This document shows positions 1 to 64,000 of a stretch of 64,000 nucleotides of DNA, in pieces. A program made the position numbers and the translations under genes. The stretch is from positions 1,058,531 to 1,122,530 of the forward strand of contig NZ_CP036343.1 in the NCBI RefSeq assembly GCF_007746795.1, written 5' to 3'. Within the stretch, counting starts at the first letter, position 1; each line of letters opens with the position of its first letter. The DNA comes from Gimesia algae. Its GTDB lineage: Bacteria > Planctomycetota > Planctomycetia > Planctomycetales > Planctomycetaceae. The notes under the pieces were generated by a model, which was given only the letters and a program-made list of their open reading frames with translations, made no database searches and was not told the DNA's origin.

Positions 1-198
1 GGTGATTGTTTCACAGCGTGATTACTCCTGTCAAATTGGCGGCCTATTTTCAAGAATAAAAATCTGCGCAAATCCCATACCAAACGGCAGGGGTAACCAA
101 CTTAATTTAAAGTAAGTGCCATTAGGCTAACGCCCCGGTTCTGCTACTTTGCTAAGTAGAATTCGAATCCAGAAGCGTTAGCCACGTCCCGCTGTGCC
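1..198. other. Intergenic region with nested inverted repeat
   Basis: No coding region is seen here. The main structure is an inverted repeat: GGCTAACGC at 125-133 pairs with GCGTTAGCC at 175-183. Between these arms sits a second small hairpin, CTACTT-TGCT-AAGTAG. The outer arm ends about 15 bases past the stop codon of the enolase-superfamily gene, so on the minus strand it lies just downstream of that gene. It has no T-run, so it is not a standard intrinsic terminator. It resembles a small interspersed palindromic element, but that is inference. Confidence 0.5.
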
Positions 199-1605
199 TT
201 ACCCTTTGATCAATAACGGCTGACGATTCGCTTTTTGATAGAGATCTTTCCACTCTTTTGAACCATCATTGGGAACCAGGCGTGTGTCGACGCCGCGTTC
301 GAAGAAGGGCACATTGCCATCGCGGGCCGGGTTGAGGACGAAATTCACTTCGCCCGTATTGCCGAAATACATCTTCCGTCCGTCTTTCCATGTCGTTTCG
401 ATCAGGCGCGGCGGTTCCGGGCGGGAAGCCGGTTTTTTGACGCGGAGCTTTTCAATCAGATCACGATCCAGCTCATACCCCAGCCCCGGCTTGTCCGGGA
501 TTTGGGCGAATCCGTCTTTGACGACAATCGGTTCCGTCAACAGATTGTGTTTGTAAAGCTGGTGACAATTCACAGCCGGCCAGGTCGCATGACTCAACAC
601 CGCGCCGAACTGCAGTGAAAAGGCAGCGGTAATACCCGTACCGACCAACTGCAACCAGAACGGTTTGTCCGCCATCGCAGCGACTGCGCCCGAGGCCAGC
701 AGCGCACTGGCACCATGTCCGATCACGAATCCATCGCAGATATTTTCGCGAATCGCAATCAAAGGCTCGGGAGTACCATAATGCATGGCGATATTCACAT
801 CGGTGGCCGCCATCAGCTTTTTGTTGCCGGCGATGTCATCCTGAAAGATCGGCGATTCAAAAATATCGACCTGCGGGTACTTCGCCAGGTCTTTCAGAAT
901 CGGCAGGGCACGCTCTGCATCCAGCAGCGTATCGTTGAAGTCCATATCGATTTTGAAGTTCTGCGGCACCACTTTGGTCGCTGCTTCAACCTGCGCCCAG
1001 ACATCGAACCAGGGTCGCCCCTTGGTTTTGTAGGACATGTAGCCTTGCCTGTAAGCCTCGGCACACTCCAGAGCCATGTCTGCTACAGACGTGTCGATGT
1101 TCCACCAGGAGAGAGGCGTCTGCTCGTAAATCTTCTCGCCCAGCAAGGCATGCACCGGGACCTCGGCTGCTTTCGCGACCGCATCGAACAACGCCATCTG
1201 CAGGCCGGCACCCAGGTCGTCATCCCACATCATCGTGGCGGCATTTTTGCCTTGTGCTTTCTGGACGGCCTCGTCGGAAGTGGCATTCCACGTGTAATAC
1301 AGCAGTGTCTCTCCGAAGCCGACGTGCCCCGATTTTAAATGCACTTCGACAATTTCAGTATACGCCCAGTGCGGCAGTTCGCGGGCCATGTTCCGGGCGG
1401 GCACTTCGCGAAAGGGAACTTTCACCGTGGTGCGCTCGATACGTTCGATTCGTAAATGTTTCGGCGACGCTTTTTGTTCTGCGGCCTGCACAGAACTGGA
1501 AATCAGAGCCAGCACTCCTGTACCTGCGACTCCGGCGAGACTTTTGCCCAGGAAATGTCTGCGGGAGATTCGGTTCGTTGCTGTCGTCTTGTTTTGCGTT
1601 CGCAC
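199..1605 (-). CDS. Tat-exported enolase-superfamily (mandelate racemase-like) protein
   Basis: This 468-residue protein begins with a twin-arginine signal (SRRHFLG near residues 14-20, followed by a hydrophobic stretch), so it is likely exported folded. The rest looks like the mandelate racemase/muconate-lactonising branch of the enolase superfamily. Visible are a Lys-x-Lys pair at about K193/K195, acidic metal-ligand positions at D220/D222 and E250, and a late GHG segment. The region expected to hold the third carboxylate ligand reads NIAMHYG, with His rather than Asp/Glu, so catalytic type is uncertain. The start is GTG at 1605, with AAAGGAAT about 9 bases upstream. The gene is monocistronic and diverges from the M16 pair. 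Substrate (a sugar acid or similar) cannot be told from the sequence. Confidence 0.85.
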   Translation of the reverse strand: MRTQNKTTATNRISRRHFLGKSLAGVAGTGVLALISSSVQAAEQKASPKHLRIERIERTTVKVPFREVPARNMARELPHWAYTEIVEVHLKSGHVGFGETLLYYTWNATSDEAVQKAQGKNAATMMWDDDLGAGLQMALFDAVAKAAEVPVHALLGEKIYEQTPLSWWNIDTSVADMALECAEAYRQGYMSYKTKGRPWFDVWAQVEAATKVVPQNFKIDMDFNDTLLDAERALPILKDLAKYPQVDIFESPIFQDDIAGNKKLMAATDVNIAMHYGTPEPLIAIRENICDGFVIGHGASALLASGAVAAMADKPFWLQLVGTGITAAFSLQFGAVLSHATWPAVNCHQLYKHNLLTEPIVVKDGFAQIPDKPGLGYELDRDLIEKLRVKKPASRPEPPRLIETTWKDGRKMYFGNTGEVNFVLNPARDGNVPFFERGVDTRLVPNDGSKEWKDLYQKANRQPLLIKG

Positions 1606-1966
1606 CAGGTGATTCCTTTATTCGGGATGACTGATTGGGGAGGGACATCTTGAGAGGAACCGGAAACGACTCCAGCACCATCGCACATCCATCTTAACAT
1701 CAATAACCCCCTATACGTCCAGCGCCCCGCGATGTTTTCTGGTATTTCTCGACACTACTGATCATTTAAGTCAACACGCCATTCCAGGTCTGAGATGACA
1801 CTACCAAAACACGACTCCAGTCGCTAAGATCGCGGAATCGCTCTGATCAGAGCAGGCAGAGCCCCCTGAGCCAGCCGTAACTTACGTCGGTCGCAGACTT
1901 AATATCACTCGAGACTCTGATCAGTCACCTGGAAATGATCACATAAGCAGGAAGGTTGCATCCCGT
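1606..1966. other. Divergent intergenic region with TGATCA palindromes
   Basis: The region holds the promoters of two divergent genes. A perfect 14-base palindrome GCTCTGATCAGAGC lies at 1840-1853. The core CTCTGATCAG recurs at 1915-1924, 74 bases away, or about seven helical turns. A further TGATCA lies near 1758. No gene is seen. These look like candidate operator sites, but no promoter hexamers were assigned. Confidence 0.4.
1840..1924. promoter_or_regulatory. Candidate paired operator (CTCTGATCAG repeats)
   Basis: Two identical CTCTGATCAG cores (1841-1850 and 1915-1924) lie in helical phase upstream of the M16 peptidase start at 1967. The first is embedded in a perfect 14-base palindrome. 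A dimeric regulator binding both sites is possible; this is inference from symmetry and spacing only. Confidence 0.3.
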
Positions 1967-3203
1967 ATGGGTAAACAACTGATTCAAACCCATCAGTTTT
2001 CAAACGGACTGACGCTGGTCGCTGAAACCATGGACGATGTCCAGTCGGCCGCCTTTTCTATTCTGGTCCCCAGCGGCAGTATTTACGATCCCCCCAACAA
2101 GCGCGGCACCGCCAGTATCCTCTCCGAACTGGTCACCCGCGGGGCCGGTCCTTATGACAGCCAGCAGCTTTCGTGTGCCCTTGATGATCTCGGCGTGCAA
2201 CGACACGAAGGTATCACCAGCGGACACATCACCTTCAGCGGAGCGACGCTCGCCGGCAACCTGGCCGAAACCCTCAAGATCTACGGCGAGATCCTCAAGA
2301 ACCCGCATCTGCCGGTCAACCAGTTTGACGCCGCCCGCGCCGGAGTCGCGCAGGCGCTGCTGTCAGTCGAAGATGATGCCCGGCAGAAAGCACTCGTCGA
2401 GCTCAAACGGCACGCCTTTCCCGCTCCCTGGGGACTGCCCAACGACGGGGAACTGGAACACCTGGAATTCATCACCATCGACGATGTCCGCACGCTGTAT
2501 GAAAACTGCTTCCATCCCAACGAAACCATCATCGGCGTCGCCGGCAATGTCGACTTCGAACAGGTCAAGCAGATCATCGAAGAACTGTTCGGCGACTGGA
2601 AAACCAGTAGCATCAGCGAAGAACCCGCCATGGTCTTTGCCGACGAGAACCGGTTCTTCACCGAACAGGATACCACACAGACGCACCTGGGCATCGCGTA
2701 CGACGCCGTCCCGTACGGCCATCCCGAATATTACGCCGCCTGGGCTGCCGTCGGCATCCTGAGTGGGGGCATGAGCGCCCGGCTGTTTACCGAAGTCCGC
2801 GAGAAACGCGGGCTGTGCTATACGGTTTCCGCCTCGCTCTCCGGCATGCCGGGACTGGGCCGCGTGCTCTGTTATGCAGGCACCACGTCAGAACGGGCCC
2901 AGGAAACTCTCGACGTCACCCTCTTTGAACTCACCCGCCTGGGTGACGGCATTGAAGAATCCGAACTGGAACGCTGTAAAGCCCGCGCCAAAAGTTCGCT
3001 GATCATGTCGCAGGAATCGACGTCGTCCCGCGCCAGTTCGATTGCCCGTGACTGGTTCTATCTCAAACGCATTACCACACTCGACCAGATCAACGACGAA
3101 ATTCAGCAGCTGACCACCGACCGCGTGTTGAATTACATCCACGCGCACCCCGCAGCGAATTTCACCGTCTTAACGATCGGCCCCCAACCATTAGAGGTTC
3201 CCA

Positions 3204-3217
<14 letters not shown>
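1967..3217 (+). CDS. M16 family peptidase, non-catalytic subunit
   Basis: A 416-residue protein with the two-lobed M16 (pitrilysin/mitochondrial processing peptidase) layout. The zinc-site motif HxxEH is absent: the aligned residues are about I51-L-S-E-L55, so only the Glu remains. C-terminal features of the family are present, including GGMSARLFTEVREKRGLCY. This pattern is typical of the non-catalytic partner in two-subunit M16B enzymes. The downstream gene overlaps by 14 bases and carries the intact zinc motif, so the two probably form a heterodimer that degrades peptides. No signal peptide is evident, so it is probably cytoplasmic. The candidate TGATCA operators lie immediately upstream. 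Confidence 0.9.
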
Positions 3218-4436
<1,219 letters not shown>

Positions 4437-4461
4437 GGTATCGGAACACATCAGATCCATT

Positions 4462-4490
4462 AAAAGCAGGCCTTTGTGCCTGCTTTTTTT
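4462..4490 (+). terminator. Intrinsic terminator after M16 operon
   Basis: AAAGCAGGC pairs with GCCTGCTTT around a six-base loop and is followed by a run of T. It lies 26 bases after the M16 stop codon and ends the two-gene operon. Confidence 0.9.
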
Positions 4491-4671
4491 ACATTAGCTT
4501 ACGAGTAAATCAGTGAGATAAACAACCGATTCTCCATAAGAAAATTCAAGGAATTATCAAACACTCTGATGTAATTTCATTAGTTCTGTAGCTTACATTG
4601 ATACGGAGCAGGCAGGGCTTTACACTAAACACATACACACACGTATCACTAATATTTTGGAGCTTCTGTAA

Positions 4672-6339
4672 GTGATTAAATCAATCAAATTGAAATTCGG
4701 ATCAGCTCCTGGAAATACACCCGTTGAATTTAATATCGCTCCTATAACAATCTTTGTCGGTCCAAATAATTCTGGCAAGAGTAAAGTTTTGAGCGAAATC
4801 AAGGATTTCTGTAATCGTGGAATTTCACATCCAGATAATTTGATTCTTGATCACATCACGTTTGATGAAAACGTTTCTGATCCTAATACTCTTTTGCAAA
4901 GTATTAAACGTCCACCCAGACCACGAGATAGTATCGATCCAACGAAAATATATGTAGGAAATGAAAACAGCCAAATTCAAGTTCACGAAGACCGGATCTT
5001 ATCGGTATTAAAAAACCCAAACTCAGATCCGGATCTGTTCTGTAGAGCATATTTTTGGTACCAAGTATTAAAGATAGACCACCAAAACCGAACGGGATTA
5101 ATTCGAGATTCCTCTATTCAAGATCCTCAAGGAAAGATCAATGACGTAGCTAATACTTTATTTAATGATGACAATAAGCGAGAAATTCTTCGTGAAATGT
5201 TATTTAGAACATTTGATAAATATATAGTCCTTGACCCAACTTTACTTGGTTATCTCCACATTCGTTTTTCTGACGCACGACCTAAAAATCACTTAGAGGA
5301 ACGAGGATTTCATGAGGAAGCTGTACAATTCCATAAAAGAGCAAAACGTCTTGAAACTTATAGCGATGGAGTAAAAGCATTCACAGGTATTCTCGCCCAA
5401 ATAATCGCAGGTGATCCAAAGGTAATTATGATCGATGAGCCGGAAGCATTTCTCTCTCCCACATTATCATTCAAACTTGGTAAAGAACTTGCCCTCTCAG
5501 CATCTTCTTCAGATAAACGACTATTTGTATCAACACACAGTGCAAATTTTGTGATGGGTTGTATTCAATCGGGCGTTCCAATAAACATCGTGCGACTGAC
5601 CTATCATAACGACGTACCAACTGCCAGAACCTTACCTAACGAGATGCTCCTTAAACTGATGCGTGATCCACTCTTTCGTTCTACCGGAGTGCTGGAAGGT
5701 TTATTCTTCGATGCCGTAATTGTTACAGAAGCCGACTCGGATCGTGCCTTCTACCAGGAAATCAATGAGCGATTATTGCAACCGACTAAAGATCGTGGGA
5801 TCCCCAATTGCCTGTTTCTGAACGCACAGAACAAGACAACGGTGCACAAAATTATTAAACCACTGAGAGAACTCGGGATACCAGCAGCTGGGATAGTAGA
5901 TATAGATATCATCAAGAATGGAGGAAAAGATTGGACTGATTTCATGCAGAGTGGTTATCTACCAGAGGCGAGTCATCTTGGCTTAGGGCAAAATCGCTCA
6001 GCGATTGACAATAAATGCAAAGCAACTGGAAAGTGTATGAAGAGAGATGGTGGAATCGATATTTTAAATAATGCTGACAAGGAAGCAGCAAGTATCCTCT
6101 TCAAACAACTCGCTGATTATGGTTTATTTATTGTTGAAATTGGTGAATTAGAATCTTGGTTGAAATATTTAGGAGTATCAGGAAAAAAAAGGGATTGGCT
6201 TATCAATATTTTTGAGAAGATGGGTGAAGATCCTAATGCACCTGATTATGTCGCACCAAAGGCAGATGACGTCTGGGCATTCATGGATGTAATATCAGCA
6301 TGGTTTAAAAACCCAAAGCGGAAGGGTATTCCTAATTAA
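4672..6339 (+). CDS. OLD-like ATPase-TOPRIM nuclease
   Basis: A 555-residue protein. The N-terminal ABC/SMC-type ATPase has Walker A GPNNSGKS at residues 30-37 and a Walker B-like MIDEPEAF at about 254-261, with an H-loop-like STHS soon after. A TOPRIM-like domain follows: VTEADSDRAFY has the conserved Glu near 353, and VDIDII has a DxD near 410-412. This order (ATPase then TOPRIM) is that of OLD-family nucleases, which include phage-defence effectors. The start is GTG with GGAG about 11 bases upstream. The gene is visibly AT-rich compared with both neighbours, suggesting horizontal acquisition. A short gene follows after 28 bases. Whether it acts in defence is inference; it could also be a solitary overcoming-lysogenization-type nuclease. 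Confidence 0.85.
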   Translation: MIKSIKLKFGSAPGNTPVEFNIAPITIFVGPNNSGKSKVLSEIKDFCNRGISHPDNLILDHITFDENVSDPNTLLQSIKRPPRPRDSIDPTKIYVGNENSQIQVHEDRILSVLKNPNSDPDLFCRAYFWYQVLKIDHQNRTGLIRDSSIQDPQGKINDVANTLFNDDNKREILREMLFRTFDKYIVLDPTLLGYLHIRFSDARPKNHLEERGFHEEAVQFHKRAKRLETYSDGVKAFTGILAQIIAGDPKVIMIDEPEAFLSPTLSFKLGKELALSASSSDKRLFVSTHSANFVMGCIQSGVPINIVRLTYHNDVPTARTLPNEMLLKLMRDPLFRSTGVLEGLFFDAVIVTEADSDRAFYQEINERLLQPTKDRGIPNCLFLNAQNKTTVHKIIKPLRELGIPAAGIVDIDIIKNGGKDWTDFMQSGYLPEASHLGLGQNRSAIDNKCKATGKCMKRDGGIDILNNADKEAASILFKQLADYGLFIVEIGELESWLKYLGVSGKKRDWLINIFEKMGEDPNAPDYVAPKADDVWAFMDVISAWFKNPKRKGIPN

Positions 6340-6367
6340 AAGAATTCAAACTATGAGATAAATAGTA

Positions 6368-6775
6368 ATGTGCGTATTAAGACTTTCAGGCCCATACAAA
6401 GAACTTTCATCTTCAATAGTCAACACATTCGCCGAGTTCACAGAAGCCATTTCAGCACGAAAAGATCGTGAGAGCGGGCGTACGACAGAACAGGATCAAT
6501 CAACATTCAATTGCACAGTAAGCAACGAGAATGGTGATTGTGTTCCTGCTCAGATCACTGATGCCATCAGCTTTCTCACAAGACATCGGACTGACATCAA
6601 GGAATTGCGATCACGAAGTGGTGTTGAACAAGCTATCCTCGACTTTGCCTGGGATTTTCCCCGAGAAAGCACAGGGCAATTCAATCGGTTACCCTTGCTG
6701 CTGCTTGAGTTGTGTACTGAGTTACGACTGGAAATCAAGGTTACTGTATATGGTGTAGCTTCTTCACAACTCTGA
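6368..6775 (+). CDS. Unknown small protein paired with the OLD-like gene
   Basis: A 135-residue protein that I do not recognise. It has no signal peptide, membrane segment or obvious catalytic motif. The C-terminal half is predicted to mix helix and strand, ending in a strongly hydrophobic LPLLLLELCTELRL segment followed by a beta-like IKVTVYGV strand. It lies 28 bases after the OLD-like gene, on the same strand, and shares its lower GC. It is therefore probably co-transcribed, perhaps as a regulatory or immunity-like partner. That role is a guess from position only. Confidence 0.6.
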   Translation: MCVLRLSGPYKELSSSIVNTFAEFTEAISARKDRESGRTTEQDQSTFNCTVSNENGDCVPAQITDAISFLTRHRTDIKELRSRSGVEQAILDFAWDFPRESTGQFNRLPLLLLELCTELRLEIKVTVYGVASSQL

Positions 6776-6806
6776 ATAAACTACAACACTGCTAACGACG
6801 GGGTAG

Positions 6807-6828
6807 CACTGTTGGCTTGCCAACAGTG
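6807..6828. repeat. Perfect palindrome, copy 1
   Basis: Arms CACTGTTGGC and GCCAACAGTG flank a TT spacer. The same arms recur at 6998-7019 with an AA spacer. It lies 32 bases downstream of the small partner gene. No T-run follows, so it is more like a dispersed palindromic repeat than a terminator. Confidence 0.85.
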
Positions 6829-6997
6829 TAAACAGGGGACCGCTCCCACCCGTTATATCTGACTGAAGCCACAAATACTTACCCGTTAATTTCTTTGGAT
6901 CTGTCAGGTCAAATCAGATTCATCCGCATCGCCAGTCTGTTCGAATCGAAACAGACTCTAAATCAAATTCTCTATCACATTCTGCGTCAACTCCCAT

Positions 6998-7050
6998 CAC
7001 TGTTGGCAAGCCAACAGTGCCACCCGATTTGCCAACAGTGCCACCCGATT
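6998..7050. repeat. Perfect palindrome, copy 2, plus tandem half-copies
   Basis: Arms CACTGTTGGC and GCCAACAGTG with an AA spacer occupy 6998-7019. The right arm then starts a tandem repeat: a 20-base unit beginning GCCAACAGTG and ending CACCCGATT occurs at 7010-7029 and again, identically, at 7031-7050. This mosaic looks like a dispersed repeat family with partial copies. Confidence 0.8.
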
Positions 7051-7092
7051 GCGTGAGATGATTGAGAATCGAACTGGATAGATTGCCGTACC

Positions 7093-7240
7093 TCAATCCC
7101 CGCTGACGCCCGCAAACACATATTCCACCGGCTCACCTTCCTTGAAGACAGTCAAGCAGAGGCTGGTTCGTTTGCCCGCCTGGCTTACGGTTGTTGTGCT
7201 TTCCTCGCAGAACTCGAAACGAAATGTGTGACTACTTCTG
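7093..7240 (-). pseudogene. Decayed C-terminal copy of the 8173-8808 gene
   Basis: Read on the minus strand, this stretch encodes a C-terminus ending LTVFKEGEPVEYVFAGVSGD and a stop. The intact gene at 8173-8808 ends LTVYEEGEPVEYVFVGVSGD. The last 48 bases (7093-7140 against 8173-8220) match at 44 positions. Upstream similarity fades quickly; an open frame of about 46 codons continues but has no convincing start and abuts the stop codon of the 282-codon gene. It is therefore a truncated paralogue left by a duplication, with an unrelated exported-protein gene now between the two copies. Confidence 0.75.
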
Positions 7241-8065
7241 CTTCTCCGGCAGCAACTCAGCCGGGATCTGGTTGACCAGTTTCTGGGCTTTGATCTGCTG
7301 TAGACGCTTTAACTCGGCCTGGACGTCGTGGCCCAGTTGCTGGCGGCGTTTGAGGATCTGGATCTCCAGGGGGAGGATATTCACGAAGTAACTCTCCGCG
7401 TCGGCGGCACCAATTTTTTTCTCTGCCGCAAGCATCCAGTTCAGACATTTAATCTGCTGCTCCGTGTAGGAGAGGTTCTGATTTGCAATCAGCCATTTCT
7501 TCAAACCGCCGGCTTCAGCAAACGGTGATCCCTTCCAGACAGGCTTGGGGTGCGACTTCCCGTCCCGGCCTTTACGGGCATAGCCATACCGGGAATAACC
7601 TTTGGGTCGGTCCTGCAACTGGTACACCATATTCCAGTAACAGGCATCGCCTACTGCAAATCCGAGGTAATGATTGCGAAAAGGGATCGAAGGACGTTTG
7701 TCGTCCAGATGTTCCACTAACGCCGGGAAAGCCAGTTCCTTGTATTTAGACAGCTTTTGAAAGGCGTCGATGCAGAGATCCCACTCTTTTTCCCGGGCTT
7801 TCTCATCTTTGGAATCGATACTCTCATCGAACACCAGTTGCTCAATCAAAGCGCGAATCTGTTTTTCCTGCTGTGGCGTTGCTTTCGCCTTTCGCTGCCC
7901 CGTAGTGGCTGCCTGCTGCTTGACAGATTGCGCCGGAACCGATTGACTGCTCACCGCCTGCCTTTCTTCGGGAGGGGCAGCCATCGCCTGGCTTACAACA
8001 AACAGGCATTGCGTGAAACAAAGCAGACAGACTGCCAGCCAAAGCGGGGTACAGGAACGTTTCAT
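7232..8065 (-). CDS. Exported hypothetical protein
   Basis: About 277 residues. I chose the ATG at 8065, because GGAG lies 9 bases before it; an ATG five codons earlier is possible. The N-terminus is a clear signal peptide (basic start, then LWLAVCLLCFTQCLFVV, then AMA as a likely cleavage site), so the protein is exported. A low-complexity Gln/Ala/Ser stretch follows. The rest is helical and charged, with no catalytic motif I recognise. The segment with LAFPALVEHLDDKRPSIPF resembles one HEAT-like repeat. It sits between an intact gene and the decayed copy of that gene. Confidence 0.75.
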   Translation of the reverse strand: MKRSCTPLWLAVCLLCFTQCLFVVSQAMAAPPEERQAVSSQSVPAQSVKQQAATTGQRKAKATPQQEKQIRALIEQLVFDESIDSKDEKAREKEWDLCIDAFQKLSKYKELAFPALVEHLDDKRPSIPFRNHYLGFAVGDACYWNMVYQLQDRPKGYSRYGYARKGRDGKSHPKPVWKGSPFAEAGGLKKWLIANQNLSYTEQQIKCLNWMLAAEKKIGAADAESYFVNILPLEIQILKRRQQLGHDVQAELKRLQQIKAQKLVNQIPAELLPEKQK

Positions 8066-8172
8066 AATTCTGATCTCCATTTCATGAATGAGCGGTTCTA
8101 CCCATCATAAAACTTCTCTGAACGACAGTCCAGAGGAAGGAGAATTTCCTGCTGATCGATCAAGTTGACCTT

Positions 8173-8808
8173 TCAATCCCCGCTCACGCCCACAAACACA
8201 TATTCCACGGGTTCACCTTCTTCATACACGGTCAGATAAACGGCGTGCCAGCGTTCGCAGAGTTCGTGCAACTTGCCGGACTGTTCGGCTGACTGGATCA
8301 TGGCTCTGGTGGGTTGGGTGGTGCCGAACAGGGTTTGCAGTTGTTCGTCGCTGAGGGAGGTCGCCGCGCCTGATTGCGGGGTGGGGGAGATGTGCTGGAT
8401 GTCGAGGATCGAATGTGTGCCGGCTGCGGCGCACTGTGCGAGCAGTTCGTCGATCGTGGCGGGGGGCGTGCTGCTGCTTTCCAGGGCTTCCCGGGCGGCG
8501 AAGACGAAGCCTTTCTTGTCGACCTGTTCGAGCAGCCTGCGGACATCGCGGGTCTGCTGCTCGGAGTCAACCGTATCTAAACCCAGGCCGCTGAGTGCCT
8601 GGTCCAGTTCCTGGCTGATCTTGAGCAGTTTCTGCAAATCATTGGTCCGCGGTGCGGCTTTCGCCAGCGTGGCGTCGTCAGTCCTTGCGATCAAATCGCC
8701 GGGCAGCGTGAACTCGCGGCGGTCAAACACGGCTTGACGCAGCTGCTGCAGACTGAAATTCACATCATGAGTATACGTACAAGAATAAAGCCAGCCGGTC
8801 GCTGCCAT
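8173..8808 (-). CDS. Hypothetical protein, intact member of a duplicated pair
   Basis: A 211-residue protein with no recognised family. I chose ATG at 8808 because GGAGAA lies about 8 bases upstream; the reading frame is open further but upstream codons overlap the regulatory region of the divergent lipoprotein gene. There is no signal peptide. The middle is helical and acidic (SQELDQALSGLGLDTV), and the last 20 residues are a compact beta-rich GEPVEYVFVGVSGD motif. That C-terminal motif recurs in the decayed copy at 7093-7240, so it is the most constrained part. Function is unknown. Confidence 0.7.
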   Translation of the reverse strand: MAATGWLYSCTYTHDVNFSLQQLRQAVFDRREFTLPGDLIARTDDATLAKAAPRTNDLQKLLKISQELDQALSGLGLDTVDSEQQTRDVRRLLEQVDKKGFVFAAREALESSSTPPATIDELLAQCAAAGTHSILDIQHISPTPQSGAATSLSDEQLQTLFGTTQPTRAMIQSAEQSGKLHELCERWHAVYLTVYEEGEPVEYVFVGVSGD

Positions 8809-9158
8809 GTGTGCTTCTCCGTGTTGATTAAAGGCCCGCTCACGGGATTGACACCTGAATCTTAAATACACTTCTCTAAATCGGATTTCAAGCACGGATT
8901 TCCGGAAGTACAGAGAATTCATAATTTTATTGCTGCCACGAAAGACACGAAAACGCGCGAAAAACACTCTGGCCAAACACGTCTCCTCTACAGAGGACAC
9001 TGTGCTGATTCGAGAGAAATCGTTTGCTTCGCATGGCGGGGCAGAGTATCGTAATGGTTCAGTCGCCTGCTCCTGCTTCAAAAGACTCCGGCGTTCACGG
9101 TCGCTGGTTGCAGATGTGCGGCGTTCTTTTGAGTTCATTGTTTGAGAGGGAAGATGTG
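8809..9158. other. Divergent intergenic region with dispersed repeat
   Basis: This gap of about 350 bases separates two divergent genes. It holds the first copy of a 30-base repeat at 8925-8954. Translations exist in all frames but none has a start signal or family resemblance. Promoters of both genes must lie here; none was assigned. Confidence 0.5.
8925..8954 (+). repeat. 30-base direct repeat, copy 1
   Basis: The sequence begins TTTTATTGCT and ends GACACGAAAAC. It matches 9777-9806 at 27 of 30 positions, in the same orientation. The two copies bracket the lipoprotein gene at 9159-9740. Confidence 0.75.
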
Positions 9159-9740
9159 ATGCCCAAGGTTGTTTCACGCTGGCCGGCAGTTGGCGGGATG
9201 CTGTTGCTCTTGCTCTGTTTCAGTGGCTGCGGTTCTCACAGCGACGATTCCCGGACGGACACAGCGCAGGTCGTCCAGTTGCGTTCTGCTTCTGATAGTA
9301 AAATTGAGTTCGAGATTACTCACAGTCAGATCAATGCGGTGTCGCTGTATATTGGTGAGAAGAAATATGGCACTTATGGTAATCCGAATGATTCCCCTGC
9401 TGTTCGCCACAATCATTTGCGAACGCTGATCAGTCTGGAAGTCTCAGATAAGTTAAAACTGGAAGGGGGCGAAACAGGGTACGGCTTCATACTCACAACG
9501 ACTTCGAAAAATGACAAAACGGGCGGGTCGGCATCGTGCACTTCTTATAAAGCGATTACAGAAACCGGGCCGCTACCTTACGGTCGGGTGAAGCTGAGAA
9601 CACCGGATAACATCGTTCAGACTCCTGACAGCATCGGACTGGCAGATCTGGAAACTCCCACTGGCAGCCTGATTCCCATTTCGATCCGACTTTATTTCCC
9701 TCCCGTTCCGTCTGCCGCAGTTACTGCAGCAGTCCGGTAG
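9159..9740 (+). CDS. Hypothetical lipoprotein
   Basis: A 193-residue protein starting at ATG 9159, with GAGGG about 10 bases upstream. The N-terminus is a lipoprotein signal: a basic start, a LLLLLC core and lipobox FSGC. The mature part is beta-rich and Ser/Thr-rich, without catalytic motifs, and ends in a Pro/Val/Ala tail. I recognise no family. The gene is bracketed by direct 30-base repeats at 8925-8954 and 9777-9806, which suggests it could have moved or been duplicated as a unit. Confidence 0.75.
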   Translation: MPKVVSRWPAVGGMLLLLLCFSGCGSHSDDSRTDTAQVVQLRSASDSKIEFEITHSQINAVSLYIGEKKYGTYGNPNDSPAVRHNHLRTLISLEVSDKLKLEGGETGYGFILTTTSKNDKTGGSASCTSYKAITETGPLPYGRVKLRTPDNIVQTPDSIGLADLETPTGSLIPISIRLYFPPVPSAAVTAAVR

Positions 9741-9776
9741 TTCGATCCATCCCTTCGGGGAGCGGAGAAAAAGTCG

Positions 9777-9806
9777 TTTTATTGCTACCTCGAAACACAC
9801 GAAAAC
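9777..9806 (+). repeat. 30-base direct repeat, copy 2
   Basis: Matches the copy at 8925-8954 at 27 of 30 positions, starting TTTTATTGCT and ending CACACGAAAAC. It falls in the short gap between two convergent stop codons. A looser relative with CACGAA repeats lies near 11378-11404. Confidence 0.75.
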
Positions 9807-9809
9807 CAT

Positions 9810-11273
9810 TTACCGCGGTTGATACCAGCCTGGCTGGTGTGCGGCTCTGGCGGCTGCCTGGTTTTCGTTCCACCAGCGGGTCCAGCGGGCGTGGTTGCGG
9901 AAATAGTTGTCGCCAGCGAGTTCGACCAATGTGCTTAAAGCATGGCCTCGGGCGTGCGGTGTATACAGGTTGACGGGCTGATCGATCTGATCACAGGCAA
10001 CATCGATGAGAAAAGGAACGCCGCGGAAGTCACCCAGCTGACATAAAATACGGGCGGCACTCACTCGAGCATAAATATTCTCTGACTCGTACAACTTGAG
10101 ATAAGCCTCCGTCACCGCCGGTTGATTGAAAAAGTGATTGGTATTTAACATCAACTCACTGATCGTTGCAAATGTGTCTTCATCTCTGGCAGCCAGTTCG
10201 ATTGTGGCAGCCGTGAACGCGGCGATATCGATCTGTCCCCATTTCTTCGACCACCAGATTTCGAATTCGACTGGATCCGTCGGCACCGTTTCCTGAAAAT
10301 GGTTGGCATAGATCTTGCAAATAGGGGCCTGCTGCTCAGGTGTTACATTCTCGAATGTCATAAATTTATCAAGGAAGCGGATACTGATACCAAACACCAG
10401 TCCCTGGTGGAGGTAGTAGTCATTGTACAAGCTGTCAATCCAGTAAATGAGTTCCGGATCGTCAGTCTCGGCACGGTAAACCTGCAGTTCCTGATAAGCG
10501 ATATCAGTACGAGTTGCAGCCAGGCCTCCCAGTAAAAACAGTTTCCGGTCTTTGTCCGTTTCATTCCGGCAGGCAGTAACCAGCGTGCGGAGCAGGGCCT
10601 GGGAAAGGAACTCGCTGCGAACTTCAAATTGAAAAGGATTGATTGAATGTTTAAGCTGATCCGGCGTCATCCGGCTCACGGGAGTGAGATCATAGTTTCC
10701 CCGTGTCCAGCGAACGTCTCCCAAAAGCGTCACGACATGCTCTGAGCCTTCCATAGTATTTTCCCGCATCTCATCCTGCTCTTCAGCCGACTTCTCGATG
10801 TACGCTGCCCAGGCTTCTCTGGTGTGTAATTTCACCCAGACCTGATCCAACAGATCACGGTTCTCAGTCAGTACCTTGCCGGGGGCCAGGATCTGACTTA
10901 ACTCTTCCAGTTGACCGATACAGTCCCACTGCAGATTTTGAAATCGCAGCCTTTCAAACGACGAAGCCAGATAGTCCAGCGCCAGACGACGCTCTGCAGC
11001 GGGGACCGCTTTGTTCTGAGAGATCCGTGCCAGTTCAACGAGATAACCGACAGGGCAGCCCTGAGAGAATTCGAACTCCAGCTCTTCCTTCGCCGCCGGG
11101 TCCTTAGCCACTGCCTCATGGATCAGATATCGCAGATCAAGATTGGACTCAGGATAAACCTTACGCTTGATGGGTGATTCCAGATTGTCACAAGAAGACG
11201 CGGTACAGAGCAGCGCCAGCAAACCGCAGAGCAGGGTCATACGATGGATCAAGATGTGAGAGTGTATCGACAT
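9810..11273 (-). CDS. Exported HEAT-like repeat protein
   Basis: A 487-residue protein with an N-terminal hydrophobic signal (MTLLCGLLALLCTASSC). The Cys after ASS could be lipidated, but the lipobox is atypical. The remainder is helix-rich. The C-terminal part carries HEAT-like repeats (YARVSAARILCQLGDFRGVP and HALSTLVELAGDNYF), as in scaffold proteins. A catalytic site is not visible. The ATG at 11273 has no strong ribosome-binding site; an ATG eleven codons in is an alternative. The gene is convergent with the lipoprotein gene. Confidence 0.8.
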   Translation of the reverse strand: MSIHSHILIHRMTLLCGLLALLCTASSCDNLESPIKRKVYPESNLDLRYLIHEAVAKDPAAKEELEFEFSQGCPVGYLVELARISQNKAVPAAERRLALDYLASSFERLRFQNLQWDCIGQLEELSQILAPGKVLTENRDLLDQVWVKLHTREAWAAYIEKSAEEQDEMRENTMEGSEHVVTLLGDVRWTRGNYDLTPVSRMTPDQLKHSINPFQFEVRSEFLSQALLRTLVTACRNETDKDRKLFLLGGLAATRTDIAYQELQVYRAETDDPELIYWIDSLYNDYYLHQGLVFGISIRFLDKFMTFENVTPEQQAPICKIYANHFQETVPTDPVEFEIWWSKKWGQIDIAAFTAATIELAARDEDTFATISELMLNTNHFFNQPAVTEAYLKLYESENIYARVSAARILCQLGDFRGVPFLIDVACDQIDQPVNLYTPHARGHALSTLVELAGDNYFRNHARWTRWWNENQAAARAAHQPGWYQPR

Positions 11274-12018
11274 CCGATTGCTTTCGAATGGGAATTATGG
11301 TGTATCCGCGTTCCAGTATAACCGAAGTTGCCAGCACTGTCTTTCAGCGATACGAAGAAAAGGTATTTTAATTGATATCACGAATAATACGAACGGACAC
11401 GAACATCAGCAGGGAGCACAATCGCTTCCATCTCTTCGATCCCGGTACTAATCAATGAGCATGTGTTCGGGAGATTCATCTCTGTTGAACCGGGTGACAT
11501 CGGATAAGCTCGACTCGGTCTGTTTTATTTTCAAACCGGAGAGGTAACAGGAAATGTTCATTCAAAAATCGGATGAGAAGGATTATGGGGAAGGGCGCAG
11601 TGGGGTCAAGTCGATCTGGCGCGACATTGGCTCGGGAGTGGTCCTGTTTGCGGAAGATACGTCACGGATAGGGCTGTTACTGCGTGAAAAAAGAGCAAAA
11701 AGGGCACGTTTTCAGATCACCGGAGATGCGTGCCGCCGTCAAATGTGCTTGAAACGGGGGGCTTTTATAGTGCTGATCTCCCCAGGAGAACGGATCTGTC
11801 GTATGCGAAAAAACGTGCTACGCGCGCGACGCTTAGCGATGCAGTCTCGCCAGCGTCGTGCGGACGTCAAGAGGAACTTTGAGTAGTGGGATTTCGGCAG
11901 TGAATTGATGAATTTGCTGAATCGATTTATCTGTTGAGGAATACTGATATGATACGCATATGCAATGACTTTGGTTCTGTTCCCTCCAACGACACCCTCT
12001 TTTTGGGTTTAAAATTTC
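11274..12018. other. Long intergenic region
   Basis: About 745 bases between divergent genes. It contains CACGAA-rich repeat-like sequence near 11378-11404, related to the 30-base direct repeats. A doubtful reading frame lies at 11554-11886 (separate entry). Otherwise nothing recognisable is seen. Confidence 0.5.
11554..11886 (+). CDS. Doubtful small basic protein
   Basis: An open frame of 110 codons. A ribosome-binding-like GGAGAGG lies about 10 bases before the ATG. The product has no family resemblance, no signal peptide and a very Arg/Lys-rich C-terminal half (RMRKNVLRARRLAMQSRQRR). The basic tail could bind nucleic acid but could equally be non-coding drift. I keep it only because of the upstream signal and the otherwise empty region. 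Confidence 0.25.
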   Translation: MFIQKSDEKDYGEGRSGVKSIWRDIGSGVVLFAEDTSRIGLLLREKRAKRARFQITGDACRRQMCLKRGAFIVLISPGERICRMRKNVLRARRLAMQSRQRRADVKRNFE

Positions 12019-13419
12019 ATGCTGTACTTACAAATCATTTTTCTACGAACAGGAATCACCTGTCTGGTGTCGTTCCTTCTGCTTGGTCTGGTGGGATGTG
12101 GGAAAGGAAATGAGGAGGCACATATGGATCAGAAATCGAAAAGAGAAGTGAATCCGGAAATCAAGCAATTTCATCAAGTCGTGAAAGAGGGGACACTGGC
12201 TGAACTGCAGCAGAGATTAGAGTCGGGGATTGACGTCAATGCAGAGGGTGATAGTGGAATGAACGCGTTGATGATCGCGTTGGAAGCCAAAGATCTGAAG
12301 AAGATGCAGTTACTGCTGACCAGGGGGGCGGATCCTGAATTGACTGACGATCATAATGCAACGGCTCTTGATTATGCTGTGAGCGAGGATTTTGCAGCGG
12401 GCGTGCAGGAGCTACTGGCGCGGGGGGTTGACCGGGGCTATCATCCCAAATATCCACTGAAGAAAATTGATTATGGTGAGGATACATTCGATTTCATCAA
12501 GATTAATATGCCGGAAGAACTTAAAGGAGAGATGTCGGAGGAAGAGTGGCTTGAGTCGTTCGAAGAGACGAAAGCCCTGATGGAGGAAATGGGACAGAAC
12601 CCGACGGTGGAGCCTGCGATTGTCGGTGTTTACAGTGTCGAGGTTTTAAAGCTGTTTCTGGCAGCCGGCGATGATCTGAGCCTGGCGTCACCTGAAATGA
12701 AACGCCTGCTGCTGAAGCTGGATGATCAAGCCATGTTCCAGGCAACTCCTGCTGAGTATCTCAAGTACAAATCGCCGCGATTTGGAACGGCAAATCCGGA
12801 GCGGATGGACAACCCGTTCTGGTCAGACATGATTCAAATCGGCGGTAACGCCTACCAGGCGCGAGAGCACTTCCAGGATGGAACCGCATTTGAAAAGCCG
12901 GGGGTTGTGTGGTGTGCTGATCGTTTCGGTTCTTCGCTGACCCCTGTAAAAGAGGGACGCTATGTGCAGGTGGGCGGCGAGCATGAAGACTATTACGACC
13001 CGGATTTTTATATTTACAACGATGTCGTGATTTATGATGGCAAAGGGAGTTTTCAGATTCTGGGATATCCAAAAGACGTTTTCCCGCCCACTGATTTTCA
13101 CACTGCGACACTGGTAGAAGACACGATTTATCTGATCGGCGGCGCGGGGTATCCTGAACAGCGAAAGCCGGGATTTACTCCCGTTTACCGGTTGCATACG
13201 GGCTCGTGGAAAATCGAAGCGGTGAAAACTTCAGGGGAGATGCCGGGGTGGATTTCAAATCATCGTACCCGTTATGAGCCGACGAAGAATACGATTCGAG
13301 TCGAAGCGGGAAAATTGAGCATCTTGAACGAAGATGAAGAGCTGGATCTGGTAACTAATCAAAGTGAATACGAGCTGGATCTATCAACACTTGTCTGGCG
13401 GAAGCTGAAGTCAGACTGA
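12019..13419 (+). CDS. Ankyrin-repeat and kelch-like lipoprotein
   Basis: A 466-residue protein. It begins with a lipoprotein signal (hydrophobic FLLLGL core, lipobox LVGC, then a polar linker). Ankyrin repeats occupy about residues 50-145 (MNALMIALEAKDLKKMQLLL, followed by RGADPELTDDHNATALDYA). The C-terminal half holds a single kelch-like block (HTATLVEDTIYLIGGAG). It is therefore probably a membrane-anchored binding protein. An internal ATG at 12124 has GAGGAGG five bases upstream, so a second, non-secreted form is possible. The gene converges on the DUF971 gene with five bases between stops. Confidence 0.85.
   Translation: MLYLQIIFLRTGITCLVSFLLLGLVGCGKGNEEAHMDQKSKREVNPEIKQFHQVVKEGTLAELQQRLESGIDVNAEGDSGMNALMIALEAKDLKKMQLLLTRGADPELTDDHNATALDYAVSEDFAAGVQELLARGVDRGYHPKYPLKKIDYGEDTFDFIKINMPEELKGEMSEEEWLESFEETKALMEEMGQNPTVEPAIVGVYSVEVLKLFLAAGDDLSLASPEMKRLLLKLDDQAMFQATPAEYLKYKSPRFGTANPERMDNPFWSDMIQIGGNAYQAREHFQDGTAFEKPGVVWCADRFGSSLTPVKEGRYVQVGGEHEDYYDPDFYIYNDVVIYDGKGSFQILGYPKDVFPPTDFHTATLVEDTIYLIGGAGYPEQRKPGFTPVYRLHTGSWKIEAVKTSGEMPGWISNHRTRYEPTKNTIRVEAGKLSILNEDEELDLVTNQSEYELDLSTLVWRKLKSD
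12112..12126 (+). promoter_or_regulatory. Internal Shine-Dalgarno and ATG within the ankyrin gene
   Basis: GAGGAGG at 12112-12118 precedes an in-frame ATG at 12124 with five-base spacing. It would give an ankyrin protein without the lipoprotein signal. The annotated start at 12019 has no comparable site, only AT-rich sequence upstream. Coding constraint (Glu-Glu codons) could explain it by chance. Confidence 0.35.
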
Positions 13420-13424
13420 TGAGT

Positions 13425-13832
13425 TTACTCAACGACTTCACCCAGTTCGCGGAGGTGTTCGAAAGTGAACAGGCCGGTATTGTGACCATCACTGAAGGTG
13501 ATGCGGTAGGCGTAGTTGCCGGCGAGGCTCATCTTGTCGACCTGGACGGGCTGGGCTTCCAGTGGGGTGAGGATCGGGAGTTTAACCGGGTCGGCGGCGG
13601 CCTGTTTTTTCTCATTGCGACAGGTGACGCAGGGGCAGGCTTTGCGGAGTTCTCCGTAAGTGTAGCGCCTGCGCTGACCGTCATCCCAACCGATGAGCAG
13701 GGCGTTTTCGCCTTCGAGTTTCTTGAGTTCAACCGGAGTCGGATCCATGGAAGTATATTCTATTTGAAGACTGTTAACAGTGGTCTCTTTAGAGGACGGC
13801 TTGACTGTAATGAGCGAGCGGCGAATGCTCAA
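13425..13832 (-). CDS. DUF971 (GBBH-like N-terminal) domain protein
   Basis: A 135-residue protein matching the DUF971/gamma-butyrobetaine hydroxylase-like N-terminal domain. Seen are the RKACPCVTC cysteine cluster near the middle, a preceding GWDDGQRRRYTYGELR, and the C-terminal YAYRITFSDGHNTGLFTFEHLREL typical of the family. Known relatives are small stand-alone domains often linked with iron-sulfur or redox functions; the reaction is not known. The start at 13832 would be TTG without a clear ribosome-binding site; an ATG at 13748 would give a shorter protein that still contains the whole domain. Confidence 0.85.
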   Translation of the reverse strand: MSIRRSLITVKPSSKETTVNSLQIEYTSMDPTPVELKKLEGENALLIGWDDGQRRRYTYGELRKACPCVTCRNEKKQAAADPVKLPILTPLEAQPVQVDKMSLAGNYAYRITFSDGHNTGLFTFEHLRELGEVVE

Positions 13833-13850
13833 GCCAGTTGATGAATAATG

Positions 13851-14099
13851 TCAGCGATCTTTTCGCAAACATTTGTCAGCAATGGTCAGGATCACCAGGC
13901 CGATGAAGCCGAAGGAGAGAAACCACAGGGAAACCGTACTCATCCGCTGCACCCATGCTACTTGATTCGCGAGGTCTGCCGGAACGCGAATCTGATCAAC
14001 GTGAAAGTAGACCCAGGCATAACAGCCGGGGCCGACGACCAGGCCAGCCAGAATGGTCAACCCGATAATTGTGATCAGAAACGGGTAGCGTGATAACAT
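13851..14099 (-). CDS. Small two-segment membrane protein
   Basis: An 82-residue protein starting at ATG 14099, with AAGGA upstream. Two hydrophobic stretches are clear: one at about residues 7-30 (FLITIIGLTILAGLVVG) and one at about 55-75 (VSLWFLSFGFIGLVILTIA). A loop of about 25 residues lies between them, and the tail is short and basic. It starts 24 bases after the stop of the coiled-coil protein, so the two are probably one transcript. Its function is not known. The frame is open further upstream but that part overlaps the neighbouring gene and lacks a start signal. Confidence 0.7.
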   Translation of the reverse strand: MLSRYPFLITIIGLTILAGLVVGPGCYAWVYFHVDQIRVPADLANQVAWVQRMSTVSLWFLSFGFIGLVILTIADKCLRKDR

Positions 14100-14122
14100 C
14101 CAGGCAGATTCCTTATTCGATT

Positions 14123-14497
14123 TCAGCGGACAACGGTTCGATCTGACTGGCTTAAGGGCACGATATAATACTCGATCCCATTGATCTGGTTGCGTCTCCA
14201 GTTTGGGGGAATCGCGGGTTTTTGCGGCAACGTCGGGATCACTCTCGGGGTACCTGACTGGGGCAGATGTATGCGAGGTGGAGAGGGCATTTGTGTTACC
14301 GGGAAGCGAAGGGGATTCGGTTTTTGTTCCAGTTCCCTGACGCGTTGTTCGAGTTGTTCGATCCGTTTCAGCATTTTTTTCACATCGAGGTCTGCATCTA
14401 AAATCGGTTTCTCTGCCTCCACGGCACTTTGCAGACTTCCTGCCATCAGACACAGCAGCACAACGATCATCGTCAGGTGAACAGACCAGCTTTTCAT
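14123..14497 (-). CDS. Exported coiled-coil hypothetical protein
   Basis: A 124-residue protein starting at ATG 14497, with AAGGAG eight bases upstream. It has a signal peptide (HLTMIVVLLCLMAGSLQSAV), a short heptad-like coiled coil at about residues 38-60 (VKKMLKRIEQLEQRVRELEQ) and a Pro-rich tail ending in a beta-like INGIEYYIVPL. Such a layout suits a periplasmic oligomeric protein; no enzymatic motif is present. It appears to be the first gene of a two-gene unit with the membrane protein downstream. Confidence 0.75.
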   Translation of the reverse strand: MKSWSVHLTMIVVLLCLMAGSLQSAVEAEKPILDADLDVKKMLKRIEQLEQRVRELEQKPNPLRFPVTQMPSPPRIHLPQSGTPRVIPTLPQKPAIPPNWRRNQINGIEYYIVPLSQSDRTVVR

Positions 14498-14759
14498 TCT
14501 GAATACTCCTTGCCACTTGGTTTACATAAATAACAACCGGAAGGTACCAGGTTGTCGTCTAGCAATCAGTAGGACGAAATGAGCTTTATGATAGTTCCCT
14601 GTAGATTACAGAAAAGGGCTTTCTCAGGATATTGATATATGAGTGATGATAGTATGTTGCAGCCGGCAATCAAGCCCATCTTGTACTGAGAAAAGATGCC
14701 TGTTCTATTTCGACTTTTAGTCCAGACTGATCATTCTGGATAAAAATCATTTTTATTTG

Positions 14760-16679
14760 TCATTCCCTGAAATCAGTTGACGGGGCGGACGTACTTTTTC
14801 CCCCCTTATTGGTCATTTCTTTGAGAGCATCACCATCTCTCATTTTCTGCAGTCGAGCCAGTGATTCCCGCAAAGCCTGCTTAGCTTCGGGTGTATCTAA
14901 CTTGAAAACGAACATCGAATAGCCAACGTGTTTAAAAGGTTCAATGGAACGGAACGCTTCAAATGGATCATGGTCCATGTAGAGTCCATGCAGAAAACCG
15001 GCAGACAGCACCAGATATTTCCTCTGATTCAGGTTATCGAGTACATCATCTCTCAAGGGATGTACTTTGATCCCGTACGACTTAGGGAGTGCAGTTCCAA
15101 AATAATAAAGTACGCATTTTTCGCGATCTTCCGGGGGAAGTTCAGCGATCATTTTCTGCAAAGCAGGCAGGTCCTGTCCCCAGTCCAGATTGGAGTCCAG
15201 CAGGAGGAGATGCCCTGCTGACGGGCCACCGACAAAGGAATTGAAATAAGAGAGAAAATGTGGTTTTACGGAAGCGATTGAGACGACTTGAAATCCAACA
15301 CAGAGAATACAGAGTAGAATGACCCTGTAAAAACGGTGTTGGTTCCAATGGCAAAACTGGTCGATGGTAAATAGAACCATCAGTGGATAAAGCGTCAAAA
15401 GATAACGTTGACCAATATTAATACGGCTGGTCAACAGCATTCCGAGCAGGACAAGGCCAGCGAGCAACCAGATAGCCGGAGCATGATAAGTTGCTGTCTG
15501 TGACCTGAGCGGAGAATATTCCTTAGGATCTGCAGAAATTTCGTCTATGAGTGTATTGCTGCTCAATTTCCAGGCGTGATACAAAAAGAACAGACTCAGA
15601 ATCAGCCCGAGAATTGTCAAAAACAATTCGACTGGCGTACTCTTGAAGAACCAGGTCAATGGAAAATAGTACCACCAGCCAGATTCAGAAACCTCTCCCA
15701 TCAGGTACGCCACATGGCCTCCCGAATTATGCTGAATCTGGAAGAGAATGCCAGCCAAAGGAGCAGGGTATTTCAGAGTACTATGTGAGACTTCCATAAT
15801 CTGCTGCGCGACAGCGCCACGCCCCAGCACGCGTACCCATGCCGAATCGTCCGGTGTTTCTGCATAGGGAACGGCCTTTAGCGGCCCACCGAATTGAAAC
15901 AGATGAAATGCCCAGGTCAACGGTAACAAAAAAACCAGGAATACAGAAAACACGAAGGTCACCTGTTTCATGTATCCCCAGAAGGACCTTCCGGAAAATG
16001 GTGACCCAGGTTTAAACGTATTGAAGACCATCACAATCAGCACGCAGGGCAGTAGAAATAAACCTGAATATTTTACAGAAATCGCAACTCCAACAGCCAG
16101 CGCCAGCCAGAACAGGTTTCTGAGACTGGGGCGTTTCCAGTAACAGGTGAGCGTTGCCAGCGCAATCAGCGCTGATAATGTGAAACAGGAATCCGTGGTT
16201 GCCAGTGAGAAATGGGCGATCATTGTCGGCGAAAACATAATCAGAGCGGCACCGAAAATCCCTGCAATATAACCTCTTCGTCTGTAGAGCCAGAAATAGA
16301 CCAGAAGCATCGTCGGTATGCCAACCAGCAGCGAATTCATAAACCGAGCTTCAAATATCAGCTCGGCATCAGCAATACTTCCCTTCCAGGGTCTGGGACG
16401 TTCATCGCCTTCTGTACTCCAGACAACCGGAAGATAGTTCAGCAGCACCGGTAGGGGCGCGACTCCTGATTGACAGAGCCTTGGGTCAATCGTCCCCTGA
16501 TTCACACTGGCCAAGGCAGTAGATAAATAAAACGTCTCATCAAAAACCGGACTTTTAGCAACTCGAAAGCTGGTTGTCAGATCCAGAATTAATGATGCAA
16601 ATAGAACAGGAGTTCCCCAGACCAGAATGAAACGCAAAATCTTTTTGAGAAGACTATCTTTGATTTCTCGATTTCTCAT
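14760..16679 (-). CDS. GT39-like membrane glycosyltransferase, paralogue A
   Basis: A 639-residue multi-spanning membrane protein with about ten or more hydrophobic helices. An acidic pair in FDETFYL sits at the first extracytoplasmic loop (about residue 40), where GT39/PMT-type glycosyltransferases have their catalytic Asp/Glu. The C-terminal periplasmic part carries LDSNLDWGQDLP. It is therefore probably a polyprenyl-phosphate-sugar-dependent transferase acting outside the cytoplasmic membrane; its acceptor is unknown. A close paralogue lies at 21817-23685, on the other side of the DUF1501/DUF1549 pair. It shares VWGTP, LNYLP, the TTD.CFTL block and SNLDWGQDLP at matching positions. Confidence 0.85.
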   Translation of the reverse strand: MRNREIKDSLLKKILRFILVWGTPVLFASLILDLTTSFRVAKSPVFDETFYLSTALASVNQGTIDPRLCQSGVAPLPVLLNYLPVVWSTEGDERPRPWKGSIADAELIFEARFMNSLLVGIPTMLLVYFWLYRRRGYIAGIFGAALIMFSPTMIAHFSLATTDSCFTLSALIALATLTCYWKRPSLRNLFWLALAVGVAISVKYSGLFLLPCVLIVMVFNTFKPGSPFSGRSFWGYMKQVTFVFSVFLVFLLPLTWAFHLFQFGGPLKAVPYAETPDDSAWVRVLGRGAVAQQIMEVSHSTLKYPAPLAGILFQIQHNSGGHVAYLMGEVSESGWWYYFPLTWFFKSTPVELFLTILGLILSLFFLYHAWKLSSNTLIDEISADPKEYSPLRSQTATYHAPAIWLLAGLVLLGMLLTSRINIGQRYLLTLYPLMVLFTIDQFCHWNQHRFYRVILLCILCVGFQVVSIASVKPHFLSYFNSFVGGPSAGHLLLLDSNLDWGQDLPALQKMIAELPPEDREKCVLYYFGTALPKSYGIKVHPLRDDVLDNLNQRKYLVLSAGFLHGLYMDHDPFEAFRSIEPFKHVGYSMFVFKLDTPEAKQALRESLARLQKMRDGDALKEMTNKGGKSTSAPSTDFRE

Positions 16680-17043
16680 TTAAAACATTCGTCTGACGCA
16701 GAGTTAAATTTTTCATACATGCAGTAGGGATAAGAGATTCAACGGTGAACCCGGATTCTTTCTTCGATGAACAAGATAATATCGCCGAAGAAGAGGCAAA
16801 ATCCAGAATTAATAGACCATGCAACTATAAATCAATAGAGACAATCGGTATTTCCGTCATAATCGGCGAGTACTGAGTTCCTGCATGCAGAATCAGAGTG
16901 GTCTATTTCGTGAATAATGGCAGAACCTGTGACAGAAGATAAAGTGGTTGCCAGGCTTTATCCAGTTTTGCTGTAGCGTCTCCAAACCCTATTTGGAACG
17001 AGTATAATAGACTGAGAGACGCTATGGTTAAATGTGATGCGTT
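16680..17043. other. Intergenic region with nested inverted repeat
   Basis: No gene is seen. Just downstream of the DUF1501 stop (reading on the minus strand) lies an inverted repeat: TAGCGTCTC at 16974-16982 and GAGACGCTA at 17016-17024. A second, inner hairpin CCAAA-CCCTA-TTTGG sits between the arms. It has no T-run on either strand. It may be a weak or Rho-assisted 3' structure. Confidence 0.4.
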
Positions 17044-18480
17044 CTAGCTCAATAATTCCTGTACGACATTTCCATGCACGTCGGTCAGACGGTAGTCACG
17101 TCCCTGGAATTTGTAGGTGAGTTTTTTGTGGTCGATGCCCAGGCAGTGCAGGATTGTGGCATTCAGATCGTGTACGGGCAGGGGACTTTCAGTGATGTTA
17201 TAGCTGAAGTCATCGGTTTGACCGAATGTCATACCCGGTTTCATTCCTCCGCCAGCAGCCCAGACGGTGAAGCAGCGTGGATGATGATCGCGTCCATAAT
17301 TGGTGGCCGTCAAGGTACCCTGACAATAGACAGTGCGACCAAATTCGCCCGCCCAGACGACGAGAGTGTCATCCAGCATGCCTCGTTGTTTCAGATCCAG
17401 AATCAATGCGGCTGTCGCCTGGTCAGTCTCGCCGGTGAGCTGTCCGATTTTTGTGGGGAGGTTAAGGTGATGGTCCCAACCTCGATGATACAACTGAATA
17501 AAACGGACGCCTCGCTCTGCCAGACGTCGGGCTAATAGACAGTTGGCGGCATAGGTGCCCGGCTGCTTTGCCTGTTCACCATACAATTCAAACGTCGCGG
17601 GAGTCTCCTCTGACAGATCCGCCAGTTCGGGAATGGAAGTCTGCATTCGAAACGCAAGTTCATACTGCGCAATGCGGGTTGCGATCTCGGGATCTCCTTT
17701 CTGTTGCAGTGAAAGTCGATTGAGTTCCCCCAGATCATCGAGCATTTCACGGCGGGCCTGTTGATCAATGCCGGGAGGGTTGGAGAGGAAGAGGACCGGG
17801 TCGCTGGAACGACGAAACTTGACTCCCTGATGCCGTGTAGGCAGGAAGCCGCTCCCCCACAAGCGGTCATAGAGTGGCTGGCCTCCCGCTCCCGAAGTGA
17901 GCGCCACGAAAGTGGGAAGATCTCTGTTTTCGCTTCCCAGTCCGTAAGAGATCCAACTCCCCATACTGGGTCGGCCAGCTTGAATGCTGCCGGTCTGCAG
18001 AAAGGTAATCGCGGGATCGTGGTTGATGGCTTCGGTATACATGGATTTAACGACGCAGAGTTCGTCGGCAATTTTTGCAGTATGTGGCAGAAGTTCGCTC
18101 ATCCACGTTCCGCTGTCGCCGTGTTGGGCGAACTGATACATCGAGGCAGCGATGGGAAAACTTTTCTGGCCGGAGGTCATACCGGTCAGTCGCTGTCCGC
18201 GGCGGATGGAATCGGGGAGTTCCGTTTTATGAAACTTCTTGAGACCCGGTTTATAATCAAACAGATCCAGTTGCGAGGGAGCCCCCGATTGACTGAGATA
18301 GATAACCCGCTTGGCTCTGGCAGGGAAGTGCAGGCCACCGGTGGGCGTAGACGTTTTTTCTGAGGCTTGCGATTCCTGCAGCAATGAGCTGAGTGCAGCC
18401 ATTCCGATGCCGGCTGTATTTCTGCGAAGAAAGGCACGGCGATTGAGGGCCAGTGTAATTTCATCTGTGAAGTTCTGCAT
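17044..18480 (-). CDS. DUF1501 Tat-exported protein
   Basis: A 478-residue member of the DUF1501 family. It has a Tat-type N-terminus (NRRAFLRR then AGIGMAALSSLL), followed by the alkaline-phosphatase/sulfatase-like fold seen in this family. Visible are YLSQSGAPSQLDLFDYKP, GWDHH and VVWAGEFGRTVY, plus GRDHHPRCFTVWAAGGG. These His/Asp positions are the likely metal site. It directly follows the DUF1549/DUF1553 gene with three bases between them. This pair is characteristic of planctomycetes and is thought to act in the periplasm; the substrate is not known. Confidence 0.92.
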   Translation of the reverse strand: MQNFTDEITLALNRRAFLRRNTAGIGMAALSSLLQESQASEKTSTPTGGLHFPARAKRVIYLSQSGAPSQLDLFDYKPGLKKFHKTELPDSIRRGQRLTGMTSGQKSFPIAASMYQFAQHGDSGTWMSELLPHTAKIADELCVVKSMYTEAINHDPAITFLQTGSIQAGRPSMGSWISYGLGSENRDLPTFVALTSGAGGQPLYDRLWGSGFLPTRHQGVKFRRSSDPVLFLSNPPGIDQQARREMLDDLGELNRLSLQQKGDPEIATRIAQYELAFRMQTSIPELADLSEETPATFELYGEQAKQPGTYAANCLLARRLAERGVRFIQLYHRGWDHHLNLPTKIGQLTGETDQATAALILDLKQRGMLDDTLVVWAGEFGRTVYCQGTLTATNYGRDHHPRCFTVWAAGGGMKPGMTFGQTDDFSYNITESPLPVHDLNATILHCLGIDHKKLTYKFQGRDYRLTDVHGNVVQELLS

Positions 18481-18483
18481 GAG

Positions 18484-21400
18484 CTATTCCCGGTTAATCG
18501 ATTCATCCAGGTTGAGAATCAGACTGGCGACGATGGTACAGGCAGCGAGTTCTGCTGCGTCGTGTTGTTTTTTCTGGCGTGACTCGCCGACAGTCAGGAG
18601 TTCCTGCGCCGCCTGGGGATCATTCTCAAAGCGTTTTTGATTGCGTTCCAGGGCGTTTAGCAAAACAGGAATTTCCCGTTCATTCGCCTCGCGGGCAAGG
18701 ACAATCCGCATAGCATATTGGATACGTGAAGCAGCAGAGAGTTCACGTTGTTCAAGCATGCGTTCGGCCAGTTTGCGAGCGGCTTCGACATAGGTGACAT
18801 CATTCAACAGAGCCAGCGCCTGCAGAGGTGTATTGGTTCGCGGACGTTTGACAATACAGGTTTCACGCGAGGGGGCATCAAATGTGGCCATCGCCGGAGG
18901 GGGAACAGTCCGTTTCCAGAATGTATACATGCTGCGACGGTACAATTTTCTGCCAGTATCCGGTTGATACTGTTGACTGGCAATTTCTTTCCAGACGCCT
19001 GCAGGCTGATATGGTTTTACAGAAGGGCCACCAATTTCCGCATTCAACAGACCGGATGTAAACAAAGCCTGATCTCGAATCAGTTCTGCAGGCAGCCTGA
19101 GCCGGGCAGCACGAGCCAGCAACTGGTTTTCCGGGTCAATCTGTTGTTTTTCCGCTGATACATGTGATGACTGCTGATAGGTGGCGGATGTGACAATCAA
19201 CTGTTGCAGGTATTTGACATCCCAGCCGGAGCGAATGAATTCCGTCGCCAGCCAGTCAAGCAGTTCGGGGTGAGTAGGCCATGATCCCTGTGAACCGAAA
19301 TCCTCGGTTGTTTTCACCAGGCCATTTCCAAAGTACATCTGCCAGTAACGATTGACAATCACTCGCGCGGTTAACGGGTTTTGTGGATCCACGAGCCAGC
19401 GGGCCAGACCCAGCCGATTGCGTGGTTGATGATCGGATAATGCCCCCAGGCTGGCAGGGATGTTGGCGGAAACCTGTTCGCCCGGCTTATCGTATTCCCC
19501 CCGCATCAGCACAAACGTTGGTTGAGACTGCTTTCGATCCTGCATGACCATGCTGGTAGGTAGGCTGCGGAAATACGACTCGCGTTCTTCTTTGAGAGTC
19601 TGCAGATTCAGAAAAGCGGTGCGATAGGTAGCAGGCGAATGAAAAGCCAGAAAATAACGTTGTATCTTCAGAAGCTCAGCGGCAGAACGATCGGCAACGG
19701 GAATCTGCAGCAGTTGCTGTACCGGTTCCCGGACGAGATTCAACGTCACCCATTCCTGTGAATGGCGCGTCCGATAAATTCTCAGGTCGTCCAGCAGTCC
19801 CTGGAAAAAGCTATGATCGTGTTCCCCACCAAATTGAAGGGGAGAAGGAAAAGAAAATCCCCCCGTGAGAATATTCATCTGAACTTCGAGATCCCAGGAG
19901 ATCCCGTTGACATACAGTTGAAAGTCTTTAGCCTGAGAATTGCCGGCGTAGGTCAATACGATTTGCGACCAGCTGTTCTGATTCAGCTTCCTGGTCGACC
20001 GCAGTCGAATCGCATCATCCAGCCAACGGGGGCCCATATTGAATTTCAGGTGCCCTTTTTCCAGAGCAATCTGAAATCCACTTTCTTCCTGAGCGGGTGT
20101 CAGCGATGCCAGCAGTGTGCCAGAGAGTTGACCTGGCTGTACCCAGAACACCAGTGAGAAAGGATCTTTATCACTGAGAACCGGCTTCTGTTTTGTTCCA
20201 AACTGCTGCTGCCCATTGAGTGAGAGAGCCTGGCCTTCGATTCCTGGTTTAAATTTCGGTGGTTTTGAATCTGTGGACTGTTCTTCGCTGATCAGATCGC
20301 TGGAAGCATTTGTCTTCTCGGCATAAAAGTCCTGCGCCTGTTTGCCAATGACCTGAAGTTTGATCTCGCCATCAAAGGGGATGTGATAAGCCAGATGCTT
20401 TTCTGGAAACGACAATTTGAGATCAGCTGCCGACCGGTGCTGTTCCCATGAGTTCTGGAGCTGTTTCAGTTCCGACTTTGCAGCTTTTAAGATTTGCTCC
20501 CGCTGTTGAATTTCCTGATCCAGACGGGTTAGTTTCTGTTGCTGAGATTGTGTTGGTGCTTTGACAAACGGAACTGCATTGCCGTATTTGATGGCGCGAC
20601 CACGCTCGGGAATATTATTGAAAAAAGCGATCAGCTGGTAGAATTCTTTCTGCGAAATCGGATCATATTTATGTTCATGACAGCGGGCACAGCCGACCGT
20701 GAGGCCCAGCCAGACCGTTCCGGTTGTCTCCACCCGGTCGACCGCGTACTCCAGCAGGTATTCTTCAAAGATGATACCACCTTCGGAATTCGAACGATGA
20801 TTGCGATTGAAACCGGTAGCGACTTTCTGATTGAGGGTCGGTTCGGGGAGTAAATCACCGGCCAGTTGTTCAATCGTGAATTCATCAAAGGGCTTGTTGC
20901 TGTTGAAAGCGTCGATCACCCATTCACGCCACCGCCACATATGTCGTTCGCCATCTGTCTGATAACCACTGGTATCTGCAAAGCGGGCAGCGTCCAGCCA
21001 TTCCATCGCCATGCGTTCGCCATAATGCGGAGATTTCAGCAGACGCTGCACCAGAGATTGATAAGCAGTCGGAGAGTGATCCTGAAAAAATGCGTCCTGT
21101 TCGGCGAGCGTCGGAGGCAAACCAGTCAGGTCAAGATTCAGACGACGGAGCAAAGTAGAACGATCTGCCCGGGGAGCAGGTGAGAGACCTTCCTGCTCCA
21201 GACGTGCCAAAACGAATGCATCGATCGGGTTTTGCACCCAGTCTGTCTGTTTGACAGCAGGAACCTTTGATCTAATCGGCGGAATGAAAGCCCAGTGTTT
21301 CTGCCAGCGCGCCCCCTCGTTGATCCACTGTTGAATGGTGGCAATCTGAACTTTAGTAATCTGCTTTTCCGACGAGGTCGGAGGCATACGCAGATCGGGA

Positions 21401-21684
21401 TCTTGAGAAATCAGCCGCGAAAGCAGTTCACTCTCAACCGCTTTGCCGGGAACCACAACACCTGTCTCATCAGTGGTTCCCAGTAAACCATTCTGTTGAT
21501 CAAGTCGCAGGTCGGCCTTACGTTGTGAAGAATCGGGACCATGACATTGAAAGCAGAGGTCAGAGAGAATGGGTCGCACATCACGATTGAAATCGATTTC
21601 CCTGGCTGGCAGCGAGCTTGCTGACGGCGTCAGTAAGAGCAGCATACCAGTCCAGAAAACCAGGCTCCGCATTCGCAGCTTCAT
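18484..21684 (-). CDS. PSCyt1-DUF1549-LamG-DUF1553 protein
   Basis: About 1066 residues. I chose the ATG at 21684 because GGAG lies 9 bases upstream; it starts a signal peptide (SLVFWTGMLLLLTPSASSLP). Domains in order: a PSCyt1 cytochrome-like block (LCFQCHGPDSSQRKADLRLD, CxxCH heme-type motif near residue 45); DUF1549 (WLDAARFADTSGYQTDGERH, and VGCARCHEHKYDPIS, another CxxCH); a LamG/concanavalin-like sheet in the middle; then DUF1553 (NRYWQMYFGNGLV ... RRSMYTFWKR). This is a large planctomycete-specific exported family, presumably acting on a polymer or as a redox protein. Its partner is the DUF1501 gene three bases downstream. Confidence 0.92.
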   Translation of the reverse strand: MKLRMRSLVFWTGMLLLLTPSASSLPAREIDFNRDVRPILSDLCFQCHGPDSSQRKADLRLDQQNGLLGTTDETGVVVPGKAVESELLSRLISQDPDLRMPPTSSEKQITKVQIATIQQWINEGARWQKHWAFIPPIRSKVPAVKQTDWVQNPIDAFVLARLEQEGLSPAPRADRSTLLRRLNLDLTGLPPTLAEQDAFFQDHSPTAYQSLVQRLLKSPHYGERMAMEWLDAARFADTSGYQTDGERHMWRWREWVIDAFNSNKPFDEFTIEQLAGDLLPEPTLNQKVATGFNRNHRSNSEGGIIFEEYLLEYAVDRVETTGTVWLGLTVGCARCHEHKYDPISQKEFYQLIAFFNNIPERGRAIKYGNAVPFVKAPTQSQQQKLTRLDQEIQQREQILKAAKSELKQLQNSWEQHRSAADLKLSFPEKHLAYHIPFDGEIKLQVIGKQAQDFYAEKTNASSDLISEEQSTDSKPPKFKPGIEGQALSLNGQQQFGTKQKPVLSDKDPFSLVFWVQPGQLSGTLLASLTPAQEESGFQIALEKGHLKFNMGPRWLDDAIRLRSTRKLNQNSWSQIVLTYAGNSQAKDFQLYVNGISWDLEVQMNILTGGFSFPSPLQFGGEHDHSFFQGLLDDLRIYRTRHSQEWVTLNLVREPVQQLLQIPVADRSAAELLKIQRYFLAFHSPATYRTAFLNLQTLKEERESYFRSLPTSMVMQDRKQSQPTFVLMRGEYDKPGEQVSANIPASLGALSDHQPRNRLGLARWLVDPQNPLTARVIVNRYWQMYFGNGLVKTTEDFGSQGSWPTHPELLDWLATEFIRSGWDVKYLQQLIVTSATYQQSSHVSAEKQQIDPENQLLARAARLRLPAELIRDQALFTSGLLNAEIGGPSVKPYQPAGVWKEIASQQYQPDTGRKLYRRSMYTFWKRTVPPPAMATFDAPSRETCIVKRPRTNTPLQALALLNDVTYVEAARKLAERMLEQRELSAASRIQYAMRIVLAREANEREIPVLLNALERNQKRFENDPQAAQELLTVGESRQKKQHDAAELAACTIVASLILNLDESINRE

Positions 21685-21816
21685 CACAGCAGTCTCCGTG
21701 TCGATACTTCTGAGAAAAGATGACCACATTCTACCGTTTCAAGCTGATATTGTAGCATGCGCTATCAGCCATCGCCACACCTGAAGCAGGGTTGGAGTTC
21801 TGAAATCTGCTGCCGC

Positions 21817-23685
21817 TCAATTGGACTGATTTTCTGGCTTCTGCATTATCTGTAAAACATCAATTGCGTGCTGCAACGCTTCGCGAGCCTGAGGAGTTGT
21901 AAGGTCAAACAGGTAAATTGAATAACCGGCCTGCGCCACGGGTCTGATGCTTCGAAAACCGGAGAACGGATCTTTTGCCTGTGTGTACAATCCCTGCAGA
22001 TAATTAGCAGACAGGGCCAGATAGTTCCATTCATCCAGGATCTCAGGCAGTTTCTGTCGCATATCGAGGGCTGAAACCCCATAGCCTTGAGGGCTCCCGG
22101 TTCCAAAATAATACAGGAGGCAACGGTCTCGGTCTTCTGGCGGCAGCTTATCCAGAAGTGCTTTGAGAGAGGGCAGATCCTGTCCCCAGTCCAGATTTGA
22201 ATCGAGTAGATAGAATCTCCCGGCAGCGGGTCCGCCGATACTGTCATTGAAGTAGGACAGGTAATTCGGTCGTACAGAAGTAATCGAGATGATCTGGAAA
22301 CAGATACAAACGGAGCCCAAAGCGTAGAGCAACCAGGCACGAAACTGAAACCAGCGCCAGATCTGATCGATCGTGGACAGAAACAGGAGCGGATAAAGTG
22401 TAAGCAGGTATCGTTGCCCCAGATTCAGACGACTGGTCAATGTCATACCGAGTAGCATTCCACCTGCCAGCAACCAGACCAGGGGAGCATGGCTGGTCGG
22501 TTCACGCGTCTCTCCCTGTCTGTTTGGAATCTGATCTTCCGGCGGTATGGCCGCAGGACGATGTCGGACTGATTTCCAGGTATCAAACAGCAGATAGCAG
22601 CCTAAGCAGAATGCGAATAGTGTGAGCAGTAATTCGACAGGAGTACTTTTCAGGCTCCAGGCGACAGGAAAGTAATACCACCAACCCTGCTCAGAAACCG
22701 CGCCCATCAGATAGGCATCATGACCTTCCGCATTATGCAGGAACTGAAACAGGACACCGGCAAAAGGAGCAGGACGTTTCAATGTTTTGTGCGAGACTTC
22801 CATAATCTGCTGAGCAACCGGGCCACGTCCCAACACACGTACCCAGGCAGAGTAGTCGGGGGTTTCCTCGTAAGACACGGTCTTTAAGGGGCCCGAAAAG
22901 CTGAATAGATGAAAGGCCCAGGTCATAGAAATCAACAGGATCAGGAACAGGGTAAACCCCCAGACAACCTGCTTCAATAGAAGCCAGACAGTTTCCCTGG
23001 TCATTGACACCTGACGTGATAAGCCAATCATCGTCATCACCAGCAGCGTACAGGGCAGAAGAAAAATGCCTGAGTATTTGGTGGAAATCGCCAGCGAAAC
23101 CGCCAGTGACAGCCAGCAGAGATTTCGCGCTGTCGGAATTTTCCAGTAGCGGGTCAATGTGATTAAGGCAATCAATGCGGTCAGTGTGAAACAGGCATCG
23201 GTGGTCGCCAGCGAAAAGTGCGCGATCATCGTAGGTGAAAAGGTGACTAAAGCTGCCCCCAGGAATCCAGCGGCATAACCCCGCCGCAGAAAGAGCCAGC
23301 AGTAAATCAGCAGCATCGTCGGAAAACCAACCAGGAGTGAGTTCAGGAATCGGGCACGTTTGATCAACGGGGGATCGGTGACTTCTCCCTGCCAGATATC
23401 GCGGCGGGGTTCACCACCTGCCCGCCAGGCGACAGGCAGATAATTGAGCAGGACCGGCACAGGAGCCACTCCCGCGCCACTGATCCGTTCATCCAATGAT
23501 CCCTGATGAACCGTGGCTAAAGCGGTCCCTAAGAAATAGGTTTCATCGTACGTCGGGCTTTTTGAAGATTGAAAAGCCATCGTCTGTTTAAAAATCAATG
23601 CTGCAAATAACAGGGGCGTCCCCCAGACCAGAAACTGCCTGCCTGTCGTTTTGCGATCTTTTTCATTGCTGACTTGAGTACGCAC
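21817..23685 (-). CDS. GT39-like membrane glycosyltransferase, paralogue B
   Basis: A 622-residue membrane protein when started at GTG 23685. That start aligns with the paralogue at 14760-16679 (a short basic N-terminus before LVWGTP); the longer frame from a TTG at 23736 is less likely. It has many hydrophobic helices, an acidic YDETYFLG motif in the first periplasmic loop, and SNLDWGQDLP near the C-terminus. It is probably a lipid-linked-sugar-dependent glycosyltransferase at the cytoplasmic membrane. Upstream is the promoter of a small divergent gene; downstream, across about 130 bases, lies the DUF1549/DUF1501 pair, which may be independent. Confidence 0.83.
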   Translation of the reverse strand: MRTQVSNEKDRKTTGRQFLVWGTPLLFAALIFKQTMAFQSSKSPTYDETYFLGTALATVHQGSLDERISGAGVAPVPVLLNYLPVAWRAGGEPRRDIWQGEVTDPPLIKRARFLNSLLVGFPTMLLIYCWLFLRRGYAAGFLGAALVTFSPTMIAHFSLATTDACFTLTALIALITLTRYWKIPTARNLCWLSLAVSLAISTKYSGIFLLPCTLLVMTMIGLSRQVSMTRETVWLLLKQVVWGFTLFLILLISMTWAFHLFSFSGPLKTVSYEETPDYSAWVRVLGRGPVAQQIMEVSHKTLKRPAPFAGVLFQFLHNAEGHDAYLMGAVSEQGWWYYFPVAWSLKSTPVELLLTLFAFCLGCYLLFDTWKSVRHRPAAIPPEDQIPNRQGETREPTSHAPLVWLLAGGMLLGMTLTSRLNLGQRYLLTLYPLLFLSTIDQIWRWFQFRAWLLYALGSVCICFQIISITSVRPNYLSYFNDSIGGPAAGRFYLLDSNLDWGQDLPSLKALLDKLPPEDRDRCLLYYFGTGSPQGYGVSALDMRQKLPEILDEWNYLALSANYLQGLYTQAKDPFSGFRSIRPVAQAGYSIYLFDLTTPQAREALQHAIDVLQIMQKPENQSN

Positions 23686-23793
23686 AAATACAATCTCAGT
23701 AACTGGAAATATTTCAGTAACCAATGCAGGTATCAAATCGCTGTTCTACGGATTTATCTCTGATAATAATTTCACGAAGTAAAATAGTGTAGC

Positions 23794-24060
23794 ATGTCAG
23801 ACAAAACTCGTCCTCAGATATTTAATGTCTTTCTGAAATTCGAAGTCGATGAGGAAATCCATGAAGCAGAAGCCCAACTTTACTACAATTTTCTTAGACT
23901 GACACACGCAAATATGCTATCACCCATGGAGATTCGAATTCAATATAAAACAAATATGCATCGATTCTTGCGGTCCTGGTTCTCACTTTCCTGCGGAGGA
24001 TCCATCGATGTTTCGTACCAGAACATTAAATGGATTGATGACGAAGAGGGTCAATCCTAG
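23794..24060 (+). CDS. Small hypothetical protein
   Basis: An 88-residue protein with no recognised family. It has an acidic first half (EVDEEIHEAEAQLYYNFL), an aromatic/basic middle (HRFLRSWFSLSCGG) and an acidic tail. It shows no signal peptide or membrane helix. It lacks a visible ribosome-binding site. It lies divergently from the GT39-like paralogue B, 108 bases from that start. Coding is plausible but not certain. Confidence 0.5.
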   Translation: MSDKTRPQIFNVFLKFEVDEEIHEAEAQLYYNFLRLTHANMLSPMEIRIQYKTNMHRFLRSWFSLSCGGSIDVSYQNIKWIDDEEGQS

Positions 24061-24294
24061 CTGCGTTTCATCTCCGTCGTGACTTCTGAGCTGACCATCT
24101 TCATTAAACCAGTGATTGAAGCAGATCAGGTAACTTTCCATGACTGGCTGCACCGCGTCGAAAAACGCCTGCTAACATGATGTAAGCAACTCACTTCCGC
24201 TTCTTGACATTCGTCGACCTGAGCCATAGACTCGGGATTTGCTTTTCAACCTCCCTGCCAATACCGGTAAAGTACTTGCTCTTGAGACTGCTGC

Positions 24295-25176
24295 ATGTCC
24301 CGTCTGGTGCGTTTGATCCTGATTCTGCTGCTATTGATATCGGTTCCCGGCATGGCTTATGTCTGGTTGATGCCGGTGGAATATTTTCAGACCTGGATGA
24401 TTGAACGGGCTAACCCGGATCAATATTCTCAGTTTGCGGCCCATGAACAGGGCCAGGCAATGACAGTACTTCTGCGAATTCTGTTTCCCCTGTTAGTGAT
24501 CTTGACGACCGCGGGATTTATTTTTTACCACCGAGTTGTCGCCCTTGCCGATCATAGCTGGCAAACCTTGAAACAGTTAACCTCACTGCAGCAACCCGGG
24601 CGAACCTACCTGTTTCGGGTTCTGTTAATCAGCTGGTTCATCCTGGGTCTTGTCCATTTTGCTGGGGGTGTCAGCCAACGGATCGAAGACTGGCCGTGGT
24701 ACCACTTCCGTCCCGGCAGCGATATGATGGCTAACATCAGCGATTCCAACCGGGATGTCATCCGTTTTGCCAAACAGGCAACCGAAGAAGATGCCCGCAT
24801 TCTTGTATTGAGCGACCAGAAACTGTTTTTCCTGTCTTATTATCTGCTGCCGCGAAAACTGTTTCATCCTCTGCATCCTGAAAGTGAATTTGTCATCCCG
24901 AAAGAATTTCAGCAACGACAGTTGAAAGCGTATCGACTCTCCGAACTGGACACGGATTATCTGAACAAGATCGCTCCGGATTACATTCTGGAATACTATG
25001 AGGGAGGCGATTATCTGGAGAAAGAGCGTCTGATGGAGGACCCCCATTGGTTAGCGTTCATGCAAAGTCAATATGGTCCCGATTATGAACCATCTTTTAA
25101 TGTCCGTTTGAGAAAATTTCAGAAACCGGAACCGCAGTTCAACGCTGCCCCGCAGAAACAGGAGGCGACTCCTTGA
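24295..25176 (+). CDS. Membrane protein with large C-terminal extracytoplasmic domain
   Basis: A 293-residue protein with three hydrophobic helices: an N-terminal one (LVRLILILLLLISVPGMAY), a second near residues 55-80 (LLRILFPLLVILTTAGFIFY) and a third around 105-125 (LFRVLLISWFILGLVHFAGG). About 170 polar residues follow, with no catalytic motif I recognise (RILVLSDQKLFFLSYYLLPR is the most conserved-looking part). Its stop overlaps the start of the next gene by four bases, so they are co-translated. A role as accessory subunit to the glycosyltransferase-like partner is inferred from that coupling. Confidence 0.7.
   Translation: MSRLVRLILILLLLISVPGMAYVWLMPVEYFQTWMIERANPDQYSQFAAHEQGQAMTVLLRILFPLLVILTTAGFIFYHRVVALADHSWQTLKQLTSLQQPGRTYLFRVLLISWFILGLVHFAGGVSQRIEDWPWYHFRPGSDMMANISDSNRDVIRFAKQATEEDARILVLSDQKLFFLSYYLLPRKLFHPLHPESEFVIPKEFQQRQLKAYRLSELDTDYLNKIAPDYILEYYEGGDYLEKERLMEDPHWLAFMQSQYGPDYEPSFNVRLRKFQKPEPQFNAAPQKQEATP
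25160..25175 (+). promoter_or_regulatory. Strong Shine-Dalgarno before a TTG start
   Basis: AGGAGG at 25160-25165, seven bases before TTG at 25173. This decides an unusual start codon for the downstream gene and creates the TTGA overlap with the upstream stop. Confidence 0.75.
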
Positions 25177-26606
25177 CTGACCTGTTGCTGATTCTGCTGT
25201 CTGTAGCAGGGATCTGGGGCGTGGGGCTTGCTGTGGCTCAGCTGCTGCTCAGCCCCGTCCTGCGGTCGACTCAAACACGAACCTCCCTGACGGAACTGTT
25301 GGGGCTGGGTCTTGTGTTCGGCTTTGGCGTTACAGCGTTCTTTTATTTTCTGTGGGGCTGGATCGGTTTCGGTTACTCCACAGAATTGGCCGGTTCCTGG
25401 ATGACTCTGGGGCTGCTCCTGGGTGCAGGAATTCTGCTCATGCACTTCCGTGCCTTGCGAAAGGATTCTAGCGAATTCGAAGCCTCCGCTGCTGACGAAG
25501 ATTTCAAAAAACTATGCCTGGCAATTCTATTATTTCTAGGATTGACCACGGTAATTCAGTCACTGATGACTCCGCAACGCTTCTGGGATGAACGTGCCAT
25601 TTTCGGTCTCAAATCGATTGTCCTGTTTCAGGAAAGATCACTGCAGAACGAGGCGTTGCTGCATCCTGATTTTGTGCAATACCACCCGAAATACCCGTTA
25701 TTGATCCCATTAAATGAAACACACTTCTATCTACTGTTGGGAGAAGTCAATGACCGCTGGTCAAAGATCATGTTTCCGCTGCTGTACCTGGGAATGATTC
25801 TCTGTTTTCAAGGTGTTTTGCAGCGAACCTCTCGACAGTCCGCACGTGCCTGGCTGTTTACCTTGATGCTCGCAACCATTCCTTCCATGGTACCCTGGAA
25901 ATATGGATTTATTTCAGGTCAAGGCGATGGTCCCGTCGCCTGCTTTCATACGGTGACTCTGCTGTATCTCTGGAGCTTTCTAACAGAACTCAGAAGATCA
26001 GAATCCGACACTGCAGTGCTCAAAATCCTGCCTCTGATCGCGGGACTGGCAGCCGGGATGACGATCTTTACCAAAGACGAAGGGATTGCTTTTTTTCTGA
26101 TCGACCTGATTGCATTCACTATGGTCAGCCTGTTGTACTTCCGTGGCAGGCTGCTGTCCATGTCGCTTGCTGCGGGCAAATTCGGTTTGACAACGCTAAT
26201 CATAATCGCGCCCTGGCTGATTTATCGCAGGCATCTGCCTGCGACTACCGAGATGACATATTTCAGCAGAATGCAGATCACGAATCTGACTGAGGGAGTC
26301 ACAGCGCTGCAGTGGGCAGTCACACATCTTTTGAAATGCATGTTCCTTGAGGCGTGGAGATGGGGACTTCAATGGTGGGTGTTAAGCATTTCTCTCTTTG
26401 CATTTCCTGTCAGAGCACTCAAACCTCAGCAGTTATTTCTGCTGCTTAACCTGGCGGGAGCTCTATCGGCTTTAATCATCGCAGGCATGATTGCACCGAC
26501 ACCGGTCCAGGAACACATTGGCGGTTCCAGTCTGCGATTCCTGTTACAGATATCGGGAGGGGCGATGTTGTTTATCGCCGGTCAATGGATTGAAGAACCC
26601 GAGTAA
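25173..26606 (+). CDS. GT39-like polytopic membrane protein
   Basis: A 477-residue protein with about eleven hydrophobic helices. A region rich in charged residues after the third helix (TPQRFWDERAIFGLKSIVLF, with Asp-Glu) and later HYPL/KYPLLIPLNETHFYLL resemble the GT39/GT-C layout, where the first loop holds the catalytic acids. Start is TTG at 25173, supported by AGGAGG seven bases upstream, overlapping the preceding stop by four bases. It is thus translationally coupled to the accessory membrane protein. The substrate is unknown. It converges on the Nudix gene with 20 bases between stops. Confidence 0.78.
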   Translation: MTDLLLILLSVAGIWGVGLAVAQLLLSPVLRSTQTRTSLTELLGLGLVFGFGVTAFFYFLWGWIGFGYSTELAGSWMTLGLLLGAGILLMHFRALRKDSSEFEASAADEDFKKLCLAILLFLGLTTVIQSLMTPQRFWDERAIFGLKSIVLFQERSLQNEALLHPDFVQYHPKYPLLIPLNETHFYLLLGEVNDRWSKIMFPLLYLGMILCFQGVLQRTSRQSARAWLFTLMLATIPSMVPWKYGFISGQGDGPVACFHTVTLLYLWSFLTELRRSESDTAVLKILPLIAGLAAGMTIFTKDEGIAFFLIDLIAFTMVSLLYFRGRLLSMSLAAGKFGLTTLIIIAPWLIYRRHLPATTEMTYFSRMQITNLTEGVTALQWAVTHLLKCMFLEAWRWGLQWWVLSISLFAFPVRALKPQQLFLLLNLAGALSALIIAGMIAPTPVQEHIGGSSLRFLLQISGGAMLFIAGQWIEEPE

Positions 26607-26626
26607 ACAGAGCAATCCCGCTTACG

Positions 26627-27133
26627 TCAATCGGAACAGTTCTCACGATACCAGCGATAAAGCTGGCGAAAAGGAGGCGTGAACTGGTTTTCATCTTCTG
26701 ACAGCATGTGGTCAATCTGCGAGAGCCCAAAAAACTCGCCACGTTCAATTTCGTGCGGATCAAAGGTAAAAGGCCCATCCCAATATGTTCGAAAGAGTAC
26801 GGTATGTTCATAGGCGTTGTCGGGAGTTCCCGGGAATTTCCTGAGCCGTTCCAGTGGCGTATCGATGCCAATCTCTTCCCGCATTTCCCGCTGGGCCGAT
26901 TCGAGATAGTCCTCCCCGGCACTCAGGTGTCCGGAAGCAGATGAGGTATAGCAGTGGGGGTACTCATCTTTTGTAGCAGAGCGAAACTGGAGCAGTAACG
27001 CTCCACTGGAATTGAACACGAAGACATTCGCGGCCCGATGCAGCAGCTTGCGTGCATGGACTACAGAGCGGGGGAGTTGCTCAAGAACCCGATCCTGCTC
27101 GTCGACGACATCAAATATTTCCTCGGAGGGCAT
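26627..27133 (-). CDS. Nudix hydrolase, YfcD/isopentenyl isomerase-like
   Basis: About 168 residues when started at ATG 27133 ([10 protein letters not shown]); an upstream ATG exists but its extra 26 residues are not domain-like. The Nudix box is complete: [23 protein letters not shown], fitting G-x5-E-x7-REUxEExGU. The N-terminus [19 protein letters not shown] and [11 protein letters not shown] fit the YfcD/IDI-like Nudix subgroup. Family members hydrolyse nucleoside or other diphosphates in the cytoplasm; substrate here is not defined. The divergent-like FHA gene lies upstream on the same strand with a gap of 135 bases. Confidence 0.88.
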
Positions 27134-27268
27134 GTGAACCTGGTTTCCAGAAGAGATTCGGGGATTGACTGGGACGAACCATACCACAAGCATGCGATCA
27201 TGGGAGCGCACACGCTCGTCAGAGAGAGAGAGTATCTAATCAGTATCAGCCAAAGCAAAATAACAGGG

Positions 27269-27613
27269 CTAAATTGAATTCTCGGAGAAGTAGCTTTCTT
27301 CGAAACTTTCCTGCCCTTCGCCGTCATAATAGCTGACAACGTAATTAGCCATGCCAATGGTCAGAATATCGCCTGGGTAAAGTGGGGCTTCGTGAATGAT
27401 TGCCGAATTCACAATCGTACCATTCGTGGACTCAAGATCTTTGACCCGAACCGCGTTATTGTGGAATGTCAACTCGCATTGATGTCTGCTGAGCATGGGA
27501 TCCAGGATCCGTAATTCGCAGCTGTTGCTTCTTCCCAGTACGACTGGTAGTTCTTCTGTACCAATCTCAATGTCCGGCAAATCAGGATGATCGCTGATAA
27601 GATGAACTTTCAT
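27269..27613 (-). CDS. FHA domain protein
   Basis: About 114 residues starting at ATG 27613; a longer frame exists but begins before the domain. It is a stand-alone forkhead-associated domain: GRSNSCELRILDPMLSRHQC (GR and SRH motifs) followed by KDLESTNGTIVN (the STNGT loop). FHA domains bind phosphothreonine peptides, so this is probably a phospho-reader, in a genome with Ser/Thr kinases such as the giant one in this window. An acidic tail (GEGQESFEESYF) follows. It has no signal peptide and is probably cytoplasmic. Confidence 0.9.
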   Translation of the reverse strand: MKVHLISDHPDLPDIEIGTEELPVVLGRSNSCELRILDPMLSRHQCELTFHNNAVRVKDLESTNGTIVNSAIIHEAPLYPGDILTIGMANYVVSYYDGEGQESFEESYFSENSI

Positions 27614-28032
27614 AGGGTGAGCCTTTAAAGTAATGGGCAGAATCAGAACCATTGTGACGATTCATCCAGTTCTGCCGTTGGGCGGGTCAAATTGGGGTAG
27701 GGTCAAATGGGGACAGTACAGGTACTACAAAACAAATATTTATTTTACATCCGTGAGTACTTATGGGTAATTCTACATACAAGATTCTTTGTATGCAATG
27801 GGAAACAGTAAAAAGATAGTAAAATCTGAATTTCCCTCAGAATACGGTCAATCGAAGATTCCGCTACCAGTGTGGAATCTGGGAGTTCAAACCAATTTCT
27901 GTCGGGATGTAACTGTTTTCAAGGAATTCAGAACGAAATCAAACAGCATCGATGGTAAAATTCTATCGGGCCAATTGTTATTGAAATCACGTACTGACAA
28001 TCATTCATGATCAGGAAAGGTCATTATCTACA
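27614..28032. other. Intergenic region with GGGTCAAAT repeats
   Basis: About 420 bases. It contains two near-tandem copies of GGGTCAAAT(T)GGGG (separate entry), an AT-rich stretch, and a short inverted repeat CATACAA-TTGTATG near 27776-27796. A 73-codon frame at 27789-28010 is too weak to call. Nothing else is seen. Confidence 0.5.
27684..27716 (+). repeat. Degenerate tandem GGGTCAAAT-GGGG repeat
   Basis: GGGTCAAATTGGGGTA at 27684-27699 is followed directly by GGGTCAAATGGGGACAG at 27700-27716. Sequences of this GTCAAATGGGGACAG type are often seen next to REP-like elements and Y1 (IS200/RAYT-type) transposase genes. No transposase is present here, so it looks like a remnant; the link is inference. 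Confidence 0.5.
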
Positions 28033-28488
28033 ATGGGGAACTTTGTAGGTTCATTTATCCTGCTGCAGGATACTGTCGATCAGAAAACGCACTGGTTGGC
28101 CCACTGGAATTACGAACGTCAGGAATTCATGCTGCCGGGTGATAAGAAACGACCTTATGAAACGTTTCAGCATTGCCTGATTTCCGAGCTGGAGAAGACG
28201 TTCGAACTAGTTCCGTTTGAGGATTTTATCCTTTCACAGGAACCACTGACACACCTGGCTTTCAGTGAAAAGTCGACGTTAAGTGATTCATCTGGACATT
28301 ATATCGTCGAGTTATTTGATTTTCAGGAACTCAACTCAACTGCCCGGAAATCGCTGGAAAACGATCTGCGAAACCGCTGGATTAACGAGCAGGAAATCGA
28401 AATCGGTTCTACCATGGATGGCTTCCCGGTCTCGGAACTGTTTCGTTTACTCTACCACAAAGCGAATCTTGCCAGACGCCTCTCCTGA
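28033..28488 (+). CDS. Degenerate Nudix-like hypothetical protein
   Basis: A 151-residue protein. It shows a shape close to a Nudix fold, with FILLQDTV then HWNYERQEFMLPGDKK and a helix in the Nudix-box position (RPYETFQHCLISELEKTFEL). The canonical catalytic residues are missing: the box has SELEKTF in place of REUxEEx. It therefore would not hydrolyse a diphosphate by the usual mechanism and may only bind a ligand. AAAGG lies about 12 bases before the ATG. The Nudix assignment is tentative. Confidence 0.55.
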   Translation: MGNFVGSFILLQDTVDQKTHWLAHWNYERQEFMLPGDKKRPYETFQHCLISELEKTFELVPFEDFILSQEPLTHLAFSEKSTLSDSSGHYIVELFDFQELNSTARKSLENDLRNRWINEQEIEIGSTMDGFPVSELFRLLYHKANLARRLS

Positions 28489-28585
28489 TCTTGCCAGGTT
28501 ACCTGCCTCTCCTCTCCCCAACTTCACTTGGACTTCCCTACTCGAAACGCTTTCAGACAATTGATTCTCTTGTGAACTAATAGTA

Positions 28586-28613
28586 TTATTTTTAATTGAG
28601 ATCTGACTATAAT
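28586..28613 (+). promoter_or_regulatory. Possible promoter of gpx
   Basis: A perfect TATAAT lies at 28608-28613, about 114 bases before the GPx start. A weak -35-like TTATTT is 16 bases upstream. The assignment rests on the -10 element only. Confidence 0.3.
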
Positions 28614-28726
28614 ACTGTATATGGTCGAGGGATCGTTATGTTCTCGCAAGATGCGATTGAAAGCACTGTTCGTTTTACTTATTTCGGGCCGAGCATTTTG
28701 CCGGAGCCTCAACCTTGGAGAGATCA

Positions 28727-29311
28727 ATGAGAAACCTCAAATCGCTGACTATGCTGGCAGGTATGCTGGCTTTAACCTGTTCCATGAGCCTTGCCGGGCA
28801 AGCCAATAAAAAATCAGTCCCCCCCGTATTGAATCGCACTGTCAAGACACTGGAAGGGAAAGAGGTCGACCTGAGTAAGTACAAAGACAAAGTACTGCTG
28901 ATCGTGAATACTGCCAGTAAATGTGGTGCAACTCCTCAATACAAAGACCTGCAGGCCCTCCATGAAAAATATAAAGACCAGGGACTGGTCGTTCTCGGCT
29001 TTCCCTGCAATCAGTTTGGCGGCCAGGAACCTGGAACTGCTGTGCAGATTTCAGAATTCTGCAGCAAGAACTACGGCGTCACTTTCGACATGTTCAGCAA
29101 GATTGATGTAAAAGGCGAAAATGCCGACGCACTTTATCAGTATCTGACCTCAAAAAATACGAACCCCAAAACAGCTGGTCCTGTCAAATGGAACTTTGAA
29201 AAGTTTCTGATCAGCCGCGATGGTGAAATTGCAGCACGTTTCAAAACCCGTGATAATCCGCAGTCGGAAGAAGTTACTACAGCGATTGAAACAGAACTGA
29301 AAAAGAAATAA
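28727..29311 (+). CDS. Exported glutathione peroxidase-family thiol peroxidase
   Basis: A 194-residue protein, ATG at 28727 with GGAG seven bases upstream. A signal peptide opens it (SLTMLAGMLALTCSMSLAGQ), so it acts in the periplasm or paryphoplasm. The GPx fold follows: NTASKCGATPQY has the catalytic Cys at about residue 66, GFPCNQFGGQEPG gives the conserved Gln near residue 100, and VKWNFEKFLI carries the Trp/Asn of the tetrad. It has Cys rather than Sec. Most bacterial members use thioredoxin and reduce hydroperoxides. An intrinsic terminator directly follows. Confidence 0.93.
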   Translation: MRNLKSLTMLAGMLALTCSMSLAGQANKKSVPPVLNRTVKTLEGKEVDLSKYKDKVLLIVNTASKCGATPQYKDLQALHEKYKDQGLVVLGFPCNQFGGQEPGTAVQISEFCSKNYGVTFDMFSKIDVKGENADALYQYLTSKNTNPKTAGPVKWNFEKFLISRDGEIAARFKTRDNPQSEEVTTAIETELKKK

Positions 29312-29334
29312 TCAAACTCTGATCTCACCATGAG

Positions 29335-29368
29335 GGGATGCATCCGATGGGAATGCATCCCTTTTTTT
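29335..29368 (+). terminator. Intrinsic terminator of gpx
   Basis: GGGATGCAT pairs with ATGCATCCC around a nine-base loop and is followed by seven T. It overlaps the longest possible frame of the next gene, which argues for a later start (29383) for that gene. Confidence 0.9.
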
Positions 29369-29382
29369 ATCAAGTGATCGCT

Positions 29383-30552
29383 ATGAATTACAATTTTTTC
29401 GCGCCACAACAAATTTGCTTTGGCTGGGGACGCTTTCAGGAAACAGGAGATCTGGCGGCTTCTCTGGGAACACGAGCTTTTATCATTAATGGTTCACGTT
29501 CACTGGAGTCGTCAGGAGTTATCGAAGAATTACGTCAACTGCTGTCCCGTGCCAGTATCAAAAGTGAATTCATTCGCACTATTTCCAACGAACCCGAAGT
29601 ATCGGACGTGGACCAGACGACCAATCTTCTCAGGCACTGGGGAGCCGGTGCAGGGGACTTTCTAATTGGGATCGGCGGTGGTTCAGGCATCGATCTGGCC
29701 AAAGCAGCCTCTGCCATGATCACAAACCAGGAAAGTGATACTGTTCTGGACTATCTGGAGGGAGTGGGGCGGGGCCTGAAATTGACCGAATCGCCTCTGC
29801 CTCTCCTGGCAATTCCCACCACCGCGGGAACAGGGAGTGAAGCGACAAAAAATGCCGTCATTTCCAGCTATGCACCTCCCTTTAAAAAAAGTCTGCGTGC
29901 CGAGGAGATGATACCTGATATTGTACTCTGTGACCCTCAACTTGCCTGTTCGGTTCCTCCGGAAATCACAGCCCGAACCGGGATGGACGCCATTACCCAG
30001 TTGCTGGAAAGTTATATCTCCTGCCGTGCACAACCGATCCCACAGGCACTTTGTCTGCAGGGGCTCAAACTGGCGATCCCGGCATTACCCGAGGCAGTAG
30101 AGAACGGCAATTCCCGCAGGGGGCGCGAAGCAATGGCTCATGCCGCGTTACTCTCAGGGATCGCTCTGGCCAACTCCGGACTGGGGATGGCCCATGGAGT
30201 GGCTCCTGCATTAGGCATCCATTGTAAGATATCACACGGTCTGGCTTGTGCGATGATGCTGCCCGCTACTTTACAAGCAAATTTATCAGTCCGACAACAG
30301 GAATACGGAGAGATCTACCGGTTCCTTTATCCAGACCAGACTCTTTCTGTAGAACAGGCCGCAGAATCCCTGATCACCGAGATTCAGCAACTGAATGACC
30401 GAATTCATATTCCACGCCGTCTTTCAGAGGTTGGTGTCTCCCAGGCGCAAATCCCCGATCTGGTGGCCAGTTCGCGGGGAAACAGTATGAGTGGAAATCC
30501 CCGTCAAATCCCTGACGGGGAACTGACACAAATCCTGGAATCTCTGCTGTAA
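29383..30552 (+). CDS. Iron-containing alcohol dehydrogenase
   Basis: About 389 residues. I chose the ATG at 29383 (MNYNFFAPQQ) because the longer frame runs through the gpx terminator. Family marks: an NAD-binding GGGSGIDLAKA near residues 95-105, the PTTAGTGSEAT segment near 145-155, and metal-site histidines in GLGMAHGVAPALGIHCKISHG. Enzymes of this type oxidise alcohols or reduce aldehydes using NAD(P) and Fe2+ or Zn2+ in the cytoplasm. The substrate cannot be told. It precedes an SGNH hydrolase gene by about 100 bases; co-transcription is possible. Confidence 0.92.
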   Translation: MNYNFFAPQQICFGWGRFQETGDLAASLGTRAFIINGSRSLESSGVIEELRQLLSRASIKSEFIRTISNEPEVSDVDQTTNLLRHWGAGAGDFLIGIGGGSGIDLAKAASAMITNQESDTVLDYLEGVGRGLKLTESPLPLLAIPTTAGTGSEATKNAVISSYAPPFKKSLRAEEMIPDIVLCDPQLACSVPPEITARTGMDAITQLLESYISCRAQPIPQALCLQGLKLAIPALPEAVENGNSRRGREAMAHAALLSGIALANSGLGMAHGVAPALGIHCKISHGLACAMMLPATLQANLSVRQQEYGEIYRFLYPDQTLSVEQAAESLITEIQQLNDRIHIPRRLSEVGVSQAQIPDLVASSRGNSMSGNPRQIPDGELTQILESLL

Positions 30553-30658
30553 AACCTGAGATTTCCAGCTTCGCTCAGATGATGCAGGCTCATTCCAATC
30601 TGGTCCAGAATTCGCTAGAATATTTGCTTACTGTTCGCACTCACGGAGAAGAGTTTTT

Positions 30659-31951
30659 ATGAAGACGATGTCGATAAATCTGATCGTACTCATCCTGCTG
30701 ATAATGTTTCCGATGTATACCGTTCAGGCAGCCCCTCCTGAATATCATACGGTAAAAGCGAAACTGCTCAAACCACGACAGGGAATTGGCAACACGGTTG
30801 AGAAACTGAATTCGGGAGCAGAAGTTCGCGTAGCCTATCTGGGTGGATCAATCACCGCCGCGAATGGCTGGAGAGTCAAAACAACCAAATGGCTGCAGTC
30901 AGAATTTCCCAACGCGAAGATTCATGAAATCCATGCTGCCATAGGTGGTACCGGCAGCGATCTGGGAGCTTTTCGCCTCGAGCATGATGTGCTGCAGCAT
31001 CACCCCGATCTGGTGTTCATTGAATTCGCCGTGAATGATGGAGGTCGTCAGCCTGAAGCGATCTGGGAATCGATGGACGGCATCGTTCGGCAGATCTGGA
31101 AATCCAATCCACAGACAGATATCTGTTTTGTGTATACATTTCGGGTGAATTATGAAAAGGAGCTGCGCAAAGGAGATAACCCACGCGCCGCTTCTGCCAT
31201 GGAACTGCTGGCCAACTATTATGGAATTCCTTCAATCAATGTGGCTTTAAAAATTGCGGAACTCGAACAGCAGGGCAAACTCAAATTTACATCCGAAACC
31301 CCAGTCTCAGCAGGCGTCGTCCTGTTTTCCAATGATGGTGTGCATCCTCTTGATCAGGGACATGACATCTACACAGAAGTGATCGCAGATGCGATCAAAC
31401 AGATGGAAAGCACTTCACAACCCCTCGATCACAGTTCCAAACTCAAACAACCTTTTGTTACGGGACACTGGTCTGATGCCAAAATGATTCCCCTGGAGCC
31501 ATCCATGCTCAGCGGTAACTGGAAGAAACTACCGGCAGATAATATTCTGCAGAAACGATTTGGGGGACGGATGGGACAAATCTGGGAAGCAGATACTCCC
31601 GGCAGCAAGCTTACATTTCGTTTTCGTGGTTCACAGGCAGCCCTGTATGATTTACTCGGCCCGGATGGCGGACAGGTCCAGATCACCGTGGATGGCAAAC
31701 CACATGAGAAACTCACTCCCCGTTTTGACAGTTATTGTACCTACCATCGTATCGCAACTTTGAGACTGGCAGAGGGCCTGAATCCAGAGCAGATCCATAC
31801 TGTGACGGTCGAAATCGATGCCGAACAACCTGATCGGAATCCGGTTGCATTTCGCCTTAAAAACCCCGAAGAGGAATTAAAAGCCGCCAAATACCAGGGA
31901 ACCAGAATACGAGTTGGTAAAATCATGCTACGCGGCGAACTGGTCCCCTGA
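30659..31951 (+). CDS. Exported SGNH/GDSL-like hydrolase
   Basis: A 430-residue protein, ATG at 30659 with GGAGAAGAG upstream. It has a signal peptide ([18 protein letters not shown]). The SGNH fold is seen: nucleophile Ser in [10 protein letters not shown] (about S64), then [15 protein letters not shown], and the catalytic Asp-x-x-His in [11 protein letters not shown] (about D225, H228). A beta-sandwich-like C-terminal part of about 170 residues follows. It is probably an esterase or lipase acting on carbohydrate or lipid substrates outside the cytoplasm; which one cannot be decided here. Confidence 0.88.
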
Positions 31952-32001
31952 CAGGTCGATTTACCACTTAAGTTCCTTATCTCAGAAGAAAGTAATTTGT
32001 C

Positions 32002-32925
32002 ATGATCATCGCAGCCGGTTTGAGTCCGGCCTGGCAGCAGATCCTGGAAGTGAACTCCCTTGAGATCGGAGAAGTCAACCGGTGCCAGTCAGCTCACTGG
32101 TCAGCCTCCGGAAAAGTGATTAATGTGGCGATCGCTGTCCGGCATCTGGATATTCCCTGCGAAACGATTTTTTCGGCTGGAGGATACACCCGGGATTTGA
32201 TCGAAGCAGACCTGATGCGTCTTCAGGTTCCCTGTCGTATTCTGGATCAACAGAACCCGACACGAATTTGTACGACGGTATTGGATCGTTCGACGGGACA
32301 GACGACCGAACTGGTGGAAAATGCAACCGCGGTTTCAGCAGCAGAAGTGTCTATGTTTGCTACTGAATACTGCCAGCACGCCTCTTCTGCGGATGTCGTT
32401 GTACTAACCGGATCATTACCGGCAGGTGCTTCTGCATCCCTGTATCATGATTTGCTGGCAGAGACAGACTGCCCGGTAATTCTCGATGCACGGGGACCAG
32501 AGCTGGAAGCGGCATTAACTCAATGCCCTTTTCTGGTAAAACCCAACCTGGAAGAACTGGAGCAGACATTGGCTTACTCCCTTTCCAGCACCGATCAGAT
32601 GATTAAAGGGATGCAGGAAATCAATCAAAGAGGGGCGACCTGGGTTGTGACCTCACAAGGGAAAGATGCCTTATGGGCGACCTCGGAACAACAGGTTTAT
32701 CGCTTCACTCCCGCGACAGCGAAAGTTGTGAACCCCATCGGTTGTGGAGACAGTCTGGCAGCAGGCATCGCCTGTGGAATTCACGATGGTCGCAGTGTTC
32801 CAGATGCCATTCGCTGGGGGATGGCAGCGGCAGCCGATAATTTGACCCAACTATTACCCGCACGTTTGTCCAAAACCAGTGTGCAAGCATTTTTCGATCA
32901 GATCGAAATGGAGCAGCTTGTCTGA
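32002..32925 (+). CDS. PfkB-family carbohydrate kinase (1-phosphofructokinase-like)
   Basis: A 307-residue PfkB kinase. Visible are an N-terminal lid and substrate part (SGKVINVAIAVRHL), VLTGSLPAG in the middle, KPNLEELE (common to LacC/FruK-like members), and the catalytic motif NPIGCGDSLAAGIACG near residues 245-260, with the anion hole and catalytic Asp. It most resembles 1-phosphofructokinase or tagatose-6-phosphate kinase. It overlaps the ABC ATPase start by one base (TGATG), so they are co-translated, although a metabolic link between them is not obvious. Confidence 0.9.
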   Translation: MIIAAGLSPAWQQILEVNSLEIGEVNRCQSAHWSASGKVINVAIAVRHLDIPCETIFSAGGYTRDLIEADLMRLQVPCRILDQQNPTRICTTVLDRSTGQTTELVENATAVSAAEVSMFATEYCQHASSADVVVLTGSLPAGASASLYHDLLAETDCPVILDARGPELEAALTQCPFLVKPNLEELEQTLAYSLSSTDQMIKGMQEINQRGATWVVTSQGKDALWATSEQQVYRFTPATAKVVNPIGCGDSLAAGIACGIHDGRSVPDAIRWGMAAAADNLTQLLPARLSKTSVQAFFDQIEMEQLV

Positions 32926-33629
32926 TGGCAGACACACAAACTTCTGCTCAATGCCTGCTGGAAGCACGTCAGATCGGACGACAGATTTCAGACGGTCACT
33001 GGTTGATTCGAAATCTGTCACTGAGTGTTTACCCGGGCGACCGGATTGCCATATCAGGCCCGACGGGATCGGGAAAATCCGTTTTTCTGCGGTCACTGGC
33101 GATGCTGGATGAGATCCAGGAAGGGAGTATCCTGTTTCATGATGAGCCCATCAGAGATAAACAGCTACCCGAATATCGCAGTCGAGTTGTCTATCTTCAA
33201 CAGCGACCGGTTTTAATCGAAGGGACAGTAGAATCGAATCTGCAGTTTGCCTTTCAGTTTCAGGTCAATCAGCACAAAGACCATAATCCGGATTCCGTTC
33301 GGAACTTTCTGGAATCCTTCGGCAGACCAGAGTCATTTCTCAAAAAAAAGTCGTCATCGCTGTCTGGTGGAGAAGGACAAATTGTGGCATTGTTACGTGC
33401 CCTGATTCTGTCTCCCCAGGTTTTACTGCTGGATGAACCAACTTCCGGACTGGATCCGGAAACCACCCAGCAGTTTGAATCGATCATTCTACAATGGATC
33501 AAATCTTCAGAAGTATGCCCGGCGTTTGTCTGGATTACACACGATCGAAGTCAGGCTCAGAGGCTGGCTGATAAAGTCATGATATTTCCTGCAGGCGAGG
33601 TGTCGAACAATGTCAATTCAGAATCCTGA
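32925..33629 (+). CDS. fetA: FetA-like ABC transporter ATPase
   Basis: A 234-residue ABC ATPase. Walker A is GPTGSGKS at 45-52, the Q-loop is in VYLQQRP, the signature is LSGGEGQ near residue 145, Walker B is VLLLDEPTSGLD and the H-loop is WITHD. The GEGQ signature with the VALLRAL helix fits the FetA (YbbL) subgroup, the ATPase partner of FetB, which in E. coli helps to lower labile iron. The partner gene in this window is at 39155, about 5.5 kb away, rather than adjacent. The start overlaps the kinase stop by one base. A promoter and leader hairpin follow this gene before the SpoIIAA-like gene. Confidence 0.8.
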   Translation: MADTQTSAQCLLEARQIGRQISDGHWLIRNLSLSVYPGDRIAISGPTGSGKSVFLRSLAMLDEIQEGSILFHDEPIRDKQLPEYRSRVVYLQQRPVLIEGTVESNLQFAFQFQVNQHKDHNPDSVRNFLESFGRPESFLKKKSSSLSGGEGQIVALLRALILSPQVLLLDEPTSGLDPETTQQFESIILQWIKSSEVCPAFVWITHDRSQAQRLADKVMIFPAGEVSNNVNSES

Positions 33630-33699
33630 GATCTCATATTTTCTGAATGAAGATCTGCTTATAATTTGTGAATCTGATTGGAAACGAACCTATTATCAA

Positions 33700-33728
33700 T
33701 TTTGCTCAAATTCTGACCGCCTTATAAT
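33700..33728 (+). promoter_or_regulatory. Likely sigma-70-type promoter for the SpoIIAA-like gene
   Basis: TTTTGC at 33700-33705 and TATAAT at 33723-33728 are separated by 17 bases. The transcript would start near 33735, just before the leader hairpin at 33743-33769 and about 105 bases before the start codon. Confidence 0.5.
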
Positions 33729-33742
33729 AGACTCTAACAGTT

Positions 33743-33769
33743 CTTTCAGATCAGAATCGGATCTGAAAG
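33743..33769 (+). promoter_or_regulatory. Perfect leader hairpin
   Basis: CTTTCAGATC and GATCTGAAAG form a ten-base perfect stem with a seven-base loop. It has no T-run, so it is not a terminator. It would sit near the 5' end of the predicted transcript of the SpoIIAA-like gene, as an mRNA-stabilising hairpin or an operator. Confidence 0.55.
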
Positions 33770-33839
33770 TTCCTGGATTAAAATAAGACCGGAATGATTC
33801 CTGTTAGATAATCTCTCACAATGTATTAGGAGACAATCG

Positions 33840-34205
33840 ATGCCAATTGAAATTCTACACCACGCGGATCAAAACTACGTGGAATTAAAACTGTCTGGTA
33901 AACTGGTCAAAGAAGACTATCACAATTTCACCCCCAGTATTGAAACATTAATTCAACAGCATGGTGCCTTACACATGCTGGTTGTTCTGGAAGATTTCCA
34001 TGGATGGACCATGGGCGCGCTCTGGGAAGATACTAAATTTGATATCAAACACTTCAAAGACATCGCACGTCTGGCGATTGTTGGCGACAGTAAATGGGAA
34101 GAAGGAATGGCCACATTCTGTAAACCATTTACTAAGGCAAAAATCAAATATTTCAATATCACCGATCTGGATGCTGCAAAAACCTGGATCGCAGAATCTG
34201 CCTGA
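33840..34205 (+). CDS. SpoIIAA-like (STAS-fold) protein
   Basis: A 121-residue protein of the SpoIIAA-like family (PF11964 type). The ATG at 33840 has AGGAGA nine bases upstream. Characteristic segments are MPIEILHHADQNYVELKLSG at the start, LVVLEDFHGWTMGALWED in the middle and ARLAIVGDSKWEEGMATFCK near the end. Homologues are small cytoplasmic STAS-fold proteins with no settled function. It has its own likely promoter and a strong leader hairpin, so it is probably monocistronic. It converges on the kinase-fusion gene with 17 bases between stops. Confidence 0.9.
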   Translation: MPIEILHHADQNYVELKLSGKLVKEDYHNFTPSIETLIQQHGALHMLVVLEDFHGWTMGALWEDTKFDIKHFKDIARLAIVGDSKWEEGMATFCKPFTKAKIKYFNITDLDAAKTWIAESA

Positions 34206-34222
34206 CATTATTGAAAATCAAC

Positions 34223-35773
34223 TCACGGCTGTGAGTGATCACCTGCGTCTTGCAGGAGTTGAACCAGAAATTCAGTCGTCCATTCCTGATCTACGGGGAT
34301 GGCGACTGACTGTTTTAGTTCGTTCTCACCCAAAGGATCTAATTCGTCCAGTTGCAGTTGGAGAACTTCTGTTGTCGCGTCAGAGGGATCATTCCCATTT
34401 TTTTCTCGCTGCCTGATCCGGGATTCCAGCTGTGCTCGACTTGCCGAAAAGACCACCAGCTGAAACGGTATTTCCAGTTTTTCTGACAAGTCGTAAAATA
34501 AAATTCGCTGCCAGAATTTAAGCGATGTGGCGTCGACAATCACGTTCCAGCCCGATTCCAGGATCAGTTGCGCCAGAGCGACCAACCTTTCATAAACAAG
34601 TCGCGTTGTCTCTGCAGAATACAGATCGCTGTCCGGAATCTGCCGTTCGTTCTGCAGTCGTTTGCGTTCGATATCAGAACGAATTCGAATCGCTGACATG
34701 CCTTCCAACAGAAGTTCGCTGCCATAGGACTTGCCACTACCAGAAACTCCATGGGTCAGCAGCAGTCTGGGTTTCGGATTCATGACATAGTCTTTCGCGA
34801 GTTCCAGATACGACTGGAATTCCTCGCGTACCTCCTTAGCCACTAAATCCGATAGTTCCGGCTGACTCAATCTGATCGCAGCAACTTTCGCACGAACCAT
34901 CGCCCGGTAAGATAGATAAAAACGCAAGAGTGGAATGCCGGCATAATCTCCCGTCAGTTCCAGATAACGATTCAGAAACTGCATGGCGAAGTCGGCTCGC
35001 CCCCGATCTTCCAGATCCATGACGACAAAGGCAACTTCGCTCAAGACATCAACCCAGCGTAAACCCGCATTGAATTCCAGGCAGTCAAAGAGGGTCACTC
35101 CCCGCTCACTTAGAATCATATTTCCCAAATGCATATCGCCATGACATTCACGGATATACCCACGCACCTTGCGTTCCTGGAACAGTGGATAATATTTCTG
35201 AAAACAGTGTTCATTTTCAGCACGGATCAAATCCAGCAGTTTCTGTACTGTGTCTTCTGTTGAGAATAACTCATTGACATGTCGAAAATTTTCTTCCACC
35301 GGGGCGAACACTTTTTCAGGCGTCCCCCATTCCAGATCTGCACCGGCAATGGCAATCTTCGCATGGAATTCGGCAACCTCTTCCGCCAGTTGATTGATAT
35401 GGTCCGCCGTTAAACGGTTTTCTTTGATGGCATCGCTCAACAGACGGTCTTGTGGAAACTGCATCATCTGGACGGCAAAATCGATAATCTCTCCGTTCCC
35501 ATTGAACTCAGGCTTATCTTCAGAACCAGTAATCGGGATCACTTCCCTGTAGAGATCGGGTGCCAGGCGTCGATTCAGACGGATTTCTTCGTGACAATAT
35601 TTTTCCCGCAGTTCCAATGTGGAAAAATCAACAAAGCCCAGGTCGACCGGTTTTTTCAGCTTATAAGCATAAGGACCAGTCAGCAGCACCCAGGAAATAT
35701 GGGTTTCCAGCATTTGAAATGATTCCACTGGATGATCATATAACGATTTATTCTGAAGTGCCTCGATCAACAT
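34223..35773 (-). CDS. Aminoglycoside phosphotransferase-like / P-loop kinase fusion
   Basis: About 516 residues, with ATG at 35773 chosen for the GGAGAGAAG just upstream; an earlier start adds 19 residues with no ribosome-binding site. The N-terminal half is aminoglycoside phosphotransferase-like, with the Brenner motif HGDMHLGN near residue 210 and LFDCLEFN as the metal-binding Asp. The C-terminal half has a P-loop, GVSGSGKS near 342-349, like a small-molecule kinase. The two domains in one chain are known in bacteria but their substrate is unsettled. The gene follows BtaB at 147 bases and may belong to the same transcript. Confidence 0.85.
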   Translation of the reverse strand: MLIEALQNKSLYDHPVESFQMLETHISWVLLTGPYAYKLKKPVDLGFVDFSTLELREKYCHEEIRLNRRLAPDLYREVIPITGSEDKPEFNGNGEIIDFAVQMMQFPQDRLLSDAIKENRLTADHINQLAEEVAEFHAKIAIAGADLEWGTPEKVFAPVEENFRHVNELFSTEDTVQKLLDLIRAENEHCFQKYYPLFQERKVRGYIRECHGDMHLGNMILSERGVTLFDCLEFNAGLRWVDVLSEVAFVVMDLEDRGRADFAMQFLNRYLELTGDYAGIPLLRFYLSYRAMVRAKVAAIRLSQPELSDLVAKEVREEFQSYLELAKDYVMNPKPRLLLTHGVSGSGKSYGSELLLEGMSAIRIRSDIERKRLQNERQIPDSDLYSAETTRLVYERLVALAQLILESGWNVIVDATSLKFWQRILFYDLSEKLEIPFQLVVFSASRAQLESRIRQREKNGNDPSDATTEVLQLQLDELDPLGENELKQSVAIPVDQEWTTEFLVQLLQDAGDHSQP

Positions 35774-35919
35774 CCTGCTTCTCTCCGATAACACACTGAT
35801 CCATTTACCAATTCCTGATTTATCAATCATAACAGATTGGGACAGAGGACTAGAAGTCTGTAAGCGGAGCGAATGTGGGAATTGAATTTTGGGAAAGAAC
35901 CAGACTGCTCAGGAATTGC

Positions 35920-36663
35920 TTAAAGCGGTTTTTTCACAATCAGTGTATAAAACGGAACTTTGAGAAGAGGCATAAATGGGAGACTTCCCTGCGATTCGTT
36001 GAGAGAAATCAATTCAAAGCGATCCAGCAGATAGGGGAGGTGATCTGAATTCAGAAAGACATTGTCACTCGCAAACCAGACAGGCCAGAAATTTCGTTGA
36101 AACCAGCCATGCGACTTCAAGTTGTCCTGCGGGAATTTCCTGGCGACATAGAAATCAACAATCCCCAGCATTCCTCCTGGTCGTAGGAGATCCCAGGCAT
36201 GGTTCAGTGCCTGAAACCAGTCGGGAATCATGGTGAGTGAGTAGGAAAAGGTCACCAGATCCACGTGAGTTTCAGGAGGCGTAAAGGTGGTCGCATCATG
36301 ACAAACTGCTGTCACATTCGACCAGCCTCGATCTGATATTCGTTGAGAACAGACATCCAGCAGAGGCTGACAGAGATCAACGAGATAAGCACGTTGAAAC
36401 TGATGAATTCGTTGGCCCCATAATTCTGCATTTTCGCCAGTTCCTGTCCCCAGATCGACCCAGACCCCTGCTTCGGGTACAGGCATGCTTTCAAACAATT
36501 CACTGCGACCATGTAATAGTCGTTTACGGAACTGATCGTAACCGGCTGCCTGTCCCTGATAGAACGAATTCAGTCTCTCGGCGTGAGTCTGACCATCAAT
36601 ACGCGAGGCCAACAGTTGCCACACGGTTTTGACATCGTTCAGCCGCGCACTCAAATAGCTCAT
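35920..36663 (-). CDS. btaB: BtaB-like diacylglyceryl-homoserine N-methyltransferase
   Basis: A 247-residue SAM-dependent methyltransferase. The SAM site is WVDLGTGTGEN at residues 68-78, and FSYSLTMIPDW near 155 with GIVDFYVARK later are marks of BtaB. In Rhodobacter sphaeroides BtaB methylates diacylglyceryl-homoserine three times to give the betaine lipid DGTS. GGGAGAG precedes the ATG. It lies 49 bases after the BtaA-like gene and shares its strand, as in the known btaAB operon. It should act at the cytoplasmic side of the membrane on the BtaA product. Confidence 0.9.
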   Translation of the reverse strand: MSYLSARLNDVKTVWQLLASRIDGQTHAERLNSFYQGQAAGYDQFRKRLLHGRSELFESMPVPEAGVWVDLGTGTGENAELWGQRIHQFQRAYLVDLCQPLLDVCSQRISDRGWSNVTAVCHDATTFTPPETHVDLVTFSYSLTMIPDWFQALNHAWDLLRPGGMLGIVDFYVARKFPQDNLKSHGWFQRNFWPVWFASDNVFLNSDHLPYLLDRFELISLNESQGSLPFMPLLKVPFYTLIVKKPL

Positions 36664-36712
36664 AATTAGCTCTCTCCCTGAAAGCCATCCTGTTCATTAC
36701 TGTTTGAGACTG

Positions 36713-37909
36713 TCAGATCAACAAATCTGCAATATAGAAACTGCCATAGGTATTCACCCGGTCCTGCTCATGCAGTTCAGTTGCGAGCTGATTCTGGTAT
36801 TGTAATAGCTCACCGACTTCCCGTTGTTGTCCATGATGCTGGACTTGAATGGGGTCAACAAAGTCCACTTGTATTCCCGCACTCCGCCAGAGGATCCTGC
36901 TCTCTGGTGCCGCTTTGTCGAGAATCGCCTGCCATTCGCTTTGTAATAATTGAGGTTGTGCGCCTGCCATCCAGTCCATGTGATCCAACAGTATAAAACG
37001 GGAGATGGTTCCGGGATGCTGCCGTAGAAAGCCTTCCACCGTATTAGTAGTCACGGTGAGTCGATCTATCAGCCCCGCTTTGAGGCGTGCAAAATTATGC
37101 GGCTTAAGATATTCGGGACAGCACTCATGGTCATAGCTGCCTGTCAGATAGACACGCCAGAAATAGTTGTCCTGCAGCGAGCGACTGGTAAAAACAGTTT
37201 CGATGCGATCGATAACAAACTGAACAATCCCGCCGGCATAACATTGATCGATCTGCGTACGTTGCGGGCGGGGTACTCCCAGCATGGACAAAGTCAGGTC
37301 TCGCCGCATCCACCATTTGATCATTCTGGTCCAGAGCAGTTCATTAATATTACGAGACTGATAAATTGAACTCTGTTCTGAAACGTCGCGAGCCGCCAGT
37401 AGCGAATTGATATCATCACGAATTTTAGCGATGCGGTCGATGTAACAGTTTACAAACCAGGCAAACAACCCGGAGGAACCGCGAAAATAGAAACTGGACC
37501 GTTTTCCCTCACCGGAAAAAAACTTCCCATGTCGGTCCCAGTATTTCTGCGCGGTCAGTGATAAGTCTGCTCGCAATTTTTGAGCGTACAACGTCTGCCA
37601 GTCTTTCGAGAATCCACGACCAAACAGATCAAAAAATGCTTCATAATCCAGGTTACGAATCGCTGCCAGCTTCAATTCCAGAAGTGCATTCTGCTTAGGA
37701 TTCACATCCACGGCATGCACCTGGCGAGGTTTGTCCAACAGATAATCTAACGCATTACAGCCAGCGGAAGTGATTACCAGAACTTCGTCATCGGGCCCCA
37801 GTTCCAGTGCCGCGCGATCGAGTCGAGGATCTTCCCAGCAGGTATTATAAACCAGATTGCCCTGATGCACGAATTGAAAACCTTTACTGCTGATTCGTTC
37901 AGAAATCAT
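36713..37909 (-). CDS. btaA: BtaA-like SAM:diacylglycerol aminocarboxypropyl transferase
   Basis: A 398-residue DUF3419 protein. Family features are [11 protein letters not shown] at residues 21-31, the SAM site [16 protein letters not shown] at about 43-58, and [18 protein letters not shown] next. In R. sphaeroides BtaA transfers the 3-amino-3-carboxypropyl group of SAM to diacylglycerol. GGAG lies about 8 bases before the ATG. It follows a PlcP-type phosphoesterase by 35 bases and precedes BtaB by 49 bases. This order gives the diacylglycerol source, the headgroup transfer and the methylation in sequence. Confidence 0.93.
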
Positions 37910-37944
37910 AAACTTACTCCGGTTAACATATAAAAAAGAACTGA

Positions 37945-38847
37945 TCAGCGGCGGATCAGTTTAAGAGGATGACATTTTTTCCAGAAACGGCTGACAAGCC
38001 CCGGCACCTCAGCTTCAACAAAAGTCTTTGAATTGATTCTCTCCGGACGTGCTTGAGGAACAGACTTCTGGACAGGAGCAATTTCCTGATCGAAAAAAAC
38101 GATTTCCAGTTCGCCGTCACTGTATTCAATCAAAGCGCTGCAGTGTTCCACCCAGTCACCTGTATTACAGTAGTTAATCCCGTCGATATCGAGAATATTG
38201 GGGGCATGAATATGACCGCAGATGATTCCCTCACACCGTTTCAGTCGGGCATGATCGGCCAGCTTCCTCTCATAATCGCTGATAAACCGCATCAGGTGCT
38301 TCACCTGAGATTTCACAGCAGAGGAGAGGGCAAATTTTGTCTGGCCCTGACGATTGAACAGACGGTTGAACAAAGTATTAGAGGTCAGTAACACGTCATA
38401 AGCAAATGAAGCCAGCACCGATAGCCATTGCGCACCCGTTTCAAACTTATCGAACTGATCGCCGTGGATAATCAGAAAGCGCCGTCCATCTGCTGTCAGA
38501 TGGACGAATTCATCAGAGAGTGATACGAAACCAAACCGCTTGCCGAAATCACGTAAAAAGTTATCATGATTTCCAGGAGTATAAAATACTTCAGTCCCTT
38601 TACGACTGAGTTCTTCAACCCGGTCAAAGATCTGATTATAAATTTCAGGCCAGCGCCATTTTTTGCGCAACTTCCAGCCATCAATCAGATCGCCTACCAG
38701 ATAGAGAGATTCAGGCTGGTGGGAATTCAGAAATTTCAGAAATTCATCTGCTCTCGAATGCATACATCCCAGATGCACATCGCTGACAAAAATCGTTCGA
38801 ATCGTACGAGATACTGTTGCAGCGGGCTGGTTCTGGGACACGATCAT
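37945..38847 (-). CDS. plcP: PlcP-like calcineurin-type metallophosphoesterase
   Basis: A 300-residue metallophosphoesterase with the full calcineurin-type motif set: FVSDVHLG (D23, H25), LVGDLIDGW (GD at 52-53), TPGNHDN near 95-99, IHGDQFD, and [18 protein letters not shown] and the WRWPEIYN segment fit the PlcP phospholipase C subgroup rather than LpxH. In Sinorhizobium and in marine bacteria PlcP releases diacylglycerol from phospholipids under phosphate limitation. It is first in a minus-strand unit with BtaA and BtaB, with AAGGAGG five bases before the ATG. LpxH-like UDP-diacylglucosamine hydrolase remains possible but does not explain the neighbours. Confidence 0.85.
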
Positions 38848-39154
38848 ATCATCCTCCTTAATGACATTACTCCGCGATCTCGGCGGTTCGCTTCCTGACT
38901 GTCACAGTTCTGACTGTGTTCTTTTTTGATTTGTTCCTCGTTCATTGTTGCGGCGGATCTTATCAAGCTTTTATTGGCTGATGATGAATGCGAAGTTAAG
39001 GTCTTGAGAATTCACACTTCTCTTAAATTGCTGGTCAATGCAGATTGTGTTAAGGTTTCCGCATCAATTGATGAAGCAGGATCGGTCACCATTTCAGAGA
39101 ATCCCAGACTGAACTAGCCAATCCATCCGAAAGTAAGCTGATCAGGAAGTCGAC
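38848..39154. other. Divergent intergenic region upstream of the lipid cluster
   Basis: About 300 bases between the PlcP-like and FetB-like genes. It carries the inverted repeat at 38895-38918 (separate entry). An open frame from a TTG at 38926 has 63 codons, no ribosome-binding site and no similarity. No consensus promoter was found. Confidence 0.5.
38895..38918. promoter_or_regulatory. Candidate operator upstream of plcP-btaA-btaB
   Basis: CACAGT-TCTG-ACTGTG at 38903-38918 is a perfect inverted repeat. It overlaps two direct CTGACTGT repeats (38895-38902 and 38910-38917), 15 bases apart. It lies 48-71 bases upstream of the plcP start. CTGTCAC at 38899-38905 looks like a half of a Pho box, but the second half is too degraded for a confident call. 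Confidence 0.35.
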
Positions 39155-39952
39155 ATGTATGACTTAACCCCACTGAATATTTTTCTGGCAACACTGCTGG
39201 TGATGATCAATGGGATCATTTCTTTCTGGTTGAGCCTGAATCTGGAAAAGCGTCTGTTCCTGGCTTCGATTCGCACCGTGATTCAACTCCTGCTGATTGG
39301 CATGATTCTGGAATGGATTTTCGAGTTATCGTGGTGGCCCGTTATTCTGTTGCTGATGTTCAGCATGACACTTATTGCCAGCCTGACCGCAGTGCAACGT
39401 TCGCAAAGACGCTTTCCGGGCATCTGGCTTAACAGCACTATCGCTGTCTTTGTCAGCTCCTGGCTGGTGAGTGGATTTGCATTAACAGTCGTAATCCCTC
39501 CGCACAGCTGGTCAAACAATCCGGCTCAGTATCTGATCCCACTCCTGGGAATGATCCTGGGGAACACTTTAAACGGAATCTCGCTGGGCCTGGACCGGCT
39601 GAGTGAAGAGCTCGTGATGCGCAGAGGAGAAGTGGAACTCCGACTCTCTCTGGGAGCCACTCGCAATGAGGCTGCCAGAGAAGCACTGCAGAATGCCGTA
39701 AGATCAGGCATGACTCCCATCATTAATTCGATGATGGTCGTCGGGCTGGTTTCATTGCCCGGTCTGATGACAGGACAGATCCTCGCAGGAGCCAGTCCGT
39801 TGGAATCAGTGAAGTATCAGATCGTGATCATGTTTCTGATCGCATCGGGAACCGCATTAGGAACCGTGATCTCAGTACTGTTGGGGTATCGACGTCTGTT
39901 TAATTCCAGACATCAGTTTCTGTTCGAACGGATCACACGCGTCGAAAAATAA
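39155..39952 (+). CDS. fetB: FetB-like (UPF0014) ABC permease
   Basis: A 265-residue protein with about six to seven hydrophobic helices. Family features are RTVIQLLLIGMILEWIF near the N-terminus, LGMILGNTLNGISLGLDRL in the middle, and the long cytoplasmic coupling segment ELRLSLGATRNEAAREAL followed by GMTPIINSMMVVGLVSLPGLMTGQILAG. It matches the FetB (YbbM) permease, whose ATPase partner is FetA; a FetA-like ATPase is encoded at 32925. AGGAAG precedes the ATG. In E. coli the pair reduces iron toxicity, probably by exporting iron. It converges on the BshC-like gene with 33 bases between. Confidence 0.9.
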   Translation: MYDLTPLNIFLATLLVMINGIISFWLSLNLEKRLFLASIRTVIQLLLIGMILEWIFELSWWPVILLLMFSMTLIASLTAVQRSQRRFPGIWLNSTIAVFVSSWLVSGFALTVVIPPHSWSNNPAQYLIPLLGMILGNTLNGISLGLDRLSEELVMRRGEVELRLSLGATRNEAAREALQNAVRSGMTPIINSMMVVGLVSLPGLMTGQILAGASPLESVKYQIVIMFLIASGTALGTVISVLLGYRRLFNSRHQFLFERITRVEK

Positions 39953-39985
39953 TCCGGTAAACGACCAGAAGAAACACGATCGTGT

Positions 39986-41710
39986 TTAAGAGAAATGCAG
40001 CTTGTCGAACAGTTGTCGGAGCGTCTGTTCCGGATAGAGCACGAACGAGATCTCACGACTTTGAATCACTGCATTGGCCTGCATCTGTTGACGAACCAGT
40101 TCCAGGTCACCATTAATTTTTTCACGCAGAGGCAGAGTCAGTTCAGACAGTTCAGCATCAACTTCCCGTAGTTCACGAAATCGCAAACGATTCAGTCGAC
40201 GGCGTTCGGCCTGAGCAAGCGACACACTGTGTTGTTCGGCTGTACGCTGAGCCTGAATCAAAGCCTGCTTTCGCTCAACTAATGAGGCCGCCTCTACCTG
40301 CTGTTCCGTTGTCAAATGCCGATCAGAATTGAAGTCCAGATCCCGCAAGATCCGCTGCAGACAGGTCTCATCGCAGTGCTGGACATCAAACGGCTGGCAG
40401 AAGGGCAGAAAACGAGTGGCTGACAAAGTCAGGTAGCGAGGCGGAGTCAGATGAAAGAAGCGTGTAAAAATCCGATCTGTCATCTCATCATATTTAGCAC
40501 CACCAATGCCATGCACAAACAGGTCCCCCAGAAATAACCGCGCAAACAGGGTTGTCGTCAATGCACGGGTCCGCAGGCGAATTCCCTGCTCAGGCAACTG
40601 TTTGAGAACTTCGATCGCTGCCGACAAATCACAGTCTTCCTTCATCGGAAGTGCGGCAATAATATCAGTTCCATTTGAGAGTCGAATCTGCTCCTGATCA
40701 CGTTTGACGAACAGCTGATGACGACGTGTCTCTCCGGTCTTCCAGATCCAGAACGGCGATTCAATCCAGCCATCTGATTCCGACAATTCCGGGACGGGAT
40801 GTGTTTTACTCCGCACTCGATTGACTTGACGGTACTCACTGAGAACTTCGTTATGTGTCATCCGAAAAGCCCGGGCATTTTTAAAGAGATGACAGGCAAA
40901 CCATAAAAACGGTCCGGTCTGACACATGCGGCTGATAGGGAGTTCCAGATTTTCGATTCCCCACATCTGCTCCTGCGCATGACGTGCTGCTGCCAGACAA
41001 TCTGCCAACCGGTCAGATTTCTGCATGTGATCTATTGCTGCAGGCCAGATATTCCGAAGCAGGGGAGCGGGAAGTTCAGGCCAGGACTTGAGCGCCGCAT
41101 CGACTCGAACTGGAAATGTGCGAAACAACTCTTCATTTTGAATTGTTGTCTCTTCCCATGGTTTCTTCTGGATTGATTCATCAAAGGAAACATCAGAGAA
41201 ATACGGGTTGGCTCGTGTCCCTTGAGGTACTTTAATAGCAGTTGAACTGACCAGATCGTTATCGACGATCAGATTCAAACTCAAACCTGCCATCTGTTGT
41301 GCCGCTTTTCCGATCAACAGATTCTTTATCCAGACACCGGGATGATACAGAGCCGGCTGGTGACCTGTAATAAACAAAAATTGCTGATCAAGATCGCGGG
41401 GCAGGTCAACTGGAGAGCCAGTCAGCTCGGACGTGTACCGGGCCGCCTCTTCCAGAACAGCCCGTCGTGCCCAGGCCCGTAGACTGGAAATGATCTTTCC
41501 ACTGCGGTCTCGGGAGCAGCCATGAAACATATCCCGGTTTGCTTCTGCATCACCTACGATCTGAGTCAGATCAGGGCGGGCAAACACAACATCATCATAT
41601 CGTGGAACCCGCAGATCCTGTCTCACCCATTCTGGTTCCGGGACTGACTTCGTACCGGAATCAAATCGGGAATCAGGATTCTGACAGGGAAATGGAGTCA
41701 CTGAAGACAT
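39986..41710 (-). CDS. BshC-like protein
   Basis: A 574-residue protein without signal peptide or membrane helix. It shows scattered resemblance to BshC, the putative cysteine-adding enzyme of bacillithiol synthesis: FITGHQPALYHPGVWIKNLL resembles the BshC TGQQ-x-GL-x-GGPLY block, followed by a NLIVDND strand; IGGAKYDEMTD and an antiparallel coiled coil near residues 460-560 (ASLVERKQALIQAQRTAEQH) also fit the layout. The key QQ and GG residues are changed. A role in low-molecular-weight thiols is therefore unproven. No other bacillithiol gene is seen in the window. Confidence 0.5.
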   Translation of the reverse strand: MSSVTPFPCQNPDSRFDSGTKSVPEPEWVRQDLRVPRYDDVVFARPDLTQIVGDAEANRDMFHGCSRDRSGKIISSLRAWARRAVLEEAARYTSELTGSPVDLPRDLDQQFLFITGHQPALYHPGVWIKNLLIGKAAQQMAGLSLNLIVDNDLVSSTAIKVPQGTRANPYFSDVSFDESIQKKPWEETTIQNEELFRTFPVRVDAALKSWPELPAPLLRNIWPAAIDHMQKSDRLADCLAAARHAQEQMWGIENLELPISRMCQTGPFLWFACHLFKNARAFRMTHNEVLSEYRQVNRVRSKTHPVPELSESDGWIESPFWIWKTGETRRHQLFVKRDQEQIRLSNGTDIIAALPMKEDCDLSAAIEVLKQLPEQGIRLRTRALTTTLFARLFLGDLFVHGIGGAKYDEMTDRIFTRFFHLTPPRYLTLSATRFLPFCQPFDVQHCDETCLQRILRDLDFNSDRHLTTEQQVEAASLVERKQALIQAQRTAEQHSVSLAQAERRRLNRLRFRELREVDAELSELTLPLREKINGDLELVRQQMQANAVIQSREISFVLYPEQTLRQLFDKLHFS

Positions 41711-41989
41711 TTCAATGCTTTAATGGAGTGCTGAATTTGATCTAGTTCATATCATGTCTGGCACACGACCAGATCTTTCAAGGAGAGAAGCGCTCACTCG
41801 AAATTCGTTTTCGTGTCGCATCTCACAGCCATCTGACTGGTGCTTACCAGGGTCTGTACTGCTGAAGGGCTGTTGAGAGTGCTTTAGTTTGACTAGTCTC
41901 TAACTGAATGTCGAGTCCTTATGGATAGATTTCAAGTGGAAAGTGGCTGATGCGTTCTAACCCTCACCTCACAAACAGCGCCTTCTGAT

Positions 41990-42766
41990 TTACTCACTAT
42001 AAGAATCGGTACGATCGTTACAATTCCCCGACGCGCAACAGGTCATGCCTGCTGCCTGCATTTCACGATCAAGTACTTCATCATAGTATGCCTTTCGCCT
42101 GATCGCATCATCCAGTGAACCACCAAAGCTGCGTTCCTCTTCCAGGTAAACCAGGGGAACAGCGAATTCAACAATTTTCATCGCATGTGCTGCTGCCTGG
42201 ACCCAAAGTTGCAGAGGCATCGCGTATCCCAGATCCGTTACTTTGAACAGCGACAAGGCCTCCACGCGATATGCTTTCAAGCCACAAAAGGCATCCGTAA
42301 TGTTGAAACCCAGTTGCGCGTTAATCCGATTTGTCACCGCGACATTGATCTGACGACGATCTTCCGGGGGGATACTGTCACCATTAAATGACTTCAGGTA
42401 GCGACTCCCAGAGAAGATATCAATCGGGTCCGATTCAAAGCGATCGCGCATCTGCTGAACCAGATCGGGAAGCAAGCCGGGTTCATGCTGGCCATCACAG
42501 TCAATCGTCACCAGTACATCATATTCATTCTGATGTTCCACCGCATAATCAAAGGCACTCTTCAAGGCGGCTCCATACCCCCGGTTTTCCGGATGAGTGA
42601 TCACCGTAATTCCAGCAACTTTTTTCAGGATCTCGGGAGTCCCATCAGAGGATCCATCATCAACGACCAGAATCGTTTCTGCGTACTTTTTGACTTCGGT
42701 CAGCACATCCACTACATGGCATTCTTCATTGAAAACGGGTAAAGCAATCAACGCTTTCCGGTTCAT
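41990..42766 (-). CDS. Family 2 glycosyltransferase
   Basis: A 258-residue GT2 protein. It has the nucleotide-binding start IALPVFNEE, VVDDGSSDGT, HPENRGYGAALKSAFDYA and a DxD-like TIDCDGQHEP near residue 90. There is no membrane helix at the C-terminus. It resembles dolichyl-phosphate-mannose-synthase-type enzymes that transfer a sugar from a nucleotide to a polyprenyl phosphate; such donors feed GT39-like transferases, three of which occur in this window. That link is inference. It appears monocistronic. Confidence 0.88.
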   Translation of the reverse strand: MNRKALIALPVFNEECHVVDVLTEVKKYAETILVVDDGSSDGTPEILKKVAGITVITHPENRGYGAALKSAFDYAVEHQNEYDVLVTIDCDGQHEPGLLPDLVQQMRDRFESDPIDIFSGSRYLKSFNGDSIPPEDRRQINVAVTNRINAQLGFNITDAFCGLKAYRVEALSLFKVTDLGYAMPLQLWVQAAAHAMKIVEFAVPLVYLEEERSFGGSLDDAIRRKAYYDEVLDREMQAAGMTCCASGNCNDRTDSYSE

Positions 42767-42912
42767 ATCGCAGATCCTTGAAAATCAGGAGTTTTCTATC
42801 GAAATTGACAGCTCGGTTTCATTGTAGACCGCAGCCCTCTAAGGTCAACTATTCTGCCCGACAGAAGGCCGGACCCCGCTGACAACTCTGTGAAAAGTTC
42901 ATAGCCTGTTGG

Positions 42913-42940
42913 TTGTGAGAATGGTTTAATCTTCTACAAT
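42913..42940 (+). promoter_or_regulatory. Possible promoter of the superoxide dismutase gene
   Basis: TTGTGA at 42913-42918 and TACAAT at 42935-42940 are 16 bases apart, in the 300-base gap before the SOD gene. The start codon is about 128 bases downstream of the -10 element. Confidence 0.35.
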
Positions 42941-43067
42941 GGAGAAAGAGGATGTATTTGCACAGTCTTAGATTGTCCTCATTTTAATGAGTTCGACACA
43001 CCCCGCAATATACATAAAGTCACCAACACCTTAGACTAATTACCCGGAAACACAAAGGAGTTCTCGA

Positions 43068-43679
43068 ATGTCTTATTCGCTTCCCGATCTACCCTATGCT
43101 TATGACGCGCTGGAACCACACATTGATGCAAGAACAATGGAAATTCATCATACCAAGCACCATCAGGCTTACATTTCAAAAGCCAATGCTGCTCTGGAAG
43201 GCCATAGCGATCTGGCTGCCAAGTCAATCGAGGACCTGATGAGTGACCTGAGTGCAGTCCCCGAAGATATTCGTGGTGCGATTCGAAACAATGGTGGCGG
43301 ACACGCCAACCACAGCCTGTTCTGGACCGTGATGTCTCCGAGCGGTGGCGGTGCCCCCAGTGGTGATCTTGCTGCTGACATCGACTCAACCTTCGGCAGT
43401 CTCGATGCCTTCAAAGAACAGTTTTCTAATGCTGCTGCTACTCGATTTGGAAGTGGCTGGGCCTGGCTGTCCGTCGATGGTGGAAAACTGGTCGTAGAAA
43501 GCACTCCCAACCAGGACACTCCGCTGTCTGAAGGGCGTACTCCGATTCTGGGCCTCGATGTCTGGGAACACGCATACTACCTAAACTACCAGAACAAACG
43601 TCCTGACTACATCTCGGCATTCTTCAACGTCATCAACTGGGATGAAGTTGCTAAACGCTACGCGGCAGCGAAAGGTTAA
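43068..43679 (+). CDS. Superoxide dismutase, Fe/Mn type
   Basis: A 203-residue cytoplasmic-type Fe/Mn SOD. It begins with the standard [19 protein letters not shown]; the metal ligands are His27 (in [12 protein letters not shown]), the His of HANHSLFW, and Asp and His in [18 protein letters not shown] lies nine bases before the ATG. No signal peptide is present, so it detoxifies superoxide in the cytoplasm. Metal choice cannot be read reliably, though the GGG-rich segment after the second ligand resembles Mn forms. A 14-base-pair terminator hairpin follows. Confidence 0.95.
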
Positions 43680-43743
43680 GTTACCGAAAGCGGTTTTTGC
43701 TGAATTTTGGTTCGACATTCGACCGCTGAACTACCGATATAAA

Positions 43744-43779
43744 AAAAGCGGCCTTCATATTTTGAAGGCCGCTTTTCAT
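43744..43779 (+). terminator. SOD terminator lying in the leader of the lipoprotein gene
   Basis: AAAAGCGGCCTTCA pairs perfectly with TGAAGGCCGCTTTT around a five-base loop. It ends the SOD transcript, but lies only 19 bases before the ATG of the next gene. It could therefore act as an attenuator if the two genes share a promoter. Confidence 0.85.
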
Positions 43780-43795
43780 ATCGGGAGAAGATTTT

Positions 43796-44182
43796 ATGTC
43801 AAACCGCAACTGCTTTTTTGTCGTCCTGGCTGTTCTAGCCTGTACACAGACTGGCTGTCGGACTATCCCCGATTATCATCAACCCGCTGGTTTCAGCAGC
43901 ACATACCATCAGCGAATCTACCCTGAAACCGCCTATGCTTCACTTGCAGATGCTTCGACTCGCGAAAAGCTCAAGGACCCTGGTGTCTTTTACCCTACCG
44001 ATGTGAAGGTCAAACAGCCGAAATACGTTGCTCCCCTGGCTGAGATCAGAGAACGTATTTCAGATGAGGATCTAAGTAACGAACGAAGACAGCTACAACT
44101 GGACAGTTTAAAACGGGCCGATGATTATATTAATCAGGAACCCATTTTCAACCAGAATTTCCCAGCTCCTGGTAACTGGTAA
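43796..44182 (+). CDS. Small hypothetical lipoprotein
   Basis: A 128-residue protein, ATG at 43796 with GGGAGAAG about 5 bases upstream. The signal has a hydrophobic FFVVLAVLA core and lipobox TQTGC, so the mature protein is lipid-anchored. The rest is polar, rich in Tyr, Pro and charged residues (PLAEIRERISDEDLSNERRQ), with no recognised family. The start of the gene is nearly abutting the SOD terminator, so its own promoter must lie within or before that hairpin, or it depends on read-through. Confidence 0.8.
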   Translation: MSNRNCFFVVLAVLACTQTGCRTIPDYHQPAGFSSTYHQRIYPETAYASLADASTREKLKDPGVFYPTDVKVKQPKYVAPLAEIRERISDEDLSNERRQLQLDSLKRADDYINQEPIFNQNFPAPGNW

Positions 44183-44374
44183 TTCCCAGCTGTTGACCGC
44201 TTTCTGACCATTGCATTGTAAAGATTACATATTTCAAAAAACTGAAATGCAGCTCCAGCTTCTGATTTTGACACAATGCTTAGAACGAGCTATCTTTCCA
44301 GTCTGCTGAAATGAAGATTTAGCTGCGTGGGAATCTTCATATGGATACAGTGCACATGGGAAGGAACCCAAACA

Positions 44375-44734
44375 GTGGTAAATGGTCAGCGTGTTGTTGT
44401 GTTTGACGGCTTAAATGAAACAGAAGAGGTCCTCAAGGCCATTCTGGAACCCCGGGGATGCAGTGTCGATCGAGTACGTCAACGAAATTCGAATGACCTG
44501 AATTCCAACTGTGAAATTCCCAGCATTGTTGTTGTCCACGATGATGACCTGAACGAGTCTAACACATCGCAACCCGGCTGGAACCAGGTCCCTAAAGTTG
44601 TCATAGGTTCAGTCAGAAAGTCTAAAATCACAAGTGCCGGCCAAACGACCCGCTTCCTGATGCAGCCTTTCCAGTACGCAGAACTGATTGACTCCATTGA
44701 AAGTCTGCTGCAGCAATCACCTGCCAGTGACTGA
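44375..44734 (+). CDS. Degenerate response-regulator receiver protein
   Basis: About 119 residues from GTG at 44375, which has GGAAGGA about 9 bases upstream; an ATG at 44327 would add 16 unrelated residues. The fold is receiver-like: a beta strand VVVFDGLNE, then IPSIVVVHDDDLNE in the phosphoacceptor position, and FLMQPFQYAELIDSIESLL at the C-terminus. The conserved Lys of FLxKPF is replaced by Gln, and the acidic pair is reduced to one Asp. It therefore probably lacks normal phosphotransfer and could act by binding. A sensor kinase with FHA and GAF domains follows. Confidence 0.65.
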   Translation: MVNGQRVVVFDGLNETEEVLKAILEPRGCSVDRVRQRNSNDLNSNCEIPSIVVVHDDDLNESNTSQPGWNQVPKVVIGSVRKSKITSAGQTTRFLMQPFQYAELIDSIESLLQQSPASD

Positions 44735-45118
44735 TGCCCGGAAATTTCTTAAGCTGGATCAACCCTGAATCCTCAGTTGGGATTTGAACAGGGCTCCCGC
44801 CTGCGGTATGATCCTATGCAGGATCAAAGTTCAAAGCCATTTAGCTTTGCCTCAGGCGCACCATGGTGTGGCTCTCAATCGAAGTCTATCACAGGTCGTG
44901 CGAAAACGATGTCTGATCGCTTTCTGATGTTGCTACCCACCAGCACGTCATGAATTCATAATTCACGTTAAACCACATGTTTTTCGTATGAACTCAGAAG
45001 CAAAACAGCAAGGTAATCAGTATAAATGGAAATCAGCTTCAGCGGGCGCCACGCATTTCAGCAGACAGAGAAACCCTCATCTCCGGGGGGATCCAGTCTT
45101 TGACTGGGAAACAATACC
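44735..45118. other. Intergenic region with short inverted repeat
   Basis: About 384 bases without a gene. TGATCC-TATGCA-GGATCA at 44809-44826 is a perfect six-base inverted repeat. No T-run follows it. The region presumably holds the promoter of the sensor kinase; no hexamer pair was convincing. Confidence 0.45.
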
Positions 45119-46834
45119 ATGAAACGGTTAACAGGAAATGATGTAGCCAAAGCGACGTTACTGGTCATTCAGGGCGTTGATCTGGGTACACGCTTTAAAC
45201 TTGGCACTGAACCAGCCGGAGTAGGGCGGGGAGTCCGCAATGAAATTCGTATCCTGGACACCGAAGCCTCCCGCCAGCATGCCCTGATTTCTTATAAAAA
45301 TGGCTCCTATGCCATTACTGACCAGAACAGTTCGAACGGGACCATGGTCAATGGCACTCAAATCCAGACTTCAAAACTGAATAATGGCGACCACATCCAG
45401 ATTGGTCGCAGCCTGCTGCTTTTCTCCAGTCAGTCACTGGATGAAGATTCCCGATATATGGCAGAGCAAATTGACCTGATCAGTAACGAGGATTCGAACC
45501 CGTCCAGTATCACTCATGAAGTCAACCACCGGTTTGATTCGGTCGTTCTCGACACAGCCGATGTTTCCGGAGTGATACAACAACACGAAATCCAAAACGA
45601 TCTGCAGGCGCTGTACCGGGTCGCCGAGGCATCCGTCAGCCCGACAATTTCTCAGGAAGAGCTGCTCAAACGAATTCTTGATCTTACCATCGACACAGTC
45701 GGAGCAGACCGGGGCTGCATGTTGATCACAGATCCGCATTCCGGGGAAATCCTGCCTCAGATCTACAGTAGCCGTGAAGAAAAAAAATCGGGTCCCCGAA
45801 TGCCTGTGTCGCACAGTATTGTGGATTATGTACTTAATAAAAAACAGGGGGTTCGCACTTCCGATGCACAACGCGACCAGCGGTTTGAAGGGGGACGCAG
45901 TATCCTTCAAGCTGGTATTCGTGAGGCGATGTGTGTCCCGATGCAGGGGCGGCATGAGCTGATGGGGGTCATTTATGTTGATACGACGACTTCACACCCC
46001 GAAATGCTGTTGAAAAATGGTGCCGTCGAAAAATTCAGCGAGGAGCATCTGCGACTGCTGGTGGCCATCGGAAGACAGTCTGCCCTGGCGATCGAAAACT
46101 ATCGCTTTCAGAATGCCATGTTAAAGGCAGAACGTTTTGCGGCGATGGGACAGACCATCGCCACCCTGAGTCATCATATCAAAAACATTCTACAGGGAGT
46201 CCGCGGCGGCAGCTATCTGATCGACATGGGACTCAAAAAATCCGAAGAAGATCTGGTTCGCAAAGGCTGGAACATCGTCGAGAAGAATCAAAACAAAATC
46301 TATCACCTGGTGATGGACATGCTCACTTTCAGCACTGAGCGCAAACCGGCTCTCGAACCTGGTTCGATTAATACACCCGTCAATGACGTGTTCGAATTAA
46401 TGCAGGCGCGGGCGGAGGAATGCGGTGTGCAGCTCAAATGCGAACCGGCTGAAGACCTGCCGGAATCCGTCTACGATCACGAAGGAATTCATCGTGCGAT
46501 TTTAAATATTGTCATTAATGCCATCGATGCCGTAGAAGGATCTGAGCATGGCATGGTACTGCTCGAAACCACCTATCTGCGCAAAGCGGACCAGATCCTG
46601 ATCATGGTCTCAGACAACGGTCCGGGAATTCCCCAGGATCAGATCAACAAAATTTTCAATCTGTTCGAATCAACCAAGGGAGCCAGGGGAACCGGGATCG
46701 GCCTGGCAGTCAGCCAGAAAATCATCCGAGAACACGGGGGAGAAATCAGCATTGAAAGCGAAGCTGGTAAAGGCTCGCGTTTCACATTGTCCGTTCCGCG
46801 ACTGGATGAAGATCACCCTCCAGCTGCAAACTGA
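45119..46834 (+). CDS. FHA-GAF sensor histidine kinase
   Basis: A 571-residue soluble kinase. An N-terminal FHA domain covers about residues 15-95 (GVGRGVRNEIRIL, EASRQHALIS, NSSNGTMVN). A GAF domain covers about 165-320 (GADRGCMLITD ... AMCVPMQGRHELMGVIYVD). The kinase part is at about 340-565: phosphoacceptor His in TLSHHIKNILQG near 350, N-box ILNIVINAIDAVEG, DNGPGIPQ and GTGIGLAVSQKI. It has no membrane helix. FHA binds phosphothreonine, so it could link Ser/Thr kinase signals to a two-component-type output. The neighbouring degenerate receiver and the giant Ser/Thr kinase are obvious candidates; this is inference. Confidence 0.93.
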   Translation: MKRLTGNDVAKATLLVIQGVDLGTRFKLGTEPAGVGRGVRNEIRILDTEASRQHALISYKNGSYAITDQNSSNGTMVNGTQIQTSKLNNGDHIQIGRSLLLFSSQSLDEDSRYMAEQIDLISNEDSNPSSITHEVNHRFDSVVLDTADVSGVIQQHEIQNDLQALYRVAEASVSPTISQEELLKRILDLTIDTVGADRGCMLITDPHSGEILPQIYSSREEKKSGPRMPVSHSIVDYVLNKKQGVRTSDAQRDQRFEGGRSILQAGIREAMCVPMQGRHELMGVIYVDTTTSHPEMLLKNGAVEKFSEEHLRLLVAIGRQSALAIENYRFQNAMLKAERFAAMGQTIATLSHHIKNILQGVRGGSYLIDMGLKKSEEDLVRKGWNIVEKNQNKIYHLVMDMLTFSTERKPALEPGSINTPVNDVFELMQARAEECGVQLKCEPAEDLPESVYDHEGIHRAILNIVINAIDAVEGSEHGMVLLETTYLRKADQILIMVSDNGPGIPQDQINKIFNLFESTKGARGTGIGLAVSQKIIREHGGEISIESEAGKGSRFTLSVPRLDEDHPPAAN

Positions 46835-46856
46835 GACACAGAAATTCAGACAGCTC

Positions 46857-49800
46857 TCAGAATGCCCGTTTAAGGCGGCCGGATTTATCCTGGCTCTGCT
46901 TGCCTTCAATGATCTTCTGTAATACAGCAGGATCAGCGCCCAGCGGTTGTTTTAGTGCGGACCAGGTTGCCGCCTTACATGTGGGTAGCAGTTGAAAATG
47001 AACTGGCTGCAATTTGACCAGGGGAGGCAGTTTCTGATCCTGTAAAATGACCCCTCCGCGCATCGACAACTCATGCTGATCGGCGTCTGCACCAAAGAGA
47101 CTTTTCATGTCTGCTGAAAACTCCTTTCCTGCGCCCGGAGAACCGCCGGTTGCCCGATCGGTCGCATTGAATCGCTCCACCATATACCCGTTCGAAGTTC
47201 CCCACCACTCGATCCCCTCATGGCCCGATGAAGATTGTGGAGTTGAGATCAGCGATGCCGTGTTAGAGAAATCAGAGCGAGAAGCTGAGCTTGACGGAGC
47301 AGGCAGGAACAATGACTCTTCCGCAATAATCTGAATTGCAGATCGACCAGAGTTACTACTTCCCGATTCTTGTTTGATGGCAAAAACTGACCCCCGCGGG
47401 GCAAAAGTACTTTGATTCAATCCTACATGAATTCCGGGTGAATCGCCCGCTTTAGCTGGGAGAGCGAATATGTCCTGCTGGCTGAGAAACAGGCTATTGT
47501 TGACTTCCAGATCCAGCTGATTGGATCCGGATTGAATAATAGTACTTGAAGCAGTTAGAAATGAATGGTCAATCTGAATCTGATTGGATTTACCCTTGGA
47601 ATCTGGTTCAACATAAATTGCGGACTGAAACCGGTTATTATTCAGTAACAGAGCAGACAGAGCGCATTGATCCAGCCCCAGCCGACTATTCTGACATGAC
47701 ACAAAATGCCGAGGCACAACACCTTTTCGATCCGGGGAAATTCGAAACGCCCCTCCTGACACTACCAGGGTTGAATTTTTTAAGCCGAAGAAAGCTTCTA
47801 TCCCTGATTTCGAGCGTGACTTTGCAGTAGAGGGAATTAATTTTAATTCAACAACCTGTGGGCTCTCAGCACTCTTGTGCTCAAAAACCAGCTGGATCTG
47901 TTTATTCTCCAGAGTGACAGGTGACATGTAACAGTTGCCCTGACCACTTAGATTCACCCGTGTGGGCCCGGAAATCGCTGGACTATTGAGGAAGTCGCTA
48001 AGATTCCCTTTTGTCATATCGAACGTCACGGCTTTTGCTTTGGCAAACTGAGTCTGAATTGCCTGTTCAATGTCAGGCTTCCCCAGCACGGCTTTGATTC
48101 GCCTCTGTTGACTCGCTGTCAGGGTGGTAAGTCTAGCAGGATCACATCCAGCAGTGACGCCATCCGCTGATATGGCGTATACATTTTTCTGTTTGGAAAA
48201 ATCCAGTAAGGGTTTAATAAATGCGGGGGTCAGTAAGTCATCCAGTTCTGCAGGCAGATTTGGCTGAAACATGTCGGCAGCAACATGATTTCCCCAACTC
48301 TGCTGCCAGGTTCGATGAGAATCGATTCGAAATAAATTCTGTGCATTTCCCTGTTCTGTAGAGCGAAGATAGGAAGGCCAACCCCAGAGGAGAGTATTTT
48401 CCAACTGTACCTTGATCTCATCAAATCGACTTGCACTCTGGCTTCTCAACTTATCCTGAGGCCAGTTTTCGAGATTCAGCATTGTGGCCTGTTTATTTTT
48501 TTGACTCCCAATCAAAACGGAATTGATTACAACAATATCAGTTTGACTACTGGCAAGTGCCGCTTGTTCAGACTTTTCCCCTTTTTTCTTTTCCTGGGGA
48601 CCAGTTAATGCGAAGATTGTCTGGTCGGAGAGCAGGGTACTGGAAAATATCCTGGTGGTGCGGGGAACCTTGCGCTCCTGCAAAATCAGACCGGGGGTCA
48701 GAGCCAGCTCCAGACTGTCCAGTTCCAGACAGGGTGCTCCTTTGGATGAGAGGAAGCAGTTAGAGATCAGGACATCCGCATAAATCTGATCCACGCGAAC
48801 CGCTTCGAGCTTCCGCCCCATGATCACAGAGTTTTCCAGAAAAATACGCGACTCACCTTCAGGTCGTCCTGTCGTTGTACGTGGCGCTCCCGTGGAGTTG
48901 ATCAGTCGAATTGTTCTATCAGTTGTCCCGGTCAACGTGAAAGAACTGTCCTGGAATGTGAGATCACTCTGCTTTAAATCCAGGATATTGCAAACTCCGG
49001 AACCGGTAAGCCCGGACACATCACACAGCAGGTCCACTCCCTGAAAACGCAGTAAGCCGGAAGAAAACGAAAACTGGTTCACCTCAGCCTGTGTCTCGTT
49101 TTCACTTTTCGTCTGCATCAGAATTGTTGGCTTCTGATCTGCATCCGCCATGATAATTAATTGAGAAACATCCTGTAATCGATGAGGATTAAACAAAAAT
49201 GGTCCTGTTCCGTAGAGACGGATTACCGCACCTCTGGAAGTTACCTCACTCAGAGCTTGATTTAAACTGCCCCAGACTCCAGACTCATTTTTACCCTGTA
49301 CCACTTTTAAAACAGGTAAGCGAGGATCCAGGTTACCTGCATTCGGTCCAGAGAGTGCAGAAAACACTGCCCCCCAGTCAGGCAGATATTTTTTTTCCTG
49401 TCCCCGGACAGGCATGCCTTTCCAGGACTCTGCAGCCCCTCCTTTTTGATTTGATGAATCTACTGCAGTTTTCGCATCCGTAACAGCAACCTCTTCTTGA
49501 GTAGAGTCTTCTACCGGTTGTTCCCCCGTTGCTGCATTTCCGGGCTGATCTTCAGCATTCGCCAAATTACCCTGCTGATTCTGCTCTGCTGTGGCAAAAG
49601 GATTACTGGCAGGTCCCTGTTGTGGTCCGTCCGCCGATGAGTCCAGAGCATTGATCGCCCACCAGATCAGGAGAATCAGTATCAAGACTCCCCCCGCCAG
49701 CATGGCAATCTGTCTGTAATCAACGGCGATCTGACCTCCTGCCACCGGCTCGTCCACCGCAGTTACATTTGTAGTTTTCAAAGACTTTTTCGGTGGACGA

Positions 49801-51209
49801 CCTGAATATCCCTGGCTTTTCCGAGCTCCCGTTTTTTCTGGAGTTTGTTTTTCCCGGCTTGCGGGTCTGGTTCCTTTACGTGGTGGAGAGGCAGCGGGGG
49901 AATCCTGTTTCGAAGAACTCGCAGTCTGGCGCGTTTTCATTGCCGAATCAGAAATGACAGAACCTTCCTCTTCCTCCTGTGGCTCCTGACGTTTCCCGGA
50001 AGATCGCCTGCGTTCAACCTGCTTTTTACCTTTTGCTGGTTTAGCTGATTTGGCAGGTCGCTTGAGTCCCGGTACGGTCACATCTGATTCGAATTCGACT
50101 TCTCCCGCGAGTTGCTGAAGATCGAAACTGGTGCTGAGTCGATCATGAGTCTCACTCTCTTCATCTTCCTGATCATCAGTCGGACTGCTGTAATCGGGCA
50201 TGAATTGATTAATCAGGAAATCACTGCTGTCTGCTGCTGGAAGATCATCTGTCCCAAGTGCAGGTTGCTCTCCATCCGATTCATCGTTAGCCAATGCTTC
50301 CAGAACATCATTCCCGACATTAGAGCGTTTCAGATTCGAGTTCTTTAAGTCTTCCAGAAGTTCAGCCGGGGTCTGGTAGCGATCCGCCTGTGGTTTGGCC
50401 ATCATCCGATGAATGATGGCGACAATCCCTTCCGGCACACGATCATTGAGCTCCCGAGGATCGGGCGGAGGAGTGGTAGCATGGGCTGCGAGTTTATTGG
50501 TCAGGCTTCCTTCAGAAAAAGGGGCTCGGCCAGTCAGCATGTGGTACCAGGTACAACCGAGCGAATAGATGTCGCTGCGGATATCAGCTGCCTTACTGTC
50601 ACGGGCCTGCTCGGGAGCCATGTAATCAACGGTTCCGACAGTCGTACCGGCCCGTGTAATACTGGTTTCAGTATTATCATCAATGGAACGAGCCAGTCCC
50701 AGATCAGTCAACTTAACAACGCCATCCAGACGAATGAGAATATTGGCAGGCTTGATGTCACGATGCACGATTCCCTGCTGGTACGCATGTGACAGAGCCT
50801 CTGTCACCTGTGTAATGATTTCAAGTGACCGGCGAATTGGGATTCGTTTTCGCTTATTAATGAGATTATGAAGATCTGTTCCCTCGACATACTCCAGCGC
50901 GATATAAAGATATCCATCTTCTTCACCAGCATCATAAACTGAGACAATGTTTTCATGACGGAGATGCGCAGCCGCCTGTCCCTCCGCTTTGAACCGTTTG
51001 ACCAGAACGGGGTTTTCGGCTTTATCACGTGGTAGAATTTTTAATGCAGCAAGACGATTCAATCTGGTATCGCGAGCCAGAAAGACGGCCCCCATACCTC
51101 CCGCACCGATCTCTTTCTCGATTTTGTATTTGCCCAGTGTTTCCAGTTTGGGCACGCGCGCGGACTGGCGTTTTTTTTTCTCAGGAGTATTTTCATTCCG
51201 CTTGGCCAT
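46857..51209 (-). CDS. Giant Ser/Thr protein kinase with C-terminal beta-helix-like region
   Basis: About 1450 residues from ATG at 51209 (MAKRNENTPEKKK); upstream in-frame residues look like a non-coding extension. The kinase domain covers about residues 25-290: glycine loop GAGGMGAVF, catalytic HRDIKPANIL, DLGLAR and MAPEQ, fitting the Hanks type. A long low-complexity linker is followed by a single membrane helix near residues 495-517 (LAGGVLILILLIWWAI). The remaining 900 or so residues are outside, with repetitive Ile/Val/Ser/Asn strands (NSVIMGRKLEAVRV) that look like a right-handed parallel beta-helix, as in surface proteins. It converges on the sensor kinase with 22 bases between stops. 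Confidence 0.88.
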   Translation of the reverse strand: MAKRNENTPEKKKRQSARVPKLETLGKYKIEKEIGAGGMGAVFLARDTRLNRLAALKILPRDKAENPVLVKRFKAEGQAAAHLRHENIVSVYDAGEEDGYLYIALEYVEGTDLHNLINKRKRIPIRRSLEIITQVTEALSHAYQQGIVHRDIKPANILIRLDGVVKLTDLGLARSIDDNTETSITRAGTTVGTVDYMAPEQARDSKAADIRSDIYSLGCTWYHMLTGRAPFSEGSLTNKLAAHATTPPPDPRELNDRVPEGIVAIIHRMMAKPQADRYQTPAELLEDLKNSNLKRSNVGNDVLEALANDESDGEQPALGTDDLPAADSSDFLINQFMPDYSSPTDDQEDEESETHDRLSTSFDLQQLAGEVEFESDVTVPGLKRPAKSAKPAKGKKQVERRRSSGKRQEPQEEEEGSVISDSAMKTRQTASSSKQDSPAASPPRKGTRPASREKQTPEKTGARKSQGYSGRPPKKSLKTTNVTAVDEPVAGGQIAVDYRQIAMLAGGVLILILLIWWAINALDSSADGPQQGPASNPFATAEQNQQGNLANAEDQPGNAATGEQPVEDSTQEEVAVTDAKTAVDSSNQKGGAAESWKGMPVRGQEKKYLPDWGAVFSALSGPNAGNLDPRLPVLKVVQGKNESGVWGSLNQALSEVTSRGAVIRLYGTGPFLFNPHRLQDVSQLIIMADADQKPTILMQTKSENETQAEVNQFSFSSGLLRFQGVDLLCDVSGLTGSGVCNILDLKQSDLTFQDSSFTLTGTTDRTIRLINSTGAPRTTTGRPEGESRIFLENSVIMGRKLEAVRVDQIYADVLISNCFLSSKGAPCLELDSLELALTPGLILQERKVPRTTRIFSSTLLSDQTIFALTGPQEKKKGEKSEQAALASSQTDIVVINSVLIGSQKNKQATMLNLENWPQDKLRSQSASRFDEIKVQLENTLLWGWPSYLRSTEQGNAQNLFRIDSHRTWQQSWGNHVAADMFQPNLPAELDDLLTPAFIKPLLDFSKQKNVYAISADGVTAGCDPARLTTLTASQQRRIKAVLGKPDIEQAIQTQFAKAKAVTFDMTKGNLSDFLNSPAISGPTRVNLSGQGNCYMSPVTLENKQIQLVFEHKSAESPQVVELKLIPSTAKSRSKSGIEAFFGLKNSTLVVSGGAFRISPDRKGVVPRHFVSCQNSRLGLDQCALSALLLNNNRFQSAIYVEPDSKGKSNQIQIDHSFLTASSTIIQSGSNQLDLEVNNSLFLSQQDIFALPAKAGDSPGIHVGLNQSTFAPRGSVFAIKQESGSSNSGRSAIQIIAEESLFLPAPSSSASRSDFSNTASLISTPQSSSGHEGIEWWGTSNGYMVERFNATDRATGGSPGAGKEFSADMKSLFGADADQHELSMRGGVILQDQKLPPLVKLQPVHFQLLPTCKAATWSALKQPLGADPAVLQKIIEGKQSQDKSGRLKRAF

Positions 51210-51442
51210 TGCCTGCCCCAGAAATGTCTGAATCGACAGATTCAAAAAACGCCTTACGTGAGTTCGAACGCTTTCGGAAATTGTTAAGAACTGATTTGGA
51301 ACCACCTAAACCCGAATGACAGAAGAACATATATCATAAGCTGTTGGCAGGGGAGAGTCAAAATAGACCCTGATTCTTTTCAACCTTCCTCCATAAGAAA
51401 ATAAGGACTGCACATCACAACAGCAGACACCCTGGAATCTGA

Positions 51443-52342
51443 TTAAATCGAATCACTCCAGTCCAGGCACTGTACGAGCCCGGATTTCAAACCACAAACA
51501 CACCATTGACCAAACGGATCGCAGGCAACTTCAATCGCTTCATCAGGAATGACTCCCCCCCAAATCAGCTTACCATCCTGATTTAACCAGTACAGTTCCT
51601 GCTCAATCGTTGCGGAGACGATACGATTCCCTGAAAAATCACAGGCCAGAACTTTGGGAGTGCCTTCAAAAATCAGAGTCCCTGCAGATTCACCATCATG
51701 ATCAAAAATTAAGATTCCATAATTGAATCCTGCCAGATACAGTCGCTGGCCATCTCCCGAAATTGAAATCCCCCCACAATTAGACCAGTGCTTTTCGGTC
51801 CAGATACAATTTCCCTCAAGATCATAGCAGCAGAGAAACCCGTTTTCCGCAGCCCCTATCAATCTAGGTTCTGTGACCTGAAATTCGAGATAACTCAAAG
51901 GACGCATCGTTTCAAAACTGGCAACTTTCTTTTTCTGCGAGTCAATCAAAATGGTCTTACCGCTGGCCAGACTGACTGCCAGATAGTCTCCGTAGGCATC
52001 CATGGTGATAGCCAGGCATTCCACCGAAAAAGAGATCGCCCACAAGACATTCAGATCACGATCAAAGCAGCAGATATTATTATCTGAGTAGATCGCAGCC
52101 CCTAATTTGCCACGATCACTCCAATGGACCAGTTGCACATCCTTGATGCCACGATTCAAATGCAGAAACTGCCCCTGTCGATCCAATAAATAAAGGCCGC
52201 CCGAAACATCGGCGGCCAGTATTTCTCCGGTTTCCCGTGCCAGATCCAGCGCAAGTAAAGGAGCTTCTGTTGAGAATGACCACCGTAATCCGGGGGTTGT
52301 TCCTTTTCCCTGTGTGAGCCAGGCGGCACGTTCATCCATCAT
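51443..52342 (-). CDS. Beta-propeller (WD40/PQQ-like) protein
   Basis: A 299-residue protein of repeating blades, each with a hydrophobic strand, a tight turn and an acidic residue (ALDLARETGEILAADVSG, YLLDRQGQFL, LSGKTILIDSQKKKV, FDHDGESAGTLIF). About seven repeats would close a propeller. There is no signal peptide, so it is probably cytoplasmic or partner-bound. It overlaps the S41 protease gene by four bases (ATGA) and so is translationally coupled to it, which suggests it may help to regulate or scaffold that protease. Blade count is estimated from sequence. Confidence 0.75.
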   Translation of the reverse strand: MMDERAAWLTQGKGTTPGLRWSFSTEAPLLALDLARETGEILAADVSGGLYLLDRQGQFLHLNRGIKDVQLVHWSDRGKLGAAIYSDNNICCFDRDLNVLWAISFSVECLAITMDAYGDYLAVSLASGKTILIDSQKKKVASFETMRPLSYLEFQVTEPRLIGAAENGFLCCYDLEGNCIWTEKHWSNCGGISISGDGQRLYLAGFNYGILIFDHDGESAGTLIFEGTPKVLACDFSGNRIVSATIEQELYWLNQDGKLIWGGVIPDEAIEVACDPFGQWCVCGLKSGLVQCLDWSDSI

Positions 52343-54009
52343 GGTGTTACAGCATATTGCCTTTGTAGTATTTGTAAGCCGCGTTTGATATCAGAATCTG
52401 CAGCGAGTTTCTGCTCTCTCGAGGCACCATACATGGCTGTCTGCAGTTCGTCTTTTTCAACCGTGATTGTCGGTTTGATTCCGATCTTACCATAAGTGTT
52501 ACCTTGAGGCGAATAGAATTTGGCAGTTGTCAGGCGTAAACCCGTCGAACCACGGATCGGGAAAATACTTTGAACAGACCATTTCCCATAGGATTTGCGT
52601 CCTACGACTGTCGCACGACGATGATCCGTTAATGCACCCGCCACGATTTCGCTGGCACTGGCACTGTTTTCATCGATCAGTAATACCAGAGGAAGTTTCC
52701 AGGTACCAGGACGATGTGCCGTATAACTCCAGTTCTGGTCGGAAACGCGTCCTTTAGTAGAAACGAGTTTCCCTTCTTCCAGAAAACGATCCAGCACCTC
52801 CACAGCAGCAGACAGTAATCCTCCTGGATTACCACGCACATCCCAGATGAGCGACCGCATGCCTTCACCGTGAAGTTTATGCAGGGCAGCATCCAGTTCT
52901 GCAGCAGAAGTTTTTTGAAAACCGGTCATTTTGATATAAGCGATTCCATTTTCCTTATCGAGCATTTTGACGACAGGAAAGCTTTTCACCTGGACTGCTT
53001 TTCTTATAACCCGTGCAGTACGTGTCCGGTCACTGCCGGGACTTTCCAGTTCCAGAACAACCTGGCTGCCTGAATTTCCCCGCAGCAGATTCGCGGCCTG
53101 GTCGGTTGTCATGTTCCGGCAGTCATTTTGATCAATGCCTACGATATGATCTCCCGATAACACCCCGGCCGCTTCGGCAGGGCTGTCTGGCAGTACGTTC
53201 AACAACAGCATGCCTTCTCCGATCTCGGCTTTCATTTCGATCCCGATACCGACAAATTCGCCTTCGATATTATCGTACAGGTCTCCCAGACGTTCCGGAG
53301 TCAGAAAGCTGCTGTAATCATCCAGGGCATTACAGCCACCGAACATGTATTCAGAAATCACAGCAGTATCCCGTAAGCCCAGATTCTGATAAGACACGGT
53401 GCAGACTTCGATAATCAGCTGATGTGCCCCGTGATGACTTGAGACAGATTTATTCCAGTAATTTTCTCTCAGAATTCGACGGACCGTACGAATCTTCTCT
53501 GGTGGCACTCCCTTCAGATGAGCTTTGATAAACTGATCATTAGCCAAAGCCAGATAGAGACTTTCCGTACCATGAGCCACAAAGGAGGTCGTACTGAGCG
53601 GATCGACGAAGTGTGATTGAATTTTGGATAAGATTTCGTCGAAGAGAATAAAAGCTTCCCTGCGGGACTGAGACAGGAGCACCTTTGAAAAGCTGTCATC
53701 CATATAACGACGGTCGATACCAAAATGAATTTTGGCACGTCGCAGACCATATTTGATATTGTCGTTCTCAGGCCACTCCTTCAGAGCCTCTTCATAATGC
53801 TCAATTGCCTTGATCCATTGTCGATTTCGCTCAAACTCTTCCCCCTTGGCAATCGTCTGGCTTTGCGAAACTGGAATAACAATGGGAAGTTCACCGGGAT
53901 CAGCACCAGCATGATTTGAGCCGGCTGCCAGTAAACATCCCAGTAAATAAACCCACAAATGATTCGAATGGAATCTCTTCAGAAGTCGCATCTTGGTTGT
54001 AGAAAACAT
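52339..54009 (-). CDS. S41 (CtpA-type) C-terminal processing protease
   Basis: A 556-residue protease with an N-terminal signal (LWVYLLGCLLAAGSNHAGA), a TPR-like helical stretch (KAIEHYEEALKEWPENDNI), a PDZ domain at about 240-330 (LLNVLPDSPAEAAGVLSGDH), and an S41 catalytic domain after it. The catalytic Ser is in NSASASEIVAGAL near residue 450 and the Lys in GRKSYGKWSVQS about 25 residues later. The protein is thus exported and cleaves protein C-termini, or tagged substrates, in the periplasm. GAGGGGGAACC lies just before the ATG at 54009. It overlaps the beta-propeller start by four bases. Confidence 0.92.
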   Translation of the reverse strand: MFSTTKMRLLKRFHSNHLWVYLLGCLLAAGSNHAGADPGELPIVIPVSQSQTIAKGEEFERNRQWIKAIEHYEEALKEWPENDNIKYGLRRAKIHFGIDRRYMDDSFSKVLLSQSRREAFILFDEILSKIQSHFVDPLSTTSFVAHGTESLYLALANDQFIKAHLKGVPPEKIRTVRRILRENYWNKSVSSHHGAHQLIIEVCTVSYQNLGLRDTAVISEYMFGGCNALDDYSSFLTPERLGDLYDNIEGEFVGIGIEMKAEIGEGMLLLNVLPDSPAEAAGVLSGDHIVGIDQNDCRNMTTDQAANLLRGNSGSQVVLELESPGSDRTRTARVIRKAVQVKSFPVVKMLDKENGIAYIKMTGFQKTSAAELDAALHKLHGEGMRSLIWDVRGNPGGLLSAAVEVLDRFLEEGKLVSTKGRVSDQNWSYTAHRPGTWKLPLVLLIDENSASASEIVAGALTDHRRATVVGRKSYGKWSVQSIFPIRGSTGLRLTTAKFYSPQGNTYGKIGIKPTITVEKDELQTAMYGASREQKLAADSDIKRGLQILQRQYAVTP

Positions 54010-54433
54010 GGTTCCCCCTCTATAACCGGCGTTTTATCCTGTTGCTGATGGCCGCCACAAGCAGGGCTCATCGAAAGCAGGCAGGTAAACAGTCGCCGGT
54101 TCGCGCTACACAAAGTATGCACAGCGTTTATTTAAACAAGTATCTTGCCGATATGTTTAACATAAGCCACAAAAATCCGATGGTCAAACAATCGTTTTCG
54201 TGAAGATGCTCTACGACCTGTGTAATCGATTCATTTTTAAATGACCATTTGAAAATCGAATCAGGCAGAGTACGACCGGTGGAGGGCGGGTTGTCTTAAC
54301 TCGTTATTACAACACGCGCAGCTGGAACCGAAGCGTTTATCCAGCTTCGCCAACCCCGGCAACCCGGATAATCAGAACCGGGAGGAGCAAGATCAGGAAA
54401 AAAGCAAAGAGAGTCTCAATTTCATTCAACTCG
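54010..54433. other. Intergenic region
   Basis: About 424 bases between the S41 protease start and the peptidase T stop. A short AT-rich palindrome, GTTTA-TT-TAAAC at 54126-54137, lies 117 bases upstream of the protease. A frame with a hydrophobic C-terminal stretch (54337-54555) overlaps peptidase T and was not accepted. Nothing else is seen. Confidence 0.45.
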
Positions 54434-55678
54434 TCAGTTAGAAGCGCAACGTTCTTCACCCCAGAGAATCGCCAGTTGCAGGAGGACATCCACTGCCTGC
54501 TGCATTTCTTCCACTGTGGTCCATTCCAGGGGCGAATGCGGATTATGCTGTCCACTGGAAAGATTGGGGGTGGGTAATCCTTTTTCAGTCAACAGACTGC
54601 CATCCGTTCCCCCACGAATCACATTCAAATTGGGTTCAAGGCCAGCGGCGCGAGTCGCTTCGATTGCTTTTTCCAATGCACGAGGCTCTTTAGACAAACC
54701 ATCACGCATATTACGATACTGTTTATGAATGTTGATCGTAATCTCTGCTTTGGGATATTTCTGGCGCAGTAGTTCGGCCAGTGATTCCAGCAGTTTGGCA
54801 TATTCCGCAAGTTTTTCTGTTTCAAAATCGCGTAAGATCAAGCGGGCAGACGCCTCAGAAACACTGCCCTCTATATGGTAGGGATGAATAAAGCCTTCTC
54901 GCCCCTCAGTGGTTTCCGGACTTAACGTTTCTGTAGGCAACTGAGCAATTAATTCGCATAAAATGCGATTGGCATTCACCATCACACCTTTTCCGACAGA
55001 AGGATGAGTATTGATACCTTTGACAACAATCACAGCCTGATCTGCGGAAAACGTTTCGGAATCAATGCGGCCACTACCATCACTGTCCAGAGTGTATGCA
55101 CAGCAGACGCCAAATAAATCCAGATCCAACTTTTCTATCCCGCGACCGATTTCTTCATCGCATGTAAAACACAGCCGAATCGGGCCGTGTGCGATTGAAG
55201 GATCCCCCATCAGTCTCGCTGCTGCGGCCATCATCACTGCCACCCCCGATTTGTCATCCGCTCCCAGGAGAGTCGTACCATCGGTGGTAATCACCGTTTT
55301 CCCCTGCATCTCCTTAAGACGAGGTTCTTCACTCACTCTCAATACGCGCGAACGATCTCCAGGCAGCACCAGATCTTCACCATTATAATTTTCATGCACA
55401 ATCGGTTTGACGTCCGTGCCTGAGAACTCGGGGGAAGTATCCACGTGTGCCACCCATCCGATCGCGGGAACATCCGCTTGAATCGTGGAGGGAATCGTGG
55501 CCATCACAATTCCATACTCGCTGATGGTGACATATTCCAGTCCCATCTGCTCACACTCTTCAAACAGCATCCGACTCAGAACCAGTTGTTTTTTTGTACT
55601 CGGAAAGGTGGGACTGGTCTCATCCGATTGGGTATCGATTCGGACATAACGTAAAAAACGATCAAGTAATGAATCCAT
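54434..55678 (-). CDS. pepT: Peptidase T (M20 tripeptidase)
   Basis: A 414-residue M20B peptidase. Zinc ligands are all present: His in GWVAHVDTSPE, bridging Asp in LGADDKSGVA, Glu in CDEEIGRG, Asp in TLDSDGSG and His in SSGQHNPHS. It is the expected length for PepT. It removes the N-terminal residue from tripeptides in the cytoplasm. No signal peptide is present. It follows the sialidase gene by 41 bases on the same strand, so the two could share a transcript, although their roles differ. Confidence 0.95.
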   Translation of the reverse strand: MDSLLDRFLRYVRIDTQSDETSPTFPSTKKQLVLSRMLFEECEQMGLEYVTISEYGIVMATIPSTIQADVPAIGWVAHVDTSPEFSGTDVKPIVHENYNGEDLVLPGDRSRVLRVSEEPRLKEMQGKTVITTDGTTLLGADDKSGVAVMMAAAARLMGDPSIAHGPIRLCFTCDEEIGRGIEKLDLDLFGVCCAYTLDSDGSGRIDSETFSADQAVIVVKGINTHPSVGKGVMVNANRILCELIAQLPTETLSPETTEGREGFIHPYHIEGSVSEASARLILRDFETEKLAEYAKLLESLAELLRQKYPKAEITINIHKQYRNMRDGLSKEPRALEKAIEATRAAGLEPNLNVIRGGTDGSLLTEKGLPTPNLSSGQHNPHSPLEWTTVEEMQQAVDVLLQLAILWGEERCASN

Positions 55679-55719
55679 AAGAATCTATCTTCTAATATTA
55701 AATGGGTCGTCCGTTTCAC

Positions 55720-56916
55720 CTAGGAACCGGGCTGAAGTGAAGCGAGTTTAAAAGAGACGAATTCAATGGTCCGATATCCGCTCCGTTCATAAAGTAGACC
55801 AGTTTCTCCATCTCCCATTTCAGCGAGACTGGAATACGCAGCAGAACCTGATGCCACCAGCCGCGCAGCAATCCAGGTCCTTCCTTCATCTTCACTGAGC
55901 CGCACCACCATCTTCTCCCGTTTTTTACTGGCGGGATTACTGAAAAGAATCTGTCCTGGTTTACCCGCAGAAGGAAACCGGACTCGAATCAAACTGGCCT
56001 GACAGACGGGGTCGATCAATGACTGATCCAGCGTCACATCAGACCAGGTTTTGCCGCTATCACTGGAATACGAAATCGCGCGACGATTTTCACCGTGATA
56101 GCTCCGCATATTCATTAATAACCGACCATCAGACAGTTCGACGACAGCACACTCATTTGTTTTTTCTCCGATCGGCTCGCTCAACTCCCATGTCTTCCCG
56201 TGATCGTCCGAGAAAATTGCATGCGATCGACGTACAACCTTTCCCTGCAGTGACGCATTATGATCACAGGGAATGACCAGACGTCCTTTCAATTTTCCCC
56301 GAGTCAACTGAATCCCATTACCGGGGCCTGTCGCATACCACGTCCATTCCGGCTTCTTGGTCGATTTGCTGATTTCATAAGGTTGCTTCCAGGTCACCCC
56401 GTCATCATCGGAATAACTCATATAAACGCGACGCGTATCGCGACCTGATTGATCTTTGATCTGATTTGCGTGGTCTTTACCGTGATTCCATGTCAAAGGC
56501 AGCCAGATACGGCCCGTCGACTGATCTACTACAGGGCAGGGGTTACCGCAGGTATTTTCGCCATCATTCCAGATCACTGATAAATCAGACCAGGTTTTTC
56601 CTCGATCCTGACTCCTTTTGAGAACCAGATCAATGTCGCCACTGTCTTTTAAATTATTCTTACGGCCTTCTGCAAAGGCGAGCAGTGTCCCCTGAGAAGT
56701 GGTCAGTAACGCTGGGATTCGGAATGAGTGATAGCCAGATTCACCTCGCTCAAAAACGATCCTGCGAATCACTGGATCAAGTGGAGCAGGCGATTTCAGA
56801 GAGTTCTCCTCAGCAGAACAGGGAAGAGTTAAAACCATGATGACCAGGAACAGTAGAAGCTGCTGCCGATGTAACATATTTTGAGTCACTCCCGATCCAG
56901 AGTTGTCTGATTTCAA
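55720..56916 (-). CDS. Exported sialidase-like (BNR repeat) protein
   Basis: A 398-residue protein. A signal peptide is present (LLLFLVIMVLTLPCSAEEN). A FRIP-type motif, YHSFRIPALL, occurs near residue 60 and at least four Asp-box repeats follow (SQDRGKTWSDL, SYSDDDGVTWKQ, FSDDHGKTWEL, SYSSDSGKTWSDV). These define the six-bladed sialidase propeller. It probably removes terminal sialic or related nonulosonic acid from glycans outside the cell. The catalytic Tyr/Glu pair was not confirmed residue by residue. It precedes peptidase T. Confidence 0.9.
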   Translation of the reverse strand: MKSDNSGSGVTQNMLHRQQLLLFLVIMVLTLPCSAEENSLKSPAPLDPVIRRIVFERGESGYHSFRIPALLTTSQGTLLAFAEGRKNNLKDSGDIDLVLKRSQDRGKTWSDLSVIWNDGENTCGNPCPVVDQSTGRIWLPLTWNHGKDHANQIKDQSGRDTRRVYMSYSDDDGVTWKQPYEISKSTKKPEWTWYATGPGNGIQLTRGKLKGRLVIPCDHNASLQGKVVRRSHAIFSDDHGKTWELSEPIGEKTNECAVVELSDGRLLMNMRSYHGENRRAISYSSDSGKTWSDVTLDQSLIDPVCQASLIRVRFPSAGKPGQILFSNPASKKREKMVVRLSEDEGRTWIAARLVASGSAAYSSLAEMGDGETGLLYERSGYRTIEFVSFKLASLQPGS

Positions 56917-57164
56917 TTTAGACCAGAAAATGAGTATATCGCCACTGTAAATGCATCACAATCAACGAAATTCGAGGCATTTTCGGATGAAGGGAGCGGT
57001 TGACTTGCGATCAATCAGGATTTTGTTAAGCTTTCGACTTCCTAGGGGATGTTTTACCTATAAAGTGAGATACCTAAGCAAGTTAGCACTGAAAATGACT
57101 TTTCCTGCAATCGAACTTTTTGTAGGATAGCCCCATCTGGCAAAGCCGTGGGGTAACCCAATCT

Positions 57165-57238
57165 GGCGGTGTAGCTCAGTCGGTTAGAGCAGCGGAATCA
57201 TAATCCGCGTGTCGGGGGTTCGAATCCCTCCACCGCTA
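57165..57238 (+). tRNA. tRNA with CAT anticodon (probably elongator Met)
   Basis: A complete cloverleaf: acceptor GGCGGTG/CACCGCT with a G1-U72 wobble, D arm with AGCTCAGTCGG, anticodon stem GCGGA/TCCGC around loop ATCATAA (anticodon CAT), and T arm with TTCGAAT. Discriminator base is A and CCA is not encoded. Met elongator is most likely, but a lysidine-modified Ile2 tRNA has the same anticodon and cannot be excluded. Confidence 0.92.
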
Positions 57239-57593
57239 CTTGTGTCATAAGAAGACACATTGAGATAAATGAAAACGGCTGAGCCTTTATCAAAAGACTC
57301 AGCCGTTTTTTTGTGTGGTTTTGCTGCCATAGAATGTTTGAGTTGCTTCTATTTAGCAGCAAACGATCAGATATTTAAGCACTCTTCCCCCGATGCCCGC
57401 TAAAAGACTCACTTAGTCAAAAAGAGATCTTTGAATAAATAACATGGCGATTTTACACAACATAAATGATTTACTTCTGTTATTTTACGTGCTACATTCA
57501 CTTTAGATAGCCGACTTTGCAGGGCTCCTGGAAAACGGCGTCTATCTCGAAATCTCCCTGCAAATTTGCATTTTTCCTGGAATTCTTACAACC
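57239..57593. other. tRNA-to-lipoprotein gap with two hairpins
   Basis: Directly after the tRNA lies TGTGTC-ATAAGAA-GACACA (57241-57259), then the terminator at 57272-57312. The rest is AT-rich and shows no gene. It presumably contains the promoter of the downstream lipoprotein gene; none was assigned. Confidence 0.5.
57272..57312 (+). terminator. Intrinsic terminator of the tRNA
   Basis: AAAACGGCTGAG pairs with CTCAGCCGTTTT around a 14-base loop and is followed by further T. It ends the tRNA transcript. Confidence 0.88.
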
Positions 57594-58784
57594 ATGATCC
57601 TTCTCGTCCGTCTATCCCTGGTGGTTCTTCTGTTTTCCAGCAGTATTTTGTTTTCCGGTTGCAATTCAGAAAGAGCCACTAGCCCGGCTCCCGATATCAC
57701 AGGCACCGAAGACTTGGAGTCTCCCGAAGAACTTCTACAGAAAGTGGAACAGGCGATTGAAGTCGCCCGCCAGCATTATCTGGAATCCGAGCAGCGCTCC
57801 CCCTGGGAATTATACCACGGGATGCTGGCATTTCGGAAAGACTATGAGATCAAAAAGGATGGCAAAGTTGTCAATGCGCTGGAGTGGATTTCTACCGGCC
57901 CTACTTTTGAAAATGAACCCTGGTTCCAGAAAACCGAGTTTGGTGGCCGCGCACATCCCTATACTAAATCTAATGCCTTTGAGGGTCATAAAAATCAATC
58001 ACTGGCGATTCTAGCCATGGCTGATGTTCCACTTGATCATCAGTTCCAGACTCCTGATGGGCCCATCACAGTTGCGGATATCGTTGCCAATGCACAAAAA
58101 GAAATCCAGGAGAACGAAGAAGTCACCTGGTCACTCTGGGCCCTGGTGCATTATCTTGGCCCCGACGCCGTCTGGGAAGACAAAAAGGGGGAAGAATGGC
58201 ACATGGAAGATCTGGTTTACATGCAGAATGCCACACTTTCGAACGAATCGGCCTGCGGGGGAACACATGCCTTGTTCGCTCTGGCCTACGCTAGAAACAC
58301 TTATCAGAATTCAGGACAACGCCTGCGCAGTTACTGGCTGGAAGCCGATCAGAAAATCCAGAAACACATTGAAGAAGCCAAAGCAATGCAGAACCTGGAC
58401 GGATCTTTTTCTTACGACTACTTCTTCCAGAAAAGTGCCAGTGAAAATTTTCAGGAACGGCTGGAAACGACTGGGCATACTCTGGAATTCCTGATGATGG
58501 CACTCCCGGATGATCGCCTCAATGAAGACTGGGTGCGAAAAGCACTTTCATTGCTGGCGAATGATATCATTAACAATAAAGATGAACCCGTCGATTACTC
58601 AGCCCTGTATCATGCCATCGATGGCCTGGTAATCTACCGCAACCGGATGTCACCCGATCACACAGCACAACTGGGAAGCAAAAACTTTCCGACACAGGAT
58701 CAGTCCAAGACGGATGTGAAAGTTCTCAAGCCAGTTGTGCCACCCGCGATCCCCGAACTCCCGGAATTACCCCCCAAGCCGTAA
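57594..58784 (+). CDS. Lipoprotein with alpha/alpha-toroid-like domain
   Basis: A 396-residue protein. It has a lipoprotein signal (LSLVVLLFSSSILFSGC). The remainder is almost entirely helical: WALVHYLGPDAVWEDKKGEE, CGGTHALFALAYAR, GSFSYDYFFQ and TTGHTLEFLMMALPDDRL recur in the pattern of an alpha/alpha toroid, as in glycan- or terpene-related enzymes. The GTHALFALAYA and TGHTLEF motifs place a His in each of two repeats. No named family was recognised and no reaction can be given. It ends in a Pro-rich tail (VVPPAIPELPELPPKP). Confidence 0.75.
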   Translation: MILLVRLSLVVLLFSSSILFSGCNSERATSPAPDITGTEDLESPEELLQKVEQAIEVARQHYLESEQRSPWELYHGMLAFRKDYEIKKDGKVVNALEWISTGPTFENEPWFQKTEFGGRAHPYTKSNAFEGHKNQSLAILAMADVPLDHQFQTPDGPITVADIVANAQKEIQENEEVTWSLWALVHYLGPDAVWEDKKGEEWHMEDLVYMQNATLSNESACGGTHALFALAYARNTYQNSGQRLRSYWLEADQKIQKHIEEAKAMQNLDGSFSYDYFFQKSASENFQERLETTGHTLEFLMMALPDDRLNEDWVRKALSLLANDIINNKDEPVDYSALYHAIDGLVIYRNRMSPDHTAQLGSKNFPTQDQSKTDVKVLKPVVPPAIPELPELPPKP

Positions 58785-58833
58785 GGGGGACAGTTGAGAG
58801 CTGGAGTTTTCCATCCACATCAAGCGTTTCGCG

Positions 58834-59391
58834 TTACACATCGATTGTTTCTGAAGTCCCGGAACCTCCGCCTGTCGACTGATTTGCCAGGCTGATCAGG
58901 AAAAATCCGGTCAGTAGAAAATCGACTCCCACCAGTGTTCCCACTGCCCACATTCCAGAAACAGGCCACTGGCTCCAGATCAGACCTCCCAAGAGTAATG
59001 AGATCATTCCACTGAAGAGAATTCGGCTCCAGCCAGCAGCAGGGCGGATTCCCAGCGACATGATAATTTTCCAGACTCCCTCGAAGACAAAAAACATCGC
59101 CATCATTAAAGTCAGTAATTCCAATCCATAAAACGGATGGAATAACAGAGTGAGCCCGCCGAGCATGATTAAAGCTCCCAGGATCACATGAAATATTTTC
59201 CCTGCGACATCTCCCATCTGCATCGCCTGCAAAACATACAGAATCCCCCCCAGCAGTAAAAATGCCCCAATTATATAAACAACAGTGATACCGGTAATCA
59301 GCGGTATCAGCAGAGAAATAACACCAATGACACAAAGAATAATTCCTGTCAGTTTAAAGTCTTTGATCGCAGGCAGGGCGGGTTGAGTCAT
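58834..59391 (-). CDS. HdeD-like (DUF308) membrane protein
   Basis: A 185-residue protein with about six hydrophobic helices. The pattern, with pairs such as LTGIILCVIGVISLLIPLIT and VILGALIMLGGLTLLFHPFYG followed by a conserved PFYGLELLT turn, fits the HdeD/DUF308 family of inner-membrane proteins linked in E. coli to acid resistance. GGAAGAGAG precedes the ATG. Function in planctomycetes is not known. It converges on the toroid lipoprotein gene. Confidence 0.88.
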   Translation of the reverse strand: MTQPALPAIKDFKLTGIILCVIGVISLLIPLITGITVVYIIGAFLLLGGILYVLQAMQMGDVAGKIFHVILGALIMLGGLTLLFHPFYGLELLTLMMAMFFVFEGVWKIIMSLGIRPAAGWSRILFSGMISLLLGGLIWSQWPVSGMWAVGTLVGVDFLLTGFFLISLANQSTGGGSGTSETIDV

Positions 59392-59823
59392 TTGGAACTC
59401 TCTTCCAGTAAAGTAAGTTAAGAAGGATAAAAACTACTGCTATTTGACCGAATCTCCTGTACAAGACAGATAACCCTGTCTTACTGCTGCTTAAAAACAA
59501 AGCAGTTTTATGTGTGTCATAGTCAGTTGAAGCTGCTCTTTACTTAGTCGGAACCACTGCAGCCTCGACTGGAGAAAATTCATAAAGTTGTTTTTTGAAC
59601 TGATAATACCTAAAACGAGGGCCAATTTGAGCTCTTCTGAAAATTTTCGAAAAGTGCTCTGGTTAAGAAAGATGGTTTCTACACAAGTTAAACAATGCCA
59701 TTACAGCAGATTCGATCTGGCAGACTTAGTTTTGGTTCAAAAATAGAAAACCGGCGCATAAAAAAGCCCGTTGACCACTGTCAGGTTAACGGGCTCAATG
59801 ATGTTTATAGATTTCGTTAGCAA
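59392..59823. other. Intergenic region with a terminator
   Basis: About 430 bases between same-strand genes. The right end contains the DUF1559 terminator (59760-59795). The left part is AT-rich and presumably holds the HdeD-like promoter. Nothing else is seen. Confidence 0.5.
59760..59795 (-). terminator. Intrinsic terminator of the DUF1559 gene
   Basis: On the minus strand, AGCCCGTT (extended by AACC) pairs with the matching AACGGGCT (preceded by GGTC) and is followed by a run of T. It lies 29 bases after the DUF1559 stop. Confidence 0.88.
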
Positions 59824-60699
59824 TTAGAATTCGCCAATAATTTCACCTTCCGAGATCGTCCCCAGAGCCGCCCACGTGCGAATACTCATATTCTCACTCA
59901 GATATCTGACCGTGCCATCCCCCAGTAGTACATGGGCGCCCCCCGTATGCGTACTGCTGATGGTCCAGGCGTAATTGCCATTGATAATATATTCCGTGTC
60001 GCTGGTATATCGGTCTACCCTGGCAACAATATGAGCGATTTCAGTACTGGCTGAACCAACCCAAAGCGCTCCATTCGGAGTCCCCTTGGTTGTCTTTTCA
60101 CCGATATGAATCGTATTGGACAGGCCATCGGTATAATCTCGAATTCGACGTTTTGAGTTTTCGTAGAATGAAGCGGGGATATCGGCGGTATCAGCTGCAT
60201 TGGCTGCGCTACGCGTTCCCACATAGTTCGACTTACCATAATTACTAATCTCAGTATTAATCCCCCCCATAGGATCGGAAGGGCACTGAAATACTGTGAT
60301 AGAAGTCTTGGCCAGGGGAGGATTACCAGTGGTAGCCATAGCTGGCACACCATACCAGCGAATGTTTGTTGATGTCGCCGTCGTGTCAAAAGCACCTGAC
60401 GCACTGATCTGGTTATACAGATTTGCCTGATCGAGGAAAGGCAGAATCATTGTCCCAAAACCCAGCAGACTTGTTTCAACTCGACCGGGTGGAAACACGC
60501 GATGGGTGTCATGGTAATTATGCAAAGCCAGTCCAATCTGCTTCAGATTGTTTTTGCAGGAACTACGGCGGGCTGCTTCACGAGCCTGCTGCACCGCAGG
60601 CAGGAGTAAGGCGATCAAGATCGCGATAATCGCAATCACAACCAGCAACTCAATTAATGTAAAGCCTTTTTTCTTTATTGAAAATCCAGACAAATTCAT
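59824..60699 (-). CDS. DUF1559 prepilin-like protein
   Basis: A 291-residue protein with a type IV prepilin-like N-terminus, KKGFTLIELLVVIAIIAILI, where a prepilin peptidase would cut after the Gly. DUF1559 follows: LLPAVQQAREAARRSSCKNN, then LKQIGLALHNYHD. The C-terminal H-x9-DG motif is HTGGAHVLLGDG. GAGAGGAATT lies directly before the ATG. This family is greatly expanded in planctomycetes and makes surface or pseudopilus-like fibres. A strong terminator follows. Confidence 0.97.
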   Translation of the reverse strand: MNLSGFSIKKKGFTLIELLVVIAIIAILIALLLPAVQQAREAARRSSCKNNLKQIGLALHNYHDTHRVFPPGRVETSLLGFGTMILPFLDQANLYNQISASGAFDTTATSTNIRWYGVPAMATTGNPPLAKTSITVFQCPSDPMGGINTEISNYGKSNYVGTRSAANAADTADIPASFYENSKRRIRDYTDGLSNTIHIGEKTTKGTPNGALWVGSASTEIAHIVARVDRYTSDTEYIINGNYAWTISSTHTGGAHVLLGDGTVRYLSENMSIRTWAALGTISEGEIIGEF

Positions 60700-60994
60700 A
60701 ATTCCTCTCCTGAGACAAAGGTGTTTTAGAGGAAATCAATTTCGCTCGAGCAGCCAGCTACTATGAAGTTCCTATATGAATGTTCTGAATTCTAAACTTA
60801 CACAACTATAATGTAAAATTAATAATCTAATTTAATTAAATATTACTAATTTTATAACCGGCGTCAATTATCTACATAACTGGCAGGATGTTACTTAAAC
60901 GCAGCTGGGAGCGAAATCACTCCGTTTGAGAGGAAGGATTCTATCCACAAGTACACAAGACGGTTCTCATGTTTATCTCCAGTCCCTGCACCAC
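60700..60994. other. Intergenic region, AT-rich
   Basis: About 295 bases upstream of the DUF1559 gene. The stretch near 60820-60860 is strongly AT-rich (TAATTTAATTAAATATT) and is the likely promoter area; no hexamers could be assigned. Translations read from 60926 overlap the next gene on the other strand and are not accepted. Confidence 0.4.
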
Positions 60995-62158
60995 TTAGTT
61001 GGATTTTATGGGATTGTGCTTGAGCCAGTATTCAAAGAACTGATACATTTGCTCATTCGACTGAGGATTCGGGGCATGATCTTTGCGGTTGGTCATGGCC
61101 ACACGGTTTTCATAGCCGAGAAAGCGATTCACGGCGATTGTGTGATTCAAAGCCCGCCATTGCTTCGGCCGATCTTCAGCCCCTCCGGAAACCAGGAACG
61201 GACGGGGCGCCATCAAAGCATGCAGCTCATGCAGATCGTGCCCCTCTTTGATGAGATCTTTGTACAAACCGGTGCGGGGATTCTCCTTTGTCGGCAAGCC
61301 GCGTTTGCGAAAATCGGGGCCCGCATATCCCAAATACCAGGGCTCCCAGTAATTGACACTGGGGCGAGTTTCATCAAACACAATGCCTCCGTCTGACCAG
61401 GCAGCACATGCAAATTTGTCATACAGACAGGAAGCAAACATCGCCCATTTACCACCATAGGAATGCCCGACAATCCCAATCCGGTCAGGGTCCACTTCGT
61501 TTCGATTTGCGAGAACATGAAATGCATTCGCGGCTCCATAAGCCAGGGCAGACAGCGGTTGAATTTCAGCATGTTCCCGATTGGGATAATACAGTGAGTA
61601 ATCGTGACCAACAGAAAAAGTCACGAAACCTCGCTTTGCTAACTGCAGTGCAAAATCCCGATTCTCTCCCTTCAAACCGACGCCGGTCTCCGGTTCATAA
61701 TAAACTACGAGTACTGCGGGCGTACTGTGATCGGGTTTTGCCCCCTTAGGAATTAAGAGATAGCCCGTATTAGGATGACCGGGTGCAATATCAAAACGTA
61801 CGGTGTATTGAGTGATGTCCCCCCGTTCTTTCTGTTTCAGATATTCCACCTGGGGACGCTCATTCACTGGAGGCCATGCTCCCATCTTCTGATGCCAGGT
61901 CTTCAGAATTTCCTGACGGCGCGCCTGCCAGTCTTCCGGAGTCCTCACGGGGCGACCATCATAAAATTTTAACGGAGATTCATAATTACCCAGATCACCT
62001 TTGAATTCTGCAGCAGGTTCGAAGAAGGGGGCAATCTGCTTCCAGAGTTGCTGTGCATTTTCAGAATCGGGACTCTTTGATTTCTCACCCGCTTTAGAGC
62101 AGGGGGCGGTAGCCAAGAAAATCATGCACACGATTCCACAATAAGTCACGGGTTTCAT
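60995..62158 (-). CDS. Exported alpha/beta hydrolase
   Basis: A 387-residue alpha/beta hydrolase with a short signal peptide (MKPVTYCGIVCMIFLATAP). The nucleophile elbow is GIVGHSYGGKWA near residue 232. The lid and back region contains RPSVNYWEPWYLGYAGPDF, and the catalytic His is probably in TNRKDHAPN near the C-terminus. It resembles acetyl-xylan esterase and dienelactone-hydrolase-like exported esterases. Substrate is not determined; the family in planctomycetes is often tied to polysaccharide use. Confidence 0.85.
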   Translation of the reverse strand: MKPVTYCGIVCMIFLATAPCSKAGEKSKSPDSENAQQLWKQIAPFFEPAAEFKGDLGNYESPLKFYDGRPVRTPEDWQARRQEILKTWHQKMGAWPPVNERPQVEYLKQKERGDITQYTVRFDIAPGHPNTGYLLIPKGAKPDHSTPAVLVVYYEPETGVGLKGENRDFALQLAKRGFVTFSVGHDYSLYYPNREHAEIQPLSALAYGAANAFHVLANRNEVDPDRIGIVGHSYGGKWAMFASCLYDKFACAAWSDGGIVFDETRPSVNYWEPWYLGYAGPDFRKRGLPTKENPRTGLYKDLIKEGHDLHELHALMAPRPFLVSGGAEDRPKQWRALNHTIAVNRFLGYENRVAMTNRKDHAPNPQSNEQMYQFFEYWLKHNPIKSN

Positions 62159-62268
62159 CTCTATTTACTCCACTCAAGCATATCGAATTGGCTTTTTTTG
62201 ACAGAATTGCACAGGCTTATCATAACCTGATAAAACAGCAAAAGAAACTACCCAAGAGGAGAACTGGA

Positions 62269-63129
62269 TCACATTGGGAAAGTGTCATTTTCACCATCCT
62301 GAAGTTTGTGATGATATCGAATGCACTCAATCGATTCGGCGGCAATCGAGGATACGGTACCGATACCGGGACAGATCTCAAAATCACTTTCAACCAGAAA
62401 CTCCAGCTGTTCCAACGCCCTTATCTCGTTGAGATATCCTAAAGAATAAGCAGCATCGCCTCGCACCCCTGCGGAATCGTCAGTGAGCAAACTGAGCAGG
62501 AATTTCACGCCGCTCCGATAATCTTTTGTCCGCCGATCAAGGTAATCCAGAGAGTGACTCAGACCTTCCGCAGCCATACCCCGACAACTATCCGCATCCT
62601 GTCGATCCCGGTCAGTGACAACTTCAGCCGAGGGTCCGTTCTGGGCAATCTCGCCTAATCGCTCTGTCAGAATCCTGGCAGCATCCACACTCAGTTTATC
62701 AATCCACTTGAGTGCATATAATACATGATAGTGAATCCTGATCTCAGAATGTTTCGAAAGCAACTTCAGCAACTTTCTGAGAACCTTATCTCCACCAATC
62801 CGGCCTAATGAACTTCCACAGAGTCCTGGTAAAAAGGCATCTTGGGAATACAACCCCTGAAACAGAATCGGCAGGGACTTAACAATTTCAAATTCGCCAA
62901 AAATGAGGACAGCAACTTGCTGACTTTGGGAATCATACTGATCAAAACGATCAAGTAAATTTTTAATAGAGTCAATCTTCAACTTACGAAAAACGCGTTC
63001 GGCTTTTGAGAAATTAATCCCCGAATCTGTCTGTCGAGAAATCTGCTCTTGAAAATACTTTTCTAACAACTCACGTTCGTCGAGTGAACTCATTTCAGCA
63101 TACTTTTTTAAAATTGATTCAGCAGACAA
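62269..63129 (-). CDS. HEAT-repeat protein
   Basis: A 286-residue protein of HEAT-like repeats with no signal peptide. Examples are SVDAARILTERLGEIA, RGMAAEGLSHSLDYLDRRT and AGVRGDAAYSLGYLNEIRAL near residues 145-245, each ending in a Leu/Ile-rich helix. Such proteins act as scaffolds or bind a partner enzyme (for example phycobilisome-type lyases), but no catalytic residues are visible here. The frame begins with TTG at 63129; an ATG at 63093 is an alternative. Neither has a clear ribosome-binding site. It diverges from the partial hydrolase at the end. Confidence 0.75.
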   Translation of the reverse strand: MSAESILKKYAEMSSLDERELLEKYFQEQISRQTDSGINFSKAERVFRKLKIDSIKNLLDRFDQYDSQSQQVAVLIFGEFEIVKSLPILFQGLYSQDAFLPGLCGSSLGRIGGDKVLRKLLKLLSKHSEIRIHYHVLYALKWIDKLSVDAARILTERLGEIAQNGPSAEVVTDRDRQDADSCRGMAAEGLSHSLDYLDRRTKDYRSGVKFLLSLLTDDSAGVRGDAAYSLGYLNEIRALEQLEFLVESDFEICPGIGTVSSIAAESIECIRYHHKLQDGENDTFPM

Positions 63130-63276
63130 CAGTCTAAACCCAGACTTGCCGTTCGCAAATTATCTGATCAGCATACACATTCACTTTGATTCCGATATAA
63201 TAAATTTCCAACTGTTTCTGAGAAACAAATTCTATACATTTTATAACTTTCCACTATATGTAAAGGATACGATGAC

Positions 63277-64000
63277 ATGCTGCGACTCCTGTTTTCCTTA
63301 CTGCTGACGATCTCATTTACCTCTTCCGCGATATTCGCAGCTGACAAACCCAAGAATCCTCCGCCGACACAGGCTGACGTTTCTTATGGTCCCGCTAAGA
63401 TGAACAAGCTGGATTTCTGGCAGGCAAAAGGCGACGGACCTCGTCCGCTTCTGGTTTACATTCACGGCGGTGGCTGGATCGGTGGCGATAAGGACCGAAT
63501 CAGAAACATTCAGCCCTTTCTTGAAAAAGGGATCTCCATTGCTTCGATCAACTATCGATTAACAGGTGAAGCGCCACTTCCGGCTCCCGTACACGATGCC
63601 GCCCGTGCCATTCAGTTCATTCGTTCCAAAGCCGGTGAATGGAACATTGATAAAGAACGCATCGCCTTAACAGGCGGCAGTGCCGGTGCCTGCACTTCAA
63701 TGTGGCTCTTACTGCACGATGACCTGGCGGACCCCAAAGCCAAAGATCCGGTGCTAAGGGAATCCACACGTGTTACCGCTGCTGCGGTCGCAGCGGGGCA
63801 GACATCCATTGACCCTAAAGTAATCGAACCCTGGCTCGGTCCCAACGTCCTTAAACATGCAATGATCTACAAATCGGTAGGCGGAAAAAGCATGCAGGAC
63901 GTCATGGACAACTACAAACAACACGAAGCGCTCTACAAAGAATTCTCACCTTACAATCACTTGACCACCGATGATCCTCCATTGTTGATGACGTACAACA
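63277..64000 (+). CDS. Exported alpha/beta hydrolase esterase (3' end missing)
   Basis: At least 241 residues, cut by the window end. ATG at 63277 has AAAGGA nine bases upstream. The signal peptide is LRLLFSLLLTISFTSSAIFA. The oxyanion motif HGGGWIGGDKDR occurs near residue 70 and the nucleophile elbow TGGSAGACTSMW near 135 (G-G-S-A-G), as in HSL/BD-FAE-type carboxylesterases. The Asp and His of the triad are not reached before the end. It probably cleaves acetyl or acyl esters on carbohydrates outside the cytoplasm. The gene lies divergently from the HEAT protein. Confidence 0.88.
   Translation, partial: MLRLLFSLLLTISFTSSAIFAADKPKNPPPTQADVSYGPAKMNKLDFWQAKGDGPRPLLVYIHGGGWIGGDKDRIRNIQPFLEKGISIASINYRLTGEAPLPAPVHDAARAIQFIRSKAGEWNIDKERIALTGGSAGACTSMWLLLHDDLADPKAKDPVLRESTRVTAAAVAAGQTSIDPKVIEPWLGPNVLKHAMIYKSVGGKSMQDVMDNYKQHEALYKEFSPYNHLTTDDPPLLMTYN

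Follow-up and report, generated by a model that had tools for sequence, protein, structure and literature searches.

A probable phosphate-starvation operon for betaine-lipid synthesis, plcP-btaA-btaB, in the planctomycete Gimesia algae

Our analysis of a 64,000-nucleotide stretch of DNA from Gimesia algae (hereafter the window) indicates that three consecutive genes, plcP, btaA and btaB, most likely constitute a PhoB-controlled phosphate-starvation operon for membrane lipid replacement, whose predicted products would lead from phospholipid to the betaine lipid DGTS (Table 1). In the mechanism that we propose, low phosphate would activate PhoR-PhoB, and PhoB would bind an array of CTTMAY half-sites in 11-base phase located about 200 bases upstream of plcP, as suggested by promoter elements shared with other genes. 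By analogy with characterized PlcP proteins, PlcP would remove the phospholipid head group, giving diacylglycerol and a phosphoalcohol from which phosphate would be recycled. As in the characterized BtaA/BtaB pair, BtaA would then transfer the 3-amino-3-carboxypropyl group of S-adenosylmethionine to diacylglycerol, and BtaB would methylate the amine three times to yield DGTS.

Table 1. Features of the plcP-btaA-btaB region, with positions given in window coordinates
Feature	Position	Strand	Description
plcP	37945-38847	minus	PlcP-type calcineurin-like phosphoesterase (predicted intracellular phospholipase C), ORF of 300 aa
btaA	36713-37909	minus	DUF3419, predicted diacylglycerol 3-amino-3-carboxypropyl (homoserine) transferase, ORF of 398 aa
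btaB	35920-36663	minus	SAM-dependent methyltransferase proposed to N-trimethylate the homoserine head group, ORF of 247 aa
Hairpin over the plcP stop codon	37939-37961	minus	8-base stem, 7-base loop, covariation
Probable Pho box, upstream part	39048-39076	minus	CTTCATC-N4-N7-N4-CTTAACA; 14-genome alignment, pstS matrix, genome pattern
Second conserved block	38977-39013	minus	GAATTCTCAAGACCTTAACTTCGCATTCATCATCAGC; 14 genus loci aligned, putative function

A preliminary description of the window had reported this three-gene cluster, and its coordinates, gene order and gap lengths were all reproduced from the open reading frames: plcP, btaA and btaB are intact, follow one another in this order and are separated by 35 bases (plcP/btaA, 37910-37944) and 49 bases (btaA/btaB, 36664-36712). 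The same order is found in 14 of the 17 genomes of the genus, the remaining three having neither plcP nor btaA. Minor lesions were observed in individual genomes, btaB being split across two frames in G004 and interrupted by a contig end in G011, and plcP carrying a frameshift at its end in G005. Because gene order is kept in all 14 genus genomes that hold btaA and dN/dS is low (0.04-0.08 per gene, with 0.06 for btaB; NG86 against two close relatives over the first 285, 396 and 240 codons of plcP, btaA and btaB, respectively), we consider the cluster to be more than a chance arrangement. One genome of the genus, G012, lacks the whole cluster as one unit between otherwise collinear flanks. A three-protein tree of six genomes nests G012 within the genus with weak support (84/90, 80/85), and thus weakly favours loss over gain as the reason for this absence. 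At the scale of the phylum, a PlcP-type protein is present in 24 of the 31 genomes with a strong BtaA match (E < 1e-90, a cut of our own) versus 30 of the 263 others (Fisher 1.6e-14), and by genus in 13 of 19 versus 21 of 182 (Fisher 1.4e-7), both tests leaving shared ancestry in. A PlcP-type match is missing from seven of the 31 genomes with a strong BtaA, and PlcP occurs in 30 genomes that lack a strong BtaA. Chance juxtaposition of the genes is ruled out by the kept order, the co-occurrence of plcP and btaA, and the absence of the cluster as one unit from G012.

The junction between plcP and btaA bears a hairpin supported by covariation, with 97.7% of cells paired and changes on both sides in four of eight pairs versus at most one in slid controls. 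A U-rich run follows it in 7 of 11 aligned sequences, that of the window included. A terminator scan alone was not above background (4 versus 3.2 in shuffles). This hairpin may govern the relative amounts, or the stability, of the plcP and btaAB segments of the transcript.

BtaA carries a full-length DUF3419 domain (PF11899, E 3.6e-124, 415 bits, positions 8-383 of the 385 of the profile), and known BtaA proteins are members of this family. It aligns over its full length with rhizobial DUF3419 proteins that adjoin methyltransferases, with conserved WEDP and SxGCN motifs and an identity of only 25-32%. The structure model (pLDDT 90.5) returned weak Foldseek matches, mostly SAM-dependent methyltransferases; since neither a Foldseek match nor a PDB sequence relative was found at E 0.001, the fold lends just weak support to SAM binding. 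A quick tree gathers 105 planctomycete-type rows in a single starred group that is separate from the rhizobial sequences, and three rows from the same phylum (L035, L036 and L038) lie outside this main group, closer to the rhizobial ones. From its family and its neighbours, we infer that BtaA is a 3-amino-3-carboxypropyl transferase acting on diacylglycerol.

The element upstream of plcP is a probable Pho box. CTTMAY half-sites in 11-base phase are common to this element, to the promoter of pstS (PF12849), where phoR precedes the array and pstCAB-phoU-phoB follow it, and to a Na/Pi cotransporter gene (PF02690, 3.7e-61); in the second conserved block, the starts of CTTAACT and ATTCATC are likewise 11 bases apart. 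The phoB gene of this genome occupies 2210-2923 of locus L097. The pattern CTTCAYN16CTTAAC, chosen from the plcP and pstS sites with no part played by the Na/Pi cotransporter gene, occurs at three places in the 7.93 Mb genome, namely plcP, pstS and 85 bases upstream of the Na/Pi cotransporter gene. Across the genus, it was found at plcP in 13 of 14 cases and at pstS in 15 of 16, together with 10 sites sharing a Na/Pi-like core, five of which had their locus examined and all five of these proved to adjoin a Na/Pi gene. Since the counts do not exceed those of the reversed pattern (3 versus 5 in the own genome, 52 versus 66 in the genus), it is the positions alone that are informative. A pstS-trained matrix picked the plcP site as the best place in the window, yet with a low score of 6.7 bits (runner-up, 5.4 bits; training sites, 40.6-49.2 bits), and with spacers masked this site fell to fourth while another place upstream of plcP came third. 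In 12 of 14 genomes, a place upstream of plcP ranks top of its locus with the same matrix. Our assignment to the Pho regulon combines direct repeats in 11-base phase, shared with the pst genes of the same genome, with a low matrix score, and predicts induction by low phosphate through PhoB. The 11-base layout is also found in published Pho boxes (PMC4415409), and CTTAACCT is described as the cyanobacterial Pho box unit (PMC1906773). Of 20 planctomycete loci other than the 14 of the genus, only three have CTTMAY tandems in the 450 bases that precede plcP (0 of 20 for the reversed control); we therefore claim a probable Pho box for the genus only, and the reading as a general planctomycete Pho box was rejected. 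An E. coli-type candidate, CTGTCAC at 38899-38905 on the plus strand, was rejected given that the genus alignment retains the heptamer in close relatives only. The CTTMAY array, unlike this heptamer, is conserved widely in the genus.

Three other readings of the locus were weighed, the first of which concerns the phosphoesterase (Pfam Metallophos, E 6.3e-13). This protein could be an LpxH-like UDP-diacylglucosamine diphosphatase of lipid A synthesis located beside btaAB by accident, given that the nearest NCBIfam models are those of LpxH, that most plasmid records among the matches listed name its relatives UDP-2,3-diacylglucosamine diphosphatase, and that nine of nine solved relatives carry the name UDP-2,3-diacylglucosamine hydrolase. 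Yet both LpxH models score well under their cut-offs (66 bits for 134, and 60 bits for 190 with TIGR01854). The protein shares 43% identity with the PlcP row of P. aeruginosa (241 residues) and 39% with that of S. meliloti (285 residues), compared with 24% for E. coli LpxH. The two PlcP rows were equated with the characterized proteins not by locus tag but by a glycosyltransferase neighbour and by their 48% mutual identity, PMC8528852 giving 46% between PA3219 and the PlcP of S. meliloti; a literature search for the S. meliloti locus tag alongside plcP had no hits. For P. aeruginosa, the row derives from a plasmid record and was taken as PA3219 since a glycosyltransferase gene comes next. Moreover, the phosphoesterase displays GNHD where LpxH rows have GNRD, and the two LpxH rows included in the tree separate with full support. 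LpxI was found in 16 of the 17 genus genomes, including all three without plcP, so the lipid A step is covered even in relatives devoid of plcP, which counts against an LpxH role, as does the gain and loss of plcP and btaA in step across genomes. An LpxH identity is thus hardly tenable and we regard it as ruled out: judged by its sequence, the phosphoesterase is of the PlcP type, as the preliminary description had proposed from motif resemblance, and is predicted to hydrolyze phospholipid to diacylglycerol.

The two remaining readings accept PlcP and question either the product or its regulation. BtaB has class I methyltransferase domains (best Pfam match, Methyltransf_25, E 4.6e-14), is encoded with btaA and resembles the methyltransferase encoded behind rhizobial btaA (33% over 173 residues for L044), which is consistent with a predicted three-fold N-methylation of diacylglyceryl homoserine. 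The lipid could nevertheless be something other than DGTS, either un- or partly methylated DGHS or a molecule converted further, such as DGTA: BtaB is just 29-33% identical to its rhizobial counterparts over part of its length, it matches other or general methyltransferase models alone, those of NCBIfam all falling under cut-off, and no BtaB-specific model is among the Pfam and NCBIfam matches listed. We find such a product improbable in view of the position of btaB directly after btaA in 14 of 14 genus loci, its low dN/dS, and its presence in all five genomes tested (our own and four of the family), three of which retain it elsewhere in the genome where it does not adjoin btaA (3/3). The head-group fragment of DGTS has an m/z of 236. 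DGTA and DGTS are reported to give identical fragmentation (PMC10667739). It is also conceivable that the path is real and DGTS constitutive, with no response to phosphate starvation and another OmpR-type regulator bound to the upstream element. The weak matrix score at plcP and the rarity of the element upstream of plcP beyond the genus speak for this possibility, which we still deem unlikely, as the same element accompanies pstS within the phoR-pst-phoU-phoB locus as well as the Na/Pi cotransporter gene, and is retained at plcP in all but one of the 14 genomes. A phosphate-starvation operon directed at DGTS hence remains our preferred explanation. The three enzyme assignments made in the preliminary description are backed by Pfam families, identities and the phosphoesterase tree, and through them the complete path from phospholipid to DGTS that it had put forward holds on paper.

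The traditional view assigns betaine lipids to phytoplankton (PMC4796936). Planctomycetes are absent from the list of bacterial betaine-lipid groups given, to its authors' knowledge, in a 2023 lipidome paper, which reports a correlation of betaine lipids in its field samples with several groups, Planctomycetota being one of them (PMC10667739). Among the papers listed in a search of the literature, with most subscription journals outside its coverage, no title announced a DGTS measurement in planctomycete culture or a planctomycete Pho box; our analysis yields a predicted one for the genus. Should these bacteria indeed produce DGTS when phosphate is short, the interpretation of such lipids in water and sediment would have to be reconsidered. 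The published link of planctomycete BtaA to marine algal BTA1, in which planctomycete sequences are placed at the base of a marine protist and algal clade (PMC10685587), could also be tested with this cluster. As a tentative and still doubtful extension, planctomycetes might form a large group of betaine-lipid producers that has gone unreported, their plcP-btaA-btaB operon being driven by PhoB, gained or lost as a unit and tuned by the hairpin at the plcP stop, and this BtaA/BtaB lineage might be close to the source of the fused BTA1 of marine algae and protists.

The plcP-btaA-btaB kit is already known from other bacteria, and the window cluster is a planctomycete example of it. Sebastian et al. 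give the name type 1 to clusters in which plcP precedes btaA and btaB, as in several strains, Phaeobacter sp. MED193 among them. In MED193, DGTS was lost at low phosphate when plcP was deleted and returned on complementation; they also report putative Pho boxes in plcP clusters (PMC4796936). Compared with this published description, the window cluster has the same three genes, with btaA and btaB immediately following plcP in the same orientation, but it belongs to a different phylum and carries a covarying hairpin at the plcP/btaA junction. The preliminary description had presented such clustering as notable and the loci as usually separate. That they are often separate agrees with the other plcP cluster types, for which btaBA is in many cases located elsewhere in the genome (PMC4796936), whereas the clustering itself being unusual is not supported, considering the published type 1 and our finding that in 20 of 80 named planctomycete btaA loci both plcP and btaB lie on the strand of btaA and no more than 1.4 kb from it. 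The GNHD and DGW motifs of the window PlcP are shared with the P. aeruginosa PA3219 and S. meliloti PlcP rows; unlike here, the gene after plcP in the P. aeruginosa record encodes a glycosyltransferase, and in that of S. meliloti plcP lies about 390 kb from btaA. The half-sites differ as well, CTTMAY in the window versus a printed consensus of CTGTCAT in Pseudomonas (PMC8528852). As in the rhizobial and Rhodobacter BtaA/BtaB systems, btaA is followed by a methyltransferase gene (reviewed in PMC3972451), although the window BtaA is distant from the rhizobial proteins in both identity and tree position. Finally, eukaryotic BTA1 is described as a single fused protein (PMC10685587), whereas the window cluster encodes the corresponding functions, as predicted, in two genes.

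The three genes of the plcP-btaA-btaB block lie in a single-contig planctomycete genome of 7.93 Mb (G000, C1:1058531-1122530), all on the minus strand, and the gaps of 35 and 49 bases claimed for them in the preliminary description are borne out by the reading frames. In the window, the stretch from the FetA-like to the FetB-like gene carries the block together with genes of SpoIIAA-like and AAA_33/APH type; in G269, a genome of another genus, the two Fet-like genes are ~470 bases apart and the block occupies another site.

Features of the plcP-btaA-btaB region, in window coordinates
Feature	Position	Strand	Description
FetA-like ATPase gene	32925-33629	plus	
btaB	35920-36663	minus	ORF of 247 aa; Pfam class I methyltransferase domains
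btaA	36713-37909	minus	ORF of 398 aa; Pfam DUF3419, E 3.6e-124
Hairpin	37939-37961	minus	8-base stem, 7-base loop; last codons and stop of plcP; covarying in the genus
plcP	37945-38847	minus	ORF of 300 aa; Pfam Metallophos
Inverted repeat	38903-38918		CACAG...CTGTG
Candidate Pho box	39048-39076		Best matrix place in the window
FetB-like (UPF0014) permease gene	39155-39952	plus	

The phosphoesterase scores far under the cut-offs of the nearest LpxH models (66 bits for a cut-off of 134, 60 bits for 190). A tblastn search of plasmid records gave 23 top relatives (rhizobia, Pseudomonas, Roseomonas and others) with 39-44% identity across ~80% or more of the query; E. coli LpxH matched at 31% over 125 residues. 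The Pseudomonas relative in these records has a glycosyltransferase gene directly after it, matching the published PA3219-PA3218 pair (PMC8528852), and on the basis of this neighbour, not of a locus tag, we take it as PA3219. Compared directly, the window protein is 43.2% identical to this row over 241 residues, 38.9% to the S. meliloti homologue over 285 residues and 23.6% to E. coli LpxH over 208 residues. Given that the Pseudomonas and S. meliloti rows share 48% identity in our comparison and that 46% is published for PA3219 and S. meliloti PlcP (PMC8528852), both can very probably be equated with the PlcP proteins that have been characterised. In a 12-row alignment, GNHD is found in all ten PlcP-type rows and GNRD in both LpxH rows, and the two LpxH rows are set apart with full support in a 46-row tree, whose finer placements are uncertain owing to several long branches, in agreement with the PlcP identity first proposed from motif resemblance. 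LpxI (PF06230) is present in 16 of the 17 genus genomes, including all three that lack plcP (the sole genome without LpxI is 76% complete), so lipid A synthesis need not depend on the plcP product. In another planctomycete, a calcineurin-like phosphoesterase 25% identical to PlcP (L186:1644-2432) lies directly upstream of btaA-btaB and was possibly recruited independently to the same step.

BtaA aligns over its full length with rhizobial DUF3419 proteins (25-32% identity), whose genes have a methyltransferase gene just downstream in the annotated records examined, and BtaB is 33% identical to the R. leguminosarum methyltransferase over 173 residues. The reactions of both enzymes and their PhoB control in Sinorhizobium are given in a review (PMC3972451). 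The structure model of BtaA is confident (pLDDT 90.5, pTM 0.91); Foldseek gave no match to it at E 0.001, and its best 50 matches were mostly SAM-dependent methyltransferase entries (top E 0.018).

Upstream of plcP, blocks are conserved in an alignment of 14 genus genomes, and the pstS promoters of 16 genomes carry arrays like CTTCAYn-N4-CTTAAYn-N4-CTTAAYn. In the window's own genome this promoter lies after phoR and ahead of pstS, pstC, pstA, pstB, phoU and phoB. Here pstS was identified by PF12849, the E. coli PstS query giving no match at this locus, and the other genes by E. coli queries. Across the window, a matrix trained on 12 distinct cores from 16 pstS sites peaks upstream of plcP, with a low score of 6.7 bits (runner-up 5.4; training sites 40.6 or more). 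Its optimum is likewise upstream of plcP in 12 of 14 genus loci; masking the spacers puts the plcP site fourth in the window. The pattern CTTCAYN16CTTAAC, chosen by eye from the plcP and pstS sites before the matrix result, has three sites in this genome (reversed-pattern control, 5): at plcP, at pstS and 85 bases ahead of a gene for a Na/Pi cotransporter, the last being the independent result among them. Genus-wide, its 52 sites are distributed among pstS (15), plcP (13), a Na/Pi-like core (10) and elsewhere (14), versus 66 for the reversed control, so that their number is background but their places are not; all five core sites with locus sequence available proved to have the Na/Pi gene. The 11-base layout (PMC4415409) and the CTTAAC unit (PMC1906773) are both in line with Pho boxes described in the literature. 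Beyond this genus, few plcP genes are preceded by the element (3 of 20 loci, against 0 of 20 for the control), and a Pho-type reading of this promoter would be specific to the genus. Between plcP and the Pho-box region, the inverted repeat is conserved in part in the genus alignment and is perhaps a leader hairpin or an opposite-strand terminator.

At the plcP/btaA junction, 97.7% of hairpin cells are paired across 11 distinct sequences. Four of the eight pairs are changed on both sides, in 16 cells (shuffles average 4.8, and 0 of 500 equal this count); when the hairpin is slid, at most one such pair arises. Against covariation, 22 of 500 shuffles likewise reach four both-side pairs, and the seven pair types fall below the 8.7 of shuffles; moreover, the changes track two groups of related sequences, so independent events may be few. 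A U-rich run follows the hairpin in 7 of 11 sequences, and a terminator scan of the region gave 4 matches versus 3.2 in shuffles, about equal. Partial termination or message protection is our guess at its role.

DUF3419 and plcP occur in the same 14 of 17 genus genomes, one locus apiece, with order and strand of the block identical in 14/14 (btaB of G011 is interrupted by a contig end) and dN/dS of 0.04-0.08 against two relatives. A frameshift at the end of plcP leaves it in two pieces in G005, and in G004 btaB is split over two frames; decay or sequencing error would account for both. Among the three genomes without the genes, G013 is only 74% complete. G012 is missing the block alone, with the genes on either side collinear; the G015 contig stops at the neighbouring gene, so block presence there cannot be judged.

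DUF3419 matches were found in 62 of 294 sampled genomes at E 0.001 and in 31 under 1e-90, the cut-off we chose for strong BtaA inside a gap from 7e-98 to 2e-77; 54 of the 294 have a PlcP-type match at 1e-25. PlcP is present in 24 of the 31 strong-BtaA genomes versus 30 of 263 others (by genus, 13 of 19 versus 21 of 182). The two genes are neighbours in 13 of these 24, six belonging to the window's genus; in one, G195, plcP lies behind btaAB on the opposite strand. Of 80 named btaA loci (the top-ranked among at least 576, a few being near copies of one another or of genus loci, and ten having less than 2.2 kb of upstream sequence), 23 have plcP on their own strand no more than 1.2 kb upstream, an opposite-strand ORF separating the genes in L116, and 20 of the 23 also have btaB within 1.4 kb downstream. 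A quick BtaA tree of 112 rows requires 7 changes of the plcP-linked state, which 33 rows show, versus a shuffled mean of 28.9, and a non-adjacent btaB is present elsewhere in the genome in all three genomes tested. From this distribution, the change count and the separate btaB genes, plcP-btaAB linkage looks old and labile in planctomycetes.

At 31 of these best 80 of at least 576 loci, many of them Schlesneria- or Pirellula-like, btaA has no btaB match in the available flank (L120, L124, L134 and L139 included; three of the 31 end within 400 bases). In L134 and L139 a ~400-aa gene follows btaA, presumably ArgJ-like from its appearance by eye. Planctomycete-type BtaA, accompanied by BtaB, also occurs in L168, L184, L172 and L143, from records titled Acidobacteriota members, Sumerlaeaceae and Hydrogenedentes; their BtaA proteins nest among planctomycete rows in the quick 112-row tree, reflecting either transfer or, in metagenome assemblies, mis-binned contigs.

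In a published tree, planctomycete BtaA is basal to marine eukaryotic BTA1 (PMC10685587). A 2023 paper lists betaine lipids, to its authors' knowledge, from five bacterial groups, planctomycetes not among them, and in its field data these lipids correlate with several groups, Planctomycetota being one (PMC10667739). No comparable regulatory reading for planctomycetes was among the papers listed by our literature searches on Pho boxes. A plcP gene followed by btaA and btaB has been published as the type 1 arrangement, and deletion and complementation in Phaeobacter MED193 have tested what plcP does in DGTS synthesis (PMC4796936). We therefore count the cluster within an already known kind; the new part would be its genus-specific regulatory reading.
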